Assembly: GCF_014639275.1 (NCBI RefSeq)
Contig: NZ_BMFW01000004.1
Span: forward strand, 62,001-126,000
Reading direction: 5' to 3'
Source: Arthrobacter liuii
GTDB lineage: Bacteria > Actinomycetota > Actinomycetes > Actinomycetales > Micrococcaceae
Length of the DNA stretch: 64,000 nt
Shown here: in pieces, positions 1 through 64,000 of the stretch
Numbering within the stretch: the first letter of the stretch is position 1
How the letters are laid out: each line of letters opens with the position of its first letter
Notes under the pieces: model-generated
Databases searched by the model: none
What the model saw: only the letters and a program-made list of their open reading frames with translations
What the model was told of the DNA's origin: nothing
Made by a program: the position numbers and the translations under genes

Positions 1-460
1 CATTGTTTTTCGCCACCCAGCCGTATTGGCCAATATGCTTCGCCAAGGTCAGCGGTGCCTTGACGTTCTTCTGGACGGCCATAAAGTTAGTGAGGCCACC
101 CGCCAACGCGGCCCCGCCGAGGAGGGCCCAGTTATCCGGTGTACCTGCCGTAGGCCCAGTGCCCTTCCCACCCGCTCCTCCCGAGCCGTTGGTGCTGGCC
201 TTCTCCTGCTCATCGGCGTTCCTCAGCAGCACCTTTGATTCCTGCTGGAGCCGCGTGACCGTCTGTTGAAGGAGCGTGCGGTGGTTGCTGTTCCAGTCAG
301 ACCGGAACCGCTGGGCGTCTGCGCCCTTCCATGCCGGGTTGTTGTTGATCTGGCTGCTCAGCTGCGTCGACTGCTGCTGCAGCAGGTCCGCGGTCTTGCT
401 GAACTGCTGCGCGAGGGTCCGCAACTGCTCGATGTCGGCGCCCCACAAAGTTCCTGCCAC
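1..460 (-). CDS. WXG100-like protein, 3' end cut by window
   Basis: This leftward reading frame has a GTG start at 460 behind a G-rich stretch and stays open to the window edge (153 codons seen). Residues 1-75 read as a helical hairpin of the WXG100/ESX type: Leu- and Gln-rich helices flank an 'NPAWKGADAQRF' turn, with W44-K-G matching the WXG motif. A Gly/Thr-rich linker (about 80-100) follows, then a hydrophobic Ala/Gly stretch containing 'LLGGAALAGGL'. Canonical WXG100 proteins are about 100 aa, so this one is longer. The known family role is as type VII secretion substrates or as N-terminal targeting domains of larger exported toxins. Whether this is a simple substrate or a modular effector depends on sequence beyond the window. 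Confidence 0.7.
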   Translation of the reverse strand, partial: MAGTLWGADIEQLRTLAQQFSKTADLLQQQSTQLSSQINNNPAWKGADAQRFRSDWNSNHRTLLQQTVTRLQQESKVLLRNADEQEKASTNGSGGAGGKGTGPTAGTPDNWALLGGAALAGGLTNFMAVQKNVKAPLTLAKHIGQYGWVAKNN

Positions 461-578
461 CAGGATTCCCCCCAATACTTATCCGCAGCGGTCCACAGTG
501 CTGTGTGCCCAGCCTAGGGCAGGAGCCGCCCGGTCGCGATGGGGCGGTCTCCCCATGCAACCAATCGGCCAGCCGCAG

Positions 579-797
579 CTAACCCCGGTCTGACTGCTCC
601 AAGACGGCGGCCTTCCGGGCACGCAGCGCGAAGAACGCGCCGAAGGTGAACACCTGCGTCACCACGACCAGCACGATGGCGCCGGCGATCTTGTTGCCGC
701 CCAGGATCATGGTCAGCCCCACGATCGCGGACAGCAGCGCCAGCAGGGGCAGCAGCATGTAGCCCAGGACAAACAGGGTTTCGGGTTTCTTCAGCAT
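579..797 (-). CDS. Small two-helix membrane protein, function unknown
   Basis: A 72-aa protein with an ATG start at 797, four bases downstream of the folA stop, so it is probably the last gene of a thyA-folA transcript. It contains two hydrophobic segments (about residues 9-32 and 36-58) separated by a short 'GGNKIAG' turn and ends in a charged tail ('RARKAAVLEQSDRG'). It therefore looks like a small integral membrane hairpin with both ends on the same side. I do not recognise a characterised family. The tight spacing supports it being a real gene, but gives no link to folate chemistry. Confidence 0.75.
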   Translation of the reverse strand: MLKKPETLFVLGYMLLPLLALLSAIVGLTMILGGNKIAGAIVLVVVTQVFTFGAFFALRARKAAVLEQSDRG

Positions 798-801
798 GTT
801 C

Positions 802-1386
802 CTAGCCCTCGGTCCGTGACCATTTGGTGAATCGGTAGCGTGTGCCGTTGGCGGCCGTCAGCCAGCCGTCCGGCGGGACGGAGGCGGACGCTTCCCAACT
901 GGGGCCAAGCTCGGGGGCGAACGTGTCGCCGTCGGCCGTCACGTCGATGGTGGTGACCACCGCTACGTTGGCGAGCTCCGTGGACTGGCGGAAGACCTCC
1001 CCGCCGCCAAGGATCCAGACCGTCTCGCCGCCGTCGACAAACTGCGACTCAAGGAGCGCGTCGTCAAGGGAAGGAGCCACGACGGCGCCCTCCGCCTCAG
1101 GCGTGTTGGCCCAGCTTTTCTGCCGGGTGATGACGATGTTCGTGCGTCCGGGCAGGGGGCGGTATTTGTCCGGGAAGGACAGCCAGGTTTTGCGGCCCAT
1201 GATCACGGGGTGCCCGGTGGTGAGCAGGGTGAAGTGCTTGAGGTCCTCGGGGAGGTGCCAGGGCATGTCCCCGTCCTTGCCGATGACGCCGTCGGACGTC
1301 TGTGCCCAGACCAAGCCGACGCCCGTGATCGAGGCGGCCAGTTCCTCCGTGAAGGACTGGGGGTCCGTGGAGTTTTCCGTGCTCAT
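802..1386 (-). CDS. folA: Dihydrofolate reductase
   Basis: A 194-aa protein that reduces dihydrofolate to tetrahydrofolate with NADPH, regenerating the cofactor oxidised by thymidylate synthase. The family signature is clear: '[24 protein letters not shown]' lies at about residues 26-49 (W43, H44 and the catalytic-type D48), followed by the NADPH-binding 'VIMGRKTW' and 'ILGGGEVF'. About 20 N-terminal residues precede the usual DHFR start, so it is somewhat longer than the ~160-aa E. coli enzyme. The ATG overlaps the thyA stop by four bases (ATGA), indicating translational coupling in a thyA-folA operon. An internal start nearer the fold cannot be excluded. Confidence 0.95.
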
Positions 1387-2186
1387 ACGGCGATCGGTGC
1401 CTTAATCGTGGGGTGGTGCTGGTAGCCCACCACTTCGAAGTCCTCCAGCGTGTAGTCGAAGATCGACGCCGGCTTGCGGGTGATCTTCAACTGCGGGTAC
1501 TGGTACGGCTCACGTTCCAGCTGCTTGAGGACCTGGTCCATGTGGTTCTCGTAAATGTGGACGTCCCCGCCGGTCCACACGAACTCACCCGGCTCAAGCC
1601 CCACCTGCTGGGCCACCATGCAGGTGAGCAGCGCGTACGAGGCGATGTTGAACGGCACGCCCAGGAACATGTCCGCGGAGCGCTGGTAGAGCTGGCAGGA
1701 CAGCTTGCCGTTGGCCACGTAAAACTGGAAGAACGCGTGGCAGGGCGGCAGGGCCATGTCATTGAGTTCAGAGACATTCCAGGCGGACACGATGTGCCGT
1801 CGCGAGTCCGGGTTGGACTTCAGGTTCTCCATCAGTTCGGCAATCTGGTCGATGTGGCCGCCGTCCGGGGTGGGCCAGCTGCGCCACTGCACGCCATAGA
1901 CAGGGCCCAGGTCGCCGTCCTCGTCAGCCCATTCGTTCCAGATGGTGACGCCTTGGTCCGTCATCCACTTGATGTTCGTCTCGCCGCGCAGGAACCACAA
2001 AAGTTCAACGGCCACAGACTTGAAATGGACCCGCTTGGTGGTGATCAGCGGGAAGCTTTTCGAGAGGTCAAAGCGCATCTGGCGGCCGAAAACGCTGGTG
2101 GTTCCGGTGCCGGTGCGGTCCGATTTATGGGTGCCGGAGGCCAGGACATCCCGCAGGAGGTCTTCATAAGGCGTTGGGATGCTCAC
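1383..2186 (-). CDS. thyA: Thymidylate synthase (ThyA type)
   Basis: A 267-aa enzyme that methylates dUMP to dTMP using methylene-tetrahydrofolate and yields dihydrofolate for FolA. The nucleophile lies in '[13 protein letters not shown]' (C149). The '[17 protein letters not shown]' substrate loop and the 'DVHIYENH' segment are also present, and the length matches the family. The start is GTG (reverse complement of 2184-2186) giving [11 protein letters not shown]; a convincing ribosome binding site is not visible. It overlaps folA by four bases. The flavin-dependent ThyX enzyme is an unrelated fold and is not what is seen here. Confidence 0.96.
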
Positions 2187-2212
2187 GGTTCAAGTCTACT
2201 TGGGGCCGGGGC

Positions 2213-3181
2213 TCAGTCGTCGAAGGGCCTGAACTGCTCCACTGCCACAACCCGTGCCTTCCCGACCACGGCCACGTGGCACACCACCATCTCGCCGGGA
2301 GACAGGAAGGGGTCGCCGGCGGGCAGCAGCTTCGCGAGGTGTGCGGGCATGTGCGCGGACAGTTGCTTAAGGATGGTGGGCAGGGCGGGCCGGTGGGTGC
2401 AGACCACCACCGCCCGCTGTTTGTCGAAAAGGGATTCGATGACGGCGGCCGTCTTCTTCGGGCTGCGTTGGTGGTTGTGCTCGGTCAGGCCTTCTGCCAG
2501 CTTTACTTTGGCACCACTTTCCCGCGCGTACGGCGCCACGGTTGCCACACAGCGCAGCCACGGACTCGTCACCACCCGCATCGGCTTCCACGCCTTGAGG
2601 AGCCGGCCCACGGCCTGGGCCTGCCGGGTCCCGGTGACCGCCAGCGGACGCTCGCCCTCTGCCTTGCTCCAGGACGCGCGCGGTTTGGCCTTGGCGTGTC
2701 GGAGCACCAGCAGCGGCCAGGTGTCCAGGGCGCCGCGTTCGTGGGCGTCCCGCAGGGATTCAAGGGGCCCGACGTCGGAAGGGTTGGTCAGCAGGCGGGC
2801 GGCCTTTTCGGGGGCGCACCACATGACGCTGTCCACCTCCTTGCCGTCCGGAACCAGGCCGTTCCCGTTGACCTTGACCGCCCAGTAGTGGACCTTCTTC
2901 AGCCCGGACGCCACGTGGTAGTGGATGGACGGCAGCGGGATGCCCAGCGGTGCCCGAAGGCCGATCTCCTCCCAGACCTCACGAAGGGCGCACTCGGGGA
3001 TGGTCTCGCCGGCGTCGATTTTTCCCTTGGGCCATGACCAGTCGTCATAGCTGGGCCGGTGGATCAGCAGGACTTCAAGGCGGTCCTTCACGACCCGCCA
3101 CGGGATGGCGCCCGCAGCGGTCACGGCTACGGGTTCCCCCGGGTGGTCAGTCTGGTCGGCTACGAGTGCATCGCTCGACAA
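2213..3181 (-). CDS. NUDIX hydrolase fused to histidine phosphatase (MutT1 type)
   Basis: A 322-aa two-domain protein. The N-terminal half carries an exact NUDIX box (G53, E59, R67-E68, E71-E72, G74). The C-terminal half begins with the histidine-phosphatase motif 'LLVLRHAKAK' and retains 'TSPWLRC' and 'CTHRPALP'. This architecture is that of mycobacterial MutT1, which hydrolyses 8-oxo-dGTP and related nucleotides, and some members cleave diadenosine polyphosphates. The start is TTG at 3181, with 'ATAGGCAG' about nine bases upstream; an in-frame GTG further in is an alternative. It lies nine bases after ppk1 on the same strand, so co-transcription is likely. The same neighbours occur in mycobacteria. 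Confidence 0.88.
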   Translation of the reverse strand: MSSDALVADQTDHPGEPVAVTAAGAIPWRVVKDRLEVLLIHRPSYDDWSWPKGKIDAGETIPECALREVWEEIGLRAPLGIPLPSIHYHVASGLKKVHYWAVKVNGNGLVPDGKEVDSVMWCAPEKAARLLTNPSDVGPLESLRDAHERGALDTWPLLVLRHAKAKPRASWSKAEGERPLAVTGTRQAQAVGRLLKAWKPMRVVTSPWLRCVATVAPYARESGAKVKLAEGLTEHNHQRSPKKTAAVIESLFDKQRAVVVCTHRPALPTILKQLSAHMPAHLAKLLPAGDPFLSPGEMVVCHVAVVGKARVVAVEQFRPFDD

Positions 3182-3190
3182 CGCGGCTGC

Positions 3191-5440
3191 CTATCGCCGG
3201 CTGAGGCTGCGTTGCCGCGGCCGGGACGCCAGCAGCCAGGACTGGACGTCTTCGAGCGGTTTCCCGTCCTCGGAGAGGTGGTGCCGTATCCAGTTGCCCT
3301 CGTTGTCCAGGTGCCAGCTGGACGTGTCCGGGTCCATGTAGCGCTTCAGCAGGTCGAGGACGTAGGCGATGTCATCCGCGCTGGCCAGCTGGACAAGGGC
3401 CTCGACCCTGCGGTCCAGGTTGCGGTGCATCATGTCGGCGGATCCGATGTACACCACGGGATCCCCGCCGTTGGCGAAGGCGAAGACGCGGGAGTGCTCC
3501 AGGAACCGGCCCAGGATGGAGCGCACGGTGATGTTGTCGCTTAGGCCCGGAACGCCGGGGCGCAGCGAGCAAATGCCGCGGACCACCACGTCCACCTTCA
3601 CCCCCGCCTGGGACGCGCGGTACAGCGAATCGATGATGGCCTCGTCCACCATCGAGTTCACTTTGATCTGCACATGCCCGGGCACGCCCGCCCGCGCGTT
3701 GCGGATTTCCGTCTCAATCCGGTCGATGAGCCCCGAACGCACGGAACGCGGCGCCACCAGGAGGCGCTTGAAGGTTGACTTGGGTGCGTAGCCGGAGAGC
3801 TGGTTGAACAGCTTGGAGAGGTCCTCGCCCACCTGGTCGTTGGCGGTCAGGAGGCCCAGGTCCTCGTAATACCGTGCCGTCCGCGGGTGGTAGTTGCCGG
3901 TGCCGATGTGGCAGTAGCGGCGCAGCCCGTCCACTTCCTGGCGGACCACCAGCGAAAGTTTGCAGTGCGTCTTCAGGCCCACGATGCCGTACACCACGTG
4001 CACGCCTGCCTGCTCCAGCTTGCGGGCCCAGGAGATATTGGCCTGCTCATCGAACCGTGCTTTGATCTCCACGAGGGCCAGGACCTGCTTGCCGGCCTCG
4101 GCGGCGTCGATCAGGGCGTCAACAATGGGGGAGTCGCCGGAGGTGCGGTACAGGGTCTGCTTGATGGCCTGGACCTTCGGGTCCGCCGCTGCCTGCTCCA
4201 GGAACGCCTGCACGGAGGTGGAGAACGAATCGTACGGGTGGTGCAGCAGGATGTCCCGGCGGCGCATGGCGGCGAACACGTTTGCCGCCTTGGACGTTTC
4301 GGATTCGTTCAGGTACCGCGAGGTGTGGGGGACGTGCTTGGGGTAGTGCAGGTCCGCCCGGTCGATCCCGGCGATTACTGACAGGCCGCGGAGGTCCAGC
4401 GGAGCCGGCACCGTATACACCTCGGATTCCTCCACACCCAGCTCGCGGATCAGCAGCGACCGGATGTTGGGGTTGATGTCATGGGTGACCTCAAGCCTGA
4501 CTGGCGGCCCGAAGCGGCGCCGCAGGAGTTCCTTCTCCAAGGCCTGCAGGAGGTTCTCGGCGTCGTCCTCCTCCACCTCCACGTCCTCGTTCCGGGTGAC
4601 GCGGAACGTGTGGTGCTCCAGGACCTCCATGCCGGGGAAGAGCTTGTCCAGGTTGACGGCGATGACTTCCTCAAGGGCGATGAACCGGGCCACACGGCCG
4701 GGCACGGCGCCGGCGCGGGGACCATCGATGGAGATCAGGCGGGGCAACTGGTCCGGGACCTTAACGCGGGCGAAGAGTTCCTTGTCGCTGACGGGGTTCC
4801 GGACCACCACGGCAAGGTTGAGCGACAGGCCCGAGATGTAAGGGAAGGGGTGCGCCGGATCCACGGCCAACGGCGTGAGGATGGGGAATACCTTTTCCGC
4901 AAACATCACGCTGAGCTGCTGCTTGGCGGCATCGTCCAGCTCCGCCCAGTGCATCAGATGGATGTGCTCATAAGCCAGGGCCGGGCGGATCTGGTCGGCG
5001 TAGACTTCCGCGTGCCGTTCCTGGAGCCGGTGGGCTTCCTCGCTTATCCGCTCAAGCACCTCGACGGGGCTCAGCCCGGCGGGGGAGGGGACTGCGAGTC
5101 CGGTGGCGATGCGGCGCTTGAGGCCAGCCACGCGGACCATGAAGAACTCGTCAAGGTTGGAGGCGAAAATGGACAGGAAGCTGACCCGCTCCAGCAAGTG
5201 GAGGGTTGGGTCCTCGGCCAGTTCCAGTACCCGGGAATTAAAGGCCAGCCAGCTCAGTTCACGGTCCAGGAACCGGTCCGGCCGGATGTCGCCTTCCGGC
5301 TGCAGGTTCGGCGCGAATTCGGGGATATCGATGCGGTCCTGGGTGGCCCTGGACGCCGGTACTTCAGAGGAGCCGAAGCGGGCCCGCACTGGTACCGCAA
5401 CATCCCGGGACGTGGCTGTTCCGGAGGGTTCCGGGTTCAT
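3191..5440 (-). CDS. ppk1: Polyphosphate kinase 1
   Basis: A 749-aa enzyme that reversibly polymerises the ATP gamma-phosphate into polyphosphate. The N-terminal part after residue ~50 reads '[21 protein letters not shown]', the usual start of the PPK domain. The phospho-acceptor motif '[19 protein letters not shown]' holds the His residues used for autophosphorylation, and '[17 protein letters not shown]' lies in the second phospholipase-D-like half. The ATG at 5440 has AGGAG eight bases upstream. About 50 extra N-terminal residues precede the core compared with the ~690-aa E. coli enzyme. It is followed immediately by the MutT1-like gene, which suggests linked phosphate and nucleotide-pool functions. 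Confidence 0.96.
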
Positions 5441-5570
5441 GGCTTCTCCTTTTGCTGGCGCTCTGGTGCCGGCGCTTCCGCCCCGCGCGGCTCCCTTTCA
5501 ACCTTACAAGCATTCTCCTGCCACACGGCCCCTGATTTACGCCCTGCCAGGGGCTCACGTGGATGCCCTT

Positions 5571-6539
5571 TTACCCTCCCGCCGGACCATACATGACGTC
5601 CATATCCCAGCGGCTGAATCCCAGCCGCCGGTAGAGCGCCACGGCTGCGGTGTTGTCTGCGTCCACGTAGAGCATGACTCCGCTCAGCCCTGAGTCACGG
5701 AGGTGCCTGATGCCGGCGATGGTCAGTGCCTTGCCCAGGCCCATGCCCTGGGCCTCCGGTGCCACGCCCACCACGTAGACCTCCCCGATGGCAGGGTGCG
5801 TCCCGTGCCGGGGGTGGACCTTGGTCCAGTGGTAGCCCAGGAGGTGGCCGTCCCGGTCCTCGGCCAGGAAGAAGCCGGCAGGATCGAACCAGTCCTCCGC
5901 CATGCGTGCCTCAAGGTCAGCCCGGGTGAGGTTCCCCTGCTCCGGGTGGTGGGCGAACGCAGCCCGGTTGGCAGCCAGCCAGGAATCCTCATCCTTGCCC
6001 GGCACGAAGGTGCGGATCGATACCCCGTCCGGCAGGCCGGCGTCGGGAAGGTCCGCACCCGCCGTCGTCATCCGCATCTTCCACAGTTCACGCACCGGCG
6101 CGTAGCCATAGCGGGCGGCGAGGTCCGCGGCGGCCTCATGGTTGCCATGGGACCAGGCGTTCAGTCCGCCAAAGCCCCGGACTTCCTTGAGCGCGCCTAC
6201 CAGCCGGTCCGCCACTCCCTGGTTCCGGTAGGAGGGGTGAACGGCAATTTCCAGGATGCCGCTGCCGTCAGTCTCTTCCACCACGACGGCGAAGCCCGCC
6301 AGGTCCTGGCCGGTCACCGGATCGGAGTCCTCATCGGGCGCGTAAAGGGCCAGGGTCAGCAGTGTGTGCTCCGCGGAATCTCCGGCACGCAGGGTCACCA
6401 GGGTCTGCTCGGAAATGGAAGGATTGCCGTCCGATTCCTCGGCCGCGGCCAGAACGTCGCGGCAGTCCTTCAGGAGCTGCTGGTCAACTCCGCCCCGGAC
6501 GACATGGACGGGCCACTTTTGCGGATGCGCTGGAGTCAT
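5571..6539 (-). CDS. mshD: Mycothiol synthase (tandem GNAT)
   Basis: A 322-aa protein made of two GNAT acetyltransferase domains. The C-terminal domain carries 'GEVYVVGVAPEAQGMGLGKAL', the acetyl-CoA binding segment, and the N-terminal domain keeps 'EIAVHPSYRNQGVADRLV'. MshD acetylates Cys-GlcN-Ins in the last step of mycothiol synthesis, the actinobacterial counterpart of glutathione. The end 'LYVDADNTAAVALYRRLGFSRWDMDVMY' is typical of the family. It begins 33 bases downstream of glnR on the same strand, an arrangement also known in mycobacteria. The ribosome binding site before the ATG at 6539 is weak. Confidence 0.93.
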   Translation of the reverse strand: MTPAHPQKWPVHVVRGGVDQQLLKDCRDVLAAAEESDGNPSISEQTLVTLRAGDSAEHTLLTLALYAPDEDSDPVTGQDLAGFAVVVEETDGSGILEIAVHPSYRNQGVADRLVGALKEVRGFGGLNAWSHGNHEAAADLAARYGYAPVRELWKMRMTTAGADLPDAGLPDGVSIRTFVPGKDEDSWLAANRAAFAHHPEQGNLTRADLEARMAEDWFDPAGFFLAEDRDGHLLGYHWTKVHPRHGTHPAIGEVYVVGVAPEAQGMGLGKALTIAGIRHLRDSGLSGVMLYVDADNTAAVALYRRLGFSRWDMDVMYGPAGG

Positions 6540-6572
6540 GAGCCAAGGCTATACGCCGGTGGCGCCCGGGGC

Positions 6573-7271
6573 TTAGGCCTCGGTGAGTTCGTCTTCCTGT
6601 TGCCGGACCAGGGTGAGGCGGTAGCCAACGTTCCTGACCGTGCTGATCAGGTTCTCGTGGTCCGCGCCGAGCTTGGCCCGTAAACGCCGGACGTGGACGT
6701 CAACAGTGCGGGTGCCGCCGTAGTAGTCGTAGCCCCAGACTTCGGTGAGCAGCTGCTGGCGGGTGAACACCCGGCCGGGGTGCTGCGCCAGGTACTTCAG
6801 GAGCTCGAACTCCTTGAAGGTCAGGTTCAGCGGCGCCCCGTTGACCCGGGCCGTGTAGCTTGCCTCGTCGATGACGACGCCGGCGGCGCGGATCTCGCTC
6901 GGGGCGTCCTCCTGCTCGGGCACCGCCCGGGCAACGGAGAGCCGGATGCGCGCCTCCACCTCGGCGGGTCCGGCGGAATCGAGGACGATGTCGTCAACAG
7001 CCCAGGCCGAGGACACCGCCGCCATGCCGCCTTCAGTAAGGATCAGGACCAACGGAGCGCTGAGTCCGGTGGCTTTCAGGAGCTGGGTGAGGGAACGGGC
7101 CCCCACCAGGTCCTTGCGGGCATCCAGCAGGACTATGTCGCAGGGGTCGGTTTCGAGGAGGGCCGTGGGCTCGGCGGGGAGGATATGGACCCTGTGGTTC
7201 AGCAACTCAAGGGCAGGCAGGATGTCCACCGAAGAACCGGTGCTGTTTGTCAGTAACAGGATGTGCGACAT
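6573..7271 (-). CDS. glnR: GlnR-type orphan response regulator
   Basis: A 232-aa OmpR/PhoB-like regulator. The reading frame stays open far upstream, but the ATG at 7271 has GGAGG six bases before it and starts [10 protein letters not shown], matching GlnR. Residues 1-110 form a receiver-like domain. It retains D50 ('IVLLDARKD'), but the usual acidic pair after the first strand is replaced by 'TNS'. Residues ~125-225 are a winged helix with '[14 protein letters not shown]', 'VFTRQQLL' and '[16 protein letters not shown]'. GlnR controls nitrogen-assimilation genes in Streptomyces and mycobacteria without a partner kinase. The resemblance to Streptomyces GlnR is recalled, not computed. mshD follows 33 bases downstream. 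Confidence 0.9.
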
Positions 7272-7611
7272 TGTTCCTCCAAGGGCCGTCCGCGCATCAT
7301 TGGGCGACTGAACCGGATTCTCACCGGCCGGTACTGGCTTCCCGCACGAGGTTTTTGGTCCGTCAGCACGCCGCCGGCCAGCCACCTCAGCAGGGAGCGT
7401 AGCTGAACCTTGAGTATACCCGGCGGGCTCTTCCAGGCCACAGATCCACGCCATGGACGGGGACGTTTTGCGACACATCCAGTTCATATAGGGCAGGATT
7501 GAACCAGGGCGGACCAGCCCTGCCACGAGGGGGCGGACCAGCCTTCGGGCCGATCGCCAGGATGGGAAACAGCGCAGTGAGTGCACCGATGAAGCACAGG
7601 CGGGGCCCCGG
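7272..7611. other. Divergent intergenic region, no gene seen
   Basis: This 340-bp stretch separates leftward glnR from a rightward membrane-protein gene, so it should hold both promoters. Open frames inside it have the composition of shadows and no ribosome binding sites. I see no convincing -35/-10 pair, long palindrome or riboswitch-like fold. A TATAGG hexamer (about 7486-7491) could be a rightward -10 element, but it lacks a clear -35 partner. Confidence 0.5.
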
Positions 7612-8379
7612 ATGACGGCGGAACTGCAGGCACCCGTGCGTTCGCTTGGTTCCTGGACGGTCGGCGTCGTCGGGATTGCCGGCCTCATCGCCATTATCGC
7701 CGGGGTGTATGCCTCGCCGGAGGCCCTGGTTGCCGTGGGCATCGTGATCGCCGCAGCCGTGGGCATCGGCTGGCCGCACTTCCTGCGCATCCCCGCCAAG
7801 AAGACGCTCGCCGCCGTCATCGCCCTGCCGGGTGCGGGCGCGGCTCTGGCGGCTGCCGTGGCGCCGGCCCCGGGATACCTGGACTGGACCCCGGCCTTCG
7901 TGGCGCTGGGAATGATGGCCGTCTTCGTGGTGCAGCTCATCCGCGGCACCGGGCAGGCCCAGCGGCTGGAATCCACCCTGGGATGCTGCGCCGGAGTCCT
8001 CTTGTCCTGCCTCGGCGCGGGCTGGATTGCCGGCGCCCGTTTCAATGGTGTCCGGGAGATGCTCCTGGTGGCAGCGGTCAGCGCGGCAGTGGCGTTGCTT
8101 GCGGGGCTCATCCGTTGGCCGGACAGCATCGTTGCACCGCTGGGGGTTGTGCTTGCAGGCCTGGCCGGCCCGCTCGCCGGGTTGGTCCTGTCAGACATCG
8201 CCGTCCTGCCGGCGGCCGTCTTTGGCGTGGTGGTGGGTGCGGTCCTGGCCAGCTTCCGCAGGCTGACCACACTCCGTGGCGCCCCGCTGAACATCCCCGC
8301 GGCGCTGAGCATGGGCCTTGCGCCGGTTTCGGCGGTGGGATCACTCGCCTACTTCATAGACAAACTACTCATCTACTAA
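7612..8379 (+). CDS. Polytopic membrane protein, function unknown
   Basis: A 255-aa protein made almost entirely of hydrophobic segments, about eight by eye (for example residues 14-34, 38-54, 66-88, 93-110, 126-144, 149-165, 173-190 and 195-213). A short basic loop '[11 protein letters not shown]' precedes a final segment at about 228-248. No catalytic or transport motif stands out, and I do not recognise the family. The ATG at 7612 is the only plausible start in frame, although the ribosome binding site is weak. A 37-aa membrane peptide follows after 17 bases, so the two may be made together. Confidence 0.8.
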
Positions 8380-8396
8380 CGGGTTAGGATGGCACC

Positions 8397-8510
8397 ATGT
8401 CCGTACTTGCTTTTGAAATCTTCTTCCTTGTCCTGCTCGGCATCGCGAGCCTGTCCATGGCCTGGTTCGCCGGTTTCGTGGTCTACCGCCTCTTCAAGGG
8501 CCAGAAGTAG
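8397..8510 (+). CDS. 37-aa single-span membrane peptide
   Basis: A short frame running from ATG 8397 to TAG 8508-8510. It begins MSVLAFEIFFLVLLGIASL and ends in a basic tail 'YRLFKGQK', which is a classic single-span membrane microprotein. An 'AGGAT' about seven bases upstream can serve as ribosome binding site. It lies between a polytopic membrane protein and a nitrobindin-like gene on the same strand, with 17- and 41-base gaps. The positive-inside rule suggests a cytoplasmic C terminus. The function is unknown; it could be an accessory subunit of the preceding membrane protein. Confidence 0.65.
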   Translation: MSVLAFEIFFLVLLGIASLSMAWFAGFVVYRLFKGQK

Positions 8511-8551
8511 CCAGCCTTTTCCAGGGCCGGCCGTATCTCGAGGTAACACCA

Positions 8552-9160
8552 ATGCCCATTGAGATTCCTACAGATCTGACCCCCGAACTCGTTCCCCTTT
8601 CGTGGCTCATCGGTGAGTGGGAGGGCCGCGGCCGGCTGGGCAGCGGAGACGAGGATTCCGAACACTTCCTTCAGCACGTCTCCTTCACCCACAACGGCCT
8701 GCCATACCTCCAGTACCGTGCGGAAAGCTGGTTGACCGACGACGAAGGGACACGGCTTCGGCCGCTCACCGTCGAGACCGGTTTCTGGGCACTGGAGCGC
8801 AAACAGCTTGACGCCGACGGCGGTCCCGGCCTGGTGCCCGCGGACATCGTGCCGGTGCTGAAGAGCGCCGACGAGGTGGAGGCGCTGCGCAACAAGGACG
8901 GCGGCTTCGACATCTCCGTGTCCATCTCGCACCCGGGCGGAATCTCGGAACTGTACTACGGCCAGATCAAAGGCCCCCAGATCCAGTTGACCACCGACAT
9001 GGTGATGCGCGGCAGCCACTCCAAGGACTACAGTGCAGCCACCAGGATCTTCGGCCTGGTGGACGGCAACCTTTTGTGGCGGTGGGATGTGGCCACGGGG
9101 GGAGAAACCGGAAAGGGGCTGGAGGCGCATGCCTCCGCGTTCCTGCACAAAGTCTCCTAA
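8552..9160 (+). CDS. Nitrobindin / FABP-like heme-binding beta-barrel protein
   Basis: A 202-aa protein with the family signature G-x-W-x-G-x-G at residues 21-27 ('GEWEGRG'). A series of short beta strands and a C-terminal 'HASAFLHKV' follow; the latter could supply the proximal heme histidine. Homologues in mycobacteria and human THAP4 bind ferric heme and can isomerise peroxynitrite to nitrate. The start ATG 8552 is preceded by 'CGAGGTAACACCA', an acceptable ribosome binding site. It sits 17 bases before a flavin reductase gene, in a rightward block rich in redox-related proteins. The enzymatic activity is inferred from the family. Confidence 0.87.
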   Translation: MPIEIPTDLTPELVPLSWLIGEWEGRGRLGSGDEDSEHFLQHVSFTHNGLPYLQYRAESWLTDDEGTRLRPLTVETGFWALERKQLDADGGPGLVPADIVPVLKSADEVEALRNKDGGFDISVSISHPGGISELYYGQIKGPQIQLTTDMVMRGSHSKDYSAATRIFGLVDGNLLWRWDVATGGETGKGLEAHASAFLHKVS

Positions 9161-9177
9161 CCAGGAAGGGTCGGGCC

Positions 9178-9912
9178 ATGGAAAACGGCGCGGAAGCAGC
9201 AGGGAATCCTGGTGGCTACACCGGCCTCAAGGCCGTCTTCTTCAACGGAACCCTGAAGAAATCGCCCCAAACTTCCAACACTGAAGGCCTCATCACCATC
9301 AGTCGCCGGATCATGGAGAAACAGGGTGTTACCACCCGGGTGATCCGCGCCGTGGATCACGAGATCGCCTCCGGTGTCTACCCGGACATGAGGCAGTACG
9401 GCTGGGCGACGGATGAGTGGCCTCAGATATACCCGGCCGTCCAGGAAGCTGACATCGTGGTGGTGGCAGGACCTATCTGGCTGGGCGACAACTCCTCCCA
9501 GACCAAGAAACTGATTGAGCGCCTTTACGCCCATTCCGGCCAGCTCAACGCCAAGGGCCAGTGGGCGTTCTACCCAAAGGTGGGCGGCTGCCTGATCACC
9601 GGAAACGAGGACGGCATCAAGCACTGCGCCATGAACGTCCTCTACAGCCTGCAGCATATCGGCTTCAGCATCCCGCCCCAGGCGGACGCCGGCTGGATTG
9701 GACCCGTGGGGCCCGGCCCAAGCTACCTTGACGAAGGCTCGGGTGGTCCGGAAACCGACTTCACCAACCGCAATACCACCTTCATGACGTGGAACCTCCT
9801 GCACCTGGCGCGGATCCTGAAAGACGCCGGCGGCTACCCGGCCTACGGAAACCTGCCGCAGGAATGGTCGGCCGGAACCAGATTCGATTTTGAAAACCCG
9901 GAATACCGCTAG
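9178..9912 (+). CDS. Flavodoxin-fold NAD(P)H-dependent FMN reductase family protein
   Basis: The reading frame extends further upstream, but ATG 9178 with AGGAAGG about seven bases before it gives a 244-aa product and avoids overlapping the nitrobindin gene. Near the N terminus 'LKAVFFNGTLKKSPQTSNTEGL' is the phosphate-binding loop of the flavodoxin-like fold. 'EADIVVVAGPIWLGDNSSQTKKLIERL' is the typical flavin-contacting second motif. Such proteins reduce FMN or quinones with NAD(P)H; the substrate cannot be told from sequence. The C terminus ('ILKDAGGYPAYGNLPQEW') resembles actinobacterial flavodoxin-family oxidoreductases. Confidence 0.85.
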   Translation: MENGAEAAGNPGGYTGLKAVFFNGTLKKSPQTSNTEGLITISRRIMEKQGVTTRVIRAVDHEIASGVYPDMRQYGWATDEWPQIYPAVQEADIVVVAGPIWLGDNSSQTKKLIERLYAHSGQLNAKGQWAFYPKVGGCLITGNEDGIKHCAMNVLYSLQHIGFSIPPQADAGWIGPVGPGPSYLDEGSGGPETDFTNRNTTFMTWNLLHLARILKDAGGYPAYGNLPQEWSAGTRFDFENPEYR

Positions 9913-9934
9913 CTCCCCAGGACTTCTACTTCAT

Positions 9935-11017
9935 ATGACTACGCCCAGCCCTTTGTTGTCGCGCCCCGGCGCTGTCGAGGCCACCGGCCCTGACGCCGGA
10001 GTCGCCGCCCACTACGGCGAGCCGCTGCGCGAGCAGCGCGCCCTCGCCGCCGGAACCGCCGTCGTCGATCTTTCCCACCGCGGCGTGGTCACCGTCAGCG
10101 GACCCGACCGGCTCAGCTGGCTCAACACCCTGTCCTCGCAACAGGTTGCGGCCCTGAAGCCGGGCGAGTCCAGCGAACTGCTGCTCCTGAGCGTCCAGGG
10201 CCGCATCGACTTCGAGGCCCGCGTCATTGACGACGGCGGGACCACCTGGCTGATCGTTGAGGCCGCCGAGGCCGCACCCTTGGCCGAGTACCTCAACCGG
10301 ATGAAGTTCATGCTGCGCGTGGAGGTTGACGACGCCTCCGCTGACTGGGCCGTGGTGGGCAGTACCCGGGCCGTCCCCGAGTGGTCCGGCCGGCTCGCCT
10401 GGCAGGACCCATGGCCGCACGTCGCTGCCGGCGGATACTCCTACGCCACCGTGCCGGAGGAGAGCCATCCGGGCCTTGAGCGCCCCTGGTTCGAGTACCT
10501 TATCCCCGCCGCGGCACTGGAGGACGCCGTCAAGGGCCGGGCGCTGGCCGGCGTGCTCGCCGCGGAGGCCCTGCGCGTCGCCGCGTGGCGCCCGCGCCTC
10601 GGCGCCGAGACCGATGACAAGACCATCCCGCACGAACTGGACCTGCTGCGCACCGCCGTGCACCTGGCCAAGGGCTGCTACAAGGGGCAGGAAACCATCG
10701 CCCGTGTCCACAACCTGGGTCATCCGCCGCGCCGCCTGGTGTTCCTGCAGCTGGACGGTTCGCAGCACACCCTGCCCGCGGCCGGCAGCCCGGTCATGGC
10801 AGGGGAGCGGAAAGTCGGAACGGTGACGTCGGTGGCGCAGCACTACGAGATGGGGCCCGTGGCCCTGGCGGTCGTAAAGCGTTCCGTGGCCCCGGATGAG
10901 ATACTGACGGTCCTGGATGGCGACGAGCCTTACCCGGCCGCCCAGGAACTCATTGTCGCCCCTGACGCCGGCCAGGTGGTGGGGCGCCAGACCGGATTCC
11001 TGAGGGGGCCACGCTGA
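9935..11017 (+). CDS. ygfZ: YgfZ-type folate-binding protein
   Basis: A 360-aa protein of the GcvT-like fold. The hallmark 'KGCYKGQE' is present (coded near 10670-10690), a motif with a redox-sensitive Cys found in YgfZ/IBA57 proteins, which help repair or mature certain iron-sulfur enzymes in a folate-dependent way. The start ATG 9935 gives MTTPSPLLSRPG and lies 22 bases after the reductase stop; an AGGA lies about 12 bases upstream. Residues ~45-75 ('LSHRGVVTVSGPDRLSWLNTL') match the N-terminal family pattern. It overlaps the following ankyrin gene by one base (TGATG), so the two are translationally coupled. Confidence 0.92.
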   Translation: MTTPSPLLSRPGAVEATGPDAGVAAHYGEPLREQRALAAGTAVVDLSHRGVVTVSGPDRLSWLNTLSSQQVAALKPGESSELLLLSVQGRIDFEARVIDDGGTTWLIVEAAEAAPLAEYLNRMKFMLRVEVDDASADWAVVGSTRAVPEWSGRLAWQDPWPHVAAGGYSYATVPEESHPGLERPWFEYLIPAAALEDAVKGRALAGVLAAEALRVAAWRPRLGAETDDKTIPHELDLLRTAVHLAKGCYKGQETIARVHNLGHPPRRLVFLQLDGSQHTLPAAGSPVMAGERKVGTVTSVAQHYEMGPVALAVVKRSVAPDEILTVLDGDEPYPAAQELIVAPDAGQVVGRQTGFLRGPR

Positions 11018-11448
11018 TGACTGAGCACACCGGGACCATGCCTGCGGGCGGTGGGACGGAGGCAGCGGAAGTGCACGACGACGACGCGCTGGCTTTGGCG
11101 CATACGCTGTTCCAGGCTGCCCGCGAGGGAAACGACGCGCTGCTGGGTGCCTACCTGGACGGCGGGGTTCCCGCCACAATGACAAACGCCGCGGGTGATT
11201 CAATGCTCATGCTGGCCGCGTACCACGGCCATGCCGGGACAGTTCAGCTGCTCCTGCAGCACGGTGCCGACGCCAACACCGCCAACGACCGGGGCCAGAC
11301 CCCACTCGCCGGAGCGGCATTCAAGGGCTACATGGACGTGGCCCGGGTCCTGCTGGGCGCCGGAGCGGATCCGGACGCCGGTGCGCCGTCGGCACGGGCC
11401 GCGGCGCAAATGTTTGCCCGCAGGGAGATCCTGGACCTGCTGGCCTAG
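11017..11448 (+). CDS. Ankyrin-repeat protein
   Basis: A 143-aa protein carrying about three ankyrin repeats, each recognisable by the helix-turn-helix pattern. The clearest are 'GDSMLMLAAYHGHAGTVQLL' (about residues 61-80), with 'LQHGADANTANDRGQTPLAGAAFKG' leading into the next, and 'GAGADPDAG'. About 25 disordered, acidic N-terminal residues precede them. No signal peptide or membrane segment is visible, so it is probably a cytoplasmic protein-binding module. The ATG overlaps the ygfZ stop. Bacterial ankyrin proteins of this size often accompany catalases or other redox proteins; whether it partners YgfZ is a guess from position. Confidence 0.88.
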   Translation: MTEHTGTMPAGGGTEAAEVHDDDALALAHTLFQAAREGNDALLGAYLDGGVPATMTNAAGDSMLMLAAYHGHAGTVQLLLQHGADANTANDRGQTPLAGAAFKGYMDVARVLLGAGADPDAGAPSARAAAQMFARREILDLLA

Positions 11449-11499
11449 CCTTACCGGGTTTCGGCCCGGCGCCAATCAAAACTCCTGAAGGATGACCGA

Positions 11500-13041
11500 G
11501 TGGAAAACGTAGCAAAGCCCTGGCCGGCACTGTGGTCCCTGGTGATCGGGTTCTTCATGATCCTGATCGATACCACCATCGTGTCCGTTGCCAACCCGCG
11601 GATCATGGAAGGCCTGCACGCGGACATCAACTCGGTGATCTGGGTGACCAGCGCCTACCTGCTGGCCTACGCCGTCCCGCTGCTCATCACCGGCCGCCTT
11701 GGCGACAGGTTCGGGCCCAAGAAGCTCTACCTCTCCGGGCTGGTGGTCTTCACCCTCGCCTCGCTCTGGTGCGGCCTGTCCGGGGACGTCGGGATCCTGA
11801 TCGCTGCCCGTGTCCTCCAGGGCCTCGGCGCGGCGATGATGACACCGCAGACCATGGCCGTCATCACCCGGATCTTCCCGCCGGACCGCCGCGGCTCAGC
11901 CATGGCCGTGTGGGGCGCTACAGCGGGGATGGCCACCCTCGTGGGACCCATCCTGGGCGGCGTCCTGGTGGACGGCCTTGGCTGGGAGTGGATCTTCTTC
12001 ATCAACGTGCCCATCGGCGTCGTTGGCTTCATCCTGGCGATGCGCAACGTTCCGGCACTGAGCACCCACCCGCACCGGTTCGATATTCCCGGCGTCCTGC
12101 TGAGCGCGGTGGGGCTGTTCCTGCTGGTATTTGGGATCCAGGAGGGTGAGACCTACAACTGGGGCACGATTACCGGGCCCATCAGCGTGTGGGGCCTGAT
12201 CATCGCCGGCCTCGTGGTGCTCGTCGCCTTTGTCCTGTGGCAGAAGTTCAACAAGGGCGAGCCGCTGCTGCCGCTGGCGCTGTTCCGGGACCGGAACTTC
12301 TCGCTGGCCAACATTGGCATCACCACTGTGGGCTTCACCGTAACGGCCTTCAGCCTGCCGCTGATCTTCTACTACCAGCTGGTCCGGGGTCTTACCCCCA
12401 CGCAGTCCGCCCTGATGATGGTGCCCATGGCGCTGATCTCCGGCGGCCTGGCACCAGTGGTGGGCAAGCTGGTGGACCGGGTGAACCCCAAATACATCAC
12501 AGCCACCGGACTGGTGCTCATGGCGGTGGCACTCCTCTGGAACTCGGTCCTGATGCAGCCGGATACGCCGATCCTGATGTTCCTGCTTCCCAGCGCCGTC
12601 CTGGGCTTCGCCAACGCCGGCATCTGGGCGCCCCTCAGCACCACCGCCACCAGGAACCTGCCGCCGCGCCAGGCCGGGGCGGGCTCGGGCGTCTACAACA
12701 CCACCCGCCAGATCGGCGCGGTCCTGGGCAGCGCCGCCATCGCCGTGCTGATCCAGTCCCGGCTGGCCGCTGAGCTTCCCTCGGGAGGGCCCGGCGGATC
12801 CGCAGGGGAAGGGATGGCAATGGGCGGCTCGCTGCCCGAGTTCCTGCACAGCGGGTTCTCGACGGCGATGGGCCAGTCCATCCTGCTGCCCGCCGCAGTG
12901 ATCCTGGTGGGCGCGGCGGTGTCGTTGTTCTTCGCCAAGCCACAGCCGGTCCAGGGCTGGCAAGCACCTGGACAGGGGCAGGATCAGGAACAGGGCCCGG
13001 CGTCAGCGAAGGTGGACGCTGGTCTGGATTCCGCCGGCTGA
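11500..13041 (+). CDS. DHA2-family MFS drug-type exporter
   Basis: A 513-aa transporter with about 14 hydrophobic segments, as expected for the DHA2 (EmrB/QacA) group of proton-driven exporters. Between helices 2 and 3 the MFS motif A appears as 'GRLGDRFGPKKLY', and antiporter motif C as 'GATAGMATLVGPILGG'. The first helix contains 'FFMILIDTTIVSVANP', with the acidic residue of motif D1 conserved in this group. The start is GTG at 11500 with AAGGA upstream. The tail after helix 14 is Gln/Gly-rich. The substrate is unknown. It converges with the next gene and the two coding regions overlap by 39 bases at their 3' ends. Confidence 0.93.
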   Translation: MENVAKPWPALWSLVIGFFMILIDTTIVSVANPRIMEGLHADINSVIWVTSAYLLAYAVPLLITGRLGDRFGPKKLYLSGLVVFTLASLWCGLSGDVGILIAARVLQGLGAAMMTPQTMAVITRIFPPDRRGSAMAVWGATAGMATLVGPILGGVLVDGLGWEWIFFINVPIGVVGFILAMRNVPALSTHPHRFDIPGVLLSAVGLFLLVFGIQEGETYNWGTITGPISVWGLIIAGLVVLVAFVLWQKFNKGEPLLPLALFRDRNFSLANIGITTVGFTVTAFSLPLIFYYQLVRGLTPTQSALMMVPMALISGGLAPVVGKLVDRVNPKYITATGLVLMAVALLWNSVLMQPDTPILMFLLPSAVLGFANAGIWAPLSTTATRNLPPRQAGAGSGVYNTTRQIGAVLGSAAIAVLIQSRLAAELPSGGPGGSAGEGMAMGGSLPEFLHSGFSTAMGQSILLPAAVILVGAAVSLFFAKPQPVQGWQAPGQGQDQEQGPASAKVDAGLDSAG

Positions 13042-13719
13042 GGGGCCGAGTTTCCGTGCCAGCGCCAGGCAGCCGGTGTTGCTGACGTCTGCCCGCCACT
13101 GCAGCGTCAGCCCGGCGGCGAGTGCCTCATGGGCGGCGATGGAGCCCGCAAGCGAGCCCAAACCGCGCCGCCGCCACCCGGGGTCCACCAGGACGCCCAT
13201 GTTGGCCAGCAGGCCCTCCCACTCGCCGTAGGCCCCGCAGGCCAGGGGGACGCGCCTCCCGGCCTGCTCGTGCACGATGGTGTAGCGGTTTTCAAGGTCG
13301 GAGAGGCCCACTTCGTTGACGTCGTCCGGCGGGCAGCGGCCCTCCAGTTCGATCGCCTCGGGGTTACCGTGCGAGACCGTCAGTTCCTCCGACGGCTGCT
13401 GAAGCGGCAGGTCGTCGGCGAAGAACAAGGCCGCGGCACCGAGCCCATGGCCGCCAAGCTCCCTGGTCAGTTTCAGGAGCGTGACGTGGTGGGCCATTTC
13501 CCCGTCAGGGAGCTCTGTCGCGGCGTCGATGACGCTCTGCGGTCCCACCAGCACGGAACTGCCGAATAACCGCACGAACTCGACCGTCCGGGCTGATTCG
13601 TCGGCGCGGACAATCCGTTCCCCGGAAGCCAGGGCGTCGCCGAAAGCGTCGTCGTCAAGGCCCAGCCGGCGCGCCCACGCCAGCTGGATGATGGCCGCTG
13701 AACCGGGATCGAGTGTCAT
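13003..13719 (-). CDS. GNAT-family N-acetyltransferase
   Basis: A 238-aa protein. The C-terminal half has the acetyl-CoA binding pattern 'MGVLVDPGWRRRGLGSLAGSIAAHEAL' (Q/R-x-x-G-x-G/A type) followed by 'LQWRADVSNTGCLALARKLG', typical of GNAT strands 4-5. The N-terminal ~120 residues are less recognisable and may form the substrate part or a degenerate second domain. The substrate is unknown. The start is ATG 13719. Its 3' end overlaps the convergent MFS gene by 39 bases, so both coding sequences share DNA on opposite strands. Confidence 0.82.
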   Translation of the reverse strand: MTLDPGSAAIIQLAWARRLGLDDDAFGDALASGERIVRADESARTVEFVRLFGSSVLVGPQSVIDAATELPDGEMAHHVTLLKLTRELGGHGLGAAALFFADDLPLQQPSEELTVSHGNPEAIELEGRCPPDDVNEVGLSDLENRYTIVHEQAGRRVPLACGAYGEWEGLLANMGVLVDPGWRRRGLGSLAGSIAAHEALAAGLTLQWRADVSNTGCLALARKLGPSAGGIQTSVHLR

Positions 13720-13746
13720 GGTCCCAGCCTAGGGCGGCCCAGTGAC

Positions 13747-14772
13747 TTAGCCGAACAGGACCGCGGCCTCGTCGTAGCGGTTTTGCGGGACGGTCTTGAG
13801 CTGGCCCAGGGCTTCCGCGAAGGCGACGTGTTGGATGTCTGTGCCTTTCAGCGCCACCATGGTGCCCCAGTAGCCTTCCACTACGGAGTCGATGGCGGCC
13901 ATGCCAAGCCGGGTGGCCAGTACCCTGTCGAACGCCGAAGGGACGCCGCCGCGCTGGATGTGGCCCAGGATGGTGGCGCGGGTTTCAATGCCGGTCCGGG
14001 CTTCGAGCTCCGGCGCCAACTGGTCCGCGATTCCGCCCAGGCGGGGGCGGCCGAAGGTGTCCAAGCCCCGTTCGGAGTGCGGGCTTTCCATGTGCTCCGG
14101 AACGAAGCCTTCGGCCACCACCACCAGGGGCGCACGGCCACGGGCGTGGGCTTCCTTGACCCATTCGGTGATCTGCTCGATGCTGACCTTCTGCTCCGGG
14201 ATAAGGATGGCGTGCGCGCCGGCCGCCATACCGGCGTGCAGGGCAATCCAGCCCACGTGCCGGCCCATCACTTCGGCGATCATGCAGCGGTGGTGGGACT
14301 CACCAGTGGTTCGGAGCCGGTCGATGGCTTCGGTGGCGATCTGCACGGCGGTATCGAAACCGAAGGTGTAGTCGGTGGCGTCGAGGTCGTTGTCCACCGT
14401 CTTGGGGACGCCCACAATCTTGAGCCCGGCGTCGGTCAGGCGCTTCGCGGCGGCCAGCGTTCCCTCACCGCCAATGGCGATGATTGCGTCGATGCCCAGC
14501 CGGTCCATGTGGGCTTTGATGGCTTCGGGTCCGCCGCCGTTCTCGAACGGGTTGGTGCGGGAGGTGCCCAGGATGGTGCCGCCCTGCTTGGCGATGCCGC
14601 GGACCATGGTGCGGGGGATGTCGATGATGTCGCCCTCCACCACGCCGCGCCAGCCATCACGGAATCCAACGAATTCCTGGCCGTGGACGGCGATGCCCTT
14701 AAGCACGGCGCCTCGGATTACGGCGTTCAACCCGGGGCAGTCGCCACCGCTGGTAAGGATTCCAATTTTCAT
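13747..14772 (-). CDS. pfkA: 6-phosphofructokinase
   Basis: A 341-aa glycolytic enzyme that phosphorylates fructose 6-phosphate. Residues 1-20 contain 'GILTSGGDCPGLNAVIRG'. The nucleotide loop is 'GGEGT' (101-105) and the catalytic loop 'PKTVDNDL' (123-130) carries D127. Gly at 104 is the residue linked to ATP use, whereas PPi-dependent enzymes usually have Asp there; Lys at 124 is common to the actinobacterial clade and to PPi enzymes. ATP is therefore the likely phosphoryl donor, but this is read from two residues. The substrate motif 'MGRHVGW' is present. ATG 14772 is the start; an AGGA lies rather far upstream. Confidence 0.95.
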   Translation of the reverse strand: MKIGILTSGGDCPGLNAVIRGAVLKGIAVHGQEFVGFRDGWRGVVEGDIIDIPRTMVRGIAKQGGTILGTSRTNPFENGGGPEAIKAHMDRLGIDAIIAIGGEGTLAAAKRLTDAGLKIVGVPKTVDNDLDATDYTFGFDTAVQIATEAIDRLRTTGESHHRCMIAEVMGRHVGWIALHAGMAAGAHAILIPEQKVSIEQITEWVKEAHARGRAPLVVVAEGFVPEHMESPHSERGLDTFGRPRLGGIADQLAPELEARTGIETRATILGHIQRGGVPSAFDRVLATRLGMAAIDSVVEGYWGTMVALKGTDIQHVAFAEALGQLKTVPQNRYDEAAVLFG

Positions 14773-14901
14773 GTTCGGCTCAAATCCTGGGGAGAAGGTT
14801 TACAGGCAGAGCGCCACGCTGAGCTCACCTAGAAGTGTAGTGGGGTGTGTGGGGTACGACACAAACCGGTTACACAGGGCTTATGCAAGCAGCGAGGGCA
14901 G

Positions 14902-14944
14902 GCAAAGAGCCCCCGCCGGGTGAACGGATTCACCGGGCGGGGGC
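14902..14944 (-). terminator. Intrinsic terminator of leftward PspC operon
   Basis: A 16-bp inverted repeat (14909-14924 with 14929-14944) with one mismatch and a four-base loop. Read leftward, the GC-rich stem is followed by TCTTTGCC. It lies 27 bp past the stop of the 84-aa PspC gene. Confidence 0.75.
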
Positions 14945-14971
14945 CTGGGCTGCCAGCTGGAGCCGGGCCGG

Positions 14972-15226
14972 TCAGCGATTCAGTGAGCGGCGGTCCAGGA
15001 ACGCCTGAAGCGGGATCTCGTTGCGCTGGTCGGGGAGGATCACCCACGCCAGGACGTAGAAGACGAAGGCCGGGCCCGGAAGCAGGGCGAAGAGCAGGAA
15101 GGCGATACGGACAAAGGCAACGTCCACGTTGAGCTTGGCTGCGATGCCGCCGCAGACTCCGCCGAGCCACCGCTCCGGGCCGCGCTTCAGGCCAAAGCCC
15201 CTGACAATGCTGAAGAACTTATCCAT
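14972..15226 (-). CDS. Small PspC-domain protein
   Basis: An 84-aa protein consisting of one PspC domain: 'LKRGPERWLGGVCGGIAAKLNVDVAFVRIAFLL' (about residues 13-45) followed by a hydrophobic segment ending 'FYVLAWVILPDQ', as in the family. PspC proteins sit in the cytoplasmic membrane and take part in envelope-stress signalling. This is the last of three leftward genes that start at 17030. The ATG at 15226 is preceded by GGGAAG. A terminator hairpin follows. The neighbouring 513-aa protein and the divergent kinase also carry PspC domains, so the three probably act in one pathway. Confidence 0.88.
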   Translation of the reverse strand: MDKFFSIVRGFGLKRGPERWLGGVCGGIAAKLNVDVAFVRIAFLLFALLPGPAFVFYVLAWVILPDQRNEIPLQAFLDRRSLNR

Positions 15227-15229
15227 GGT

Positions 15230-15487
15230 TCAAGACTTCCCTGTAGTTGGTTGGTTGTCACGTTTATGGGCGGAGAGCAGGCCGCCTGCCACCAGGGCCA
15301 CGCCCGCGCCGACCATGAGGCCGATCAGGACGTAGGTGCCGTTGAGGGTGACGATGCCCAGCTGCGCCACGATGATCAGTGCGGCCAGCGCCAGGATGAT
15401 CAGTCCCCACACGACGGTTCCCACCCTGGCTGGTGCCGGTCCGGGAGTGTCCTGGCCCGCCGTCGTCGAAATGTTGCTGCTGTCCAT
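15230..15487 (-). CDS. Two-helix membrane protein
   Basis: An 85-aa protein starting at ATG 15487 (MDSSNISTTAGQ), with GGAAGG seven bases upstream; a longer start inside the preceding gene is less likely. Two hydrophobic segments (about residues 26-46 and 52-72) are followed by the short tail 'HKRDNQPTTGKS'. It is packed between two PspC genes, one base after the upstream stop and three bases before the downstream start. It therefore belongs to the same operon and is presumably an accessory membrane component. I do not recognise a named family. Confidence 0.8.
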   Translation of the reverse strand: MDSSNISTTAGQDTPGPAPARVGTVVWGLIILALAALIIVAQLGIVTLNGTYVLIGLMVGAGVALVAGGLLSAHKRDNQPTTGKS

Positions 15488-15488
15488 G

Positions 15489-17030
15489 TCAGCTGCCTTC
15501 CTGGATAGTGACGTTGCTGAAGGTGGCATTGATCCGGACCACCAGGTGGTTTCCGGGCTTGCCGGTGTTGTAGCTGCTTTCGCGGGTTGTGGTTCCCCCG
15601 CGCTGGCCGCTTGCCTCGTTCAGGTTTCCCATGGTCATGTCCGCCTTGATGTCCACGGGCACGTTTTGCGGTATCACCACGGTCACGTTGCTGGCGGTGA
15701 TGTCCAGGGGGACCACGACGTCGGATGTCAGGGGAGCGGTGGGGGAGAGGTTCGTGAGGTCCATGGTTCCCCGCCCGGCGGTGATATCAATGCCGCCGCG
15801 CGCCTCCTGGATGCTCGCCGGATTCCAGTCCACCTGCTGGAAACGCATGCGGCCGTCACCCACGGTGTTGTAGACGCCGCCGGTGATCAGTGCGATCACG
15901 GCAAAGAGGCTCAGGATTCCGGAGGTCCGGCCGCGGAAGCCCGCCACCAGGATGCCCAGGCCAAGGACTGCCGCGGCACTGGCCCACACGATCGCGTTGG
16001 CCGAGCCGCCCAGGTCGATGATGTTCGCGGCATCGAGCGCCTTGAGCCCACCGCCCACCAGCAGGGCAGAACCGGTTGCGATGGCGACGGCGGGGGCGCC
16101 GGGACCCGATGGCCGGCGCTTGGGCGGCTGTGGTGGGACCCACGGTGCGGGGTAGCCGCCAGCCGCGGGTCCCCCGCTGCCCGGGTCGACGGGAGGCGTA
16201 CCACTGGGAGGAGTACCGCCGGTGCCAGTGCTGCTGCCGTACGACGGCGCTGCGGGGACCCGCGCGGCCGGCCCGGGGGCCGTGCCTGCGGAGAACGATG
16301 AGGCGTGTTCCGTGCCGGAGCGTTCCATCGGGTAGGTGGCGGGGTAGGCCGCGCCGGAGGGTGGGGCGTGGCCGGCCATCGTGGGGTGGGCCTTGTTGCG
16401 CTGTGAGAGGAAGTAGATCAGGTAGATCGCGCCACCCACCCAGAAGACGGTCCAGAGCAGGCCGCTCAGGCCGTTATGGGTCCAGCCCCAGAAGCCCCCG
16501 CCAAGGCCGGTGAGTCCCAGGACCGTGGCGATCAGGGAACCAGTCATGCCGCTGGACCACCGGCCTGCACCGGCTTCCTGGACGTGGATCCTGCCGTCCG
16601 GTTCCGGGAGGAAGGCCCACGCCAGGCCGTAGAGCAGTACCCCGATGCCTGCCAGGAGGGTCAGGACAATCAGGATGCCGCGGATGATGATCGGGTCCAC
16701 ATTCAACCGGTGGGCGATGCCGCTGCAGACGCCGCCGATCCACCTGTCGTTGGTCCGGTAGATGCCTTGGCTGCGGATCCAGCCGAAGAAGTCTGTGGAA
16801 GGCGCCGGGGCAGGAGGGCTGCCCTGGAATGCGTATGCCTGGGCTGGGTCCGCAGGGCCGGCGGAGGGGCCGGTTTCCGGGCCAGTGGTGGGGCCCGCGG
16901 ATGGGGCCGCCGCGAAGTTCGGAGGCGCCGAGGCGGGGGACGGGAGGGGCTCGGTGGGCTGCCCGCTGCCCGGGCCGGGCAACGGTTCGTCAGGGTGTTC
17001 GTCGTCGGGGGAAGGGGTCTGCGAGTTCAT
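15489..17030 (-). CDS. Large PspC-domain membrane protein with LiaF-like C-terminal part
   Basis: A 513-aa protein. Residues 1-80 are Pro/Ala/Gly-rich and probably disordered and cytoplasmic. A PspC domain follows at about 90-145 ('YRTNDRWIGGVCSGIAHRLNVDP', ending 'LLYGLAWAFLPEP'). Further membrane segments lie at about 165-210, then a Pro/Gly/Ser linker, then three or more helices at about 310-385. The last ~115 residues look beta-rich ('GGIDITAGRGTMDLTNL', 'NVTVVIPQNVPVDIKADMTMG'), resembling the LiaF/DUF2154 domain that senses or restrains LiaRS-type signalling. It heads the leftward operon and is transcribed away from the PspC-kinase/regulator pair, consistent with a shared signalling system. 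Confidence 0.85.
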   Translation of the reverse strand: MNSQTPSPDDEHPDEPLPGPGSGQPTEPLPSPASAPPNFAAAPSAGPTTGPETGPSAGPADPAQAYAFQGSPPAPAPSTDFFGWIRSQGIYRTNDRWIGGVCSGIAHRLNVDPIIIRGILIVLTLLAGIGVLLYGLAWAFLPEPDGRIHVQEAGAGRWSSGMTGSLIATVLGLTGLGGGFWGWTHNGLSGLLWTVFWVGGAIYLIYFLSQRNKAHPTMAGHAPPSGAAYPATYPMERSGTEHASSFSAGTAPGPAARVPAAPSYGSSTGTGGTPPSGTPPVDPGSGGPAAGGYPAPWVPPQPPKRRPSGPGAPAVAIATGSALLVGGGLKALDAANIIDLGGSANAIVWASAAAVLGLGILVAGFRGRTSGILSLFAVIALITGGVYNTVGDGRMRFQQVDWNPASIQEARGGIDITAGRGTMDLTNLSPTAPLTSDVVVPLDITASNVTVVIPQNVPVDIKADMTMGNLNEASGQRGGTTTRESSYNTGKPGNHLVVRINATFSNVTIQEGS

Positions 17031-17155
17031 ACCTCGATCCTCCCGTCCGGGCCCGTTGGCGCTCTACTGGGGGAAACCCTGAACCGTCCCTGAGCTGTCC
17101 CCGGGAAGCGGCCGGATACGGTCCGGGCAACCCTGATCCATGTTTGGATTGACCC

Positions 17156-18533
17156 ATGACAACCCTTTCGGCGCGGCCGCCCCTGGCACGGAGCAGCGAC
17201 CGTGTCATCGCGGGGGTGTGCTCCGGCCTCGCCGTGCACCTGGGGTGGCCGGTGAAGAACGTCCGCGTGGGCATGGTCCTTGCGTCCTTCGCAGGAGGGG
17301 CAGGCCTGGTTTTCTATGCATGGCTCTGGATCATGGTGCCCACCGCGGACGAGGCCGCGCGCCGCAACGCCCGCAGGCCGGCGTCGCCCATTGCGCCCAC
17401 GGTGAGCCAGTCGACGGTGAGCCAGCCGATGCAGGGCCGCGCGACGCCGGGAACGGCGGACGACGGCGGGACCCGCGCAGGTGCCGCCGGTGCCGTTGGC
17501 TCTGTTCCCGGCGACGCCGGCGCGCTGGCCGGTCCACCCTGGTTCCGTGCGCGCGGGATGCGCTACGGGAAGGAAATCCTGCTCGGCTGCGGGCTCCTGC
17601 TGGTGGCTGGCATCATGATTGCCCAGTTGCTTGGCGTGGACGTGTCCCTCGGTACGCTGATTCCGGCCGCCGCAGTCCTGGGCGGCGCCTCCATCGCGTG
17701 GATGCAGCTGGACGAGACCCGCCGCGCGGGGCTGGTGGACAAGACCAAGGCCGACCAGGCCGGCGGATGGGGCCGCCTGGCAGCCGGCTTGGCGCTGGTG
17801 GTGGCCGGGGTCCTGGTGATGGTGTCCGGCTCAGGCTCGTGGGAGCAGACGTGGCTGGCGCTGCTGGCTTCCGTGGCGGTCCTGGGCGGCGTGGTCTTGG
17901 TCCTGCTGCCGTGGGCACTGAAATTCTGGCGGGACCTGGAAGCCGAGCGCGCCGGCAGGATCCGCGAGACGGAGCGGGCAGAGATCGCTGCCCACCTGCA
18001 TGATTCCGTGCTGCAGACCCTCGCGCTGATCCAGCGCCGGGCAGGCAATGAGCACGACGTCGTCCGCCTGGCCCGTGCCCAGGAACGCGAGCTGCGTGGC
18101 TGGCTCTTCCAGGATCCCGGGCCGCGAAAGCGGCCAGCTTTCAGACCGGATCAAGGCTGTTGCAGGCGAGGTGGAGGACCTGCTTGGCAATGCCGTGGAG
18201 GTGGTCACCGTTGGTGATGCCGCCATGACCGAGGCGCACGAAGCCCTGGTCCAGGCAAGCCGGGAGGCTATGCTCAACGCCTCACGGCACGGCGGCGGGA
18301 CGGTCTCGGTGTACCTCGAGGCGTCGGACGGGCAGGCCGAGATCTTCATCAAGGACAGGGGGCCGGGCTTTGAGCTGGGGGACGTACCGGCGGACCGGTT
18401 GGGAATCCGGGAATCGATAATCGGCAGGATGAAACGGCACGGCGGCTCGGCTGCCATCCTCAGCACGGGGGACGGCACCGAAGTCCGCCTCAGGCTGCCG
18501 GCTGCAGCAGAACACGCGGAAGGAAAATCATGA
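17156..18533 (+). pseudogene. PspC-domain sensor histidine kinase, frameshifted
   Basis: From ATG 17156 the frame encodes a PspC domain (residues 10-62), a linker, four hydrophobic segments (about 140-265) and the HisKA_3-type H-box 'AEIAAHLHDSVLQTLALIQRR' near residue 280. At 18113-18125 ('GATCCCGGGCCGC') the protein-like reading moves to the +1 frame, which continues 'ESGQLSDRIKAVAGEVEDLLG' and holds the HATPase part ('EAMLNASRHGGGTVSVYL', 'FIKDRGPGFELGD', 'GDGTEVRLRLP') to TGA 18533. The unshifted frame stops at 18217, removing the ATPase domain. Removing one base of CCCGGG would restore about 459 aa. It may be a recent mutation, a sequencing error in a GC run or, less likely, recoding. 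It overlaps the regulator start by four bases. Confidence 0.85.
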
Positions 18534-19219
18534 ACACGACCCTGGGGACAGGAGCCGGCACCGCCCGGCCGGCCAATTCCGTACGGGTGGTCATCGTTGA
18601 CGATCACGCTATCTTCCGGTCCGGGCTGAAAGCGGACCTCGATGCCAGCATCCACGTGGTGGGGGAGGCGGCCACCGTTGAACAGGCCATCGCCGTCATC
18701 GTCCAGCAGCGGCCCGATGTCGTCCTATTGGACGTGCACCTCCCCGGCGGACTCGGCGGAGGCGGCCGGGAAGTAATCGCCGGCTCCGCAGCGCTCCTGT
18801 CCACCACCCGTTTCCTGGCCCTGAGCGTTTCCGACGCCGCGGAGGACGTGGTGGCAGTCATCCGCGCCGGTGCCCGCGGCTACGTCACCAAGACCATCTC
18901 CGGCGCCGAGATCACCGACGCCGTTTTCCGGGTGGCCGGCGGCGATGCGGTCTTCTCCCCGCGCCTTGCCGGTTTCGTCCTGGACGCCTTCGGCACCGCC
19001 CCCGCAGACATCGCCGATGACGAACTGGACAAGCTCTCCGCCCGCGAACTCGAGGTCATGCGCCTTATCGCCCGCGGCTACAGCTACAAGGAAGTGGCAA
19101 AGGAGCTCTTCATCAGCATCAAAACCGTGGAGACCCACGTGTCCGCCGTGCTGCGGAAACTCCAGCTTTCCAGCCGCCACGAACTCACCAAGTGGGCCGC
19201 GGAGCGCCGCCTCCTCTAA
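18530..19219 (+). CDS. NarL/LiaR-type response regulator
   Basis: A 229-aa two-domain regulator. The receiver domain (about 17-140) holds the acidic pair D24-D25 ('VIVDDHAIFRSGL'), the phospho-acceptor D68 ('VVLLDVHLPGG') and the Lys of 'GYVTKTIS'. The C-terminal LuxR-type helix-turn-helix covers about 168-225 ('LSARELEVMRLIARGYSYKEVAKEL', 'SIKTVETHVSAVLRKL'). The ATG overlaps the kinase stop (ATGA), so the pair is translationally coupled. The kinase in front carries a frameshift, yet this gene looks intact with all key residues. It most likely controls the adjacent PspC genes, by analogy with LiaFSR. Confidence 0.92.
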   Translation: MNTTLGTGAGTARPANSVRVVIVDDHAIFRSGLKADLDASIHVVGEAATVEQAIAVIVQQRPDVVLLDVHLPGGLGGGGREVIAGSAALLSTTRFLALSVSDAAEDVVAVIRAGARGYVTKTISGAEITDAVFRVAGGDAVFSPRLAGFVLDAFGTAPADIADDELDKLSARELEVMRLIARGYSYKEVAKELFISIKTVETHVSAVLRKLQLSSRHELTKWAAERRLL

Positions 19220-19250
19220 ACGCCCCATCATCTTTCGCCCCTTAAACCAG

Positions 19251-19288
19251 AACGCCCCATCACCAGCTGATGGGGCGTTCGGGTTTTT
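19251..19288 (+). terminator. Intrinsic terminator after response regulator
   Basis: A perfect 12-bp stem AACGCCCCATCA (19251-19262) / TGATGGGGCGTT (19268-19279) with a five-base loop, followed by CGGGTTTTT. A second copy of the left arm lies at 19219-19230 directly after the stop codon and could pair with the same right arm. Confidence 0.9.
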
Positions 19289-19312
19289 CCTGCGAAAAGT
19301 GATGGCGCGTTT

Positions 19313-20530
19313 CTACTGGGCCTTGCCCAGGAAGTCCTGCAGGCGCTGGACGCCCGTGGCCAGGTCGTCATCGCCAAGAGCGTAGGAGAGCCGCAGGAAG
19401 CCGGAGGGGCCGAAGGCCTCGCCCGGAACCACAGCCACCTCAACCTCGTCGAGGATCAAGGCAGCCAGTTCGGCGGAGGTCTGCGGAGTGGAGGTGCCGG
19501 ACGCCGTCGGGAATTCCTTGCCCAGCAGCGCGCGGACGTCCGGGTACACGTAAAAGGCACCCTTCGGCGTCGGGCATTCCACGCCGGGGATGGCATTCAG
19601 GCCGGCGACGATGGCCTTGCGGCGGCGGTCAAACGCCACTTTCATTTCATCGACGGCGGTCAGCGGGCCGGACACCGCGGCGAGGGCAGCGATCTGCATG
19701 ATGTTGGACACGTTGGAGGTGGCGTGCGACTGCAGATTGGTGGCCGCCTTGATGACGTCGGCGGGCCCGATCATCCAGCCCACGCGCCAGCCGGTCATGG
19801 CGTAGGTCTTGGCCACGCCGTTGAGGATGACCACCTTGTCGCCCAGCTCGGGGGCCGCGGTGGCAATCGACGTGAAGGGCACGCCGTCATAGGTCAGGTG
19901 CTCGTAGATCTCGTCCGTGACAACCCACAGGCCCTTGGCGGCAGCCCACTTGCCGATTTCCGCCACCTGTTCGGGGGAGTAGACAGCGCCGGTGGGGTTC
20001 GACGGCGAGACGAACAGCAGGATCTTGGTCCGGTCCGTCACGGCTGCTTCGAGCTGTTCAACTGTGACCAGGTAGTCCTGTTCCGGCCCGGCGAAAACCT
20101 CCACGGGCACGCCGCCGGCAAGCCGGATGGCTTCCGGGTAGGTGGTCCAGAACGGGGTGGGGACGATGACTTCGTCGCCCGGATCCACCAGTGTGGCAAA
20201 GGTGTTGTAGACGGCCTGCTTGCCGCCGTTGGTGACCAGCACCTGCGAGGACTCCACCGTGTAGCCGGAGTCGCGCAGGGTCTTTTCGGCGATAGCCTTC
20301 TTTAGCTCGGGCAGGCCGCCGGCAGGGGAGTAGCGGTGGAACCTGGGCTGGCCCGCAGCCTCAATCGCCGCTTGGACAATGTAGTCCGGGGTTGGGAAGT
20401 CGGGCTCGCCCACGCCGAAGCCAATAACCGGCCGGCCAGCTGCCTTCAGCGCCTTGGCCTTGGCATCGACGGCCAGGGTTGCGGATTCGGCAATTGCGGA
20501 AATGCGTTGGGAAACGCGGGCGGCAGACAT
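19313..20530 (-). CDS. aspC: PLP-dependent aspartate-type aminotransferase
   Basis: A 405-aa fold-type I aminotransferase. ATG 20530 ([19 protein letters not shown]) is the family-like start; the frame is open further upstream, but that stretch is unlike the family. '[15 protein letters not shown]' and '[10 protein letters not shown]' lie in the N-terminal half. '[11 protein letters not shown]' contains the conserved Asn, and the PLP lysine is in '[16 protein letters not shown]'. The final Arg of 'GFLRLSYA' binds the substrate carboxylate. It probably transfers amino groups between aspartate, glutamate and their keto acids; the exact substrate range cannot be read. The symbol is given by family resemblance. 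It converges on the kinase-regulator operon. Confidence 0.9.
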
Positions 20531-20692
20531 GGCAGGTCCGTTCTTCGTTTGCAGCCGGGAGGCTGGAATGTGGGATTCGACGATTTCTACTCTATGCTGT
20601 TCACCGGACCCTCCGGGGTGCCGGTTTTGATTTGTGACTGCCCCGCGCAGCACGTTTCTGGCCGGACTTCGGATGGACCGGGGCGGGCTGGT

Positions 20693-20721
20693 TTTACCTA
20701 CGCGAAGTTCTTGCGTAGACT
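20693..20721 (+). promoter_or_regulatory. Candidate promoter for tRNA-Trp/secE/nusG
   Basis: TTTACC (20693-20698) and TAGACT (20716-20721) are separated by 17 bp and lie about 85 bp upstream of the tRNA gene. Each matches the sigma-70 consensus at four of six bases. It is inferred by eye only. Confidence 0.45.
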
Positions 20722-20806
20722 GGTTCACCGGTGTTGAAACACGGATGATGGCGTGCCCCCCAGTTCAAGCTGGTGGTCGGTCGTCAAAGAGTGGAATTCA
20801 CTCCAC

Positions 20807-20879
20807 AGGGTAGTGGCGCAATTGGTAGCGCAGCGGTCTCCAAAACCGCAGGTTGCAGGTTCGAGTCCTGTCTGCCCTG
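20807..20879 (+). tRNA. tRNA-Trp (anticodon CCA)
   Basis: A 73-nt cloverleaf. The acceptor stem is AGGGTAG (20807-20813) with CTGCCCT (20872-20878) and discriminator G20879. The D-loop contains 'TTGGTAGCG', the anticodon loop is CTCCAAA giving anticodon CCA, and the T-arm is 'GCAGGTTCGAGTCCTGT'. The CCA tail is not encoded. A tRNA-Trp directly before secE is a common actinobacterial arrangement. Confidence 0.96.
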
Positions 20880-20961
20880 CGCAAGCTGCTCCGGGTGAAA
20901 GCCCGGGGCAGGCGCAGCAACCATGGTTCTGATCAGGGCCGGGTAATCCACCATTGCAAAG

Positions 20962-21246
20962 ATGAGCGAGGACCAGGTGACCGAAACAGCTGCCAGCAGC
21001 TCCAAGGGCCGCCCAGCTAAGAAGGAAGCCAAGGCAAACTTCTTCGCCCGCATTGCGCTTTTTGTCCGCCAGATCATCGGCGAACTGAAGAAGGTGGTTG
21101 CCCCCACCCGCAAGGAACTGATCAACTACACGCTCGTGGTGCTGGTGTTCGTGGCCATCATGATGGTCATCGTCAGCCTGCTGGACATTGGTTTCGGAAC
21201 CGCTGTCAGCTGGATCTTCGGCGGCACCGGCCCCAAGGACAGCTAA
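20962..21246 (+). CDS. secE: Preprotein translocase subunit SecE
   Basis: A 94-aa protein. The short charged N-terminal region is followed by the SecE core 'FFARIALFVRQIIGELKKVVAPTRKELINYT', an amphipathic surface helix leading into a single transmembrane helix (about residues 54-78). SecE clamps the SecY channel of the general secretion pathway. It lies 82 bases after tRNA-Trp and upstream of nusG, the conserved order. No good ribosome binding site is visible before ATG 20962. Confidence 0.95.
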   Translation: MSEDQVTETAASSSKGRPAKKEAKANFFARIALFVRQIIGELKKVVAPTRKELINYTLVVLVFVAIMMVIVSLLDIGFGTAVSWIFGGTGPKDS

Positions 21247-21359
21247 GGCTGCACGGTCCGCAGGCCGCGCGTTCCACCGGGAAGCCGGAAGGAAACGCCG
21301 GCGTGCGGAATTGAGCCATTTAAATAGGCATGTACGGCAATGAGGAAGCAGGAGACCAA

Positions 21360-22172
21360 GTGTCTGAGCAGGAGCTCGAGGTAACCGAGACCGGGTTGGA
21401 AGAATCCCCGGACGTCACGGCAGAAGCCGGTGAAGAGTCCGAGGTTGAGTCCTCCACGCCCGAATCCGACGACGCCGCCTCCGACGTTGCAGAAGCAGAC
21501 AACGCTTCAGACGCTGACGGGGAAGACGAGCCCGCCGACGCCCTCGCCGCCGCGGCAGCCACCGCAGCCGTGGATCCCGCGGAGGAGTTCAAGGCCAAGC
21601 TGCGCCGCCAGGAAGGTGACTGGTACGTCATCCACTCCTACGCCGGTTACGAAAACCGCGTGAAGGCCAACCTTGAAACCCGCATCCAGACCCTGGACAT
21701 GGAAGATTACATCTTCGAAATCCAGGTGCCCATGGAAGAAGTCGTGGAGATCAAGAACGCCCAGCGCAAGGTGATCAACCGCGTCCGCATTCCCGGTTAC
21801 GTCCTGGTCCGCATGGACCTGACCGACGCCTCCTGGGGCGCTGTCCGCCACACGCCCGGCGTCACCGGCTTCGTGGGCAACGCCCACAACCCGGTCCCGC
21901 TGCGCCTGGACGAGGTCTTCTCCATGCTCGCCCCTGTCTTCGAAGAGGAGCAGGCCGAGAAGGGCAAACCGGTCAACAAGCAGAACCAGGTTCCCGTGGC
22001 CGTCGACTTCGAGGTCGGGGAATCCGTCATCGTCAAGGAAGGTCCGTTCGAGACCCTCCCCGCCACCATCTCGGAGATCAAGCCCGAGTCCCAGACCCTC
22101 GTGGTCCTGGTCTCCATCTTCGAGCGCGAAACGCCCGTCACCCTGGCGTTCAACCAGGTCACCAAGATCTGA
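21360..22172 (+). CDS. nusG: Transcription termination/antitermination factor NusG
   Basis: A 270-aa protein starting at GTG 21360 ([12 protein letters not shown]), with AGGAG seven bases upstream; an ATG further up (21330) lacks a ribosome binding site. The first ~80 residues are acidic and Ala/Glu-rich, an actinobacterial extension absent from the ~180-aa E. coli protein. The NGN domain begins '[23 protein letters not shown]', and the KOW domain lies at the C terminus ('[24 protein letters not shown]'). NusG binds the RNA polymerase clamp and links it to Rho or the ribosome. rplK follows about 130 bases downstream. Confidence 0.95.
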
Positions 22173-22300
22173 GAATCCTAGAATTCGTTCCGGCGGCGCC
22201 TGCTTAGCGGCACCGGAACGGCCGGCCGCCTTGCCATGGCGGCCAAAAACCTGAGGCACGCTCCTGTGCCCCAGGACGTTATTGAGAGAAGGACCCTACA

Positions 22301-22732
22301 TTGGCTCCCAAGAAGAAGGTCACCGGCCTCATCAAGCTGCAGATCCAGGCAGGTGCCGCCAACCCGGCCCCGCCGATCGGTCCTGCGCTTGGCCAGCACG
22401 GTGTCAACATCATGGAATTCTGCAAGGCGTACAACGCTGCAACGGAAGCCCAGCGCGGAAACGTCATCCCCGTGGAAATCACGGTCTACGAGGACCGTTC
22501 CTTCACGTTCATCACCAAGACCCCGCCGGCTGCAGAACTCATCAAGAAGGCTGCAGGCGTCGCCAAGGGTTCAGCAACCCCGCACACCGTCAAGGTTGCC
22601 AAGCTGACCCAGGCCCAGGTCAACGAGATCGCTTCCACCAAGATGGAAGACCTCAACGCCACCAGCCTCGAAGGCGCAGCGAAGATCATCGCCGGCACCG
22701 CCCGCTCCATGGGCATCACCGTCGAGGGCTAA
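22301..22732 (+). CDS. rplK: 50S ribosomal protein L11
   Basis: A 143-aa protein starting with TTG at 22301 behind AAGGA. It reads '[37 protein letters not shown]', the L11 N-terminal domain with the Pro-rich thiostrepton-site segment. The C-terminal domain binds the 23S rRNA GTPase-associated centre. Its length matches the family exactly. rplA follows 180 bases later. Confidence 0.97.
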
Positions 22733-22912
22733 ACCCCCAACAGCTGTCCAGCGTCAGGGTAATTGACGACGACGGGCGGCACCGCCGGGACACCGGCACC
22801 ACAAACAAATTGAAATGTTGGCCGTCCGGGCCGGATAACGAACCGGATCGCCGACTGTGGCAGGGCCCAGCGCGGTCCGCAGACCACAACTGCACAAGGA
22901 GAAATAAGCAGC

Positions 22913-23620
22913 ATGGCAAAGCGCAGCAAAGCATATGAGGCAGCAGCCGCCAAGATCGACGCGGAGAAGCACTACGCACCGTTCGAGGCAGTAACGCTGG
23001 CCAAGGACACCAACCCGTCCAAGTTCGACGCCACGATTGAGGTTGCCTTCCGCCTCGGCGTGGACCCCCGCAAGGCTGACCAGATGGTCCGCGGCACGGT
23101 CAACCTGCCCCACGGCACCGGTAAGACCGCCCGCGTCCTGGTCTTCGCCACGGGCGACAAGGCGGAGGCCGCGATCGCAGCCGGCGCCGACTTCGTCGGT
23201 TCCGACGACCTGATCGAACGTATCGCCGGCGGCTGGACCGACTTCGACGCCGCCGTTGCCACCCCTGACCTCATGGGCAAGGTTGGCCGCCTCGGTAAGG
23301 TCCTGGGCCCGCGTAACCTGATGCCGAACCCGAAGACGGGCACCGTGACCCCCGACGTCACCAAGGCCGTCAACGACATCAAGGGTGGAAAGATCGACTT
23401 CCGCGTCGACAAGCACTCCAACCTGCACTTCATCATCGGCAAGGTTTCGTTCGACGCCATCAAGCTGGCCGAGAACTACGCGGCAGCACTGGAAGAGGTC
23501 CTCCGCCTGAAGCCGTCCGCAGCCAAAGGCCGCTACATCCAGAAGGCCACCGTTGCCACCACGTTCGGCCCGGGCATCTCCGTTGACCCCAACGTCACCA
23601 AGGTGCTCACCGAGGCATAG
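22913..23620 (+). CDS. rplA: 50S ribosomal protein L1
   Basis: A 235-aa protein of the L1 stalk, recognised from '[16 protein letters not shown]', '[26 protein letters not shown]' and '[16 protein letters not shown]'. L1 helps release deacylated tRNA from the E site and in many bacteria represses its own mRNA. The 180-base gap before it is longer than usual for an rplK-rplA pair and could hold such an operator, but no clear L1-site mimic was recognised. A terminator hairpin follows at 23658. Confidence 0.97.
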
Positions 23621-23657
23621 TCCCCAGGGCAACCTGTGCCGGTAGGGCACGCATGAA

Positions 23658-23687
23658 GGGACCGTCCGGCTGTTGCCGGGCGGTTCC
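23658..23687 (+). terminator. Terminator-like hairpin after rplA
   Basis: GGGACCGTCCGGC (23658-23670) pairs with GCCGGGCGGTTCC (23675-23687) over 13 bp with two G-U pairs and a TGTT loop, followed by a weakly T-rich TTCGTCATT. It separates rplK-rplA from the acetyltransferase pair. Confidence 0.65.
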
Positions 23688-23753
23688 TTCGTCATTGCCA
23701 CTGATTCCCCTGCGTTCCCTCGACAGCCGGGCGCTGCTGGCTAGGCTGGCATC

Positions 23754-24848
23754 ATGACGCAGCCGAACGCCCTGGTGGTTTCCGCCGTCGTTGTTCCTCC
23801 CTCCGTGGATGCTGGGGGTGACTTCACGGATTTCCGTGATTGCCAGTCGATGCGGCAGGCGCACGAACTGGAAACGTGGGGCGACATGGACCGCGGCTAC
23901 ACCTACGCCGAGGAAGTGGAACACTGGCGCGGCACCCAGTACGAGGCGAGGCACCTTTTCGTGGGCCGGATCGGCCAAGAGGCGGTGGGCATGTGTTCGG
24001 TGACGCTGCCGTTGCGGGAAAACACCCTGACCGCCGGCATCAACGTCCTGGTATCGCCCGCCTTCCGACGGCGCGGGCTGGGCCTCCGACTCCTGCGCCA
24101 TGCCGAGGCCGTGGCGCAGGACAACGGCCGTACCTCCCTGGACGGCTACTTTGAGCTTCCGGCAGGAGTGGCGGACGGGACCGGGCTGCTGCACGCCAAG
24201 TCGGGCGCTGGAGGCCTGCCGGCGGACCAGCCCTCCACCGCGTTCGCGGTGGCTGCCGGCTACGAGCTTGAACAGGTGGAGCGGTCCAGCCGCCTGGCCC
24301 TTCCCGTCCCGCCGTTCCTGCTGGCACAGCTGGAGGCCGGCGCCGCCGCCCACGCCGGGGACTACGTCCTGACGGGCTGGAATGACCAGTGTCCGGAGTC
24401 GCTCGTCACCAGCTACGCAGGGCTGAGGGCGCGGATGAGTACGGATGCACCCACCGCCGGCATGGACTGGGAGCGGGAGGACTGGGATGCCGCCCGCGTG
24501 CGGGACGACGAGCGGACCCTCATCCGGAGCGGCGTGCACTCAACGGTGTCAGCGGCCGTCCACCGCCCCACCGGTGAACTGGTTGCCTACACGGTCCTGG
24601 CCTGGCGTCCGCAGGTGCCGGAGTCGCTGATCCAGCAGGACACCCTGGTGGCGGCAGAGCACCGCGGGCACCGGCTGGGCATGCTGGTCAAGGCGGCCAA
24701 CCTCCGCCGCGTGCAGGGGAAATGGCCTTCGGCGCGTTCGGTTTTGACATGGAATGCCAGCGAAAACCAGCATATGCTGGCGATAAATACCGCACTTGGA
24801 TTCAGGCCCGCTGGCTATGAAGGTGAGTGGCAGAAACGGCTGGGATGA
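23754..24848 (+). CDS. Tandem-GNAT acetyltransferase, copy 1
   Basis: A 364-aa protein with two GNAT-like halves. The N-terminal half has the CoA-binding motif 'VLVSPAFRRRGLGLRLLRHAE' (about residues 99-119). The C-terminal half has 'VAAEHRGHRLGMLVKAANL' and the ending 'LTWNASENQHMLAINTALGFRPAGYEGEWQK', a pattern shared with many actinobacterial acetyltransferases. The substrate is unknown. It is followed after seven bases by a clearly related 372-aa gene, so the two are a tandem duplication or a heteromer. Both are inserted between rplA and rplJ, which are adjacent in many bacteria. Confidence 0.85.
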   Translation: MTQPNALVVSAVVVPPSVDAGGDFTDFRDCQSMRQAHELETWGDMDRGYTYAEEVEHWRGTQYEARHLFVGRIGQEAVGMCSVTLPLRENTLTAGINVLVSPAFRRRGLGLRLLRHAEAVAQDNGRTSLDGYFELPAGVADGTGLLHAKSGAGGLPADQPSTAFAVAAGYELEQVERSSRLALPVPPFLLAQLEAGAAAHAGDYVLTGWNDQCPESLVTSYAGLRARMSTDAPTAGMDWEREDWDAARVRDDERTLIRSGVHSTVSAAVHRPTGELVAYTVLAWRPQVPESLIQQDTLVAAEHRGHRLGMLVKAANLRRVQGKWPSARSVLTWNASENQHMLAINTALGFRPAGYEGEWQKRLG

Positions 24849-24855
24849 TGCCCGC

Positions 24856-25974
24856 ATGGCAATAGACGTGAAGATCGAGCAGCTATGGATCCCCGACTCA
24901 CTGGATACCCCGGACGCAGCGGACTTCCTCGCCGCCGTGGAGGTGGGCCGCAAAGTGCGGATGCAGACGTGGGGCAGCGATGATCTCGCCTACGGTCCCC
25001 AGGAAAAGCTGCTTGAATTCGCGGACCCGTATGAGCGCCAGCTGATCCTGGTGGCCAAGGTGGATGGCGCCATCGTGGGCACGGTTGACATCGCACTGCC
25101 CCTGACCGACCACCTGGACCTCGCAGAGCTCACCCTGGACATCCTGCCCGAGTTCCAACGGAAGGGGGTGGGACGCCGGTTGCTCGAGGCGGCGGAACAG
25201 CTGGCCAGGGGTGAAGGCCGCACCATGATCCTGGTGGACACCAACCACCCGGGAGCGTCCCTGCACGAGTTTGAGCGGGCCCAGCTGGTCCCGGGTTCTG
25301 GCCAGGGATTCGTGCCCCTGGAGAGCCGCGAAGTGGAGTTCGCGCAGAAGACCGGATACACGCTGCAGCACATCGAACAGTTCAGTTCCTGCCTCCTGCC
25401 CCTGGACACCAAGCTGGTGGCCGATCTCCAGGCCGAAGCCGAGGAAGCGAACAACGGCAGGTACCGGCTGCACCACTGGACGGACCAGTGCCCGGACCAG
25501 TGGCTGGAGGGCGTCGCGGCCCTTGAGAACCAGGCAGGGGCCGACGTTGATCCGTCCCTTGAGTTGCCCATTGAACAGGACATGGTGTTCGACGCCGGCA
25601 TCCTGCGCGAGGCGGAAGACGTCGCCATCGCGCAGGGCAGGAGAACAGTGGTCACCGCCGTGGAGCACATCGCCACGGGCGCGCTGGTGGGCCTGACCAC
25701 CATCACAGTGCTGGCGCACAGGGCCGACGTCGTGTTCCAGGATGACACCCTGGTCCTGCAGGAGCACCGCGGCAACAAGCTGGGCCTGCTGATCAAGGTG
25801 GCCAACATGGAACGGCTCAGTGAGCAGTTCCCGGATGCGCGCATCATCTACACCTGGAACGCCCCCGAGAACCGGTACCTCCTGACAGTCAACAAACAGC
25901 TAGGCTTCCAGACGGCCGGCGTGACCGGGATCTGGCAAAAGGAGCTCCCCACGATGCATACCAGTACCAGCTGA
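24856..25974 (+). CDS. Tandem-GNAT acetyltransferase, copy 2
   Basis: A 372-aa paralogue of the preceding gene. ATG 24856 (MAIDVKIEQLW) is preferred over an in-frame upstream start that would overlap copy 1. The N-terminal CoA motif is 'LDILPEFQRKGVGRRLLEAAE', and the C-terminal one is 'VLQEHRGNKLGLLIKVANMERL' followed by 'IYTWNAPENRYLLTVNKQLGF'. The shared layout and the end motif W-N-A-x-E-N show common ancestry with copy 1, but the two sequences differ at many positions, so the duplication is old. The substrate is unknown. The rplJ promoter and leader begin just after the stop. Confidence 0.85.
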   Translation: MAIDVKIEQLWIPDSLDTPDAADFLAAVEVGRKVRMQTWGSDDLAYGPQEKLLEFADPYERQLILVAKVDGAIVGTVDIALPLTDHLDLAELTLDILPEFQRKGVGRRLLEAAEQLARGEGRTMILVDTNHPGASLHEFERAQLVPGSGQGFVPLESREVEFAQKTGYTLQHIEQFSSCLLPLDTKLVADLQAEAEEANNGRYRLHHWTDQCPDQWLEGVAALENQAGADVDPSLELPIEQDMVFDAGILREAEDVAIAQGRRTVVTAVEHIATGALVGLTTITVLAHRADVVFQDDTLVLQEHRGNKLGLLIKVANMERLSEQFPDARIIYTWNAPENRYLLTVNKQLGFQTAGVTGIWQKELPTMHTSTS

Positions 25975-25983
25975 CCGGTCGAT

Positions 25984-26012
25984 TTGGCGGACGGAGCCCC
26001 CTCGCGTAAGCT
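25984..26012 (+). promoter_or_regulatory. Candidate promoter for rplJ-rplL
   Basis: TTGGCG (25984-25989) and TAAGCT (26007-26012) lie 17 bp apart, about 260 bp upstream of rplJ. This would give a long leader that contains the attenuator described next. Assigned by eye. Confidence 0.4.
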
Positions 26013-26019
26013 GGACGTA

Positions 26020-26270
26020 CCAAAGACCGTCGGTTGTTGGAAATCCACTCTCCTGAACATGGCTCAACTCTGCAGTTGTGCGCTTGAGACAACAGTGGCT
26101 TTCCGGACGAAGGACCCTCAACGCAGGGCGGCCGGCGCAGGTGAACGAAGCAAAGCTCCACGGTACAGCCGTGTTGAGCCAAGCCCCGTGCATCTGCGCG
26201 GGGCGTTTTTAGTTTTAGCTCTCTTGAGCGGGGACCGTCGAATACCGGCACTATCCCCGGAAGGAGGGTT
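26020..26270 (+). promoter_or_regulatory. rplJ leader with attenuator terminator (L10-leader type)
   Basis: This roughly 250-base untranslated leader ends in an intrinsic terminator at 26183-26210: GCCCCGTGC / GCGCGGGGC with an ATCT loop, then GTTTTT. Just before it a smaller hairpin CACGG / CCGTG (26159-26173) and the segment 'AAGGACCCTCAACGCAGGG' could form an alternative fold. L10 leaders are known in bacteria to bind the L10-L12 complex and repress rplJL, in Gram-positives by promoting termination. The terminator is directly visible; protein binding is inferred from the family. Confidence 0.6.
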
Positions 26271-26852
26271 ATGGCAACGCCTACCAAGGTTTCAGCAGTA
26301 GCTGAGATCACTAACGATTTCAAGGAATCGAACGCCGCTGTCCTGACCGAATACCGCGGGCTCACCGTTGCACAGCTCAAGCAGCTGCGTGTTTCTCTCG
26401 GCCAGGACACCAAGTTCGCGGTCGTCAAGAACACCCTGACCGCCATTGCAGCCAAGGAAGCCGGCGTCGAAGCATTCGACGGCCAGCTTGCCGGCCCCAC
26501 TGCGATCGCGTTCATCAAGGGTGACGCAGTTGCCGCTGCCAAGAGCCTGACGGATTTTGCCAAGACCAACAAGCAGCTGGTCATCAAGACCGGTTACTTC
26601 GAGGGCAAGGCACTGAACGCCAGCGAAGTTGCTGCCCTGGCAGCACTCGAGTCCCGCGAGCTGCAGCTCGCCAAGGTTGCAGGCGTCCTCAAGGCCCCTG
26701 CCGCCGCAGCTGCACGCATCATCGACGCACTGCGCCTCAAGCTTGAAGAAGAGAACGGTGCACCGGCAGCTGCCGAAGCGCCCGCCGCTGAAGAAGCACC
26801 TGCCGCCGAAGCTGAAGCCCCGGCCGACGCTCCCGCAGCTGAAGAGAACTAA
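26271..26852 (+). CDS. rplJ: 50S ribosomal protein L10
   Basis: A 193-aa stalk-base protein starting at ATG 26271 behind AAGGAGGG. The core 'MATPTKVSAVAEITNDFKESNAAVLTEYRGLTVAQLKQLR' matches L10. It anchors L7/L12 dimers to 23S rRNA through its C-terminal helix. The last ~30 residues are an Ala/Glu/Pro repeat tail ('[20 protein letters not shown]'), making it about 25 residues longer than typical. rplL follows 77 bases downstream, completing the stalk operon. Confidence 0.97.
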   Translation: MATPTKVSAVAEITNDFKESNAAVLTEYRGLTVAQLKQLRVSLGQDTKFAVVKNTLTAIAAKEAGVEAFDGQLAGPTAIAFIKGDAVAAAKSLTDFAKTNKQLVIKTGYFEGKALNASEVAALAALESRELQLAKVAGVLKAPAAAAARIIDALRLKLEEENGAPAAAEAPAAEEAPAAEAEAPADAPAAEEN

Positions 26853-26929
26853 TTCTCTTCACCCCACCAGACTCGGTGTGAAGGAAAGCCCCGCGCGGTC
26901 CGGACACCACAACAGGAAGGACGCCTACC

Positions 26930-27307
26930 ATGGCGAAGCTCAGCAACGAAGAGCTCATTGAAGCTTTCAAGGAACTGACCATCATCGAGCTCTCCGAGTT
27001 CGTCAAGCTCTTCGAAGAGACCTTCGAAGTTACCGCCGCTGCTGTTGCAGTTGCCGGCCCCGCCGGTGGCGGAGCTGCTGAAGAGGTTGAAGAGAAGACC
27101 GACTTCGACGTCGTCCTCGAAGCTGCCGGTGACAAGAAGATCGCAGTGATCAAGGAAGTCCGCGCCATCACTTCCCTGGGCCTGAAGGAAGCAAAGGACC
27201 TGGTTGACAGCGCTCCCAAGGCTGTCCTCGAAGGTGCTACCAAGGAAGCTGCCGAGAAGGCCAAGGAGCAGCTCGAGGCTGCAGGCGCCACCGTTACCCT
27301 CAAGTAA
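26930..27307 (+). CDS. rplL: 50S ribosomal protein L7/L12
   Basis: A 125-aa stalk protein with the expected layout: an N-terminal dimerisation helix ('[30 protein letters not shown]'), an Ala/Gly hinge ('[15 protein letters not shown]'), and the C-terminal factor-binding domain with '[25 protein letters not shown]'. It recruits EF-Tu and EF-G to the ribosome. AGGAAGG lies before ATG 26930. It is followed by a terminator hairpin and a convergent gene. Confidence 0.98.
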
Positions 27308-27326
27308 CAACGCCTTTTTCCGGGAA

Positions 27327-27362
27327 ACCCCGTCCACTTCGGTGGACGGGGTCTCCTGCTTT
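27327..27362 (+). terminator. Terminator hairpin after rplL
   Basis: Perfect 11-bp stem ACCCCGTCCAC / GTGGACGGGGT (27327-27352) capped by a TTCG tetraloop, followed by CTCCTGCTTT. The T tract is weak, but the hairpin is very stable. Confidence 0.75.
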
Positions 27363-27379
27363 AAAAGGTTCTTCCTGCC

Positions 27380-27877
27380 TCATCCAGGGTCGCTGATGTC
27401 GGCCACGACGGCGCCCAGCGCTTCAGTCAGCGCGTCGGCGTCCACGAACGCGCTGTAGCCATGGCCGCCGGCCCCCATGGAGATTCGGCGTCCGGTGATG
27501 GTGGCATCGGCGTAGACCGGCCAGGCGGTGGTACTGCCCAACGGTGTGATGGTGCCCCGCTCGTAGCCCGTAGCCTCCAGGGCCGTCTCGGCGGGCGGCA
27601 GGGACAGCTTGTTGACGCCCACCAGGGCACGGAGCTTGGGCCAGGAGATCTGGCGGTCACCCGGGATCAGTGCGAACAGGAAGCTCCCGTCCTTGTGCTT
27701 GACCACCAGGGACTTGACGATGTCCGCCGGCCTGATGCCCAGGATGTCAGCAGCCTCTTCAAGGCTCTTCGCTGCAGGCCGCTCCACCACGTCAACCTGC
27801 AGGCCCCGGGCTGCGGCGTCGGCCAGGAAGCGTTCCCGCCCGACGCCGTCCGTTGCCTTTCCGGACAGGCCCCCCAT
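27380..27877 (-). CDS. YbaK/ProX-type aminoacyl-tRNA deacylase
   Basis: A 165-aa protein of the YbaK/EbsC family. It has 'IRPADIVKSLVVKHKDGSFLFALIPGDRQI', with the conserved Lys of the editing pocket, 'VGVNKLSLPPAE' and 'GYERGTITPLG'. YbaK removes cysteine mischarged on tRNA-Pro; other members edit Ala-tRNA-Pro. Which one this does cannot be told. The start overlaps the thiolase stop by one base, so the two leftward genes are translationally coupled although their functions seem unrelated. Confidence 0.9.
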   Translation of the reverse strand: MGGLSGKATDGVGRERFLADAAARGLQVDVVERPAAKSLEEAADILGIRPADIVKSLVVKHKDGSFLFALIPGDRQISWPKLRALVGVNKLSLPPAETALEATGYERGTITPLGSTTAWPVYADATITGRRISMGAGGHGYSAFVDADALTEALGAVVADISDPG

Positions 27878-29076
27878 CAGTCGCGGTACAGCAGGAGGGC
27901 TTCGCCCTGGCCGCCCCCACCACAGAGGGACACGGCAGCCTTGCCTGTGCCGCGCCGTTTCAGCTCATGGGCGGCATGGGCAGCAAGCCGTGCCCCCGAG
28001 GCCCCGATCGGATGCCCCAAAGCGATGGCGCCGCCATGGATGTTGCACTTTTCCAGGGGGTAGTCCAGGTCCTTGAGGGACTGCACGGCTACCGAGCCGA
28101 ATGCTTCATTGATCTCGATGAAGTCGAGGTCCGCTGTGCTCCAGCCAGCCTTGCCGAGGGCGTTCATGATGGCGTTGGAGGGCTGGGAATGCAGCGAGTT
28201 GTCAGGGCCGGCCACCTGCCCCGGCTTTCCAACCACCGCGAGGTACTCCAGCCCGTGCTCCTCGGCGTAGCCACGGGATGCGAGCACCAGGGCGGCGGCG
28301 CCGTCGGATAGCGGAGACGAGTTGCCGGCGGTGATGGTGCCGTCGGTAACGAAGGCAGCACGCAGGCCGGCCAGTGATTCAACTGAGGTATTGGGGCGGA
28401 CCCCCTCGTCGGTGTCCACCACCAGGGGCTCGCCTTTGCGCTGCTTGACGCTGAGGGGTGCGATCTCGCCGTCGAACGTCCCATTCTTTGCCGCAAGCGC
28501 CGCGCGCTGGTGCGACTGGGCGGCAACGTTGTCCTGGGAGGAGCGGTCGATGCCCAGCGAGAGGTTCCGCGTCTCCGTGGACAGGCCCATCGATTCCCCG
28601 TCAAAGGCATCTGTCAGTCCGTCGTGGGCGGCGGCGTCCAGCGCCTGGATGGAGCCATAGGTCCATCCCTGGCGGGACCCCGGAAGCAGGTGCGGTGCCC
28701 GGCTCATGGACTCCTGGCCGCCCGCCACCACCACGGCGGCCTCGCCGGCGCGGATCATCCGGGCGGCGTCGATCACTGCGGTGAGGCCGGAGAGGCACAC
28801 CTTGTTGACGGTCACCGCAGGGACGTTCCACTCGATGCCGGCGCCGATGGCGCTTTGCCGGGCGGGGTTCTGCCCGGCGCCTGCCTGGAGGACCTGGCCC
28901 ATGATGACGGTTTCGACGTCGGCGGCGTCGATGCCGCTGGCCGCCAGGGCGGCCTTGATGGCGTGGGCGCCAAGGTCCACCGCCGTGAGGCTGGACAGTT
29001 GGCCGTTGATCCGGCCCTGCGGAGTTCGTGCCGCCCCGAGGATGACAACGTCACTGCTGTCAGGAGAGTTGCCCAT
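27877..29076 (-). CDS. Acetyl-CoA C-acyltransferase (thiolase)
   Basis: A 399-aa thiolase. ATG 29076 (MGNSPDSSDVVILGAARTPQGRI) is chosen over an upstream in-frame start because it matches the family N terminus. The nucleophilic cysteine is C94 ('NKVCLSGLTAV'), the catalytic His lies in 'GGAIALGHPIGASGARL', and the second Cys in 'SLCGGGGQGEALLL'. It condenses or cleaves acetoacetyl-CoA or longer 3-ketoacyl-CoA, acting in ketone-body/PHB-type metabolism or beta-oxidation. The pattern is closer to biosynthetic AtoB/PhaA enzymes, but chain-length preference is not readable. It is transcribed leftward with the YbaK gene. Confidence 0.93.
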   Translation of the reverse strand: MGNSPDSSDVVILGAARTPQGRINGQLSSLTAVDLGAHAIKAALAASGIDAADVETVIMGQVLQAGAGQNPARQSAIGAGIEWNVPAVTVNKVCLSGLTAVIDAARMIRAGEAAVVVAGGQESMSRAPHLLPGSRQGWTYGSIQALDAAAHDGLTDAFDGESMGLSTETRNLSLGIDRSSQDNVAAQSHQRAALAAKNGTFDGEIAPLSVKQRKGEPLVVDTDEGVRPNTSVESLAGLRAAFVTDGTITAGNSSPLSDGAAALVLASRGYAEEHGLEYLAVVGKPGQVAGPDNSLHSQPSNAIMNALGKAGWSTADLDFIEINEAFGSVAVQSLKDLDYPLEKCNIHGGAIALGHPIGASGARLAAHAAHELKRRGTGKAAVSLCGGGGQGEALLLYRD

Positions 29077-29325
29077 GGTTACCACTTTCAATCCGGTTCC
29101 GGTGTAAGCCACCAAGGCTATCGTGAGCCTGGTCGCCCAACTATTCAAACGCCGGAACGCCTATGTGCATTCCTGGCGCGTGGCGTTGCGCCCGCGCTGA
29201 GCCCGGGCGGCAGGGGAGGGGTCCCCACCGGCGGGTTGTGCACGACGGCGGACGCTTGCGTAGGGTGGACGGCGAGGCTTTGCAGGGGGACACCGGGTCC
29301 GGGGCCGGATGGACGGAGCGGCATC

Positions 29326-29808
29326 GTGAAGAAGACACTGACCGTGGCAGCCATTGCCGCCCTGGCCGGAGGCATGCTGTCCGGCTGTTCTGTCTCCACG
29401 CCGGCCCCACCGGAAGCCGCCCAGCCAACAGCGTCGTCCGCCCAGGCCCGGGAAGCGGCCAGCAGCAGCCCTACCGCCACCGGGGGCGCGGGAAGCCAGG
29501 GCGCCAAGGCCACCGGAACCAGGGAAGCCTGCGAACTCTTCAACAAGCTGGTGGCTGACTATGCCGCTGTTTCGCCCGCTGACTCCAAAGGCTACGAGGA
29601 CGTGTACATGAAGGCCCAGGACGCGAAGGACTCTGTCTCCGGGGACCTGCGGGGGCTGTTTGCCTCGCTCAGCCTGCTGGCCATCGACCGCTCCTCGGCG
29701 GCGGAGTCCGGCGCCAAGCCGGCGCAGGAGTCCCAGGACGCGGTCCGGGACGCCGTCTTCGCGAACTCCGCGGCCTGCACGGCGGAAGGCGTGACGCTTC
29801 GGCTCTAG
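29326..29808 (+). CDS. Small secreted lipoprotein, function unknown
   Basis: A 160-aa protein from GTG 29326, with GGAG about ten bases upstream. The signal peptide 'MKKTLTVAAIAALAGGMLSGC' ends in a lipobox (L-S-G-C), so it should be acylated at Cys21 and held on the outer face of the membrane. A Ser/Thr/Ala/Gly-rich linker (about 22-60) precedes a small helical domain containing 'TREACELFNKLVADYAAV' and a second Cys near the C terminus ('NSAACTAEGV'), which may form a disulfide. No known domain is recognised. It lies between the divergent thiolase gene and rpoB. Confidence 0.82.
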   Translation: MKKTLTVAAIAALAGGMLSGCSVSTPAPPEAAQPTASSAQAREAASSSPTATGGAGSQGAKATGTREACELFNKLVADYAAVSPADSKGYEDVYMKAQDAKDSVSGDLRGLFASLSLLAIDRSSAAESGAKPAQESQDAVRDAVFANSAACTAEGVTLRL

Positions 29809-30117
29809 CCGATCCGGAAGCGCATAAGCGGGAGCGGGAAACTGGGTGCTTGCAATCCGGCCGGATGTGGGGTAGACACGTAGGTTGTTTTGCCGTATCG
29901 TAGATATTTGCGTCTTCCCTGTTTACCTTCAGCCTTCATATAGCGGTGGGCTTTGCCTGGCAGCTGGCAATCAACGTGCCGTAACAACGGTCACAGCATA
30001 GTCAGCCCGGGCCCCGGGTCATATAGCGGAACCGGATGGTAGCGCTGCGGAGTCACTCCGCAGGGTGCACAGCGGGGGAGATCTGAAAACGCCTGAAGGT
30101 CTGTGGAAGGATCCCTC
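29809..30117 (+). promoter_or_regulatory. rpoB upstream region with candidate promoter
   Basis: This 309-base stretch has no gene. TAGACA (29873-29878) and TATCGT (29896-29901) are 17 bp apart and form the best promoter candidate, leaving an untranslated leader of about 210 bases. The leader contains GC-rich stretches ('GCCCGGGCCCCGGG' near 30006) that could fold, but no attenuator with a T tract is visible. Confidence 0.5.
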
Positions 30118-33100
30118 TTGGTCGCCTCGAGCACCTCTAATAACGAAACCGCTAACACCGCCGACAGCACTGATGGTGCCACTCGCCGGCTCTCATTCGC
30201 AAAGATTCACGAACCGCTTGACGTTCCGAATCTGCTTGCCCTGCAGACGGACAGCTTTGACTGGCTGGTCGGCAATGAGCGCTGGCAGGCACGCGTGGCA
30301 AAGGCTGTCGAAGAAAACGATCTCAGCGTCGCCACCACGTCCGGCCTGTCGGACATCTTCGAAGAGATCTCCCCGATCGAGGATTTCCAGGGCACCATGT
30401 CCCTGAGCTTCTCCGATCCGGAGTTCGCTGACCCGAAGTACACCATGGCCGAGTGCAAGGACCGGGACGCAACGTACTCGGCTCCGCTGTACGTCAAGGC
30501 CGAGTTCATGAACAACAACACGGGCGAAATCAAGCAGCAGACCGTGTTCATGGGTGACTTCCCGCTGATGACCGAGAAGGGCACCTTCGTCGTCAACGGC
30601 ACCGAGCGTGTCGTCGTCTCCCAGCTGGTCCGTTCGCCGGGCGCCTACTTCGAGCGTGCCGCTGACAAGACCAGCGACAAGGACATCTTCACCGCCAAGA
30701 TCATCCCGTCCCGCGGTGCATGGTTCGAGCTCGAGATCGACAAGCGCGACCAGGTGGGTGTCCGCCTCGACCGCAAGCGCAAGCAGTCCGTCACCGTCCT
30801 GCTGAAGGCCCTTGGCTGGACCGAAGGCCAGATCCTCGAAGAGTTCGGCCAGTACGACTCCATGCGGGCAACCCTGGAGAAGGACGCCACCGAGACCCGC
30901 GAAGACGCCCTGCTGGACATCTACCGCAAGCTGCGTCCGGGCGAGCCGCCCACCGTCGAGGCTGCCCAGTCGCTGCTGGACAACCTGTACTTCAACTCCA
31001 AGCGCTACGATCTGGCCAAGGTTGGCCGCTACAAGATCAACCGCAAGCTGGGCATCGACCGCTCCCTTGGCGACAAGGAAGCATCAGTCCTGCACGTTGA
31101 AGACATCGTTGCCATGATCAAGTTCCTCGTTGCGCTGCACGCCGGCGAGAAGACCATCAAGGGCACCCGCGATGGCCAGGAAGTGGACCTGCGCGTCGAA
31201 ATCGACGACATCGACCACTTCGGCAACCGCCGCATCCGCGCCGTCGGCGAGCTCATCGAGAACCAGGTCCGCACCGGCCTGTCCCGTATGGAGCGCGTCG
31301 TCCGCGAGCGTATGACCACCCAGGACGTCGAGGCCATCACGCCGCAGACCCTGATCAACATCCGCCCCGTGGTTGCAGCCATCAAGGAGTTCTTCGGAAC
31401 CTCCCAGCTGTCGCAGTTCATGGACCAGAACAACCCGCTTTCGGGCCTGACCCACAAGCGCCGCCTGTCGGCCCTTGGCCCCGGTGGTCTGTCCCGTGAC
31501 CGCGCCGGCATGGAAGTCCGTGACGTGCACCCGTCCCACTACGGACGCATGTGCCCCATCGAAACCCCTGAAGGCCCGAACATCGGCCTGATCGGTTCGC
31601 TGGCTTCCTACGGACGCATCAACCCGTTCGGCTTCATCGAGACCCCGTACCGCCTGGTCAAGGACGGCGTCGTGTCCGACGACGTCCAGTACCTGACGGC
31701 CGACGACGAAGCTGAGGTCCTGATCGCCCAGGCCAACGCGCCGCTGGACGAGAACAACAAGTTCTCCGAGGACACCGTCCTGGTCCGTGCCCGTGGTGGT
31801 GGGGGAGAGCCCGTCCTGGTTCCGGCCGAGGACGTTGAGTTCATGGATGTCTCCCCGCGCCAGATGGTGTCCGTGGCCACCGCCCTGATCCCGTTCCTCG
31901 AGCACGACGATGCAAACCGCGCACTCATGGGTGCCAACATGCAGCGCCAGGCCGTGCCGCTGGTCCGTTCCGAGGCCCCGTTCGTGGGCACCGGCATGGA
32001 GCGCGCCGCAGCTGTCGACGCCGGTGATGTCACCATCGCGAAGAAGGCCGGTGTGGTCACCGAGGTTTCCGCCGAGCTCGTCATCATGCTCAACGACGAC
32101 GGCACGGAAACCAACTACCGCATCAACAAGTTCGCCCGCTCCAACCAGGGCAACTGCTACAACAACCGCGTACTGGTGAACGAAGGCCAGCGCCTGGAAG
32201 TCGGCGGCATCATCGCCGACGGCCCGGCAACGGACCAGGGCGAACTCGCACTGGGCAAGAACCTGCTCGTGGCATTCATGTCATGGGAAGGCCACAACTT
32301 CGAGGACGCCATCATCCTCTCGCAGCGCATTGTTGCCGAGGACGTCCTTTCCTCCATCCACATCGAGGAGCACGAGATCGATGCCCGCGACACCAAGCTT
32401 GGTGCCGAGGAAATCACCCGTGACATCCCCAACGTGTCCGAGGAAGTACTGGCAGGCCTGGACGAGCGCGGCATCATCCACATCGGTGCCGAGGTTGAAG
32501 CAGGGGACATCCTGGTCGGAAAGGTCACCCCGAAGGGTGAAACCGAACTGACCCCGGAAGAGCGCCTGCTGCGCGCCATCTTCGGTGAGAAGTCCCGCGA
32601 AGTCCGCGACACCTCCCTGAAGGTGCCCCACGGCGAGTCCGGCACCGTCATCGGCGTGCGCGTCTTCGACCGCGACAACGACGACGAGCTGCCCCCGGGC
32701 GTGAACCAGCTGGTCCGCGTCTACGTGGCCGCCAAGCGCAAGATCACCGACGGCGACAAGCTCGCCGGCCGCCACGGCAACAAGGGCGTTATCTCCAAGA
32801 TCCTTCCGATCGAGGACATGCCCTTCCTTGCCGACGGCACCCCCGTTGACATCGTCCTGAACCCGCTGGGTGTTCCGGGCCGTATGAACGTGGGCCAGGT
32901 GCTCGAGACGCACCTCGGCTGGGTTGCCAAGACCGGTTGGAAGATCGAAGGCGAGCCCGAGTGGGTCAAGCAGCTGCCCAACCTGCCGCGCGAGAGTGGT
33001 CCAACCACTGTTGCCACGCCGGTGTTCGACGGTGCCCGCGAAGAGGAAATCACGGGCCTGCTGGACTCCACCAACGTGACCCGCGACGGTGACCGCCTGA

Positions 33101-33627
33101 TCAACTCCTCGGGCAAGACCCGCTTGTTTGACGGCCGCTCCGGCGAGCCGTTCCCGGATCCGATCTCGGTCGGCTACATGTACATCCTGAAGCTCCACCA
33201 CCTGGTGGACGACAAGATCCACGCCCGCTCCACCGGCCCGTACTCCATGATCACGCAGCAGCCGCTGGGTGGTAAGGCACAGTTCGGTGGCCAGCGCTTC
33301 GGTGAAATGGAAGTGTGGGCGCTCGAAGCTTACGGCGCCGCCTACACGCTCCAGGAACTCCTCACGATCAAGTCCGATGACATCCACGGTCGCGTGAAGG
33401 TCTACGAAGCGATCGTCAAGGGCGAGAACATCCCGGAGCCGGGTGTTCCCGAATCCTTCAAGGTCTTGATCAAGGAAATGCAGTCGCTGTGCCTGAACGT
33501 GGAAGTTCTTTCCACGGACGGAACCACAATTGAAATGCGTGACTCTGATGACGCAGTCTTCACGGCTGCGGAAGAACTGGGCATCGATCTGTCTCGCGCA
33601 GAGCCCAGCTCCGTAGAAGAGGTCTAG
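30118..33627 (+). CDS. rpoB: RNA polymerase beta subunit
   Basis: A 1169-aa protein. The TTG at 30118 is preceded by GGAAGGA and gives [13 protein letters not shown]; an in-frame GTG at 30103 is less well placed. The rifampicin pocket (about 31390-31500) reads '[17 protein letters not shown]' and '[13 protein letters not shown]', with the residues most often changed in resistant mutants (D of FMDQN, H of THKRR, S of RRLSA) all in the sensitive form. '[20 protein letters not shown]' and '[18 protein letters not shown]' belong to the catalytic core. Its partner rpoC follows after 104 bases containing a perfect hairpin. Confidence 0.98.
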
Positions 33628-33636
33628 CAGGAGGTT

Positions 33637-33666
33637 TACGACGGCGGGTGACCACCCGCCGTCGTA
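33637..33666 (+). repeat. Perfect hairpin in rpoB-rpoC gap
   Basis: TACGACGGCGGGTG (33637-33650) and CACCCGCCGTCGTA (33653-33666) are perfect complements separated by two bases, ten bases past the rpoB stop. No T tract follows, so it is more likely a processing or stability element than a full terminator. Confidence 0.8.
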
Positions 33667-33731
33667 CGCCCCCTCCCTCATCCCGCACCTAAGACTTCAG
33701 AATTTAGAGAACAAGAGAGAACAGGGACCAT

Positions 33732-37631
<3,900 letters not shown>

Positions 37632-37657
37632 CCGCCGGCCGTAACGAGCCTGACCGA

Positions 37658-37698
37658 GGGATGGTCCCGCATCGCAAGGTGGGGGACCATCCCCGTTT
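37658..37698 (+). terminator. Terminator after rpoC
   Basis: GGGATGGTCCC (37658-37668) pairs perfectly with GGGACCATCCC (37683-37693) across a 14-base loop and is followed by CGTTT. It lies 26 bases after the rpoC stop. Confidence 0.7.
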
Positions 37699-37700
37699 AA

Positions 37701-37766
37701 CCCATCGATTGCTCCGAAACTGCCGTTTTCATCGCTCAAAACGGCAAGTACGGAGCAATCGATGGG
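37701..37766. repeat. 66-bp palindromic element
   Basis: The outer arms CCCATCGATTGCTCCG (37701-37716) and CGGAGCAATCGATGGG (37751-37766) are perfect over 16 bp. The inner arms GCCGTTTT (37722-37729) and AAAACGGC (37738-37745) add 8 bp. The arm pairs are separated by five-base AAACT/AAGTA bulges, with an eight-base loop in the middle. The lower GC of the outer arms compared with flanking DNA and the modular two-stem layout resemble a dispersed palindromic (REP-like) repeat. I have an impression of similar units in other Arthrobacter genomes, which was not checked. It could also back up transcription termination in both directions. Confidence 0.75.
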
Positions 37767-38091
37767 TGACGATGCCCCGATTAAGGCATGGAGCCTGTCC
37801 ATGCTAAACTTGTTACCAATTGTTATTGTGGCAGTGGATGAGTGCGCCGGTATCAGCTGAAAGGCTGGACCAGAGCGACGTTTCCGGTTTGCAGGGTTCT
37901 TGTGCAACGTATGCCACATTTTTGCATGCCTAGGGAACTGCAGGAATGTACGTTTCGTCCCGGTGTGCGATCCGACTATTAAGGCTTCGCCTTCGCCGCC
38001 ATGGAGATTCCCTTCAGGGCCCGGGCGGCGGGGCATCGCAACAGGAGAGTGGCCGGAAACAGCCACTCCGGATAAAACGGAGAACACGAGA

Positions 38092-38466
38092 GTGCCTACG
38101 ATTAACCAGCTGGTCCGCAAGGGCCGCACGCCAAAGGTCTCAAAGACCAAGGCTCCCGCGCTTAAGGGCAGCCCCATGCGCCGCGGTGTCTGCACCCGCG
38201 TCTACACCACCACCCCGAAGAAGCCGAACTCGGCTCTGCGCAAGGTGGCACGTGTGCGCCTCAACGGCGGCGTGGAAGTTACCGCCTACATCCCCGGTGT
38301 TGGCCACAACCTGCAGGAGCACTCCATTGTGCTCGTTCGCGGTGGTCGTGTGAAGGACCTCCCGGGTGTCCGCTACAAGATCGTCCGTGGCGCCCTCGAT
38401 ACCCAGGGTGTGAAGAACCGTAAGCAGGCCCGCAGCCGCTACGGCGCAAAGATGGAGAAGAAGTAA
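38092..38466 (+). CDS. rpsL: 30S ribosomal protein S12
   Basis: A 124-aa decoding-centre protein starting at GTG 38092 ([12 protein letters not shown]). The upstream GGAG is about ten bases away; longer in-frame starts are not family-like. The streptomycin-relevant lysines K43 ('[13 protein letters not shown]') and K88 ('[10 protein letters not shown]') are wild type. '[12 protein letters not shown]' is the conserved loop. It is the first gene of the str operon and sits one base before rpsG. Confidence 0.98.
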
Positions 38467-38467
38467 T

Positions 38468-38938
38468 ATGCCTCGCAAGGGTCCGGCCCCCAAGCGGCCG
38501 CTCGTTTCGGATCCGGTATACGGTTCCCCGCTGGTAACCCAGCTCATCAACAAGGTGCTCGTTGACGGCAAGAAGTCCACGGCAGAGCGCATTGTCTACG
38601 GTGCCCTCGAAGGCGCACGCGCCAAGTCCGGCGGCGACCCCGTTGCAGCCCTGAAGAAGGCCATGGACAACGTCAAGCCTTCGCTCGAGGTCCGCTCCCG
38701 CCGCGTCGGCGGCGCCACCTACCAGGTTCCGGTTGAGGTCAAGCCGGGCCGCTCCACCGCACTCGCACTGCGTTGGCTGGTTGGCTACTCCAAGGCCCGC
38801 CGTGAAAAGACGATGACCGAACGCCTCCAGAACGAAATCCTGGATGCGTCCAACGGTCTCGGTGCCGCTGTGAAGCGTCGCGAAGACACCCACAAGATGG
38901 CCGAGTCCAACAAGGCCTTCGCACACTACCGCTGGTAA
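38468..38938 (+). CDS. rpsG: 30S ribosomal protein S7
   Basis: A 156-aa protein with '[39 protein letters not shown]' and '[32 protein letters not shown]', a perfect match to the family pattern. S7 nucleates the 30S head and contacts E-site tRNA; in E. coli it represses the str operon. It starts one base after the rpsL stop and is followed by fusA after 69 bases. Confidence 0.98.
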
Positions 38939-39007
38939 TACTCCCCGGATGCTGCCGGCTCAACCGAGCCGGCGGCGAACGTGTAGTCCATCCCAAAAGG
39001 AGACCCC

Positions 39008-41122
39008 GTGGCACAGGACGTGCTTACCGACCTTAGCAAGGTCCGCAACATCGGCATCATGGCCCACATTGATGCCGGCAAGACCACTACAACCGAGCGC
39101 ATCCTGTTCTACACGGGTGTGAACCACAAGATCGGCGAAACGCACGACGGCGCTTCGACCACTGACTGGATGGAGCAGGAGAAGGAACGCGGCATCACCA
39201 TCACGTCGGCCGCCGTGACCTGCTTCTGGGAAAACAACCAGATCAACATCATCGACACCCCCGGCCACGTGGACTTCACCGTGGAGGTTGAGCGCTCCCT
39301 GCGCGTCCTCGACGGCGCAGTTGCCGTCTTCGATGGCAAGGAAGGCGTTGAGCCGCAGTCCGAGACCGTGTGGCGCCAGGCTGACAAGTACAACGTTCCG
39401 CGTATCTGCTTCGTCAACAAGATGGACAAGCTCGGTGCTGACTTCTACTTCACCGTAGACACCATCGTCAGCCGCCTCGGCGCCAAACCGCTGGTCATGC
39501 AGCTGCCCATCGGTGCCGAGAACGACTTCATCGGCGTCGTGGACCTGCTCTACATGCGTGCCCTGGTGTGGCCCGGCGATGCCAAGGGTGACGTCACCAT
39601 GGGTGCCAAGTACGAGATCCGCGAGATCCCGGCCGACCTCCAGGAAAAGGCTGAGGAGTACCGCGCGAACCTCGTTGAGACCGTCGCTGAGTCCTCCGAG
39701 GAACTCATGGAGAAGTACCTTGAGGGCGAAGAGATCTCGATCGACGAGCTCAAGGCCGGCATCCGCAAGATGACCATCAACTCCGAGCTGTACCCGATCT
39801 TCTGCGGTTCCGCGTTCAAGAACCGCGGCGTTCAGCCCATGCTCGACGCAGTTGTGGACTACCTGCCGAACCCGCTCGACGTTCCCCCGATGGTCGGCCA
39901 CGATCCCCGCGACGAAGAGAAGGAACTGACCCGCAAGCCTTCCGCTGAGGAGCCGTTCTCGGCCCTGGCGTTCAAGATTGCTGCGCACCCCTTCTTCGGC
40001 CAGCTCACCTTCATCCGCGTGTACTCCGGTCACGTGGAAGCAGGCGCTCAGGTGGTCAACTCCACCAAGGGCAAGAAGGAGCGCATCGGCAAGCTCTTCC
40101 AGATGCACGCCAACAAGGAAATGCCCGTCGAGGGCGCTACCGCCGGCCACATCTACGCAGCCATCGGTCTGAAGGACACCACCACGGGCGACACCCTGTG
40201 CGACTCCGCAAACCAGATCGTGCTCGAATCCATGAGCTTCCCGGAGCCCGTGATCTCGGTCGCCATCGAGCCCAACACCAAGGGTGACCAGGAGAAGCTC
40301 TCCACGGCCATCCAGAAGCTCTCCGCTGAGGACCCCACCTTCCAGGTGTCCCTCAACGAAGACACCGGCCAGACCATCATCGCCGGCATGGGCGAACTCC
40401 ACCTGGACATCCTGGTGGACCGCATGCGCCGGGAATTCAAGGTCGAGGCAAACGTGGGCAAGCCCCAGGTTGCCTACCGCGAAACCATCAAGCGCGCCGT
40501 CGAACGCCACGACTACACGCACAAGAAGCAGACCGGTGGTTCGGGCCAGTTCGCAAAGATCCAGATCGCCATCGAGCCGCTGGATACTGCCGAGGGCGAG
40601 CTGTACGAGTTCGAGAACAAGGTCACCGGTGGCCGCGTTCCCCGCGAGTACATCCCGTCTGTTGACGCGGGCATCCAGGATGCATTGAACGACGGCGTCC
40701 TGGCCGGCTACCCGGTTGTCGGCATCAAGGCCACGCTGATCGACGGCGCGTACCACGATGTTGACTCTTCGGAAATGGCGTTCAAGATCGCCGGCCGCAT
40801 GGCTTTCAAGGAAGCTGCACGCAAGGCGAACCCGGTTCTGCTCGAACCGCTGATGGATGTCGAGGTCCGCACCCCTGAGGAATACATGGGTGAAGTTATC
40901 GGTGACCTCAACTCCCGCCGTGGCCAGATGCAGTCCATGGAAGATGCACAGGGCGTCAAGGTCATCCGCGCGCACGTTCCGCTGTCCGGCATGTTCGGCT
41001 ACATCGGTGACCTGCGCTCCAAGACCCAGGGCCGTGCTGTGTACTCAATGACGTTCAACAGCTACGCCGAGGTCCCGAAGGCAGTTGCCGACGAGATCAT
41101 CCAGAAGACCCGCGGCGAATAG
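39008..41122 (+). CDS. fusA: Elongation factor G
   Basis: A 704-aa translocase GTPase beginning at GTG 39008 behind AAAAGGAGA. The P-loop is '[15 protein letters not shown]', switch II is 'DTPGHVDFT', and the G4 motif is 'VNKMDKLG'. Domain IV contains '[31 protein letters not shown]'. It moves tRNA and mRNA after peptide-bond formation and helps recycle ribosomes. It lies between rpsG and tuf, as in most bacteria. Confidence 0.98.
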
Positions 41123-41272
41123 TCCCCGGACTTCTCAAAGCAACAAACTCGGATGCGCTTGCCGGCAACGGAAAGCACAGCCGGTGCAGGTGGCCGGGCA
41201 CGGCCCACGCCGATTTTCGGCCATCTGCACGAACAGGATCCTGGGACTAGTATTAGTTCCTGAATCTGCAAT

Positions 41273-41302
41273 TTCACCAATCCAAAGCCCCCCAAGTAGA
41301 CT
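41273..41302 (+). promoter_or_regulatory. Candidate tuf promoter
   Basis: TTCACC (41273-41278) and TAGACT (41297-41302) are separated by 18 bp, about 70 bp upstream of tuf. A separate tuf promoter within the str operon is known in several actinobacteria. Assigned by eye. Confidence 0.4.
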
Positions 41303-41371
41303 TACCTGAGTTTCTGCCGCGACAAGTGCGGCAGGAGGGTATGTCATTTGAAAACGTTCTAGGAGGAACCT

Positions 41372-42562
41372 GTGGCAAAGGCAAAGTTCGAGCGGACTAA
41401 GCCGCACGTCAACATCGGCACCATTGGTCACGTTGACCATGGTAAGACGACGCTGACGGCCGCCATTTCCAAGGTGCTGTACGACAAGTACCCGACTCTC
41501 AACGAGAAGCGCGACTTCGCGTCGATCGACTCTGCACCCGAAGAGCGTCAGCGCGGTATTACCATCAACATCTCCCACGTGGAGTACCAGACCGAGAAGC
41601 GTCACTACGCACACGTTGACGCCCCCGGCCACGCTGACTACATCAAGAACATGATCACAGGTGCTGCCCAGATGGACGGCGCAATCCTCGTGGTTGCCGC
41701 TACCGACGGCCCGATGGCTCAGACCCGCGAGCACGTTCTGCTCGCCCGCCAGGTTGGCGTTCCCTACCTGCTGGTTGCGCTGAACAAGGCTGACATGGTC
41801 GACGATGAGGAACTCCTCGACCTCGTCGAAATGGAAGTTCGTGAGCTCCTGAGCTCGCAGGGCTTCGACGGCGACAACGCTCCGGTTGTCCGCGTTTCCG
41901 GCCTGAAGGCCCTGGAAGGCGACCCGGAGTGGGTCAAGTCCGTTGAGGACCTGATGGCTGCTGTCGACGAGTCCGTTCCGGACCCCGTACGTGACCGCGA
42001 CAAGCCGTTCCTGATGCCGATCGAGGACGTCTTCACCATCACCGGCCGTGGCACCGTTGTTACGGGCCGCGCCGAGCGTGGAACCCTCGCCATCAACTCC
42101 GAGGTCGAGATCGTCGGCATCCGCCCGGTCCAGAAGACCACGGTTACCGGTATCGAGATGTTCCACAAGCAGCTCGACGAAGCATGGGCCGGCGAGAACT
42201 GTGGCCTCCTGCTCCGCGGTCTGAAGCGCGACGATGTCGAGCGTGGCCAGGTTGTCGTCAAGCCGGGTTCCATCACCCCGCACACCGACTTCGAAGCCAA
42301 CGTCTACATCCTCTCCAAGGACGAAGGCGGACGTCACAACCCGTTCTACTCCAACTACCGCCCGCAGTTCTACTTCCGCACCACTGACGTAACCGGCGTT
42401 ATCACCCTGCCCGAGGGCACGGAAATGGTTATGCCTGGCGACAACACTGAGATGACCGTTGCGCTCATCCAGCCCATCGCTATGGAAGAGGGCCTCGGCT
42501 TCGCAATCCGCGAAGGCGGCCGCACCGTTGGTTCGGGACGCGTTACCAAGATCATCAAGTAG
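41372..42562 (+). CDS. tuf: Elongation factor Tu
   Basis: A 396-aa GTPase that delivers aminoacyl-tRNA. GTG 41372 is preceded by AGGAGGAACCT. The P-loop is '[11 protein letters not shown]', switch II is '[13 protein letters not shown]' and G4 is 'LNKADMVDD'. Domains 2 and 3 follow with '[13 protein letters not shown]' and '[15 protein letters not shown]'. Length and motifs are canonical. A strong terminator follows 19 bases after the stop. Confidence 0.98.
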
Positions 42563-42581
42563 TACTTGCTGAGCTTTTAGG

Positions 42582-42619
42582 ACGGCCCCGCTGCTTCAGG
42601 CAGCGGGGCCGTTCTTTTG
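42582..42619 (+). terminator. Intrinsic terminator after tuf
   Basis: Perfect 13-bp stem ACGGCCCCGCTGC (42582-42594) / GCAGCGGGGCCGT (42600-42612), five-base loop, then TCTTTTG. A textbook intrinsic terminator closing the str operon. Confidence 0.93.
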
Positions 42620-42664
42620 TTAAAGGGCCCCCTGATACTGTTGCAGCACTGAAAGGAGATCATC

Positions 42665-42790
42665 ATGGGATGGCTTATCTTCCTGATCATCGCGGTTGCC
42701 GTTGTGGCCGGTGTGTTCTGGGTCAAAAGGAATTTCCGGCACGAGATCGACCGGGCCAAGCGCATCAACAGGGCAAACAAGAACCAGTAG
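42665..42790 (+). CDS. 41-aa single-span membrane peptide
   Basis: ATG 42665 is preceded by an excellent AAAGGAG seven bases upstream and the frame ends at TAG 42788-42790. The peptide begins MGWLIFLIIAVAVVAGVFW, one membrane helix, followed by the strongly basic, Asn-rich tail 'VKRNFRHEIDRAKRINRANK'. The charge distribution places the C terminus in the cytoplasm. It lies between the tuf terminator and mntH. The strong ribosome binding site supports translation. The function is unknown. Confidence 0.75.
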   Translation: MGWLIFLIIAVAVVAGVFWVKRNFRHEIDRAKRINRANKNQ

Positions 42791-42824
42791 CGTCCCGGAC
42801 CTGCTGGCATGCCTTAAAAGTATT

Positions 42825-42853
42825 TTTCGGTCTGCCTAAATTCGCGGTATCCT
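42825..42853 (+). promoter_or_regulatory. Candidate mntH promoter with overlapping operator
   Basis: TTTCGG TCTG CCTAAA (42825-42840) is an imperfect dyad (TTTnGG-N4-CCnAAA). It occupies the -35/spacer zone of a promoter whose -10 would be TATCCT (42848-42853). Its position before an Nramp gene fits a DtxR/MntR-family or related metal-responsive repressor site. The regulator identity is inferred only from the target. TCGTTG/CAACGA further down could form a small leader hairpin. Confidence 0.4.
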
Positions 42854-42888
42854 CGTTGTATTGATGCCCGCAACGACGAGGACATGCC

Positions 42889-44139
42889 ATGGCTGCTTCA
42901 ACACTGGCAGCGGAATCCGCTCCTACCAAGGGCTGGTCACGCCTGCTCCTGCTCGGGCCCGCCTTTGTCGCCGCAATCGCCTACGTCGACCCGGGAAACG
43001 TCGCCGCGAACCTGACCGCCGGGGCCAATTTCGGATACCTGCTGGTGTGGGTTCTCGTTGCTGCCAATGCCATGGCCGTGCTGATCCAGTACCAGTCCGC
43101 CAAGCTTGGACTTGCCACCGGGATGAGCCTGCCGGAGATACTCGGCAAACGCCTGGGCCCCCGCCGACGCCGCGCGTACTGGGTCCAGGCCGAAATCGTT
43201 GCCGGAGCCACGGACATGGCCGAAGTGATCGGCGGTGCAGTTGCGCTCAACCTGTTGTTCGGCCTGCCGCTGCTCACGGGCGGAGTCATCATTGGCCTGG
43301 CCTCCATGCTCCTGTTGGCGCTGCAGTCGCACCGCAGCCAAAAGTCTTTCGAACTCGCAATCCTGACCCTGCTGGGCGTCATCGCCGTAGGGTTCGTCTC
43401 CGGCCTTTTCGTCAGTCCGCCGGACGCAGGCGGCGCCCTCGCCGGACTTGTGCCCCGGTTCGAGGGAACCGATACCGTCCTGCTCGCGGCCGGCATGCTC
43501 GGCGCCACCGTCATGCCGCACGCCATCTACTTGCACTCGGCTCTTGCCCGGGACCGCCACGGCTTCTCGGAGGACCCGGCGGTCAGAACGCGGCTGATCC
43601 GGGCTACCCGCGTGGATGTCGCCGGAGCCTTGTTGCTCGCCGGGATAGTCAATATCGCCATGCTGTTGTTGGCAGCCTCAAGCCTTCGCGGCGTGGAGGG
43701 GACTGACACCATCGCCGGGGCGCACGCGGCCGTGACATCGGCACTGGGGCCAATTGTCGGCGTCGTATTTGCTGTAGGCCTCCTGGCCTCGGGACTGGCG
43801 TCCACGTCGGTGGGCTGCTATGCCGGGGCCACCGTCATGGGCGGGCTGCTGAAGGTTCGGATTCCGCTGCTGGTCCGCCGGACTGTCACCCTGGTCCCGG
43901 CGCTGGTGGTCCTGGGTGCCGGCATAGAACCTACGCTGGCGCTGGTCCTCAGCCAGGTCCTCCTGAGTTTTGGTATTCCGTTCGCGCTGATTCCGTTGAT
44001 CCGGCTGACCGGCAGCCGCAAGGTGATGGGCATCCACGCCGACTCAAAACCGCTGCGGATCGCCGGATGGACCAGCGCCACGCTCATAGTCGGCCTGAAC
44101 TGCGTCTTGATCTTCCTGACATTGGCGGGACATGGCTGA
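42889..44139 (+). CDS. mntH: Nramp-family divalent metal (Mn2+) transporter
   Basis: A 416-aa transporter with about 11 hydrophobic segments. The metal-site motif of helix 1 is 'AYVDPGNVAANL' (D34, N37), and the helix 6 motif is 'GATVMPHAIYLHSALARDR', both diagnostic of Nramp. These proteins import Mn2+ (and Fe2+) with protons. The length is as usual. The 'EIVAGATDMAEVIGGAVALN' segment is also typical. It lies between tuf and a convergent glycosidase, interrupting the tuf-S10 neighbourhood. A palindromic site upstream may respond to metal. Confidence 0.93.
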   Translation: MAASTLAAESAPTKGWSRLLLLGPAFVAAIAYVDPGNVAANLTAGANFGYLLVWVLVAANAMAVLIQYQSAKLGLATGMSLPEILGKRLGPRRRRAYWVQAEIVAGATDMAEVIGGAVALNLLFGLPLLTGGVIIGLASMLLLALQSHRSQKSFELAILTLLGVIAVGFVSGLFVSPPDAGGALAGLVPRFEGTDTVLLAAGMLGATVMPHAIYLHSALARDRHGFSEDPAVRTRLIRATRVDVAGALLLAGIVNIAMLLLAASSLRGVEGTDTIAGAHAAVTSALGPIVGVVFAVGLLASGLASTSVGCYAGATVMGGLLKVRIPLLVRRTVTLVPALVVLGAGIEPTLALVLSQVLLSFGIPFALIPLIRLTGSRKVMGIHADSKPLRIAGWTSATLIVGLNCVLIFLTLAGHG

Positions 44140-44157
44140 GTGGCTGGCTAAGCGCCG

Positions 44158-45594
44158 TCAGTATTCCATGCCGGCGCGTGCCCGGGAGAGCGCCTGATAC
44201 CAGTAGAAGGACCGCTTGGGGGTGCGCTCCAGCGAATCGAAGTCCACGTGCACCAGGCCGAAACGCTGTGAGTAGCCGGCTGCCCACTCGAAGTTATCCA
44301 TCAGCGTCCACACGTAGTAGCCGCGCAGGTCCACGCCCTCCGCCAGTCCGCCGGGAGCGGTGGCCTCAAGCGCAGCCCCCAGATGCGCGGCAAGGTACTC
44401 CACCCGGTCCGCGTCTTCAAGTGTCTCCGAGACCCGGTCGGGTTCGGGGAAGCTCGCCCCACCCTCGGTGATGTACACCGGCGGCAGGGCCTGCCCGTAC
44501 CGGTCGCGCATTTCCTGCAGCAGGACGCCCAGGTGTTCCGGCGCCACCGGCCACCCAAATCCAGTGCTGCCGTACTCCGGGTAGCCCACCTCGTGGAAGG
44601 GCAGCTTGGCGAGTTCCTGGTGCGTGTCGGCCGGCAGGGGGGTGATGCCCGGCCCCAGTGCCACCTTGACCGGGAAGTAGTAATTCAGCCCGTAGAAATC
44701 CAGGGGCTGGTGAATTGTCTTGAGGTCCGCGTCGGAGATCCTGCCGATGGAGCGCAGCCAGGGCTTGGCGTACAGCGGCAGCGAGGGGTACCGGCCCAGC
44801 AGGACGGGGTCTGCATAGAGCCGGTTCATCAGCAGATCGTACAGGTGGGCGACGAGCCGGTCCCCGAACTTGCGGGTAGCCGGCCTGACGGGGGAGTGCA
44901 GGTTGGTCAGGCCGATGCCGCCCGATACCCCGGCGGCCCGCAGCGCCTGCACGCCGAGCCCGTGCGCCAGGAGCTGGTTGTGGATGGCGGGAAGGGCCTC
45001 GAACATCAATCGGCGGCCCGGGGCGTGCACGCCCAGGGCATAGCCGTTCAGCGTGACTGATACAGGTTCGTTGAGGGTGACCCATTGCGCCACCCGGTCC
45101 CCGAACCGCTCACCGGCAGCACGCGCGTACTCACCAAACCGCTCAGCTGTGTCCCGGTTCAGCCAGCCGCCGCGGTGTTCCAGGGGCAAAGGCGTGTCCC
45201 AGTGGTAAAGGGTGGCCATGGGCGAAATGCCGGCATCAAGGAGTTGATCGATCAGGCGGTCGTAAAAGTCCAGGCCTTGGGCATTGAACCCGCGTTGGCC
45301 GTCAGGCTGGATGCGCGGCCAGGACAGCGAGAACCGGTAGGAGTCCACGCCCAATTCCCTGAGGAGTGCCACGTCCTCCGGGGACCTGTTGTAGTGGTCG
45401 CACGCGACCGCGGGGGAGTGGCCATCCTGGATGGTACCGGGCTTCTCCACGAAGGCATCCCATCCCGACGGCCCGCGGCCCCCGGCCCTCAGTGCGCCTT
45501 CGATCTGGAACGCCGCAGCCGCGACGCCAAGGGTAAACGACGGCGGCACGCGTCCGGCCAGTTCGGTCACCGATTCGGTGTCTTCCAGGGTCAT
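44158..45594 (-). CDS. GH1 beta-glucosidase
   Basis: A 478-aa glycoside hydrolase of family 1, using ATG 45594 (MTLEDTESV), where 'ATAGGGGC' lies upstream; a longer in-frame start exists but is not family-like. Acid/base E176 lies in 'WVTLNEPVSV' and nucleophile E377 in 'VYITEGGASF'. 'FTLGVAAAAFQIEGA' and 'SWPRIQPDG' near the N terminus and 'YYVWTLMDNFEWAAGYSQRFGLV' near the C terminus are typical. No signal peptide is seen, so it acts on imported disaccharides such as cellobiose. It is transcribed convergently to mntH (18-bp gap), with no sugar transporter beside it. Confidence 0.93.
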   Translation of the reverse strand: MTLEDTESVTELAGRVPPSFTLGVAAAAFQIEGALRAGGRGPSGWDAFVEKPGTIQDGHSPAVACDHYNRSPEDVALLRELGVDSYRFSLSWPRIQPDGQRGFNAQGLDFYDRLIDQLLDAGISPMATLYHWDTPLPLEHRGGWLNRDTAERFGEYARAAGERFGDRVAQWVTLNEPVSVTLNGYALGVHAPGRRLMFEALPAIHNQLLAHGLGVQALRAAGVSGGIGLTNLHSPVRPATRKFGDRLVAHLYDLLMNRLYADPVLLGRYPSLPLYAKPWLRSIGRISDADLKTIHQPLDFYGLNYYFPVKVALGPGITPLPADTHQELAKLPFHEVGYPEYGSTGFGWPVAPEHLGVLLQEMRDRYGQALPPVYITEGGASFPEPDRVSETLEDADRVEYLAAHLGAALEATAPGGLAEGVDLRGYYVWTLMDNFEWAAGYSQRFGLVHVDFDSLERTPKRSFYWYQALSRARAGMEY

Positions 45595-45990
45595 GCCCCT
45601 ATCATCCGGCCGGTTCCGGTCCACGGCAATGGCTCTGCTGGGCGACAATCAGGAGCCGATTCGCATCTGCTGTGGTTTTCCGGCATACTAGGTGAGTTGT
45701 TCAAGCGCTTCTTCGCGTCCCGATCCGGATAATGCCGGGTGCAGGGTCCAAGCTGAAGACCAAACATAACCCACCCCCAAGGAACTGCGGATCTACATGT
45801 GCGCCTAGTGCGACACGCCCGACCGCGGGGGTCGGTTACGCCGGCAAGGTGAGGAACCCGGATTCATCCGGATTCAGCTTGTGCGGCGGATGGTGGTTAC
45901 GACCTCAAATGCTTCGGCAGCCATACAACGTGTAAGTGAACAGGGCAGCCCTAAACCGGGGAAGCACAGACTGAAAGAGAGTCAGGCGAC
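45595..45990. other. GH1-rpsJ divergent region with S10 leader
   Basis: A 396-base stretch with no credible gene. It should hold the leftward GH1 promoter and the rightward S10 operon promoter. The rpsJ-proximal part contains a hairpin CCGACC / GGTCGG (about 45818-45836) preceded by 'GTGCGACACGC'. My impression is that this segment is conserved upstream of rpsJ in other actinobacteria, but I could not check it. An open frame at 45732-45935 lacks a ribosome binding site and any protein-like pattern. Confidence 0.5.
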
Positions 45991-46299
45991 ATGGCGGGAC
46001 AAAAAATCCGCATCCGGCTGAAGTCATACGACCACGAGGTCATTGACGTTTCAGCACGGAAGATCGTTGAGACGGTCACGCGCGCAGGCGCAACGGTAGT
46101 TGGCCCCGTGCCGCTGCCCACGGAGAAGAACGTGTACTGCGTGATCCGCTCTCCGCACAAGTACAAGGACAGCCGCGAGCACTTCGAAATGCGCACGCAC
46201 AAGCGTCTTATCGACATCATCGATCCCACGCCGAAGGCTGTTGACTCGCTCATGCGTCTCGACCTGCCGGCTGACGTGAACATCGAAATCAAGCTGTAG
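45991..46299 (+). CDS. rpsJ: 30S ribosomal protein S10
   Basis: A 102-aa protein, first gene of the S10 operon, reading '[29 protein letters not shown]' and '[35 protein letters not shown]'. It is part of the 30S head and also acts as NusE in antitermination complexes. It is separated from rplC by 17 bases. Confidence 0.98.
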
Positions 46300-46316
46300 G
46301 GAGGTGCTGAGAGACT

Positions 46317-46967
46317 ATGACCGCAACCCGTAACGTAAAGGGCCTGCTGGGCACGAAGCTCGGCATGACCCAGGTCTGGGACGAGAACAACAAGCTCATC
46401 CCCGTCACTGTGGTCCAGGCAGACTCGAACGTCATCACCCAGCTGCGCAACGCAGAAGTTGATGGCTACGTCGCCGTTCAGATCGGCTACGGCCAGATCG
46501 ATCCCCGCAAAGTCACCAAGCCGCTGGCTGGTCACTTTGAAAAGGCAGGCGTCACGCCTCGCCGCCACGTCGTCGAACTCCGTACCGCAGATGCTGCCGA
46601 GTACGAGCTGGGCCAGGAGCTCTCCGTAGAGCTCTTCGAAGCCGGCCAGAAGATCGACGTCATCGGCACCACCAAGGGTAAGGGCTTCGCCGGTGTTATG
46701 AAGCGTCACGGCTTCCACGGCGTTGGAGCTTCCCACGGTGCCCACAAGAACCACCGTAAGCCCGGTTCAATCGGTGGCGCATCCACCCCGAGCCGCGTCT
46801 TCAAGGGCATGAAAATGGCCGGCCGCATGGGCGCCGTGCGTCACACCACGCTGAACCTCACGGTTCACGCGGTTGACGCCGAGAAGTCGCTGCTCCTGAT
46901 CAAGGGTGCCGTTCCCGGTGCCCGCGGCCAGGTCGTCTTCGTACGTACCGCCGTGAAGGGAGCCTAG
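46317..46967 (+). CDS. rplC: 50S ribosomal protein L3
   Basis: A 216-aa protein. '[30 protein letters not shown]' is the N-terminal barrel, and '[19 protein letters not shown]' with '[15 protein letters not shown]' is the loop that reaches the peptidyl transferase centre. It starts 17 bases after rpsJ, and rplD starts four bases after its stop. Confidence 0.98.
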
Positions 46968-46971
46968 TTCA

Positions 46972-47592
46972 ATGGCTAACACTGTCCAGGTTGACCTGCC
47001 TGCAGAGATCTTCGACGTTCAGACCAACGTGCCCCTGCTGCACCAGGTCGTCGTTGCCCAGCTCGCTGCTGCCCGCCAGGGAACCCACAAGACCAAGACC
47101 CGCGCTGAAGTTTCCGGTGCAGGACGCAAGCCGTTCAAGCAGAAGGGCACCGGCCGCGCCCGTCAGGGTTCCATCCGTGCTCCCCACATGACCGGCGGTG
47201 GCGTTGTCCACGGTCCCACCCCGCGTGACTACAGCCAGCGCACCCCCAAGAAGATGATTGCTGCTGCACTGCGCGGCGCACTCTCTGACCGGGCCCGCAA
47301 CGGTCGCATCCACGTTGTCGCAGAACTGGTTGAAGGCGCCAAGCCCTCCGCCAAGACCGCCCTGGCAACGCTCCGCGGTGTGTCCGACCGCAAGAACCTG
47401 CTGGTCGTCATCGAGCGCGATAACGACGTTGCTGCACTGTCCGTGCGCAACCTCGCCGGCATTCACGTTCTGTACGCAGACCAGCTGAACACCTACGACG
47501 TTCTCGTCTCAGATGACGTTGTCTTCACCAAGGCTGCTTACGACGCATTCGTTGCCGCTAAGGCAGCTAAGAACGAGGAGGATGCCAAGTGA
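46972..47592 (+). CDS. rplD: 50S ribosomal protein L4
   Basis: A 206-aa protein with the exit-tunnel loop '[29 protein letters not shown]' and the globular C-terminal part '[19 protein letters not shown]'. In E. coli L4 represses its own S10 operon; here no equivalent leader could be proved. It overlaps rplW by four bases (GTGA). Confidence 0.98.
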
Positions 47593-47894
47593 GTGCAGCC
47601 ACCATCAAGGATCCCCGCGACGTCGTGCTTGCACCCGTCGTGTCGGAAAAGAGCTACGGGCTGATCGACGAGGGCAAGTACACCTTCCTGGTGGACCCCC
47701 GTTCGAACAAGACCGAGATCAAGCTGGCCGTGGAGAAGATCTTCTCCGTCAAGGTCGAATCGATCAACACCATCAACCGTGCCGGTAAGCGCAAGCGCAC
47801 CAAATTCGGATGGGGTACCCGCAAGAACACCAAGCGTGCGATTGTCACCCTCAAAGAAGGCACCATCGACATCTTCGGCGGTCCGCTCGCGTAG
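47589..47894 (+). CDS. rplW: 50S ribosomal protein L23
   Basis: A 101-aa protein from GTG 47589, overlapping the rplD stop. '[30 protein letters not shown]' and '[18 protein letters not shown]' match L23, which lies at the tunnel exit and docks SRP and trigger factor. The length is typical. Confidence 0.98.
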
Positions 47895-47923
47895 CGGAGA
47901 CCACTTTAACGAGGAAATAAATT

Positions 47924-48763
47924 ATGGGAATCCGTAAGTACAAGCCGACTACACCGGGCCGTCGTGGCTCGAGCGTAGCGGACTTTATCGAAATCACGCG
48001 GTCGACGCCGGAAAAGTCGTTGGTACGTCCGCTGCCCAAGAAGGGCGGCCGTAACAACACCGGTAAGATCACCACCCGCCACAAGGGTGGTGGACACAAG
48101 CGCCAGTACCGTCTGATCGACTTCCGTCGCCACGACAAGGACGGCGTCAACGCCCGCGTTGCCGAAATCGAGTACGATCCGAACCGCACGGCTCGCATCG
48201 CCCTCCTCCACTACGTTGATGGCACCAAGCGTTACATCATCGCTCCCAACAAGCTCTCCCAGGGTGACGTTGTTGAGGCAGGTGCCGGTGCTGACATCAA
48301 GCCCGGTAACAACCTGCCCCTGCTCAACATCCCGGTGGGTACCGTCATCCACGCAGTGGAACTGCGTCCCGGTGGCGGCGCCAAGATGGGCCGCTCCGCC
48401 GGCGCATCCATCCAGCTTGTTGCCAAGGAAGGCCGCTTCGCCCAGCTGCGCCTGCCTTCCGGTGAAATCCGCAACGTTGACGTGCGCTGCCGCGCGACCG
48501 TCGGCGAGGTGGGCAACGCCGAGCAGTCGAACATCAACTGGGGCAAGGCCGGCCGTATGCGCTGGAAGGGCGTCCGCCCGACCGTCCGTGGTGTCGCCAT
48601 GAACCCGGTTGACCACCCGCACGGTGGTGGTGAGGGTAAGACGTCCGGTGGACGTAACCCCGTCAACCCCAACGGTAAGCGTGAAGGCCGCACCCGCCGC
48701 CCCAACAAAGAGAGCGACAAGCTTATTGTGCGTCGCCGTCGTACTGGCAAGAACAAGCGATAG
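47924..48763 (+). CDS. rplB: 50S ribosomal protein L2
   Basis: A 279-aa protein: '[21 protein letters not shown]', '[20 protein letters not shown]' and near the C terminus '[18 protein letters not shown]', which carries the conserved His near the peptidyl transferase centre. The ribosome binding site is AACGAGGAAAT. It is followed by rpsS after 12 bases. Confidence 0.98.
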
Positions 48764-48775
48764 GAGCCTGGACAC

Positions 48776-49057
48776 ATGCCACGCAGCCTGAAAAAAGGTC
48801 CTTTCGTTGACCAGCACCTCTTTGTGAAGGTAGCCAGGGAAAACGAAAAGGGCACCAAGAACGTCATCAAGACCTGGTCCCGCCGTTCGATGATCATCCC
48901 CGACATGCTCGGGCACACGATCGCCGTTCACGACGGACGCAAGCACATCCCGGTGTTTGTCACTGAGTCGATGGTCGGGCACAAGCTCGGCGAATTCGCT
49001 CCCACGCGGACATTCCGCGGCCATGTCAAGGACGACCGTAAGGGCAAGCGCCGCTAG
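48776..49057 (+). CDS. rpsS: 30S ribosomal protein S19
   Basis: A 93-aa head protein that forms a heterodimer with S13: '[15 protein letters not shown]', '[31 protein letters not shown]', '[11 protein letters not shown]'. Canonical length; rplV follows after 38 bases. Confidence 0.98.
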
Positions 49058-49095
49058 GCGCCTGCGCTTACGTCAAAGACGAGAGAAGGAAAGCA

Positions 49096-49461
49096 ATGGA
49101 AGCCAAGGCAATTGCGCGCCACATCCGCGTAACGCCTATGAAGGCCCGGCGCGTCGTCAACCTTGTTCGTGGTTTGCAAGCGAATGAGGCTCTGGCAATT
49201 CTGAAGTTTGCCCCGCAGGCAGCTTCGGAGCCGGTATTCAAGGTAGTTCAGTCGGCAATCTCCAACGCCCGGGTCCTCGCGGACCGCGACGGCGTGGCGT
49301 TTGACGAAGGCGACCTCATCATCAGCGAAGCGTTTGTTGATGAAGGCCCGACCATGAAGCGGTTCCAGCCGCGTGCCCAGGGTCGTGCATTTCAGATCAA
49401 GAAGCGCACCAGCCACATCACCGTGGTAGTCGCTACCCCGGAGAAAGAGGAGGCTCGCTAA
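49096..49461 (+). CDS. rplV: 50S ribosomal protein L22
   Basis: A 121-aa protein lining the exit tunnel: '[27 protein letters not shown]' and the beta-hairpin '[30 protein letters not shown]', with no macrolide-type insertion. rpsC begins directly after its stop. Confidence 0.98.
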
Positions 49462-50292
49462 GTGGGACAGAAAGTAAACCCGCACGGGTTCCGACTCGGC
49501 ATCACCACCGATCACGTATCGCACTGGTTCGCTGACAGCACCAAGGCCGGACAGCGGTACAAGGACTTCGTTCGCGAAGACATCCGCATCCGCCAGCTCA
49601 TGTCCACCGGCATGGAGCGCGCCGGTATCGCCAAGGTCGAGATCGAGCGTACCCGTGACCGCGTCCGCGTGGACATCCACACGGCACGTCCGGGCATCGT
49701 CATCGGCCGCCGTGGAGCAGAAGCAGACCGCATACGCGGCGAGCTCGAAAAGCTCACCGGCAAGCAGGTCCAGCTGAACATCCTCGAGGTCAAGAACCCC
49801 GAGATGGAAGCCCAGCTTGTGGCCCAGGGCGTTGCAGAGCAGCTGACTTCCCGCGTGGCATTCCGCCGTGCCATGAAGAAGGCCATGCAGTCCGCACAGC
49901 GTGCAGGTGCCAAGGGCATCCGTATCGCCTGCTCGGGCCGCCTGGGTGGCGCTGAAATGTCCCGCTCGGAGTTCTACCGCGAAGGCCGTGTGCCCCTGCA
50001 CACGCTCCGCGCGAACATCGACTATGGCTTCTACGAAGCCAAGACCACCTTCGGCCGCATTGGCGTGAAGGTTTGGATCTACAAGGGTGACGTCACCGCC
50101 AAGGAACTGGCCGCACAGGCTGCTGCCGCACCGTCCCGCGGTGGCCGTGGCGAGCGTCCCGGCCGTCCGGGTGGCGCTGACCGCGGTGACCGCCGCCGTC
50201 GCAACGACCGCCCGGCCGCTGACGCAGCTTCAGCTGCCGAAGCTCCGGCAGCTGAAGCTGCACCTGCAGCAGCAGAAGGAGGACAGGCTTAA
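49462..50292 (+). CDS. rpsC: 30S ribosomal protein S3 with Gly/Arg-rich tail
   Basis: A 276-aa protein from GTG 49462, immediately after rplV. The KH domain motif '[23 protein letters not shown]' and the C-terminal domain up to '[10 protein letters not shown]' are canonical. Beyond residue ~220 it has an added tail: first Gly/Arg-rich ('[19 protein letters not shown]', then a run of Arg) and then Ala/Glu-rich. This makes it about 40 residues longer than E. coli S3 (233 aa). S3 helps form the mRNA entry pore. rplP starts at the next base. Confidence 0.97.
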
Positions 50293-50709
50293 ATGCTTAT
50301 CCCACGTCGAGTCAAGCACCGTAAGCAGCACCACCCGGGTCGTTCCGGCGCTGCCACGGGCGGCACTGAGGTCTCGTTCGGTGAGTGGGGTATCCAGGCT
50401 CTGAGCCCGGCATACGTCACCAACCGTCAGATCGAATCTGCCCGTATTGCGATGACCCGCCACATCAAGCGTGGCGGTAAGGTCTGGATCAACATCTACC
50501 CGGACCGTCCCCTGACCAAGAAGCCGGCCGAAACCCGCATGGGTTCCGGTAAGGGTTCACCGGAATGGTGGGTCGCAAACGTCAAGCCGGGCCGGGTTCT
50601 TTTCGAACTCTCCGGTGTCAATGAAGAGGTAGCTCGCGAGGCCCTGCGCCTGGCAATCCACAAGCTGCCGTTGAAGGCACGCATTGTGCGTCGCGAAGGT
50701 GGTGAGTAG
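50293..50709 (+). CDS. rplP: 50S ribosomal protein L16
   Basis: A 138-aa protein: '[21 protein letters not shown]', '[30 protein letters not shown]' and '[29 protein letters not shown]'. It helps place A-site tRNA on the 50S subunit. No spacer exists between it and rpsC; rpmC follows two bases after its stop. Confidence 0.98.
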
Positions 50710-50711
50710 AA

Positions 50712-51041
50712 ATGGCAGTAGGATCCAAGGATCTGGCTCCCGCGCAGCTGGACGGTTTCGACAACGAGCGTCTCGTTGAAGAACTCCGCAAGGCCAAGGA
50801 AGAGCTGTTCAACCTGCGTTTCCAGTCCGCCACCGGACAGCTGGAGAACCACGGTCGCCTGCGTGCAGTAAAGAAGGACATTGCCCGCATCTACACCGTT
50901 CTCCGCGAACGCGAGCTGGGCATTCGTGCCGAGGTTGCCGCACCGGTTGTGGAAGCCAAGGAAGAAAAGAAGTCCAAGAAGGCTGCAACCAAGAAGGCCG
51001 AAGAGGCTGAAGCGGTTGAGACCGAGGAGGATGCCAAGTGA
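50712..51041 (+). CDS. rpmC: 50S ribosomal protein L29 with Lys/Glu tail
   Basis: A 109-aa protein. The L29 core is '[51 protein letters not shown]'. The usual length is about 65-80 residues, and the remaining ~35 residues form a charged Ala/Lys/Glu tail ('[15 protein letters not shown]'). L29 sits near the tunnel exit beside L23. It overlaps rpsQ by four bases. Confidence 0.96.
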
Positions 51042-51343
51042 GTGAAAAGGACGAGAACGTGACGGAAACTGCTACCGCCGCCAAGGCTGGGGAGCGCGGT
51101 TACCGCAAGACGCGTCGCGGCTACGTGGTCTCCGACAAGATGGAAAAGACCATCGTTGTCGAGGTTGAGGACCGCGTAAAGCACGCACTGTACGGCAAGG
51201 TCATCCGCCGTACCTCCAAGGTCAAGGCCCACGACGAAGAGAACACCGCCGGCATCGGCGACCTCGTTGTCATCGCCGAAACCCGTCCACTGTCCGCCAC
51301 CAAGAACTGGCGGCTCGTGGAAATCCTCGAGAAGGCCAAGTAG
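51038..51343 (+). CDS. rpsQ: 30S ribosomal protein S17
   Basis: A 101-aa protein from GTG 51038 inside the rpmC end (GTGA). '[39 protein letters not shown]' is canonical S17, with a ~20-residue N-terminal extension typical of actinobacteria. It is the last gene of the S10 block here. Confidence 0.97.
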
Positions 51344-51828
51344 CACCTGCTGCTTAGCTGTTGCCCCTGCTCCCTTCCGGGAGCGGGGGCTTCCTCGTTT
51401 AACCCACGCGTCACGCCAGGCAGCTTTTAGCGGCAGCGGACGACGGCGCCTGGACTGGCAGGGGAGTGGCACCTTTGGTGGGCCGAAACGCTGCCCTGCG
51501 TCACGCCGTCGTACGTCCGGCCCTGCTTGCGGGCCGGTGCTTACTGGTGATATGGGGACTGGCGGAAAACGTGCTAGGATATTGAGTTTGTATGGCGCCT
51601 TCTGCGCGCCGTCATCAACCTCGTAAACAAGCGTGCCACAGCACAGTGCCCCTGTGCGCCTCGGGATCCGTTCCGGGCCGGATGGGAGCAACTGCTTCTG
51701 GCACGGGCGTTTAGGCCTGGTCTGGCAAAATCCAGGCAGGTCAAGAGACACCCCGATCAACCGTTCCGCAAGGCTCATTCCGTAGCAAGACCACGGCCTG
51801 AGAACCGGCGCGACGCAAGGAGTAAATA
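51344..51828 (+). promoter_or_regulatory. rpsQ-rplN gap: terminator, promoter, long leader
   Basis: A 485-base stretch with no gene. A stem GCCCCTGCTCCC / GGGAGCGGGGGC (51363-51390) followed by TTCCTCGTTT can end the S10 transcript. A second hairpin CCGGCCC / GGGCCGG lies near 51519-51539. TAGGAT (51575-51580) is a plausible -10 with a poor -35. The ~240-base leader that would follow is rich in potential stems and ends with GCAAGGAG before rplN. The S10 and spc blocks therefore appear to be separate transcription units. Confidence 0.55.
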
Positions 51829-52197
51829 GTGATTCAGCAGGAGTCGCGACTGAAGGTCGCCGACAACACGGGTGCTAAGGAAATCCTTACCATTCGCGTT
51901 CTCGGTGGATCCGGCCGTCGCTACGCAGGCATCGGTGACGTCATTGTCGCCACCGTCAAGGATGCAATCCCGGGCGGCAACGTAAAGAAGGGCGATGTGG
52001 TCAAGGCCGTCATCGTCCGTACCAAGAAGGAACGCCGCCGTGCGGATGGTTCCTACATCAAGTTTGACGAGAACGCAGCTGTGATCCTGAAGAACGACGG
52101 TGACCCCCGCGGTACCCGTATCTTCGGACCGGTTGGTCGTGAACTGCGTGACAAGAAGTTCATGAAGATCGTTTCTCTGGCTCCGGAGGTGCTCTAG
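51829..52197 (+). CDS. rplN: 50S ribosomal protein L14
   Basis: A 122-aa protein from GTG 51829 with AAGGAG upstream: '[37 protein letters not shown]', '[12 protein letters not shown]'-like '[19 protein letters not shown]' and '[28 protein letters not shown]'. First gene of the spc block; rplX follows after three bases. Confidence 0.98.
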
Positions 52198-52200
52198 TCC

Positions 52201-52563
52201 ATGGCTGCAAAGATCAAGAAGGGTGACCTGGTTCAGGTCATCACTGGCGCCAAGGCTGAGCGCGGCGGCGACCGCGGCAAGCAGGGCAAGGTTCTGCGCG
52301 TATTCACCGACACCAACCGCGTGCTGGTTGAGGGTATCAACCGCGTCACCAAGCACACCCGGGTTGGACAGTCGCAGCGCGGCACCAAGACCGGCGGCAT
52401 CGAGGTCGTAGAGGCCCCGATCCACATTTCCAACGTGGCCCTGGTTGACCCGTCGACCAAGAAGCCGACCCGTGTGGGCTTCCGCTTCGACACTGTGGAG
52501 AAGAACGGTGTCCAGAAGACCGTCCGTGTCCGCGTGTCCAAGAGCTCCGGGAAGGACATCTAA
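52201..52563 (+). CDS. rplX: 50S ribosomal protein L24
   Basis: A 120-aa protein with the KOW motif '[31 protein letters not shown]' and '[12 protein letters not shown]'. It initiates 50S assembly near the tunnel exit. Its stop shares one base with the rplE start (TAATG). Confidence 0.98.
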
Positions 52564-53144
52564 TGACTGAGACTCTCGAGACTCCGGCAACGAAGATCGT
52601 TCCTCGTCTGAAGACCAAGTACGCCGAATCCATCAAGGCAGCACTGCAGGATGAATTCAAGTACGAGAACGTGAACCAGGTACCCCGCCTGGTGAAGGTT
52701 GTTGTGAACATGGGTGTTGGAGATGCCGCCAAGGACTCCAAGCTGATCGACGGCGCTGTCCGCGACCTCACCCAGATCACCGGCCAGAAGCCGCAGGTTA
52801 CCAAGGCCCGCAAGTCGATCGCTCAGTTCAAGCTGCGCGAAGGCATGCCCATCGGAGCACACGCGACCCTGCGTGGCGACCGTATGTGGGAATTCGTGGA
52901 TCGCCTGGTCACCCTGGCCCTGCCCCGCATCCGCGACTTCCGCGGCCTCAGCGGCAAGCAGTTCGATGGCAACGGCAACTACACCTTCGGTCTGACCGAG
53001 CAGGTTATGTTCCACGAAATCGACCAGGACAAGATCGACCGCGTCCGCGGTATGGACATCACGGTTGTGACCACTGCCAAGACCGATGACGAAGGCCGCG
53101 CGCTGCTCAAGGCGCTGGGTTTCCCGTTCAAAACCGAAGCTTAA
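52563..53144 (+). CDS. rplE: 50S ribosomal protein L5
   Basis: A 193-aa protein that binds 5S rRNA: '[25 protein letters not shown]', '[15 protein letters not shown]', '[21 protein letters not shown]'. It is followed directly by rpsH, with no rpsN (S14) between them. Confidence 0.98.
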
Positions 53145-53226
53145 TTAACTACGTAAAAGGTCCGGCCGCTCCGCTCCCCAAGGGACGGAACGGCGGAAAC
53201 CGTTATGAGGAAGGGCATGAGCCCAC

Positions 53227-53625
53227 ATGACAATGACAGATCCTGTCGCAGATATGCTTACGCGCCTGCGTAACGCAAACTCGGCATACCACGACTCCGT
53301 GTCTATGCCTTACAGCAAGCTCAAGGCACGCGTTGCCGACATCCTCAAGGCCGAAGGTTTCATCGCCGGCTGGAAGGAAGAGGACGCCGAGGTCGGCAAG
53401 AAGCTGACCCTGGACCTCAAGTTCGGTCCGAACCGCGAGCGTTCCATCGCCGGTGTACGCCGCATCTCCAAGCCGGGTCTCCGCGTTTACGCGAAGTCCA
53501 CCAACCTCCCGCACGTGCTCGGTGGCTTGGGTATCGCTATCCTGTCCACCTCTTCCGGCCTCCTGACTGACAAGCAGGCCGGCAAGAAGGGCGTGGGCGG
53601 CGAAGTCCTCGCGTACGTCTGGTAA
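53227..53625 (+). CDS. rpsH: 30S ribosomal protein S8
   Basis: A 132-aa protein: '[33 protein letters not shown]' and '[25 protein letters not shown]'. S8 binds helix 21 of 16S rRNA and, in E. coli, represses the spc operon. The 82-base spacer before it carries a GC-rich segment with a short inverted repeat but no gene. Confidence 0.98.
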
Positions 53626-53643
53626 CGGGAAAGGAAGAGAATA

Positions 53644-54180
53644 ATGTCACGTATTGGACGTCTCCCCATCACCGTTCCTGCCGGCGTTGAGGTCAAGGTT
53701 GACGGCTCTGTCGTCAGCGTCAAGGGATCCAAGGGGGAGCTGACCCACACTGTGGCCAGCCCCATCGAGGTTGCCCTGGACGAGAACACCCTGACCGTCA
53801 CCCGCCCGAACGACGAGCGCGCCTCCCGTTCGCTCCACGGCCTGACCCGCACCCTGATCGCCAACATGATCCAGGGCGTCACCGCAGGCTACGAGAAGAA
53901 GCTTGAAATCGTCGGTACCGGTTACCGCGTTCAGGCCAAGGGATCTGACCTTGAGTTCGCTCTTGGCTACAGCCACCCGGTCAACGTTTCGGCTCCGGCC
54001 GGCATCACCTTTGCAGTAGAGGGGCCGACCAAGCTCTCTGTCTCAGGTATCAACAAGCAGCAGGTCGGCGAGGTTGCTGCCAACATTCGCAAGCTGCGGA
54101 AGCCTGACCCGTACAAGGGCAAGGGCATCCGTTACGCCGGCGAAGTCATCCGCCGCAAGGTCGGAAAGGCTGGTAAGTAA
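53644..54180 (+). CDS. rplF: 50S ribosomal protein L6
   Basis: A 178-aa protein: '[21 protein letters not shown]', '[31 protein letters not shown]' and '[21 protein letters not shown]'. It sits near the factor-binding site and the sarcin-ricin loop. GGAAAGGAAG precedes the ATG; rplR follows after three bases. Confidence 0.98.
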
Positions 54181-54183
54181 CCC

Positions 54184-54567
54184 ATGGCCATCTCCATTAA
54201 CAAGAAGCGTACGAACAAGAGCAAGGCTGCTGGTCGCAGCCGCCGCCAGCTTCGTATCCGCAAGCGCATTTCCGGTACGGCTGTCCGCCCCCGCCTGGTG
54301 GTCAACCGCTCCGCACGCCACGTATTTGTCCAGGTTGTCGATGACACCATTGGCCAGACCGTAGCAAGCGCGTCCACCCTGGAAGCTGACCTTCGTGCAT
54401 TCGATGGTGACAAGACTGCCAAGGCCAAGCGCGTCGGCGAGCTCGTTGCCGAACGTGCCAAGGCTGCCGGCGTCGAGGCTGTCGTGTTCGACCGTGGTGG
54501 TAACAAGTACCACGGCCGGATTGCCGCCGTCGCTGACGGTGCACGCGAAGGTGGGCTGTCACTGTGA
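54184..54567 (+). CDS. rplR: 50S ribosomal protein L18
   Basis: A 127-aa 5S rRNA binding protein: '[36 protein letters not shown]' and '[30 protein letters not shown]'. It overlaps the rpsE start by four bases. Confidence 0.98.
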
Positions 54568-55280
54568 CCGAAGCAAACAAGGAAAAGGACACTGTGTCTG
54601 CAGATCAGAAGGCCCCCGAAGCCGCAGCTGCTGAGACCACTGCCCCCGCTGCCGACGACCGCCGTGGTGGCGCCCGTCGTGGCGAGCGTGGCGACCGTGG
54701 CCAGGGCCGCGGCGACCGCGGTGGCCGTGGCGGCCGCGATGGTGGCCGCGAAGCCGAAAAGAACCAGTTCGTAGAGCGCGTTGTCACCATCAACCGCGTT
54801 TCCAAGGTCGTCAAGGGTGGTCGTCGCTTCAGCTTCACCGCACTGGTCGTCGTTGGTGACGGTAACGGCATGGTCGGCGTGGGCTACGGCAAGGCCAAGG
54901 AAGTTCCCGCTGCTATCGCCAAGGGCGTTGAAGAGGCCAAGAAGTCCTTCTTCCGCGTTCCCCGCGTTGGCAACACCATCCCGCACCGGGTTCAGGGTGA
55001 GGCCGCTGCCGGCGTCGTAATGCTGCGTCCGGCTTCCGCCGGTACCGGTGTTATCGCCGGTGGTCCGGTCCGTGCAGTACTGGAGTGCGTGGGCATCCAC
55101 GACATCCTCTCCAAGTCGCTCGGTTCCTCCAACGCCATCAACATCGTTCACGCGACCGTTGATGCCCTGAAGCGCCTCGAAGAGCCGGCAGCTGTGGCAG
55201 CACGCCGCGGCCTGCCCCTCGACGAGATCGCCCCCCAGGCACTGGTGAAGGCCCTCCTGGCTCCGAAGGCAGGTGTTTAG
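54564..55280 (+). CDS. rpsE: 30S ribosomal protein S5 with Gly/Arg-rich N-terminal extension
   Basis: A 238-aa protein from GTG 54564 (overlapping rplR). A second GTG at 54594, better spaced behind AAAGGA, would give 228 aa, so the start is uncertain. The S5 core begins '[32 protein letters not shown]' and continues with '[13 protein letters not shown]'. Before it lie about 65 residues, acidic at first and then a run of Arg-Gly-Asp/Arg-Gly-Gly repeats ('[19 protein letters not shown]'). E. coli S5 has 167 aa. S5 lines the mRNA entry pore next to S3 and S4. Confidence 0.96.
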
Positions 55281-55282
55281 TC

Positions 55283-55489
55283 ATGGCTAAGAACCTGGTC
55301 CCCTCCGACGCTCAGTTGGAAATCACTCAGATCAAGTCCGCCATTGGCGGCAAGCAGAACCAGCGCGACACCCTGCGGTCCCTCGGCCTGAAGCGGATCG
55401 GACACACCGTTGTCCGCACCGCCGACGCCGTGACCGTTGGGATGCTCAACACGGTTCCGCACCTGGTAAAGGTAGAGGAGGCGAAGTAA
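55283..55489 (+). CDS. rpmD: 50S ribosomal protein L30
   Basis: A 68-aa protein: '[33 protein letters not shown]' followed by '[15 protein letters not shown]'. Canonical size. It lies two bases after rpsE, and rplO starts directly after its stop. Confidence 0.97.
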
Positions 55490-55975
55490 ATGGCAGAGAA
55501 CACTGCTGATAAGGCACAGGCTGCTGAGAAGCAGAACACCCTGAAGGTTCACCACCTGCGTCCCGCTCCGGGTGCCAAGACCGCCAAGACCCGTGTTGGT
55601 CGTGGTGAGGCATCCAAGGGTAAGACCGCCGGCCGCGGTACCAAGGGTACGGCTGCCCGCTACCAGGTGAAGGCTGGCTTTGCCGGCGGCCAGCTGCCGC
55701 TGCACATGCGCCTGCCGAAGCTGCGCGGCTTCAAGAACCCGTTCCGGGTTGAGTTCCAGGTTGTAAACCTGGACAAGCTCAACGAGCTGTTCCCGGAAGG
55801 TGGCGCAGTCACCGTGGAGAACCTGGTCGAAAAGGGTGCCGTTCGCAAGAACCAGCCCGTCAAGGTGCTGGGCACCGGCGACATCACCGTCAAGGTTGAC
55901 GTCACCGTCCACGCATTCTCGGCCAGCGCCGCTGAAAAGATCGCCGCAGCAGGCGGAAGCACCACCGCCCTCTAA
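55490..55975 (+). CDS. rplO: 50S ribosomal protein L15
   Basis: A 161-aa protein: '[36 protein letters not shown]', '[19 protein letters not shown]' and a C-terminal globular part. It is a late-assembly protein of the 50S core. It ends the spc block and is followed by a strong terminator. Confidence 0.97.
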
Positions 55976-55996
55976 AGGGACGGCGCCAGCTGTTGG

Positions 55997-56041
55997 ACTC
56001 CCGGTATCCGTGGGCTTCGGCCCCGGATACCGGGAGTTTTT
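55997..56041 (+). terminator. Intrinsic terminator between rplO and secY
   Basis: Perfect 14-bp stem ACTCCCGGTATCCG (55997-56010) / CGGATACCGGGAGT (56024-56037), 13-base loop, then TTTT. It separates the ribosomal genes from secY-adk-map. Confidence 0.9.
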
Positions 56042-56095
56042 CACATCCGCCGGGCGAATTTTTCCCGCCACCCGGCGCATGCGCGCTGGCCCGGA

Positions 56096-56126
56096 TTGTT
56101 CGCATGGCGTGTAGAACCGTTAGACT
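56096..56126 (+). promoter_or_regulatory. Candidate secY promoter
   Basis: TAGACT (56121-56126) matches other -10 candidates in this window. Upstream TTGTTC (56096-56101) is 19 bp away, longer than ideal. A promoter here is expected because a terminator lies just upstream. Confidence 0.4.
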
Positions 56127-56185
56127 CGGTTGTCGGGATCTATGGAATCCCCCACCCCACTCTTATTGACACCACAGGAGGACGC

Positions 56186-57496
56186 TTGCTAAGCGCATTT
56201 GGCCGGGCCTTTCGCACGCCTGATCTGCGACGCAAGTTGTTGTTCACGCTGGGAATCATCACCATATTCCGCTTGGGTGCTTTCATTCCCTCGCCAGGTG
56301 TGAACTACCAGAATGTCCAGCAATGCTTGCATAACGGTCAGACCGCCGGTGGGCTGTACCAGCTCGTTAACCTCTTCAGCGGCGGCGCGTTGCTCCAGGT
56401 GTCCATCTTCGCCCTGGGCATCATGCCCTACATCACGGCCAGCATCATCGTCCAGCTGCTCCGGGTGGTCATTCCCCGGTTCCAGGAGCTCTACGACGAG
56501 GGCGCGTCGGGCCAGTCCAAGCTGACCCAGTACACCCGCTACCTCACCATTGCGCTCGGCCTGCTCAACGCCACCACCCTGGTATCCCTTGCCCGCTCCG
56601 GGCAACTACTTCCCGGCTGCCAGCTGCCGGTGATCCCGGATACCAGCATCATTACCACCATCCTGATCATCATCACGCTCACGGCCGGCACCGGGCTGAT
56701 CATGTGGATGGGCGAACTCGTCACGGAGAAGGGCGTGGGCAACGGCATGTCGCTGCTCATCTTCACCTCCATCGCTGCACAGTTCCCCACCTCACTCGGT
56801 GCGATCTGGACGTCGCAGGGACCGGGAACATTCTTCCTTGTCCTGGCCGTGGGCCTGCTTACGGTGGCCCTGGTGGTCTTCGTGGAACAGTCGCAGCGGC
56901 GCATTCCGGTCCAGTACGCCAAGCGTATGATCGGCCGGCGCACCGTGGGCGGCACCAGCACCTACATTCCCATCAAGGTGAACATGGCCGGCGTCATTCC
57001 GGTCATCTTCGCTTCTTCCATGCTCTACATTCCCGGGCTGATCGCGCAGTTCAACCAGCCCCGGAACGGCGAGCCAATGCCAGCGTGGGTTGAGTGGATC
57101 AACAACAACCTCACCCGCGGTGACCACCCGATCTACATGGCGGTTTACTTCCTCCTGATCGTGTTCTTCACCTACTTCTATGTCGCGATTACCTTCAACC
57201 CTGAAGAAGTCTCAGACAACATGAAGAAGTACGGCGGCTTCATTCCAGGTATCCGCGCCGGCAGGCCGACCGCTGACTACCTGCAGTACGTGCTCTCACG
57301 GATCACCCTGCCCGGCGCCCTCTACCTGGGCTTCGTGGCACTGATCCCGTTGGTGGCACTGGTACTGATCAACGCCAACCAGAACTTCCCGTTCGGTGGC
57401 ACCTCGATCCTGATCATGGTGGGCGTTGGTTTGGAGACCGTAAAGCAGATTGATGCGCAGCTACAACAACGTCACTACGAAGGGCTTTTGCGATGA
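56186..57496 (+). CDS. secY: Preprotein translocase subunit SecY
   Basis: A 436-aa channel protein with 10 membrane segments. TTG 56186 (MLSAFGRAFRTPDLRRKLLFTLGII) has AGGAGG five bases before it, which decides the start against a longer open frame. 'FRLGAFIPSPGVN' (plug region) and 'ALGIMPYITASIIVQLL' are canonical, as is the cytosolic loop with 'FYVAITFNPEEVSDNMKKYGGFIPGIRAGRPT'. It forms the SecYEG pore with SecE (20962). Its stop overlaps the adk start by four bases. Confidence 0.97.
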   Translation: MLSAFGRAFRTPDLRRKLLFTLGIITIFRLGAFIPSPGVNYQNVQQCLHNGQTAGGLYQLVNLFSGGALLQVSIFALGIMPYITASIIVQLLRVVIPRFQELYDEGASGQSKLTQYTRYLTIALGLLNATTLVSLARSGQLLPGCQLPVIPDTSIITTILIIITLTAGTGLIMWMGELVTEKGVGNGMSLLIFTSIAAQFPTSLGAIWTSQGPGTFFLVLAVGLLTVALVVFVEQSQRRIPVQYAKRMIGRRTVGGTSTYIPIKVNMAGVIPVIFASSMLYIPGLIAQFNQPRNGEPMPAWVEWINNNLTRGDHPIYMAVYFLLIVFFTYFYVAITFNPEEVSDNMKKYGGFIPGIRAGRPTADYLQYVLSRITLPGALYLGFVALIPLVALVLINANQNFPFGGTSILIMVGVGLETVKQIDAQLQQRHYEGLLR

Positions 57497-58071
57497 CGAG
57501 AATGCTGATTATCGGACCCCCCGGTTCCGGAAAAGGAACGCAGGCAGAGCGGATCTCAGAACGCCTCGGCGTTGTGGCCATCTCCACCGGCGACATCTTC
57601 CGTGCCAATGTGAAGGGTGAGACCCCGCTGGGCCTCGAGGCCAAGAAGTACATGGACAACGGCGACTTCGTTCCGGACAGCGTGACCAACAAGATGGTCC
57701 GCGACCGCCTGAGCGAGTCCGACGTCCAGAACGGTTTCCTGCTGGACGGCTACCCGCGCACCACCGCGCAGGTGGACTACCTTGACGAGATCCTCGCCGA
57801 CGGCGACGAGAAGCTCGACGTGGTGCTGCAGCTGACTGCCGACGACGAGGAACTGGTGCACCGCCTCCTGGGCCGGGCCAAGGAAACGGGCCGGAGCGAC
57901 GACAACGAAGCCGTCATCCGCCACCGCCTGGACCTGTACCACCAGCAGACCGAAGCCGTGGTGGCGAAGTACGCCGAGCGCGGCATCCTCACCCAAGTTG
58001 ACGGGATCGGTCCCATCGACGAAGTAACCAACCGCGTGATGCAGGCCATCAAGGCCGCACAGGCAGCCTGA
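57493..58071 (+). CDS. adk: Adenylate kinase
   Basis: A 192-aa enzyme that interconverts AMP + ATP and 2 ADP. The P-loop is 'GPPGSGKGTQ' (residues 8-17), the NMP-binding part 'STGDIFRANVKGETPLG', and 'FLLDGYPRTTAQVDYLD' contains the conserved Asp-Gly-Tyr-Pro-Arg. The LID is short, with no zinc cysteines, as in other actinobacteria. It overlaps secY by four bases (ATGA). A strong hairpin (58092-58122) lies between it and map. Confidence 0.97.
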   Translation: MTRMLIIGPPGSGKGTQAERISERLGVVAISTGDIFRANVKGETPLGLEAKKYMDNGDFVPDSVTNKMVRDRLSESDVQNGFLLDGYPRTTAQVDYLDEILADGDEKLDVVLQLTADDEELVHRLLGRAKETGRSDDNEAVIRHRLDLYHQQTEAVVAKYAERGILTQVDGIGPIDEVTNRVMQAIKAAQAA

Positions 58072-58091
58072 CCAAAGGCGCCCGGTTTATC

Positions 58092-58122
58092 GAGGCTCCT
58101 CCCGGCATCCGGGAGGAGCCTC
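58092..58122 (+). terminator. Strong hairpin between adk and map
   Basis: GAGGCTCCTCCCGG (58092-58105) and CCGGGAGGAGCCTC (58109-58122) are perfect complements around a three-base loop. No T tract follows, so it may attenuate or protect RNA rather than fully terminate; map starts 22 bases later. Confidence 0.6.
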
Positions 58123-58143
58123 AGCTATTTGAAAGGACACACC

Positions 58144-58971
58144 ATGGCCTTCGGCCAGCCCCGCATCGAATTCAAGAACAACGCCCAGATGCGCACCATG
58201 CACGAGGCCGGCCTGGTCCTCAGCCGTGCACTGGATGCCGCTGCTGCCGCCGCGGTGCCGGGGGTCACCACCAAGCATCTCGACGAGATCTTCGCCGCTA
58301 TCCTCAACGACGCCGGCGCCAAGTCCAACTTCCTTGGCTACCACGGCTTCCCGGCCACCATCTGCACGTCCGTCAATGAGGAAGTGGTGCACGGCATCCC
58401 CGGCAGCCGTGTCCTGCAGGACGGCGACATCATCTCCATCGACGGCGGGGCGATCGTCAACGGCTGGCACTCGGACTCCGCACGCACCGTGATCGTGGGC
58501 AATGCCGATCCCGAGGACCAGAGGCTCTCCGACGTCACCCAGGCCGCCATGTGGCGGGGGATCGCGGCACTGGCCAGCGGCACCCACGTGGGCGACGTCG
58601 GCGCAGCCATCGACGACTACGTGTCCTCCGTCCCCGGAAAGCCGCTGGGCATCCTGGAGGATTACGTGGGCCACGGCATCGGCTCCGAAATGCACATGGC
58701 CCCCGACGTCCTGAACTACCGCACCAACCACCGCGGCCCCAAAATCAAGCCGGGCCTGTGCCTTGCCATTGAGCCCATGCTGGTCCGGGGCAGCATTGAC
58801 ACCGCAGTCCTGGCGGACGATTGGACCGTGGTGACCACCGACGGCAAGCGCTCCTGCCAGTGGGAGCACTCCGTGGCAGTACACGAAAAGGGCATCTGGG
58901 TGCTTTCAGCGCCCGACGGCGGCGCGGAGCACCTGGTGCCCCTCGGCGTCACCCCCGTGCCCATCCCGTAA
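58144..58971 (+). CDS. map: Methionine aminopeptidase, type I
   Basis: A 275-aa metallopeptidase that removes N-terminal Met. ATG 58144 (MAFGQPRIEF), with GAAAGGA seven bases upstream, is chosen over an in-frame TTG at 58129. All five metal ligands are visible: D100 ('SIDGGAIV'), D111 ('WHSDSA'), H177 ('YVGHGIGSEMH'), E210 ('AIEPMLV') and E241 ('QWEHSVAV'). H83 ('VVHGIPG') is the substrate histidine. No N-terminal zinc-finger extension is present. A convergent terminator follows. Confidence 0.96.
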   Translation: MAFGQPRIEFKNNAQMRTMHEAGLVLSRALDAAAAAAVPGVTTKHLDEIFAAILNDAGAKSNFLGYHGFPATICTSVNEEVVHGIPGSRVLQDGDIISIDGGAIVNGWHSDSARTVIVGNADPEDQRLSDVTQAAMWRGIAALASGTHVGDVGAAIDDYVSSVPGKPLGILEDYVGHGIGSEMHMAPDVLNYRTNHRGPKIKPGLCLAIEPMLVRGSIDTAVLADDWTVVTTDGKRSCQWEHSVAVHEKGIWVLSAPDGGAEHLVPLGVTPVPIP

Positions 58972-59001
58972 GGGGACGCGCCCCTTCCGCCGCGATACGC
59001 A

Positions 59002-59042
59002 AAAGCCCTGGCAACCCCCGAAACGGGGTGTGCCAGGGCTTT
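59002..59042. terminator. Bidirectional terminator between map and the ABC operon
   Basis: AAAGCCCTGGCA (59002-59013) pairs perfectly with TGCCAGGGCTTT (59031-59042), with a nested ACCCC/GGGGT extension. It is symmetrical and has A and T ends, so it can serve both convergent transcripts. Confidence 0.85.
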
Positions 59043-59053
59043 CGCGTCGAAGG

Positions 59054-60412
59054 CTAGGCCTTCAGCTTCGGCTTGACGTCCTTGGTGTAAATCCCTTCGA
59101 GCGTTGTCTTCAGCTCAGCCATGGTGGCCTTGACGTCGCCCTGCTGGGTGAGGATCTTCGCGGCCGCCTTGGCCATCTCCTGGTCGGCGCCGGGAAGGAA
59201 CGCGCGCGCGTTGTCCTGGACCCGGGTCACGGCCAGCTGGTCCATGGCGGTCTTGATCTGCGGCGTCTTGGCCAGCACTGCCGTCATGTCGGCTGAAGTG
59301 CGCGTGGGCATGTAGCCCGTGGCTGCCGAGAACTCGGCGGTGTTTTCCGGTTCCGTGACAAACTGCAGGAACATGGCTGCCGCGAGCTGTTCTTCACGCG
59401 TCACCCCGCTGGGGATGCCCAGGCCCGCGCCACCGGTCGGGCAGACCTGCGTCTTGGCTTTGGAGCCACCCGGCAGGAACCCGACGCCCACGTTGAAGGA
59501 CGCGGACTTCAGGATGCCGATCAGCGAACCGGTGGAGGACAAGGTGGCGGAGGCCAGTCCGGCGGCAAAATCGTCAGCCGATTCCTTCGAGGACACCCCC
59601 GCCCAACCGTCCTTGTACACGGAATCCTGCGCAGCCTGGAGGGCGGCTACCGATTCGGGGGAATCGCAGGTAATGTCCCAGCCCTTGGACCAGGCGCCAC
59701 CCTCGCCCCACAAGTTGTTCTGCAGGGTCCAGCCCGCGTACCCGGCAAGGGCCGGATGCATGAAGGCGTACTTGGCGCCGGAAGCAGCCTTGAGCTTGGG
59801 AGCCCAGCCGGCGAACTCCTGCCAGGTGGCTGGCGCCCGGTCCGGGAGCCCGGCGGCAGCGAAGTGGTCCTTGTTGTAGTAGAACAGCGGGGTTGACCGG
59901 CCGTAGGGGAGTGCCCATTGCTGGCCGTCGTACTTGTAGTCGTCCACCAGCGAGCTGCGGAAGTCACCAAGCTTGACGTCCAGCTGCTTGATGAGCGAGT
60001 CCAGCGGAATGATGCTTTCGTTCAGGTAGTAGCGGAACCACCAAACGTCGGAGAGGACCACAAGAGCGGGCAAGCCAGATTTTGCGGCCTGCGCCGTCTG
60101 GAACTTCTGGGCAATTTCCTCGTAGTTGGCTCCCGCCGTGACCAGGTTGACCTTGATGTCCGGGTACTTGGCCTGGAACTTATCGATCATGCTCTTTTCC
60201 ACGTCCTGCGACTTTCCAGGGTGGTTGGACCAGAAGTCGAAGGACGCGGCCGGCTTGACACCGTCGAAGTCCAGCGCTGCGGCAGATGGCTTGGCTCCTG
60301 TCGAGGTGGACGGGCCACCGCAGGCGGTGAGGGCCGCGGCGCCTGCCCCGGCGCCGGCCAGGGAGAGGAAGAGCCGCCGGTCCACCGGCGAGGTAAGGAT
60401 GTTTCGTGCCAT
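59054..60412 (-). CDS. Sugar-type ABC transporter substrate-binding lipoprotein
   Basis: A 452-aa extracellular binding protein (family 1/UgpB-like). The N terminus holds a twin-arginine motif ('SPVDRRLFLSLAGAGAG') followed by a lipobox 'LTACGG', so it is probably a Tat-exported lipoprotein. The mature part reads 'SFDFWSNHPGKSQDVEKSMIDKFQAKYPDIKVNLV', 'PYGRSTPLFYYNKDHF' and 'FMHPALAGYAGW', typical of carbohydrate binders. Glycerol-3-phosphate, a sugar or an oligosaccharide are all possible. It is the third gene of a leftward permease-permease-binding protein operon, 107 bases after the second permease. Confidence 0.9.
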   Translation of the reverse strand: MARNILTSPVDRRLFLSLAGAGAGAAALTACGGPSTSTGAKPSAAALDFDGVKPAASFDFWSNHPGKSQDVEKSMIDKFQAKYPDIKVNLVTAGANYEEIAQKFQTAQAAKSGLPALVVLSDVWWFRYYLNESIIPLDSLIKQLDVKLGDFRSSLVDDYKYDGQQWALPYGRSTPLFYYNKDHFAAAGLPDRAPATWQEFAGWAPKLKAASGAKYAFMHPALAGYAGWTLQNNLWGEGGAWSKGWDITCDSPESVAALQAAQDSVYKDGWAGVSSKESADDFAAGLASATLSSTGSLIGILKSASFNVGVGFLPGGSKAKTQVCPTGGAGLGIPSGVTREEQLAAAMFLQFVTEPENTAEFSAATGYMPTRTSADMTAVLAKTPQIKTAMDQLAVTRVQDNARAFLPGADQEMAKAAAKILTQQGDVKATMAELKTTLEGIYTKDVKPKLKA

Positions 60413-60519
60413 GGTGATGCCTTTCTATGGGGCCGGCGGCGGTGTTGCGGGGGCAGCCCGGCAACCGGCTTGATGCGGAGGAGGAAAAGAGCAGGGAACG
60501 ACGGCGGGGGCCGGCTTGA

Positions 60520-61371
60520 TCAGCCGGTGACACTTCCCTGCGTCAGGCCGGCCACGATGTAGCGCTGCAGCATGGCGAACACCACCAGGATGGGAAGGAT
60601 GACGAGGACGGCGCCGGCCATCATGATGCCCCAGCCGGCACCGTTGCCTTCGGAGTTCTGCAGCAGGGTCAGCCCAACCGGCAGGGTCATGCTCTCCGGT
60701 TTGTCCGTGATGATGAGCGGCCAAATGTAGTCGTTCCATTCGCTGACCACGGTCACCAGGGCAACAGTGGCGATGGACGGCAGGGAGACCGGCACCACCA
60801 CCCGCCACAGCCGCCGCCAGTGTCCGGCGCCGTCGATCTCTGCGGCCTCAAGGATGGAAACGGGCAAGGTCAGGAAGTGCTGGCGCAGCAGGAAGGTGCC
60901 GAAGGCCGTGCCCAGGCCGGGGAGGATGATGCCCCAGAGTGTGTTCTTGCCGCCCAACCCTGCGATCAGGATGTAGTTGGGCAGGATGGCCACCTGCGGT
61001 GGAACCATGAGTGCAACAAGGATCAGAACGAAGATGGCTTTCTTAAAGGGAAAGCGGACGAAAACCAGGGCGTACGCAGTCAGGATCGCGAGGACCACTT
61101 TGATGCTGGAGCCCACCACGGTGACCACTGTGCTGTTGAAGAAGAACTGCCCGAACGGGACAGTGGTCATGGCAACCCGGTAGTTCTCCAGGTTTAGGCT
61201 TTCGGGCAGGACCTTGAGGTCCACGGTGACGATTTCCCCGGGCTGCTTGAACGAGCTGAGGACCATCCACAGCAACGGAAGGAAGACCACCAGCACGGAA
61301 AGCGCGAGCGGAAGGTAGCCGGTGGTCACGGTGGCGGCGAGGTTTGCGCGGCTGAAGGGACGCACGCTCAT
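60520..61371 (-). CDS. Sugar-type ABC transporter permease (MalG/UgpE class)
   Basis: A 283-aa permease with six membrane segments. The EAA loop that docks the ATPase reads 'EAAEIDGAGHWRRLWRVVVP'. The N-terminal 'LPLLWMVLSSFKQPGEI' and the end 'YIVAGLTQGSVTG' are typical of the class. It overlaps the preceding permease gene by four bases. It pairs with the 320-aa permease. No ATP-binding protein gene is found in the window. Confidence 0.93.
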   Translation of the reverse strand: MSVRPFSRANLAATVTTGYLPLALSVLVVFLPLLWMVLSSFKQPGEIVTVDLKVLPESLNLENYRVAMTTVPFGQFFFNSTVVTVVGSSIKVVLAILTAYALVFVRFPFKKAIFVLILVALMVPPQVAILPNYILIAGLGGKNTLWGIILPGLGTAFGTFLLRQHFLTLPVSILEAAEIDGAGHWRRLWRVVVPVSLPSIATVALVTVVSEWNDYIWPLIITDKPESMTLPVGLTLLQNSEGNGAGWGIMMAGAVLVILPILVVFAMLQRYIVAGLTQGSVTG

Positions 61372-62330
61372 GAATAATGCACCTTTTTTTCAACGAAGCG
61401 GAGCTGGACCACCGTGATGATGAGCAGGATGGCGAACAGGATCACCGAAACGGAAGCGGAGTAACCGGCCCGGTTGTAGGCACCGAAGGCCTGGAGGTAC
61501 GCCTCATAGATCAGGGTGCTGGTGCCGTTCCCCAGCGGTGTCATGATCCGGATGAGGTCGAACGCCTGGAGCGAGCTCAGCATGGTCGTGATCAGCAGGA
61601 AGAAGGTGGTGGGGGACAAGAGGGGAAGCGACATGCTGATGAAGCGGCGGACGTCGTTCGCCCCGTCCAGGGAAGCGGCCTCCATCACGTCCTTCGGCAG
61701 TGACTGCAGCCCGGCAAGGAACACCACGGCGCAGTACCCCAGGTTCTTCCATACATAGACCAGGATCACCATGGCCAGCGAGAGCTGCGGATCATTGATC
61801 CACTGGGGGCTCTGTTGTCCGATTCCCCGGAGCAGCCAGGCAAGGACGCCGTAGCCCGGGTCGAAGATGAACAGCCAAACGAGGCCCACCCCTACGCCTG
61901 AGAGTACGTAGGGGGCAAAGACCGCGGAGCGGGCAAAGGTGGTTCCCCGGACTTTGGTGTTGAGCGCAAGCGCCACCAGCAGGCCCAGGATCATGGACCC
62001 GCCCACCGTGGCGACGGTAAAGACGGCCGTGGTTCCCAATACCCGGCCGGCGTCAGGACCGGTGAAGAACGCCACGTAATTGTCCAGGCCGACGACGGTG
62101 GCCGAGGCTGCACCCAGTGTCCAGTCCAATGTGGAGTAGTAAATGTTGTTGATCAGCGGCAGGTAGGTGAACGTCGCTATGAGGGCCAGGTTGGGCAGGG
62201 CCAGGGCCAGGAACACCAGGCCGTCTCGGCGCGACCGGGAAGACCAGCGGCGTCGGCGAACGGGTGCGGGGGTTGGGGTCAAGGAATCAGCGGGCACGAC
62301 GGCCCTTGGCTTTGTCAGATCAGCGGTCAT
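61368..62330 (-). CDS. Sugar-type ABC transporter permease (MalF/UgpA class)
   Basis: A 320-aa permease that starts the operon. About 35 charged residues precede six membrane segments ('LVFLALALPNLALIATFTYLPLINNIYYS' is the first). The EAA loop is 'EAASLDGANDVRRFISMSLP'. 'LQAFDLIRIMTPLGNGTSTLIYEAYLQAF' is characteristic of the UgpA/MalF group. Overlaps the second permease by four bases. Regulator and ATPase are missing nearby, which points to a shared MsiK-type ATPase encoded elsewhere. Confidence 0.93.
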   Translation of the reverse strand: MTADLTKPRAVVPADSLTPTPAPVRRRRWSSRSRRDGLVFLALALPNLALIATFTYLPLINNIYYSTLDWTLGAASATVVGLDNYVAFFTGPDAGRVLGTTAVFTVATVGGSMILGLLVALALNTKVRGTTFARSAVFAPYVLSGVGVGLVWLFIFDPGYGVLAWLLRGIGQQSPQWINDPQLSLAMVILVYVWKNLGYCAVVFLAGLQSLPKDVMEAASLDGANDVRRFISMSLPLLSPTTFFLLITTMLSSLQAFDLIRIMTPLGNGTSTLIYEAYLQAFGAYNRAGYSASVSVILFAILLIITVVQLRFVEKKVHYS

Positions 62331-62535
62331 GGGTCTCTAACGGGAAAGGGTGGAAAGCCCGTGGACGGGGGAGCTGACTTTCACTTCACCACACGTGCCG
62401 GGCCGGGTTCGCCGCAAAGCCGGATTCGCCAAGAGATTTGGCCCAGCCTTTAGTTTCTGTTCACGAAATGTTGGGGCGAACTAAACGCAAGGTTTTTGTC
62501 GGGCCCATCAACAGCCCCGGAGGGAGAATGGGGGC

Positions 62536-63456
62536 ATGGGAACCATTACCGACGTCCCGGGCATCCGTGTGGGCCACGTCCAGAAGTCCGGCGGCGGCTG
62601 GCTGACCGGGGTCACCGTGGTCCTTCCGCCACCGGGAACGGTGGGTTCGGTGGACGTCCAGGGCGGTGGGCCGGCCACGCATGAAACCGATGCACTCGAC
62701 CCCACAACCCTTGTCAGCACCGTGGACGCCGTGGTGCTCACCGGCGGCAGTGCCTACGGGCTGGCGTCTGCGGCAGGAGCGCAGCGCTGGTGCGAGGAGA
62801 ACGGCCGGGGCTTCGCCGTTCCCGGGGGAGTGGTGCCCATCGTCCCTGCCGCCGCGATCTTCGACCTGGGCAGGGGAGGCGACTTCTCCGCACGGCCTAC
62901 GCCGGACATGGGCTACGCGGCAACAGCCGCCGCGGCAGCACAAACGGACGGGCACGACGTCGGACGCGGCAACGTTGGCGCCGGCACCGGCGCGCTCATC
63001 GGCAGGGGCCAGTTCAAGGGCGGAGTGGGAACAGCATCAATCACCCTGGAGAACGGCGTGGTGGTCGCAGCCCTGGCCATAGTCAACGCACTCGGGCTCC
63101 CGGCTGCTGGGTGGGAAACCAGTCACGGCGCCCCGCTCAACACAACTCTTGTCGTCGTGGCCACCGATGCCGTTCTCGACGTGGCTGAGTGCAAGCGGAC
63201 GGCCGCTGCGTCCCATGCCGGTATTGCCCGGGCTTTGAATCCGAGCCATACCCTGGCTGACGGAGACACTGTGTTTTGCCTCGCAACTGGCGCCGTGGCG
63301 CTCGACCGCTCGGACGATGCTGCCCGGCAACTGGGCCTCATCACCTTGCAAAGTGCGGCAGCCGACGTCGTCCGTTTGGCCATCCTGGACGGTGTTGCCA
63401 GTGCTGAAGCAGTGAGCACGCCAGCCGGCGAATATGGTGCGTACCGCACCGCGTAG
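62536..63456 (+). CDS. P1/S58-family self-processing peptidase (DmpA/NylC-like)
   Basis: A 306-aa protein starting at ATG 62536 behind GGAGGGAG. 'ITDVPGIRVGHVQ' at the N terminus, 'LTGGSAYGLASAAGAQRW' and 'GRGNVGAGTGALIGR' match the family. The candidate autocleavage site is 'HGAPLNTTLVVVATDA', between N202 and T203, by analogy with NylC and related N-terminal nucleophile hydrolases; Thr203 would be the nucleophile. Known members cleave N-terminal D-amino acids, beta-peptides or nylon oligomers; the substrate here is unknown. It lies divergent to the ABC operon, upstream of infA. Confidence 0.88.
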   Translation: MGTITDVPGIRVGHVQKSGGGWLTGVTVVLPPPGTVGSVDVQGGGPATHETDALDPTTLVSTVDAVVLTGGSAYGLASAAGAQRWCEENGRGFAVPGGVVPIVPAAAIFDLGRGGDFSARPTPDMGYAATAAAAAQTDGHDVGRGNVGAGTGALIGRGQFKGGVGTASITLENGVVVAALAIVNALGLPAAGWETSHGAPLNTTLVVVATDAVLDVAECKRTAAASHAGIARALNPSHTLADGDTVFCLATGAVALDRSDDAARQLGLITLQSAAADVVRLAILDGVASAEAVSTPAGEYGAYRTA

Positions 63457-63627
63457 GCTACTATGGCCGATTTAACTTTTGCAGCGATCCAGAGTAGTGT
63501 TGTTTGTTGGTTGTCTGGACTGCCACGCCCTTTTGGGCCTGGAGACGGCAATCGATCCAACAAAAACGTTCGTGGTCATGCCCGGTGCAATCCGGCGGGG
63601 CTGCGGCAACAACAGTTAGCGGAGGGT

Positions 63628-63849
63628 ATGGCCAAGAAGGACGGGGTCATTGAGATCGAAGGCGTTGTGACCGAGGCGCTGCCTAACGCGATGTTTCGCG
63701 TTGAGCTCACCAACAAGCACATCGTTCTGGCACACATCTCTGGAAAGATGCGCCAGCACTACATCCGAATCCTCCCTGAGGACCGCGTAGTGGTGGAGCT
63801 GAGCCCGTACGACCTCACCCGTGGTCGTATCGTCTACCGCTACAAGTAA
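63628..63849 (+). CDS. infA: Translation initiation factor IF-1
   Basis: A 73-aa OB-fold protein: '[54 protein letters not shown]'. GGAGGG lies three to eight bases before ATG 63628. It occupies the A site during initiation. It begins the infA-rpmJ unit, which normally continues to rpsM-rpsK-rpoA-rplQ beyond the window. A 171-base leader precedes it. Confidence 0.98.
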
Positions 63850-63919
63850 ATTGCTGGGCGGCGGCAGCGCAAGCTGACTGCTGCTCCAGTTGACCAACTG
63901 CTACACGCAAAGGAATGCC

Positions 63920-64000
63920 ATGAAGGTCAAGCCGAGCGTCAAGCAGATCTGCGAAAAGTGCAAAGTGATCCGCCGTAATGGCCGGGTCATGGTGATCTGC
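63920..64000 (+). CDS. rpmJ: 50S ribosomal protein L36, 3' end cut by window
   Basis: The first 27 codons read '[19 protein letters not shown]' and 'NGRVMVIC'. The cysteines C11, C14 and C27 are those of the zinc-binding form of L36. AGGAA lies upstream of ATG 63920, and infA ends 70 bases before. About ten residues including the last zinc ligand fall outside the window. Confidence 0.95.

Follow-up and report, generated by a model that had tools for sequence, protein, structure and literature searches.

A three-component system of Corynebacterium glutamicum, EsrISR, was reportedly described by Kleine et al. in 2017; in it, the kinase is accompanied by a response regulator and a PspC-like protein. 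PMC9239133, whose reference list names EsrISR, describes for C. glutamicum a three-component system of envelope stress in which a PspC domain serves as input to a histidine kinase. Here, we report the analysis of a PspC-type kinase locus of Arthrobacter liuii, located in a 64,000-nt stretch of DNA (the window, positions 62001–126000 of contig C4), in which the kinase gene is interrupted by a break in the reading frame. We find that the break, as assembled, most likely goes back to a mutation that arose recently in this strain or to a mistake in the sequence, rather than to a novel type of recoding.

Architecture of the kinase locus

The kinase is spread over two overlapping frames and lies between a response-regulator gene and a divergent gene, with the following features.

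17156–18217, plus strand: 5′ part of a PspC-domain sensor histidine kinase (open reading frame, Pfam, identity to relatives L007–L009)
18113–18125, plus strand: frame break GATCCCGGGCCGC, one base longer than in relatives (letters, alignments, frame test)
18120–18135, plus strand: hairpin GGCCGC-GAAA-GCGGCC at the break (letters)
18123–18533, plus strand: 3′ part of the kinase (HATPase_c), in the +1 frame (open reading frame, Pfam, identity to L007–L009)
18530–19219, plus strand: LuxR/NarL-type response regulator (PF00072 and PF00196)
15489–17030, minus strand: divergent PspC-domain protein (PF04024; weak LiaF-like C terminus, below the cut-off)

The first open reading frame (353 aa) starts at the ATG at 17156, is closed by a TGA at 18215–18217 and is out of frame past about 18121. 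It overlaps a second one (18048–18533, 161 aa) in a frame that differs by +1; 18048 is the mechanical start of that reading frame, the kinase part proper being given from 18123. Pfam places PF04024 (PspC) at residues 9–63 of the first frame (E 2.9e-18) and HATPase_c in the second (1.6e-07), and HisKA_3 over the H-box stretch scores 17.8 bits, below the cut-off of 24, as it also stays below the cut-off in an intact relative. Besides the PspC domain and the H-box, the 5′ part has a presumed membrane region, read from the letters. The start codon of the response regulator overlaps the kinase stop (ATGA). The genome contains three PspC matches, all in this cluster: the divergent gene, the kinase and an 85-aa open frame at 15029–15178 on the minus strand (C4:77029–77178), downstream of the end of the divergent PspC gene. 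A tRNA-Trp gene lies at 20807–20880 of the window.

The frame break

Homology passes to the +1 frame within 18113–18125, where the first frame reads WLFQDPG and the next PGRESGQLSDR; in the closest relatives, WLFQDPGRESGQLSDR runs uninterrupted in one frame. In pairwise alignments with the best 29 relatives (L007–L035), the window carries one surplus base at the site in 29 of 29 cases, with the gap of L032 placed a few bases downstream of the break site and a second gap elsewhere in the local alignment of L025. Identity to L007, L008 and L009 is 88.1–92.2% in the N-terminal half and 95.6–99.3% in the C-terminal half; because both halves are this similar to the relatives, a chance origin of the two-frame pattern is excluded. 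At the site, a G/C run adjoins a GC-only hairpin, and the 23-base sequence there occurs once in the genome. Open reading frames, Pfam domains and alignments thus bear out the original prediction of a frameshift in a PspC sensor kinase at a CCCGGG run, with the H-box in one frame and the whole ATPase domain in the +1 frame; the name given to the kinase likewise fits its Pfam and NCBIfam matches.

Comparison with relatives had been proposed as a check, and it shows the gene open across the site elsewhere. Among 115 loci examined in a frame test, 109 have one open frame running from the N-terminal match to the C-terminal one, two are entries of the window’s own locus, both broken, and four (L002–L005, short fragments) have no kinase match. 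The 109 comprise 29 from genus genomes and 80 named relatives, the best 80 of 140 encoded ones, and are to be counted as loci, not species, since the two sets overlap (L007/L041 and L008/L039 each seem to be one genome). Among named relatives, the nearest found belong to Arthrobacter and Pseudarthrobacter, the strain’s own record possibly having been left out of that set. At the DNA level the region was matched in 195 of 198 genus genomes. A protein search gave matches in 204 of 206, with no internal stops among the matches listed; only two of these genomes, the window’s own (G000) and G026, have two matches. The second match in G000 was taken for the C-terminal half of the kinase, and the match listed for G026 covers 1–444 in one open frame. 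The idea that the genome has another intact kinase copy was rejected: a DNA search of the own genome returned the locus itself and four fragments of 30–46 bases, and the PspC matches are confined to the cluster.

Age of the break

We scored bases private to the own genome against 16 relatives (L007–L022), treating each relative alike as a control. The N part (306 codons) has 11 synonymous and 2 nonsynonymous private substitutions and the C part (136 codons) 2 and 0, giving 13 synonymous and 2 nonsynonymous over both parts; these numbers are small. For the N part, the synonymous-to-nonsynonymous ratio is lower in 16 of 16 controls than in the own genome; for the C part, four of the 16 (L009, L010, L015 and L017) also have zero nonsynonymous changes, with more synonymous ones. 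The private bases of neither kinase part show a sign of relaxed selection against these 16 relatives; therefore, either the gene was under selection until very recently, or the organism itself does not have the break. With no trace of decay, the surplus base is either of very recent date or erroneous, and the synonymous excess rules out a long-standing pseudogene. The earlier view of the event as recent or erroneous is thereby supported, with the break seen only in the own genome and neither half decayed.

Reading of the site in relatives

The original prediction had also entertained a rare recoding site, which finds no comparative support. None of the 109 homologous loci needs a shift, which rules out recoding conserved in the genus, and three of them (L015, L017 and L018) share CCCGGGCCGCGAAAGCGG, 18 letters from the CCCGGG run, and read straight. 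L017 shares 24 bases, from the run through the hairpin, again with a straight frame; the hairpin letters also occur in intact relatives such as this one. Because relatives with the same letters read straight through, no conserved recoding signal is seen. Nor was a structure special to the site found, the 81-base stretch folding no better than shuffles (z 0.60).

Other one-base breaks in the assembly

The assembly is a 4.82-Mb draft of 99 contigs, listed as 100% complete with 0.31 contamination. A single relative, G001, whose genome is one contig, served for comparison over about 463 kb, of which 282 kb aligned on contig C4 and 180 kb within the first 200 kb of contig C2. The first scan gave four two-frame genes in the own genome, the kinase among them, and one in G001; judged from the letters, sites 6014 and 195184 were discarded as upstream non-coding stretches and the G001 gene as a gene-end effect. 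The second scan gave 18 clusters; 12 sites were inspected, most of them, by reading, at gene boundaries. The final scan listed eight non-triplet indels in open coding frame, the broken side being the own genome in five and G001 in three. Four of these (304883, 63226, 91973 and 129690) were rejected as lying within about 5 bases of an open-frame edge in one or both of the genomes; 52305 was rejected because no frame there passes the coding filter. The three kept are in-gene one-base breaks in the own genome, all on C4 (the kinase site, C4:50331 and C4:231801); none was accepted in G001, and none on the 180 kb of C2.

The two further sites lie outside the window. At C4:50331 the gene is whole in G001, and its halves are in two frames in the own genome. 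The gene at C4:231801, which we take to resemble a CorA-type magnesium transporter, is broken by one base relative to G001; in addition, about 46 codons, counted by eye, are missing in frame.

Origin of the surplus base

The explanation that we favour, with moderate confidence, is a true mutation: a very recent single-base length change, seen only in this genome, that broke a conserved PspC-type kinase gene. A real surplus base would leave the strain with a truncated membrane sensor that has the H-box and lacks the ATP-binding domain, and the kinase would presumably be inactive because the H-box half is without that domain; the response-regulator start, through its overlap with the kinase stop, may also lose translational coupling. 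A sequencing or assembly error, with an intact kinase in the living strain, is the less probable account but a substantial one. It is consistent with a break found only in the own genome in a kinase without decay, and with both halves as conserved as in intact genes, an error is no worse a fit than a mutation. The G/C run and adjacent hairpin form a place where errors are expected, although mutations are too. The draft state of the assembly points the same way, as do the two additional in-gene breaks on C4, compared with none accepted in G001; the count of three to zero, from one relative only, could mean a less accurate assembly. Against an error, three in-gene breaks in about 463 kb, with the C2 stretch free of them, do not support a grossly error-ridden assembly, though the excess over G001 remains, and the codons missing in frame at C4:231801 suggest true decay in that gene, unless it is misassembled.

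Two accounts in which kinase function outlasts the break seem very improbable. The ATPase domain could be made separately and act in trans with the H-box half, for which the ATPase frame offers two ATG codons, one at 18048 and one at 18225, the latter shortly after the stop of the first frame; yet none of the 109 homologous loci is split, and a product starting at 18225 would begin beside or inside the ATPase domain. The position of this second ATG (18225–18227), just past the TGA, makes re-initiation possible but is probably a coincidence. We likewise give very little credence to leaky or programmed +1 frameshifting at CCC-G, in which tRNA-Pro would slip from CCC (18116–18118) to CCG (18117–18119) and GGC would then be read, yielding D-P-G-R-E-S, residue for residue the peptide of the closest relatives. 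In PMC4519876, CCC-G is among the mRNAs shifted in vitro by the UGG isoacceptor of Escherichia coli tRNAPro, ranking second after CCC-A on CCC-N; a related structural paper concerns CCC-U (PMC7577736). Non-programmed +1 shifts, however, average less than 0.003% according to PMC4519876 and reach up to 1% where CCC-C stands at codon 2. The straight frames of the 109 loci, that of L017 despite the same 24 bases, and the unexceptional RNA fold also argue against such slipping. That the break is real and a little full-length kinase is still made by a tRNA-Pro slip is a highly doubtful combination. Since the slip product would equal the relatives’ peptide, the fresh frameshift would then dim the envelope-stress sensor and not knock it out, and leaky decoding, if true, would make this a natural frameshift mutation that is partly self-suppressed.

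Comparison with known systems

By its domains and gene content, the cluster of PspC kinase, LuxR regulator and divergent PspC gene appears to resemble EsrISR of C. glutamicum. An N-terminal PspC domain is present, as are an adjacent LuxR-type regulator and a separate PspC protein, and in the three-component system described in PMC9239133 the PspC domain is likewise the N-terminal input of the histidine kinase. In contrast to EsrISR, the kinase frame is broken in the window, where the H-box and HATPase_c do not lie in one polypeptide; they share one frame in the 109 homologous loci. The best NCBIfam match of the intact relative L007 is the MacS-family sensor kinase (NF047322; residues 189–435), although its 87.9 bits are far below the model cut-off of 300 bits.

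The significance of the break is small: the kinase should be annotated as frameshifted, and the reads checked before anything is concluded about how the strain senses envelope stress. Like an ordinary strain-specific frameshift pseudogene, the locus has a one-base break that was seen only here, in a gene that is intact in the relatives tested; it differs from one in that the break is too recent for decay and the base itself is putative.
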